Assembly (NCBI GenBank): GCA_900319655.1
Contig: ONPH01000024.1
Coordinates: forward strand, 7,097-17,890
Source of the DNA: an uncultured Eubacteriales bacterium
Lineage (GTDB): Bacteria > Bacillota > Clostridia > Oscillospirales > Acutalibacteraceae
Direction of reading: 5' to 3'
DNA: 10,794 bases
Part shown: positions 1 to 10,794 of the stretch, piece by piece
Layout of the letters: each line of letters starts with the position of its first letter
Numbering within the stretch: position 1 is the stretch's first letter
The notes under the pieces: model-generated
The model's input: only the letters and a program-made list of their open reading frames with translations
The model's database searches: none
Told to the model about the DNA's origin: nothing
Program-made: the position numbers and the translations under genes

Positions 1-4
1 AGAG

Positions 5-520
5 ATGAAGCTGATACCGATGAGGTTTATGGGGTATGAGTGGCACCATAATCCGCGCGAGATTACCTTTGAATGTGAAAAGTCCGTAACCGAGCGCCTT
101 GTGCCTTACGATGTCTCGCAAATTCAGCAGACAGGACGGAAAAATATGGTGATTAAGGGCACGGGAGAGCTCTACGGAGAGGATTGTATGGAGCAGTTCG
201 AAAGGCTCTTTGAGCTTTTCAGGCGCGGCGGCGCAGGAGTGCTCGCGATTGAGAACACCGAGCCTGTTTTCGCCGTGTTTGAAAGCGTGAAAATCCTCGG
301 CGCTCCAAAGGAAAACGTGCTGACCTACGGCTTTGTTTTCAGGGAGGTTATGGAGGAAAAGGAGAGCGGAAAAAATACCTTCCACACCGCACGCGACGGC
401 GAAAATCTGTGGGATATATCCTACAAATATAACATCGTCATCGACGAGCTCGTGCGGCTGAATCCGCAGATTAAACGTCCCGACATTGTCGCAGAAGGCG
501 AGGTGATTCGCCTGTGCTGA
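5..520 (+). CDS. LysM-domain phage tail protein, XkdP-like
   Basis: Probable baseplate-hub-associated tail protein of a contractile phage tail. The C-terminal part (about residues 124-171) reads as a LysM domain: a short beta strand, then GENLWDISYKYN, then IDELVRLNPQI, ending EGEVIRL. The N-terminal 120 residues (pattern IKGTGELYGEDC, then FRRGGAGVL) look like the tail-assembly domain that accompanies LysM in XkdP-type proteins; this part is a weaker resemblance. LysM here is usually structural rather than cell-wall degrading. The gene is first in the window and in the PBSX-like order. ATG at 5 is chosen because it is the first in-frame start, but only four bases precede it, so a start outside the window cannot be excluded. 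The 3' end overlaps the next gene by 7 bases, implying translational coupling. Confidence 0.8.
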   Translation: MKLIPMRFMGYEWHHNPREITFECEKSVTERLVPYDVSQIQQTGRKNMVIKGTGELYGEDCMEQFERLFELFRRGGAGVLAIENTEPVFAVFESVKILGAPKENVLTYGFVFREVMEEKESGKNTFHTARDGENLWDISYKYNIVIDELVRLNPQIKRPDIVAEGEVIRLC

Positions 521-1452
521 GGTATGAAATTAAGCTCAAAAACGGCGAAGTGAGGGATGATTTCAAGGTTTTCTCCGCCGTGTGGAAAAGCGAGCTCGAC
601 GTTCCTGCCGACAGCCTCAGCCTTAACTGCGCCTACGACGGCGAGATTTTTAATCAGGGCGACAGGCTGTCCGCCTACGACGGCGATACGCTGATTTTTG
701 ACGGACAGCTCGACGAGCTCTCGCGAATTCACAGCGGCAGCGGAGTACTGCTCAGCCTTTGTGCAAGGAGCGCCGCGGCGGTTCTGCTCGACAACGAAGC
801 CGAGCCGCTCAGCTACCGCAATCCCACCGCCGTGCTGATGTACCGCAGGTATCTTCAGCCGTTCGGGCTTGACGACGTTGAGCTTGACGAAACGCCGATT
901 GTCGGATTTATGAGGATTGACAAGGGTATGACCTGCTACCAAGCGCTCGAGCTTTTCTGCAAGACGCGCTACGGCTCAAAGCTCAGGGTTTCGGGCGCAG
1001 GCAGGGTGTACCTCAGGGGGTATAGTAACGGCAAGACCGTTAAATTCGGCGCGGACGGCGTCAAATATTATTCTATAAAAGAAAATAAAAGCCGGTACAA
1101 GCTGATTTCAGAGGTTCGCCTAAAGGTCAAGACCACCGCCGGCTACCTTTCAAAAATGATTAACGCCAATCCCGAGTGCAGTCACATCAAGCGCGCGCGG
1201 TACGTCAACACCACCGCCGAGAACAACAGCCTTACAACCGCCGACAACATCATCCGCCGCAGTAACATTGAAGGGCACAAAATCACCCTGACCATCCGCG
1301 GCTGCGTGACGGATATCCTCGGCGCAAGGGCTGAGCTTGACGACGGCGTTTTCGGCAAAATCAGCGGACTTACCGTCAGCAAAATCACCTATTCGCTGAG
1401 CGATAGCGGCGAATACACAACGGTCGTCTTAGGCGACAGAGAGGAGAGTTAA
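514..1452 (+). CDS. Phage baseplate hub protein, XkdQ/gpD-like
   Basis: A 312-residue protein in the position and near the length of PBSX XkdQ, the hub protein that carries the central spike (T4 gp27/P2 gpD type fold). Visible features fit: an N-terminal beta-rich section beginning LRYEIKLKNGEV, a central section with FMRIDKGMTCYQALELFC typical of the hub family, and a C-terminal beta section ending YTTVVLGDREES. The start is GTG at 514, inside the end of the LysM gene, with a GGCGAGGTG-type ribosome site about 8 bases upstream; ATG at 524 is in another frame. No frameshift or internal stop is seen. The hub assignment rests on gene order plus pattern, so the exact family name is less certain than the tail role. 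Confidence 0.8.
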   Translation: MLRYEIKLKNGEVRDDFKVFSAVWKSELDVPADSLSLNCAYDGEIFNQGDRLSAYDGDTLIFDGQLDELSRIHSGSGVLLSLCARSAAAVLLDNEAEPLSYRNPTAVLMYRRYLQPFGLDDVELDETPIVGFMRIDKGMTCYQALELFCKTRYGSKLRVSGAGRVYLRGYSNGKTVKFGADGVKYYSIKENKSRYKLISEVRLKVKTTAGYLSKMINANPECSHIKRARYVNTTAENNSLTTADNIIRRSNIEGHKITLTIRGCVTDILGARAELDDGVFGKISGLTVSKITYSLSDSGEYTTVVLGDREES

Positions 1453-1454
1453 AT

Positions 1455-1778
1455 ATGTGGCTGTTAAGCTATATTACAAAAAATTCACTTGAAGCTCCCG
1501 AAGCGGCAAAGGGAAATGTGTACGATAACGGCACTTCCGTAGCCGCGTCGGGCGAGCACAGAAGCCTGCGCGCCTGCCTGCCCTACGGCGTAGCGAGCAT
1601 TCCGCCGAGAAACGAATGTGCGGTGGTGCTTCCGCTCGACGACGGCGAGGTGTCGCTCGGCGTTTTGGCGGATACCGAAGGTCTGCAGGAGGGCGAGGTA
1701 AAGCTAAGCTCCGCAGGCGGCGCGAGCATTGTGCTGAAAAACGACGGCAGAGTGCTGATAAACGGCAGGGAGGTCTGA
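1455..1778 (+). CDS. Baseplate spike protein, Mu gp45/gpV-like (short)
   Basis: A 107-residue protein that looks like a small central spike or baseplate assembly V protein. The middle (LPYGVASIPPRNECAVVLPL, then GVLADTE) resembles the OB-fold part of Mu gp45-type proteins. The C-terminus (GEVKLSSAGG, ASIVLKNDGRVLINGREV) has the alternating beta pattern of a spike needle. It sits where PBSX has xkdR (DUF2577), but the sequence looks more like gp45 than DUF2577. It is shorter than typical gpV proteins and lacks an obvious metal-binding HxH tip. GAGGAGAG lies just upstream of ATG 1455, two bases after the preceding stop. Confidence 0.65.
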   Translation: MWLLSYITKNSLEAPEAAKGNVYDNGTSVAASGEHRSLRACLPYGVASIPPRNECAVVLPLDDGEVSLGVLADTEGLQEGEVKLSSAGGASIVLKNDGRVLINGREV

Positions 1779-1779
1779 G

Positions 1780-2118
1780 ATGACGGACGTTAAAATCGAA
1801 AATCACGACGTTGCCCTCGACAGCGCAGGGCGAATGGTCTATCTCGACGGCGCGGACGCGCTGTTTCAAAGGGCGGTAATCAGCGCCTCGGTCGGCAGGG
1901 GAAGCTTTATTTACGACCGTACTCTCGGCTGTGACTACACCTTTAACCCCGATGACGAATTTGCAAACCGCAAGGTCGCGCTCGGCATTAACGAGGCGTT
2001 CGCGAGGTTTTACAAAACCTCAGCCGAGGTGCAGGACATCGGGCAGGGCGTTACCCTCAAAATCACGGTGAATTCCGAAAGCAGAACACAGGAGGTGCGT
2101 TTAATTGGAGACGTATGA
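1780..2118 (+). CDS. Baseplate wedge protein, gp25/XkdS-like (DUF2634)
   Basis: A 112-residue protein matching the small gp25/XkdS wedge family, which connects the hub to the wedge and touches the sheath at the baseplate. Visible features are an N-terminal strand pair (DVKIENHDVALDSAGRMVYL), then DALFQRAVISASVGRGSFIYDRTLGCDY, a helix with NRKVALGINEAF, and a C-terminal beta segment ending EVRLIGD. The YDRTLGC segment and the following helices are typical of the family. GGGAGGT directly upstream of ATG 1780 is a good ribosome site. The end overlaps the baseplate J gene by 14 bases. The protein has no lysozyme active site; 'lysozyme-like' in some database names for this family is misleading. 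Confidence 0.8.
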   Translation: MTDVKIENHDVALDSAGRMVYLDGADALFQRAVISASVGRGSFIYDRTLGCDYTFNPDDEFANRKVALGINEAFARFYKTSAEVQDIGQGVTLKITVNSESRTQEVRLIGDV

Positions 2119-3160
2119 TGAAATTTACAGAAGAATGAGCGAAAAATACACCGCGGAAAGCGGCTTTGAAATTGACCCGTCGAGCGATATCGCAATCCGC
2201 CTCAGGGTGCTCGCAGGCGAGATTTACAACGCCGGATGCAGTCTTGACTGGCTAAAGCGGCAGATGTTCGCAGACACCGCGACAGGCGAAAACCTCGACA
2301 AGCTCGCCGCGCAGCGCGGAATTGTCCGCAAGCCTGCAAAAAAGGCTGAGGGCGAGCTGATTTTCAGCGTGAACGAGCCGCTCGATTACCCCATAGAAAT
2401 TCCCGAGGGAACCGTTGCCGCGACCTACGGCGAAACGCCGGTCAGGGTGTACACCGCTCAGTCGGCGGTGCTTCCGCAGGCTACTTATTCGGTCAGGGTT
2501 GCGGCAAAGGCGGAGCTCCCCGGCTACAACGGCAACATCGCCTCGGGCACTGCCGAGGTTCCCGTCAACGTGCCGGCAGGTATCGACGCCGTGACTAACA
2601 CGACGTTTATCGGCGGAGACAACGAGGAGAGCGACGAAACCCTGAGGTCGAGGGTTATAGGCTCCTACCTCAACCGCCCCAACCCTGCAAACGCGGCGTT
2701 TTACAAACAGCTTGCCGAAAGCGTTGACGGTATCGACAAGGCAGGCACGCTTGAAAGGTTCAGCGGCGCCGGCACGGTCGGAGTGTTCGTCGCGAGAAAG
2801 GACTGGGACGTAACCGACGAGGCTCTTGCCGAGGTCACGGAGCTTATCGATAAAAACAAACCCCTCGGCGCAGTCGCTTCGGTTCAAAGGGCGAGCCACC
2901 TCGACGTCGATTTGGAAATCAGGGTAAAGGCGAAGGAAGGCTACGAGGAGAGCGAGGTAAAGCGCATGGTGACCGACGCATTTACCGACTACATCGGCAC
3001 AATCCCCGTGGGCGGTTCAATGCTCTTGTCTACCCTCGGCAACTATATCTACTCAACGGGCTGTGTCAGGTACTACATTTTTGACCAGAGTATGCAGAAC
3101 GAAGGCGCGAGCGGTTCGCAGTTCTTCCGCCCGGGCGACATTTCGATTACGGTGATATAA
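2105..3160 (+). CDS. Baseplate J-like protein (XkdT/gpJ)
   Basis: A 351-residue Baseplate_J protein, the wedge component that forms the ring around the hub in contractile tails. The pattern is strong: GSSLDWLKRQMF-like helices near residues 45-60, an ENLDKLAAQRGI segment, beta-rich middle domains (EIPEGTVAATYGETPVRVYTAQ, then PGYNGNIASGTAEVPV), then NEESDETLRSRVIGSYLN and a FVARKD / IDKNKPLGAVASV segment, all characteristic of gpJ. Length is usual for the family. The start is TTG at 2105 with GGAGG ten bases upstream (2091-2095); an internal ATG at 2135 (MSEKYTAES) is the alternative but has a weaker ribosome site. The gene overlaps the wedge gene before it and ends one base before the next. 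Confidence 0.9.
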   Translation: METYDEIYRRMSEKYTAESGFEIDPSSDIAIRLRVLAGEIYNAGCSLDWLKRQMFADTATGENLDKLAAQRGIVRKPAKKAEGELIFSVNEPLDYPIEIPEGTVAATYGETPVRVYTAQSAVLPQATYSVRVAAKAELPGYNGNIASGTAEVPVNVPAGIDAVTNTTFIGGDNEESDETLRSRVIGSYLNRPNPANAAFYKQLAESVDGIDKAGTLERFSGAGTVGVFVARKDWDVTDEALAEVTELIDKNKPLGAVASVQRASHLDVDLEIRVKAKEGYEESEVKRMVTDAFTDYIGTIPVGGSMLLSTLGNYIYSTGCVRYYIFDQSMQNEGASGSQFFRPGDISITVI

Positions 3161-3161
3161 T

Positions 3162-3638
3162 ATGGACAGCTTAACTTCTATGAAACAAAAGCTTATGCCC
3201 CTCGGACTTTACGACCTCGAAGGTCAGTCTGAGGTGCTCTGCGAGTTAAAGGCTTACGCCGAGGGGCTCGATTTGCTCTTTGAGTATATCGACGAGCTGT
3301 TTCGCGAAAATTACATTGCCACCGCCGAGAGCTACGGACTGAGCAGGCGTGAGGAGATTATCAGCAGGGAACACCCTGAGCAGACGGCTTCACAGCGCAG
3401 AGAGGCGCTGATTTACTTTGAAAAAACCGTCAAAACCACCCTCAACGACGATGACTTTGCCGAGTTTTTGGAGAACATCGGCGTAACCGATTACACATTG
3501 GATGTCCGCCTCAGGCAGGGCGAGTTCAACATCACCATTGCCGACGAAAAAACCGACGGCGAAAAGGCGCTTTTGGAACAGCGTATCCGAGCCGAAATAC
3601 CGGCGCATATGACCTGCAAATTTCACTATCCCGAATAA
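3162..3638 (+). CDS. Phage tail protein, XkdU/DUF2313-like (gpI-type)
   Basis: A 158-residue protein in the XkdU position, directly after baseplate J. It has the family's helical N-terminus (about residues 1-75: KQKLMPLGLYDLEG, CELKAYAEGLDLLFEYIDELF), then YGLSRREEII followed by RREALIYFEK, and a C-terminal ferredoxin-like section (YTLDVRLRQGEFNITIAD) ending ARMT-like PAHMTCKFHYPE. In known phages this protein links the baseplate wedge to tail fibres. No strong ribosome site precedes ATG 3162, so it is probably translated by coupling from the preceding stop at 3158-3160. It is the last tail gene; XkdV-type fibre genes do not follow. Confidence 0.85.
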   Translation: MDSLTSMKQKLMPLGLYDLEGQSEVLCELKAYAEGLDLLFEYIDELFRENYIATAESYGLSRREEIISREHPEQTASQRREALIYFEKTVKTTLNDDDFAEFLENIGVTDYTLDVRLRQGEFNITIADEKTDGEKALLEQRIRAEIPAHMTCKFHYPE

Positions 3639-3893
3639 TTTTTAATTAATTATATAAATCAACGCCTCTTTAAGCTTTTTTTAATAATTGTGATTTATAA
3701 TACGGTTACAATAAATAATAATCCTTAATAAAAACTTTAATTAGATGTTAACGGAAAAATTCGCAGAACAAGGCGGAGGACGAAGGAAGGCTGTCGCCTT
3801 CCGAGGACGACAACGTAGTTATGTGAAGTTTTACGCAACAGATAATAAAGAGTTTTATTGAGGTTTAGTATTATAGCTTAGGAGGCGTTAATA
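3639..3893. other. Non-coding gap after the tail genes
   Basis: About 255 bases with no credible gene. It begins AT-rich (3639-3745) with a TATAAT hexamer at 3696-3701 but no convincing -35 partner. It contains the hairpin element at 3756-3832 and ends with AGGAGG at 3880-3885 ahead of the lipoprotein start. No convincing intrinsic terminator for the tail operon was found: the run of T at 3676-3682 has no stable stem before it. Confidence 0.6.
3756..3832 (+). repeat. Foldable hairpin element, candidate dispersed repeat or RNA
   Basis: A 77-base segment, GC-richer than its AT-rich flanks, can fold on itself. The outer arms AAAATTCGCA (3756-3765) and TGTGAAGTTTT (3822-3832) pair with one G:U and one bulged G at 3828. 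An inner AAC/GTT pairing (3767-3769 with 3818-3820) continues the stem. A perfect 7-bp hairpin caps it: GGAAGGC 3785-3791, loop TGTC, GCCTTCC 3796-3802. A direct repeat GAGGACGA flanks the cap (3776-3783 and 3803-3810). The symmetric design suggests a mobile palindromic repeat or a structured leader RNA of the lipoprotein gene. Which of the two cannot be settled from one copy. Confidence 0.5.
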
Positions 3894-5321
3894 ATGAAAG
3901 CAAGAGTAAGTAAAAGATGTATGTTTTTAATATCGGTTTTGGTTGTGCTTTCGATGGTCGCGTCCTTTGCGGGCTGCGGACAATCACAGAGCAGTACGGC
4001 AACGGCTGATTCGGCGGATTCTTCTGCTGTTGAAACCACCGTACAATCCGAAACCGCCGCGCAAAAATCCGCAAAGCTAAGCGAGAGCGATATCGAAATT
4101 AAAAACACTATTGAAAATACCGCCGACGGCGAGCACGCAATCACCGTTGACGGCAAGACCGAGAGCTACTCAAACACTCTCGTAAATAAAACCGGTGAAG
4201 CCGACGGCGACGAGGCGGACTTCTACGGCGAAAACTCCGCGGTATTCGCGACAAACGGCGGAACGCTCGATTTGTCGAATATGGTAGTCAAGACGAACGG
4301 TACCCACGCAAACGCGGTGTTCACCTACGGCGAGGGCACGACCGTCAACATCTCGGACAGCTATATCGAAACGAGCGGAAACTGCTCGGGCGGACTGATG
4401 ACCACCGGCGGAGGAACCACAAACGCAAGTAACCTTACAATTACCACATCGGGCAACTCCTCGGCGGCTATCCGCTCCGACCGCGGCGGCGGAACGATGA
4501 ACGTCACAGGCGGAAGCTACACCACCGGCGGCGTAGGTTCTCCCGTAATCTACTCGACCGCGGACGTCACCGTAAACGACGCGGAGCTTGTTTCAAATAC
4601 CTCGCAGGGCGTTGTTGTCGAGGGTAAAAACTCAGTTACGCTCAACAATTCCAACCTCACCGCCGACAACAACAAAAAGAACGGCAGCCATTCCGACTAC
4701 TACCAGGCGGTTATGATTTACCAGTCGATGTCGGGCGACGCCGCAACGGGACTGTCAAGCTTCACGATGAACGGCGGTACGCTCACGAACAAAAACGGCG
4801 ATATTTTCTTCATCACCAACACAGCGACCGAAATCAACCTAAAGGGCGCTCAGATTACGAATAACGACTCAAACGGCGTGTTCCTCAGAGCCGCCGCGAC
4901 AGGCTGGGGCAAGGACGGCTCAAACGGCGGTCAGGTTACATTAAACGCCGACGGTCAGACCATTAACGGCGATATGATTGTCGACAGCGTGTCAAACCTC
5001 AACCTTTATCTTAAGGGAAATTCCTCTTACACCGGCGCGATTAATTCAAGCGGTCAGCAGGGCGGAGTATATGTTGAAATAGAGAGCGGCTCTACCTGGA
5101 CGCTCACCGGGGATTCCTACATCACCTCGCTGACCTGCGCCGAAGGAGCGGTAAACCTCAACGGCCACAGCCTTTACGTAAACGGCGTTAAGTACACAGG
5201 CTCGGCTTCAACCGGACAGGCGATTGAGACCACCGTGGCTTCATCATCAAGCGGCAGTGGTAACGGCGCTCCCGACGGAAAGCCCGAAGGCAATCCCCCG
5301 GCGAAACCCGGAGAGAATTGA
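3894..5321 (+). CDS. Predicted surface lipoprotein with beta-helix repeats
   Basis: A 475-residue exported protein of unknown function. Residues 1-28 are a signal sequence (basic start, hydrophobic 11-26) ending in FAGC, a lipobox-like site with Cys28 as probable lipidation site; Phe at -3 is slightly unusual. A Ser/Thr/Ala-rich linker follows (about 30-70). Residues about 105-435 are a run of short beta-strand repeats rich in Asn, Gly, Thr and Ser (TLDLSNMVV, TTVNISDSYIETSG, TMNVTGGSYTTGG, SVTLNNSNLTADN), the signature of a right-handed parallel beta helix. The C-terminus is a Gly/Pro-rich tail. No catalytic motif is recognised; binding of a glycan or adhesion is a guess. ATG 3894 follows AGGAGG at 3880-3885. 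The stop lies within repeat element A, so the tail may have been altered by insertion. Codirectional with the tail genes but with its own ribosome site and a 255-base gap. Confidence 0.8.
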   Translation: MKARVSKRCMFLISVLVVLSMVASFAGCGQSQSSTATADSADSSAVETTVQSETAAQKSAKLSESDIEIKNTIENTADGEHAITVDGKTESYSNTLVNKTGEADGDEADFYGENSAVFATNGGTLDLSNMVVKTNGTHANAVFTYGEGTTVNISDSYIETSGNCSGGLMTTGGGTTNASNLTITTSGNSSAAIRSDRGGGTMNVTGGSYTTGGVGSPVIYSTADVTVNDAELVSNTSQGVVVEGKNSVTLNNSNLTADNNKKNGSHSDYYQAVMIYQSMSGDAATGLSSFTMNGGTLTNKNGDIFFITNTATEINLKGAQITNNDSNGVFLRAAATGWGKDGSNGGQVTLNADGQTINGDMIVDSVSNLNLYLKGNSSYTGAINSSGQQGGVYVEIESGSTWTLTGDSYITSLTCAEGAVNLNGHSLYVNGVKYTGSASTGQAIETTVASSSSGSGNGAPDGKPEGNPPAKPGEN

Positions 5322-5426
5322 TAATTGATAATTTTGGTCGGGGAGATAGGTTTGCATTTCCGAAACGTTTAGTTCCCGATTGAATTAATATGGTGCGTAA
5401 TTTAGATTGAATTTATAATTATAACT

Positions 5427-5452
5427 GTAGGGGCGGACTGAAATGTCCGCCC
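5427..5452. repeat. GGGCGGAC hairpin repeat, single copy
   Basis: GTAG followed by an 8-bp perfect stem (GGGCGGAC 5431-5438, GTCCGCCC 5445-5452) and a 6-base loop. The same unit, differing in the loop, occurs twice in inverted orientation in element B (10200-10225 and 10336-10361). Three copies in the window mark it as a dispersed repeat unit. Confidence 0.75.
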
Positions 5453-5454
5453 GA

Positions 5455-5501
5455 AAATCCTCCCCCGATACTTTGTTTTCGGGGGAGGATTTAAATTTTT
5501 T
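5455..5501. terminator. Strong hairpin, probable bidirectional terminator
   Basis: A 14-bp perfect stem (AAATCCTCCCCCGA at 5455-5468 pairing with TCGGGGGAGGATTT at 5479-5492) with a 10-base loop, followed by AAA and a T6 run (5496-5501). It lies about 130 bases downstream of the lipoprotein stop and would end that transcript. It is part of element A, so it may have arrived with the repeat. The three A bases between stem and T run make it less than ideal on the plus strand. Confidence 0.55.
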
Positions 5502-5595
5502 AAATCGGAGCGAAGCGACCCTTAATTTTCAATTATCCATTATCAACTATCAATTAAAATCTATATGCAATATATACAAAATAATCATAAAATAT

Positions 5596-5623
5596 TTGGT
5601 AACAAAATATGTTGCAATAATAA
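5596..5623 (+). promoter_or_regulatory. Weak candidate promoter for the X25-dockerin gene
   Basis: TTGGTA (5596-5601) and TAATAA (5618-5623) are separated by 16 bases in an AT-rich stretch. If used, transcription would begin near 5630, leaving ATG 5623 outside the message and favouring the GTG at 5654. Both boxes are imperfect and the region is AT-rich, so a chance match is possible. Confidence 0.25.
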
Positions 5624-7218
5624 TGAAAAAATTTATAAAAAGGAGGTTCTTTTGTGAGAAAGACAAAAAATTCATTAGTTTACTGCTCGCGGTAATGCTT
5701 GTTTTCTCCTGCTTTACAGGCGTTGCGGCGTTTACGGCGAGCGCGGAAGATGAAGTAGAGGACGTCTACAGCGTATTTGGCTCATCCGCTGAGGTTTTCG
5801 GCGGCGTTTGGTTTAAGGAAAATCCCTTGACCGAGATGACCTTAGACGAATCCGACGGACTTTACAAAATTACATTTAAGGACGTTGAACCCACCAAGAT
5901 GCTTCAGCTCAAGGTTCTCAAAAACCACGATGAAGACTTCTCTTGGGGCGCTCCCGGTACAGACCAGAACTACACGATTAATGTCGACCAGAAATGCGAC
6001 GTTACAGTTACCTTCGATCCCGTTAAGGAGCTCGTAAACGTAGTCGGAGATTACGTAACCGTTCCCCAGGGACTTCAGGTTGACCACGTTATCGCTGCCG
6101 GCAACGGCGAGGACACCTACCTCAACGGCGCAGGCTGGGATCCCTGCGATCCTGCAAACGCCATGACCGGGGTTGAGCCCAGAGTCTGGGAAATCACAAT
6201 GGAGGACATTTACGCCTTCGATAACTACCAGATTAAATTTGCCGCTAACTCGATTGACGAGGACGGCAACCCCGTTTCCAACCCGTGGGGTATCAACTGG
6301 GGTACCGAGGAAGAGGCTCTTTATCCCGTAGGCGAGTGGATAGACGCTTCCTATAACGGCAAAAACTGCATTTTCGAAGTTGAGGACGACGAGTCTATTG
6401 TAAGAGTTGTGCTCGACCTCAGAAACTTTGACTATACAACAAAGCAGGGCGCTGTATTTACAATCACAGTTACTCCGCCTGCTCCTGTTCACGAGCACAC
6501 CCCGGGCGAGGCGGTTCAGGAGAACTTCCACGACGCCGACTGCACACACCCCGGCTCATATGACAGCGTTGTTTACTGCACAACCTGTAACGCGGAAGTA
6601 AGCCGCGAGACCGTTACAATCAAGGCAAAGGGACACACCGAGGTTATTGATAATGCCGTAGCCGCAAGCTGCACGCAATCGGGACTTACCCAGGGCAGCC
6701 ACTGCTCGGTATGTAACGAGGTTATCGTTGCACAGCAGGTTATCCCGGCAAAGGGTCACACCGCTGTTATCGACCCTGCCGTTCCGGCAACCTGCACAGA
6801 GACGGGACTTACACAGGGCAGCCACTGCTCGGTATGTAACGAGGTAATCGTTGCTCAGCAGGTTGTTAAGGCTCTCGGACATCTGGAGAGAATGGTTCCC
6901 GGATATGCTGCAACCTACACTTCCGCAGGTCTCACAGACGGTATATTCTGCGACCGCTGCAACGAGTGGGTAGTTCCTCAGGTTATTATCCCGAAGCTCA
7001 AGCCTGCTCACCTCATCGGCGACGTTAACCGCGACGGCAATGTTAACGTTCTCGACGCGGTGCTTGTTCAGAAGTACGCTGCCTCCAGGGCAACTCTTGA
7101 CGACGAGCAGCTCTACATCGGCGATGTAAACGATGACGGCGAAGTAAATGTTCTTGACGCTGTTCAAATTCAGAAGTTCGCCGGAGAGAGAATTTCCGAG
7201 TTCAAGAAAAAAGCGTAA
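5623..7218 (+). CDS. Exported dockerin protein with X25-like modules
   Basis: Probable non-catalytic surface or secreted component of a dockerin-cohesin complex. Numbered from ATG 5623 (531 residues): signal peptide to about residue 41 (hydrophobic core 18-36, cleavage ASA|E); two X25-like beta modules (about 48-143 and 154-285; pattern DGLYKITF, LQLKVLKN, FSWG, DVTVTFDP), a family known from pullulanases and starch-adherence proteins of Ruminococcus bromii; four Cys-rich repeats (about 290-462) each with CxxC; and a type I dockerin with calcium loops DVNRDGNVNVLD (from 467) and DVNDDGEVNVLD (from 501). Starch or maltodextrin binding is inferred from the X25 modules. ATG 5623 has no ribosome site; the good SD and GTG 5654 are one base out of frame, so this gene may carry a frameshift, slip, or contain a sequencing error. 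The frame is open back to 5443, but that part runs through a repeat and is not credible coding. A terminator follows. Confidence 0.8.
   Translation: MKKFIKRRFFCEKDKKFISLLLAVMLVFSCFTGVAAFTASAEDEVEDVYSVFGSSAEVFGGVWFKENPLTEMTLDESDGLYKITFKDVEPTKMLQLKVLKNHDEDFSWGAPGTDQNYTINVDQKCDVTVTFDPVKELVNVVGDYVTVPQGLQVDHVIAAGNGEDTYLNGAGWDPCDPANAMTGVEPRVWEITMEDIYAFDNYQIKFAANSIDEDGNPVSNPWGINWGTEEEALYPVGEWIDASYNGKNCIFEVEDDESIVRVVLDLRNFDYTTKQGAVFTITVTPPAPVHEHTPGEAVQENFHDADCTHPGSYDSVVYCTTCNAEVSRETVTIKAKGHTEVIDNAVAASCTQSGLTQGSHCSVCNEVIVAQQVIPAKGHTAVIDPAVPATCTETGLTQGSHCSVCNEVIVAQQVVKALGHLERMVPGYAATYTSAGLTDGIFCDRCNEWVVPQVIIPKLKPAHLIGDVNRDGNVNVLDAVLVQKYAASRATLDDEQLYIGDVNDDGEVNVLDAVQIQKFAGERISEFKKKA
5640..5656 (+). promoter_or_regulatory. 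Ribosome binding site with GTG start, out of frame
   Basis: AAGGAGG (5640-5646) lies 7 bases before GTG at 5654-5656, an ideal arrangement much like that of the next gene (GAGGGG then GTG 7346). Reading from this GTG gives VRKTKNSLVYCSR and then a stop at 5693-5695. One extra A in the A6 tract at 5665-5670 would instead give VRKTKKFISLLLAVML, a textbook signal peptide continuous with the downstream protein. This decides that the start of the following gene is uncertain. Confidence 0.7.
6681..6863 (+). repeat. Tandem 123-bp duplication in the Cys-rich region
   Basis: Bases 6681-6741 recur at 6804-6864 with three mismatches in 61, a period of 123 bases or 41 codons. At protein level the units read SGLTQGSHCSVCNEVIVAQQV and TGLTQGSHCSVC and so on. 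Near-identical DNA suggests recent duplication or gene conversion. The outer two Cys-rich repeats (C-T-T-C and C-D-R-C) are more diverged, and the last has Tyr in place of the first Cys. Confidence 0.8.
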
Positions 7219-7252
7219 TTAAAGCTAAATAATCAGCTATTGCTGTAGCAAC

Positions 7253-7283
7253 AAACGGTCGGCTTTTTTGCCGGCCGTTTTTG
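7253..7283 (+). terminator. Intrinsic terminator of the X25-dockerin gene
   Basis: An 11-bp stem with one G:U pair (AAACGGTCGGC 7253-7263, GCCGGCCGTTT 7270-7280), loop of six T, then further T at 7281-7282. It lies 35 bases after the stop at 7218 and just before the promoter of the next gene, so the two dockerin genes are separate transcription units. Confidence 0.85.
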
Positions 7284-7286
7284 TGG

Positions 7287-7315
7287 TTGAATTTAATGAT
7301 TATTTGTGGTAAAAT
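7287..7315 (+). promoter_or_regulatory. Sigma-70 type promoter of the adaptor gene
   Basis: TTGAAT (7287-7292) and TAAAAT (7310-7315) with a 17-base spacer, with a TG pair just upstream of the -10 box (TGTGGTAAAAT). It begins immediately after the terminator and 31 bases before the GTG start at 7346, with GAGGGG at 7335-7340 as ribosome site. Position and spacing together make it credible, though it is a pattern match only. Confidence 0.55.
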
Positions 7316-7345
7316 GTGTATATATTATAAAATCGAGGGGATTTT

Positions 7346-10141
7346 GTGAAAAAGAGATTATTTAAGGCTTTAGGAATTATCATCTGCGCCGCCGTGCTTC
7401 TTTCGGCAGTGCCGTTCGCGGCTTCCGCGCGGACAACCGATATTTACGTCAGCACCGATGAAATCAACGAATACGGCGCGGCTTCGGCAATTCAGGACGC
7501 GCTTTCTACCGCCGCACAGCAGGGAAGCGAGTCGAACATCATCCGCGTCACCGTTGAGCCGGGCGAATACACGCTCGACTACACCCTGTTTATCTACGGC
7601 AACACTTGGCTTAAGCTTAACGGCGTAACGCTTTCGCGCGGAGCTTGGTGCGAAAATATGCTCAGAACCGGCGACAATGACAGCACGGACTTCGGTGTTA
7701 CGGGCTATTACTACAAGAACATCACCATTGAGGGCGGCACGTTCGACGGCAAGCTCGACATTCAGAACACCATGCTCAAAATCGTCCACGCCAAAAACTT
7801 CGTGATGAAGAACGTCACCGTTAAAAACAACAAAAACGCCCATATGATGGAGGTTGCGGCGGTTGACGGCTTTACCGCGGAGGGCTGCGGTTTTTATAAT
7901 CAGGTTATGACCTCGAGCAACGGCAGCTACGAGGCTATCCAGCTTGACGTGCTAAAATACGGCAACATAAGCGGCTGCCGCTCCGAGGACTTGTGTATGA
8001 AGAACGTCCTTGTTGAAAACTGCGTTTTCGACAATGTTCCGCGCGGAGTGGGCTCTCACACCGCCGTTCACAACAATCCGCACGACACCCTGATTATCAG
8101 GAACAACACCTTTAAAAACATCGGCAGCGTTGCGGTTCAGACCCTCGGCTGGACTAACTGCTCGATTACAAACAACACCATCGACAGCGCTCCCAGGGCA
8201 ATTGCGGTTTACTCAATCGTAAACGAGGGCTACGGTACAATTTTGCCGAGTGTGTTCGCCGCGGAGGGCAACACCGAGCAGCATTTCAGCGACGAATATA
8301 AGGCGGTAAAGTCCAATATTTTGGTCGCGAACAATCTGATTACCAACAGCGGAATAATCGACGACAAATACGCTTCCTACGAAAAAGCCGCAATCACCGT
8401 TATGGGCTCAAAGGTTGTAAGCTCCGCGACCTATTCGGGCGGCAGCGGCGGACTCCCTGTCGGCGAGTACCCCTGCGACACCGTTACGGTCAAAAATAAC
8501 CTAATCTATTCCAAGAGCGGCAGCGGTATCCGCGTTGAACATTCAAAGAACATCAGCGTTGACTCCAACGTTATGTTCCTCACCCAGACCACAGCTCCGC
8601 CGAACTACTACGGAGTTGTGTTCAGGGACGGCGTTAACCCGGCGAATATCACAAAAAATTACATTCAAAACGCTGCGGTAAACGGAATTCAAATCGACTC
8701 CTGCCTAGTGAATTACATCACAGGCAACGAGATTATCGGCACAGGCAAGTACGGAATTGGCACTTACGCCTCAACCCTTGGCTTGATTTCAAACAACGAC
8801 GTCCGCAACACCAAGACCGAGGGCATCAGTATTCTGAATTCCTCAAAGGTAAACACAGGTATTTCCGCGAACAGAGTGTCGGGCACAGGCTCGGGAATTC
8901 ACATCGAATCGAAGTCCTCGGTTAAGCTGATTGAAAAGAACCTGACCTACAACTGCAAGTCGAATATCGACTACGCGTCGAGCATGCACCTCGTAACCGT
9001 CGGCACAAACTACACCGCCAACGCCGCGCTCACTACCTTTGCGGTCGACTCAAAGTCGGTTAACCTCAGCGTGGGCGAGTGCTGGCGAATCGGCAAGACC
9101 GTAACCCCCGTAAACGCGATTACAACCTTTAGCTACGCAAATTCAAATCCTTCCGCCGCGATTGTCGACAGCACAGGACGTATCACCGCGAAAGCCCCGG
9201 GTACGACGAATATCACCGTCAAAAGCGCTAACGGCAAGGCGCTGATTATCACGGTCAAGGTCGCGGCAAAACCGGCTGCGCTTGCAGGCGACGTTGACGG
9301 CGACGGCATAATTACCTCAGCTGACAGTGCTGTGCTCGGCAACTACACCTCGGGTATTTACAGCGATAAGATTACCGCCGCGAATTCCGACGTGACAGGC
9401 GACGGAAAAATCACCGCCCTCGACAGAATTGTACTCACGAGGTACGTTGACAGAATGAGCGGCTACACAGCCCTTCCGCACGGCGCGGCAGGTACAGCGG
9501 CAAACGGTGCGGATATTTCGGTCGATACCGCCAAGACGGATGAATTCGGTGAGGTCGAAATCGGAATTAACCTGACTAAAAACCCGGGCATAGCCACCGC
9601 TGACTTTGATGTTGAATATAACTCAAATGTTCTCGAATTGACCGAAGTGGTTGACAATGAACTTTTAAGCGGCGCGGTCGCGGCACATTCGGACAAAATG
9701 CAATCTCCGTACCGCCTGTCGTGGCAAAACGACGTCGCGAACAGCAATTATTCAGCCACGGGTAAGCTCGTTACGCTGAGGTTTAAGGTAAAAGAAAACG
9801 CCGAACCCGGCGTGTACAATATAACCGTCAACCCGAATACGGCAGAGGTTTACAATAGCGGTTTGTACTTTGTACCGTGCACCTTCACAAACGGCGCGGT
9901 CGAGGTTAAGGACAGCACCGTACCGAAAACCGGTGACGTAGACCGAAACGGCATAGTTGACGCCGACGACGCACTCCTGCTCCAAAAGCACATCGCAAGG
10001 TTCACCGACGGCGACAGCCCTCTCCTTGACGAGAGCGACGAGGAGACAATGACCATAGCCGACGTAAACCGCGACGGCAGCCTGACGGTAGGCGACGTTA
10101 CAATGATTCAGCAGTATATCGCGGAAATCATTGAGATATAG
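7346..10141 (+). CDS. Beta-helix protein with dockerin-cohesin-dockerin, candidate adaptor scaffoldin
   Basis: A 931-residue exported protein. Residues 1-28 are a signal peptide (cleavage ASA|R). About 30-550 form a right-handed parallel beta helix with pectate-lyase-like Asn/Val/Ile repeats (KNITIEGGTFDG, NNLIYSKSGSGIRVEHSKNISVDSN); no catalytic residues can be assigned, so lyase or glycosidase activity is unproven. About 565-645 is a Big_2-like Ig domain (STGRITAKAPGTTNITVKS). Dockerin 1 has loops DVDGDGIITSAD (649) and DVTGDGKITALD (682). About 722-858 reads as a cohesin: an early strand VEIGINLTKNPGIATADFDVEYN, then LELTEVV and LVTLRFKVKENAEPGVYNITVN. Dockerin 2 has loops DVDRNGIVDADD (864; Asn868 in place of Asp) and DVNRDGSLTVGD (906). 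Such a protein could dock to a scaffold and also carry another dockerin protein, perhaps the neighbour. GTG 7346 is chosen for GAGGGG five bases upstream. The stop is directly followed by repeat element B. Confidence 0.85.
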   Translation: MKKRLFKALGIIICAAVLLSAVPFAASARTTDIYVSTDEINEYGAASAIQDALSTAAQQGSESNIIRVTVEPGEYTLDYTLFIYGNTWLKLNGVTLSRGAWCENMLRTGDNDSTDFGVTGYYYKNITIEGGTFDGKLDIQNTMLKIVHAKNFVMKNVTVKNNKNAHMMEVAAVDGFTAEGCGFYNQVMTSSNGSYEAIQLDVLKYGNISGCRSEDLCMKNVLVENCVFDNVPRGVGSHTAVHNNPHDTLIIRNNTFKNIGSVAVQTLGWTNCSITNNTIDSAPRAIAVYSIVNEGYGTILPSVFAAEGNTEQHFSDEYKAVKSNILVANNLITNSGIIDDKYASYEKAAITVMGSKVVSSATYSGGSGGLPVGEYPCDTVTVKNNLIYSKSGSGIRVEHSKNISVDSNVMFLTQTTAPPNYYGVVFRDGVNPANITKNYIQNAAVNGIQIDSCLVNYITGNEIIGTGKYGIGTYASTLGLISNNDVRNTKTEGISILNSSKVNTGISANRVSGTGSGIHIESKSSVKLIEKNLTYNCKSNIDYASSMHLVTVGTNYTANAALTTFAVDSKSVNLSVGECWRIGKTVTPVNAITTFSYANSNPSAAIVDSTGRITAKAPGTTNITVKSANGKALIITVKVAAKPAALAGDVDGDGIITSADSAVLGNYTSGIYSDKITAANSDVTGDGKITALDRIVLTRYVDRMSGYTALPHGAAGTAANGADISVDTAKTDEFGEVEIGINLTKNPGIATADFDVEYNSNVLELTEVVDNELLSGAVAAHSDKMQSPYRLSWQNDVANSNYSATGKLVTLRFKVKENAEPGVYNITVNPNTAEVYNSGLYFVPCTFTNGAVEVKDSTVPKTGDVDRNGIVDADDALLLQKHIARFTDGDSPLLDESDEETMTIADVNRDGSLTVGDVTMIQQYIAEIIEI

Positions 10142-10169
10142 AGTTAAGAGTTTAGAGTTTAGAGTTTAA
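10142..10169 (+). repeat. Tandem heptamer AGTTWAG, four copies
   Basis: AGTTAAG, AGTTTAG, AGTTTAG and AGTTTAA follow one another directly after the stop codon of the adaptor gene (10139-10141). They form the left end of element B and place stop codons in several frames. Confidence 0.85.
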
Positions 10170-10199
10170 TATATTTATCGGAAACTTTTGATTAACACC

Positions 10200-10361
10200 G
10201 TAGGGGCGGACCCATGTGTCCGCCCGGGGAACGTGAACCGTGTTTACCGTACAATCCGATTGTATCGCGATAAACGGACATTATATTCACCACACAAAAA
10301 TCATTTTGAAATTATATGTTGTTTTCCTGTCCTGCGGGCGGACACATGGGTCCGCCCCTAC
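10200..10361. repeat. 27-bp perfect inverted repeat around a 108-base core
   Basis: Bases 10200-10226 and 10335-10361 are exact reverse complements; each also folds by itself (8-bp GGGCGGAC/GTCCGCCC stem, 6-base loop). The core holds another palindrome, TACAATC (10250-10256) against GATTGTA (10258-10264), extended by GTTTA (10242-10246) against TAAAC (10271-10275). The whole could form a cruciform or a long hairpin RNA. Confidence 0.85.
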
Positions 10362-10385
10362 AATTATCCATTATCAATTATCAAT

Positions 10386-10420
10386 AAAAAAACTCCGCCT
10401 ATCCAAACGGATAAGCGGAG
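10386..10420 (-). terminator. Intrinsic terminator serving ppdK
   Basis: CTCCGC (10393-10398) pairs with GCGGAG (10415-10420) and TATCC (10400-10404) with GGATA (10409-10413), loop AAAC, one C/A mismatch. On the minus strand the stem is followed by seven T (plus-strand A7 at 10386-10392). It stands about 160 bases beyond the ppdK stop and directly next to the right end of element B. It may also work weakly on the plus strand. Confidence 0.8.
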
Positions 10421-10580
10421 AGTATTTATTTATAAAGCTTTACTGATTGCACCGTTATGAACCGCCGTTGCAGAACCTTAGATAAAATTCAATGGTTTTC
10501 AAAGGCGGAATTGGGTGCAGCGTTGAGGTGTAGTCCAAAATTTATTTTGGGAAACAACACCCATGCATAGCTCACGCTGC
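10421..10580. other. Long non-coding stretch downstream of ppdK
   Basis: About 160 bases without a gene, read on the minus strand as the ppdK 3' untranslated region. It contains several self-complementary pieces: CCAAAA/TTTTGG around TTTA (10535-10550), GCAGCGT (10517-10523) against ACGCTGC (10574-10580), GGGTG (10513-10517) against CACCC (10558-10562), and CCGCC (10462-10466) against GGCGG (10504-10508). These may form a folded tail or just be chance; no known RNA family is recognised. Confidence 0.4.
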
Positions 10581-10794
10581 TTACTTGCTGTTTACAGCAG
10601 CCTGAGCGGCAGCAAGTCTTGCGATCGGCACACGGAAGGGTGAGCATGATACATAGTCAAGACCGATCTTGTGGCAGAACTCTACGGAAGAAGGATCTCC
10701 GCCGTGCTCGCCGCAGATACCAACGTGGAGCTTGGGATTAACGGGCTTGCCGAGCTTAATGGCTGTTTCCATCAGCTTGCCAACGCCTGTCTGA
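10581..10794 (-). CDS. ppdK: Pyruvate, phosphate dikinase, C-terminal end (partial)
   Basis: The last 70 codons of pyruvate, phosphate dikinase (EC 2.7.9.1), which interconverts pyruvate, ATP and phosphate with phosphoenolpyruvate, AMP and pyrophosphate in the cytoplasm. The segment reads [16 protein letters not shown], then [42 protein letters not shown] and AVNSK. The G-I-C-G-E-H-G-G-D motif carries the catalytic cysteine region of the PEP/pyruvate domain, and [18 protein letters not shown] is the usual C-terminus. The frame stays open to the window edge, so the rest lies to the right. It is convergent with the dockerin genes and probably unrelated in regulation; in many anaerobic Clostridia this enzyme serves glycolysis instead of, or beside, pyruvate kinase. 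Confidence 0.95.

Follow-up and report, generated by a model that had tools for sequence, protein, structure and literature searches.

In the Ruminococcus bromii amylosome, Amy4 (Sca1) combines an amylase passenger, one dockerin and a cohesin in a single chain, for which self-aggregation through its own dockerin–cohesin pair has been proposed (PMC5814915). Monovalent adaptor scaffoldins, among them R. flavefaciens ScaC and 28 of P. guangzhouensis, many of the latter with a glycoside hydrolase, join a single cohesin to a dockerin and switch type (PMC11557425), the SLH-anchored scaffoldin ScaK of Acetivibrio cellulolyticus holds two dockerins and two cohesins (PMC3413522, PMC4217186), and Clostridium thermocellum has double-dockerin proteins whose two dockerins stand in tandem, a serine protease being part of one such protein (PMC12484212). 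These descriptions follow excerpts of the cited reports.

The 931-residue protein described here is encoded in a window of 10,794 nucleotides, the whole stretch of DNA that was analysed. Like Amy4, it carries a passenger, a dockerin and a cohesin in one chain of a putative amylosome, but with a beta helix instead of an amylase and two dockerin classes instead of one dockerin; the excerpts of PMC5814915 describe no fixed dockerin–cohesin block for Amy4. Like the monovalent adaptors, it has cohesin and dockerin in one chain, but the cohesin follows an additional dockerin, of a different class, that appears to represent the cohesin's own partner class. It shares with ScaK two dockerins and a cohesin per polypeptide, whereas ScaK has two cohesins, an SLH anchor and no beta-helix passenger, and unlike the C. 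thermocellum double dockerins it has a cohesin between its two. PDB chain 8x39, which is labelled serine protease and is presumably that C. thermocellum double dockerin, matched the query at 3.1e-5, with the best stretch in the first dockerin (Doc1). No beta-helix–dockerin–cohesin–dockerin protein was found in the open-licence PMC literature, as excerpted. The locus contains the following features.

5443..7218, + strand: neighbour gene, a Sas20-like starch-binding protein with X25-type modules and a C-terminal IQK-class dockerin
7253..7280, + strand: terminator-like hairpin between neighbour and gene, an 11-pair stem then a T run (consensus match only)
7287..7315, + strand: promoter-like TTGAAT-17-TAAAAT with TG before the second hexamer (9/12; consensus match only)
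7335..7340, + strand: likely ribosome-binding site GAGGGG ahead of GTG 7346, from sequence
7346..10141, + strand: whole gene, 931 aa, start codon GTG at 7346
7346..7429, + strand: predicted signal peptide, residues about 1–28 (basic start, hydrophobic core, ASA; AF2 helix 2–21)
7433..9019, + strand: right-handed parallel beta helix, residues about 30–558
9032..9253, + strand: Big_2 Ig-like domain, residues 563–636 (Pfam 33.1 bits, cut-off 22.8)
9284..9448, + strand: Doc1, first dockerin, residues 647–701 (Pfam; class without IQ)
9479..9508, + strand: Doc1–Coh linker, residues 712–721, fixed in length and drifting in sequence
9518..9907, + strand: Coh, cohesin domain of type I fold, residues 725–854 (Pfam, VIA, alignment)
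9932..10120, + strand: Doc2, second dockerin, residues about 863–925 (Pfam; DATxIQ-like class)

Sequence features, Pfam and fold comparison confirmed the domain order given in the original prediction, from signal peptide through beta helix, Big_2, dockerin and cohesin to the second dockerin. The type I dockerin profile PF00404 matched the whole protein in two stretches at 72.3 bits (cut-off 22.9), and the separate dockerin matches scored 48.2 and 40.8 bits in Pfam, each with two calcium-loop repeats. The cohesin, previously called from strand pattern and placement, was borne out by a profile search of residues 722–858, in which PF00963 scored 56.9 bits against a cut-off of 24.1, and by a structure check that found the cohesin beta-sandwich fold of type I (VIA); profile and fold together rule out another identity such as an X module. 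In the alignment, Asp753 shares its column with an Asp in 3kcp and 4ums, and we read that column as the putative position of Asp39, which contacts the dockerin in CipA-type cohesins (PMC5772552, in excerpt). By eye, this Asp was present in 14 of 17 family rows, an alignment that took in a record, P0014, excluded from later profiles, and in 8 of the 9 rows of cohesin model A5; the three family rows without it (P0015, P0019, P0021) all kept Doc1. An Rfam scan of the window at gathering thresholds returned no match.

For the beta helix, Pfam matched only NosD/Beta_helix, NCBIfam gave no match at E <= 0.01, and a convincing sequence relative was not found in the PDB (best E 0.18). Because the fold search returned adhesins, lyases, epimerases and phage tailspikes with comparable Z, we name no enzyme class; alignments with the right-handed beta helices of PfbA adhesin, RbmB lyase and AlgE C5-epimerases had 15–23% identity. 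The passenger is probably glycan-active or glycan-binding, any such activity being putative.

The neighbour matched the X25 structure 7rpy of R. bromii Sca5 at 2.2e-38 over residues 116–348, and a protein on contig C97 matched it at 5.5e-33 (its cohesin match was weak, at 15.4 bits and below the cut-off), which places the system among amylosomes; the beta-helix protein itself lacks an X25 module. Of the 17 dockerin proteins scanned, a subset of those in the genome, 3 carried GH13 and 4 carried CBM26, giving the R. bromii-type combination of dockerin-bearing GH13/CBM26 proteins with an X25-bearing scaffoldin, the C97 cohesin being weak. These matches suggest that this gut bacterium has a starch-degrading, amylosome-like system similar to that of R. 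bromii. Doc2 was 56% identical to the dockerin of a C10 papain-like protein in the same genome and is best read as a putative plug to the scaffoldins of that system.

In R. bromii, the cohesin of Sca5 itself binds the Sas20 dockerin (PMC9112005, in excerpt), and the original prediction had named the neighbouring dockerin gene as the obvious partner of our cohesin. That proposal was not supported. The neighbour's dockerin (Dockerin_1, 41.5 bits) belongs to the common IQK class and was 29% identical to Doc1, the terminator-like and promoter-like sites lie between the genes (the scanned stretch held 13 terminator-like sites versus 7.4 expected from shuffles, and 10 promoter-like sites versus 5.2), and the neighbour's starch-binding part had no match in 9 of 9 orthologue loci, with upstream flanks of 0.6–1.7 kb in seven and almost nil in two. 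Dockerin class, intergenic sites and synteny led us to reject the neighbour as the favoured partner, with the caveat that the flanks are short and the sites consensus matches only.

The prediction that the two dockerins differ in recognition class was supported by sequence, with Doc2 resembling dockerins of its own genome and Doc1 none of those compared. Doc1 was 24–39% identical to 21 own-genome dockerins, from 25 other dockerin matches after two C116 pieces, C14 and a C211 half were left out. Across 10 of 10 orthologue genomes, the Doc1 model scored Doc1 at 86–110 bits and the next-best dockerin at 43–56, so that the profile search found no second Doc1-class dockerin, and the Coh model scored Coh at 132–210 bits, with the next cohesin absent or below 25 bits in eight genomes and at 86 and 99 in the other two; models A4 and A5 include sequences from several of the scored genomes, which inflates the score gap. 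Because the genomes are drafts of 75–94% completeness, they may lack some partners. A type I cohesin can accept dockerins from more than one sequence group, so that sequence class does not prove specificity.

A relative in the genus carries modules of these classes in separate proteins. One stretch of contig C116 of genome G192 encodes a Coh-TM protein, a Coh-Doc2 protein and three LRR proteins of 1.5–2.0 thousand residues (the first running off the fetched stretch), all with a C-terminal Doc1-class dockerin; Doc1 was 46–50% identical to two of these dockerins over their length. The Coh model, which includes the G192 Coh-Doc2 among its rows, scored this protein at 182 bits, and in a tree of 33 cohesin matches above 40 bits it was the only non-fused cohesin to group with the fused ones (85/96, under the threshold for starring). 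In 150 genus genomes, the Doc1 model gave 16 matches of at least 80 bits, all cohesin-associated: 10 fused to a cohesin, 3 in the G192 cluster and 3 in Coh-Doc proteins of G184, G167 and G249, each followed directly by a cohesin gene, although cohesin matches had first led to the G184, G167 and G192 loci, and only G249 was reached otherwise. The next 31 matches (76 to 58 bits; 30 fetched loci) had no cohesin match in the fetched stretch, but Coh-Doc proteins reappeared at 56 bits or less (G243:C17, G190:C7, G205:C13, G186:C3), so cohesin company is not confined to the closest class.

The two repeats of Doc1 are not equivalent. Repeat 2 has Arg at helix positions 13 and 18 (R694 and R699), and repeat 1 has neither. 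Among 25 parsed fused rows (of 26 with Doc1 model scores above 40 bits, the other being off the loop pattern), repeat 1 lacked R/K at positions 13 and 18 in all 25, position 18 of repeat 1 was R/K in none (0/19 non-redundant rows), position 18 of repeat 2 was R/K in 21 (17/19 non-redundant), and R13 of repeat 2 was present in 25, a state shared by the four closest unfused rows; non-redundant counts were read by hand. Two orthologues, G238 and G288, have Gly at position 18 of repeat 2. By contrast, unfused rows of the wider class had Arg at position 18 in both repeats in 33 of 33 parsed (of 35, the other two being off the loop pattern); 29 of these rows are members of a less closely related GWxxY class, drawn from six genomes, and only four are of the closest class. 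By this sequence test, equivalent recognition residues are not found in both repeats, dual-mode symmetry is not supported, and Doc1 is predicted to have kept one binding face and lost the other. Dockerins that have a single binding mode and act in trans have been described in R. flavefaciens and C. perfringens (PMC5429695, in excerpt).

We favour self-pairing over branching because the profile searches turned up no close mate for Doc1 in any of the 10 orthologue genomes, nor for Coh in 8 of them. The idea that the protein is a fused two-protein docking pair, with Doc2 as scaffold plug and Doc1 and Coh pairing in cis or head to tail, is one in which belief and doubt weigh about equally. We put forward more tentatively, with doubt the heavier, that Doc1 and Coh form a private pair in one fixed orientation, an internal clasp or homopolymer joint, leaving Doc2 as the sole outward plug. 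On the first of these readings, the secreted beta-helix passenger sits on a fixed-length Big_2–Doc1–Coh block, with a terminal Doc2 that would fit amylosome-like scaffoldins. Doc1 and Coh would be the matched pair that a relative carries in separate proteins, one a passenger with a Doc1-class dockerin, the other a small Coh-Doc2 adaptor, and the fused form may derive from that unfused arrangement. Through its retained face, Doc1 would most likely bind the cohesin of its own chain, as a clasp, or that of a sister copy, as a head-to-tail chain, and only Doc2 would be left to plug into the cohesin of another protein. Cohesin termini point away from the dockerin-binding face, which we considered for the choice between cis and trans and gave no weight.

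The original prediction of a branching adaptor stood as to domain order, cohesin and two dockerin classes, and found no support as to the neighbour as obvious partner. In its general form, Doc1 and Doc2 would insert into cohesins of different scaffoldins while Coh captured the dockerin of another protein, making the chain both passenger and monovalent adaptor. We consider this unlikely, although scaffoldins with one dockerin and one cohesin are known, some with a glycoside hydrolase (PMC11557425, in excerpt), and Amy4, with dockerin and cohesin, participates in amylosomes (PMC5814915, in excerpt). The retained contact Asp, the class difference between Doc1 and Doc2, the Coh-Doc dyads of many genus relatives and four other cohesin candidates in the genome (C97, C108, C211, C225; two above the cut-off) also favour an adaptor, whereas the isolation of Doc1 and Coh in the orthologue genomes, the loss of one Doc1 face in every parsed fused row, and the neighbour's dockerin class, together with the lack of a match to its starch-binding part in the short flanks of the orthologues, argue against it.

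Less probable still, and in our view distinctly so, Doc1 could be a calcium-stabilised spacer in a stiff Big_2–Doc1–Coh stalk, with a role like that of the X module next to some dockerins, the cohesin alone taking a partner. The gaps on either side of Doc1 are short and fixed, at 3–4 residues from Big_2 and 8–10 to Coh in 19 of 19 non-redundant rows, whereas the gap from Coh to Doc2 ranges from 0 to 228 residues; as the Big_2–Doc1 gap is equally fixed, spacing by itself does not show a clasp, and we discarded it as stand-alone proof. The Doc1–Coh stretch is well ordered in the AF2 model (pTM 0.75; pLDDT 86–89 at residues 700–719), a confidence that fits, indirectly, a fixed placement of Doc1 and Coh as well as a stalk, and one Doc1 face is degenerate. 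However, R18 of repeat 2 persists in most fused rows as in unfused ones, R13 in all of them as in the closest unfused relatives, and purifying selection acts on Doc1 (dN/dS 0.19, against 0.56 for linker residues 705–722); a retained face and purifying selection count against a mere spacer, which needs neither.

It is scarcely credible that faulty assembly of a metagenome bin produced the multi-domain tail: the draft genome has 226 contigs and two related records look chimaeric, but the order helix, Big_2, Doc1, Coh, Doc2 recurs in 9 of 10 genus genomes having the tail (in the exception, G275, the helix starts in a different frame) as well as in separate protein records at 97%, 83% and 67% identity, and dN/dS indicates purifying selection in every domain. 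Those two records, P0014 with a papain/PepC-like N-terminus and G191:C5 with a GltX-like N-terminus (named by eye), were rejected as passenger swaps, being probable assembly chimaeras with a common GKTVTP motif at the join; tail swapping is supported by other rows, such as P0008, 70% identical over 69% of the query with an fn3 tail.

Cohesin–dockerin pairs are usually seen as Lego between proteins. Here the predicted socket may bind the protein that carries it, or a sister copy, rather than gather other enzymes, a use of the docking pair for which the open-licence PMC literature, as excerpted, offers only the suggested self-aggregation of Amy4. If self-pairing is true, the separate form (passenger-Doc and Coh-Doc2) and the fused form (Doc1–Coh–Doc2, with one face lost) would provide a natural test of the purpose of dual binding modes, and protein engineering would gain a ready-made single-orientation pair. 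Counting cohesins as docking sites can also overstate branching in genome-based models of amylosomes and cellulosomes.

The two dockerins that flank the cohesin Coh (residues 725-854) of the 931-residue beta-helix protein differ in kind, as the original prediction had held. Doc2 (about residues 863-925) shares 56% identity with a papain-like protein's dockerin from the same genome and 50% with that of the neighbouring starch-binding protein, whereas Doc1 (residues 647-701) reaches no more than 39% against the 21 other own-genome dockerins compared, 20 of which possess an [ILVM]Q helix motif that Doc1 lacks. In the ten orthologue genomes, a Doc1 model gave one match each at 86-110 bits with the remainder at or below 56, and a Coh model scored the fused cohesin at 132-210 bits with a runner-up absent or below 25 bits in 8 of 10 and at 86 and 99 bits in genomes G235 and G243, gaps whose size is inflated because both models include several rows from the genomes scored. 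In G224, which is outside both models, the scores were 97.5 versus 49.2 bits for Doc1 and 132 versus 17 bits for Coh.

All 16 Doc1-model matches of at least 80 bits either belonged to a protein with a cohesin or lay in a cohesin cluster; for the following 31, down to 58 bits, the 30 loci fetched showed no cohesin match, and below 58 bits Coh-Doc proteins recurred (G243, G190, G205 and G186). Unfused versions occur in genus relatives, where in eight loci a Coh-Doc protein precedes a gene whose cohesin lies close to the N-terminus, a count that gives no frequency estimate since seven of the eight were picked via a cohesin match. The dockerin is Doc1-like (DR..LTR) in G184, G167 and G249 and MKDIVLLQQY-like in G190, G205, G154, G186 and G167, with an extra dockerin gene between the two genes in G190. 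Recurrent units at loci L137, L138, L139, L140 and L142 of genus relatives comprise a Coh-Doc-ending protein (MKDIVLLQQYLNGW-like) and then a cohesin-near-start gene, the C-terminus of which is a DATxIQ-like dockerin or something else. One contig stretch of G192 (C116:21000-41419; loci L134 and L184) encodes a Coh-TM protein and a Coh-Doc2 protein, together with three BspA-type LRR proteins that are 1.5-2.0 thousand residues long and each have a Doc1-class dockerin at the C-terminus; this cluster, in which Pfam at E <= 0.001 detected no catalytic domain, is a docked adhesin-like system. Its Coh-Doc2 cohesin was the sole non-fused cohesin to group with the fused ones in a 33-sequence tree (support 85/96, not starred). 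Given the co-occurrence of Doc1-class dockerins with cohesins and the existence of unfused versions, Doc1 and Coh are predicted by gene-fusion logic to be partners.

Dockerins consist of two repeats and often present two equivalent binding faces. All 33 unfused dockerins parsed from the wider class, 29 in the more distant GWxxY class and four in the closest class, have Arg at helix position 18 in both repeats, and the four closest have Arg or Lys at position 13 in both repeats. In fused Doc1, position 18 is Arg or Lys in 0/25 rows for repeat 1 versus 21/25 for repeat 2, and position 13 is Arg in 0/25 versus 25/25; with near-copies removed at 90% (19 rows), the counts were 0/19 versus 17/19 and 0/19 versus 19/19, respectively. 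Judged from sequence, this pattern fits that expected of a dockerin held in one orientation, but as single-mode dockerins acting between proteins are also known (excerpts of PMC5429695), the face loss is compatible with a clasp without proving one.

The Doc1-to-Coh gap was 8-10 residues in 19 non-redundant rows despite sequence drift, while the Coh-to-Doc2 gap ranged from 0 to 228 in 19 non-redundant rows. Because the Big_2-to-Doc1 gap was equally constant (3-4), the fixed unit is Big_2-Doc1-Coh, with Doc2 as a mobile plug. In the structure model, residues 700-719 had pLDDT values of 86-89, and the whole-chain pTM of 0.75 exceeds, by our own estimate, that expected of three independently placed domains, which may point indirectly to a fixed arrangement.

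The Big_2-Doc1-Coh-Doc2 tail was found in 10 of 150 genus genomes, own included, nine of which also carry the helix (in G275 it starts in another frame); the N-terminus of the G191 copy is probably chimaeric, and G248 shows one extra dockerin-like match. Beta helix, dockerin and cohesin occurred together in 14 of 103 homologues by precomputed Pfam lists; others keep helix and Big_2 with differing tails, namely a single DATxIQ-like dockerin, Big_2 repeats or fn3 repeats (as in P0008, 70% identical across 69% of the query). Compared with CAMNHG010000121.1, a public record from an uncultured Clostridia bin that is 83% identical, dN/dS was 0.11 for the helix, 0.19 for Doc1, 0.22 for Coh, 0.08 for Doc2 and 0.56 for residues 705-722. 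Homologue P0014 and G191:C5 (L135:1963-4371), where a shared GKTVTP motif links PepC-like and GltX-like N-termini to the Big_2-Doc-Coh-Doc tail, were set aside as probable assembly chimaeras. The own genome holds two beta-helix paralogues, on C45 (L119:2826-5453; 41% identity) and C102 (L120:329-2779; 29%); by eye, one tail has Big_2-like repeats and the other no visible dockerin or cohesin.

The source genome, a draft bin of 1.6 Mb in 226 contigs (completeness 80.7%), gave 27 Dockerin_1 matches (profile search, E <= 0.001) and five cohesin matches at E <= 1, three of which exceed the cut-off; cohesins are common in the family, with a match (E <= 0.001) in 104 of 150 genomes. Among the 17 own-genome dockerin proteins surveyed for domains, GH13 occurred in three and CBM26 in four, besides GH53, CotH, GDSL lipase, CHAP, papain-like, metallophosphatase and Cthe_2159 domains. 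The neighbouring gene matched 7rpy, a starch-binding structure of R. bromii Sca5, at 2.2e-38, and this dockerin and starch-binding set resembles the R. bromii amylosome as presented in parts of PMC5814915 and PMC9112005. Elsewhere in the genome, a Sca5-like gene cut by the end of contig C97 (L118:1-1611, minus strand) joins an X25-type module (7rpy, 5.5e-33) to a cohesin match below cut-off. Candidate anchors are a lipoprotein-like protein with a C-terminal cohesin (C108, L116:1334-2221; 29.4 bits, over cut-off) and a weak cohesin-like fragment, after which come a hydrophobic stretch and lysines (C225, L117:3-605; 17.4 bits, below cut-off; no match in a Pfam scan of the locus). On C211 (L115:416-1777), a cohesin (24.2 bits; 20.6 in a second scan) precedes an apparent half dockerin of one repeat at the C-terminus. 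Upstream in the window lie:

5-3638, plus strand: six phage tail/baseplate-like genes (PHROGs: LysM/hub-like, hub, phrog_25991 of unknown function, wedge, phrog_6 wedge, tail protein)
3894-5321, plus strand: lipoprotein-like ORF of 475 residues, cysteine after a hydrophobic start, Ser/Asn/Gly-rich repeats; no Pfam match above its cut-off
5443-7218, plus strand: the neighbouring Sas20-like starch-binding dockerin protein

The phage-like genes, which stop just upstream of the surface-protein genes, are a prophage or tailocin edge. The annotated start of the neighbouring gene is uncertain, as AGGAGG (5641-5646) precedes an out-of-frame GTG (5654) near a poly-A run.

Both modules in one protein are known from R. 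bromii Amy4, which has already been suggested to self-aggregate (excerpt of PMC5814915), and from monovalent adaptors with GH domains (excerpt of PMC11557425); ScaK has two dockerins and two cohesins (excerpt of PMC3413522), and double-dockerin proteins are known (excerpt of PMC12484212). Within the portions of the open-licence PMC literature reached by our searches, what appears new is a passenger that is a beta helix, a conserved block in which a single cohesin stands between dockerins of two classes, and evidence that links Doc1 with Coh.

The type I cohesin contact Asp is kept (Asp753; 14 of 17 family rows), so Coh looks binding-competent and the protein could be a true adaptor, the role originally proposed, which we nevertheless consider rather unlikely. 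The analysis shows the anatomy, conservation and class isolation. In the most likely reading, Doc2 would plug the protein into a scaffoldin of the amylosome-like system. We infer that Doc1 and Coh form a private pair, binding each other within the chain or between copies in an orientation likewise deduced, and that the beta helix may act on, or hold, a glycan.
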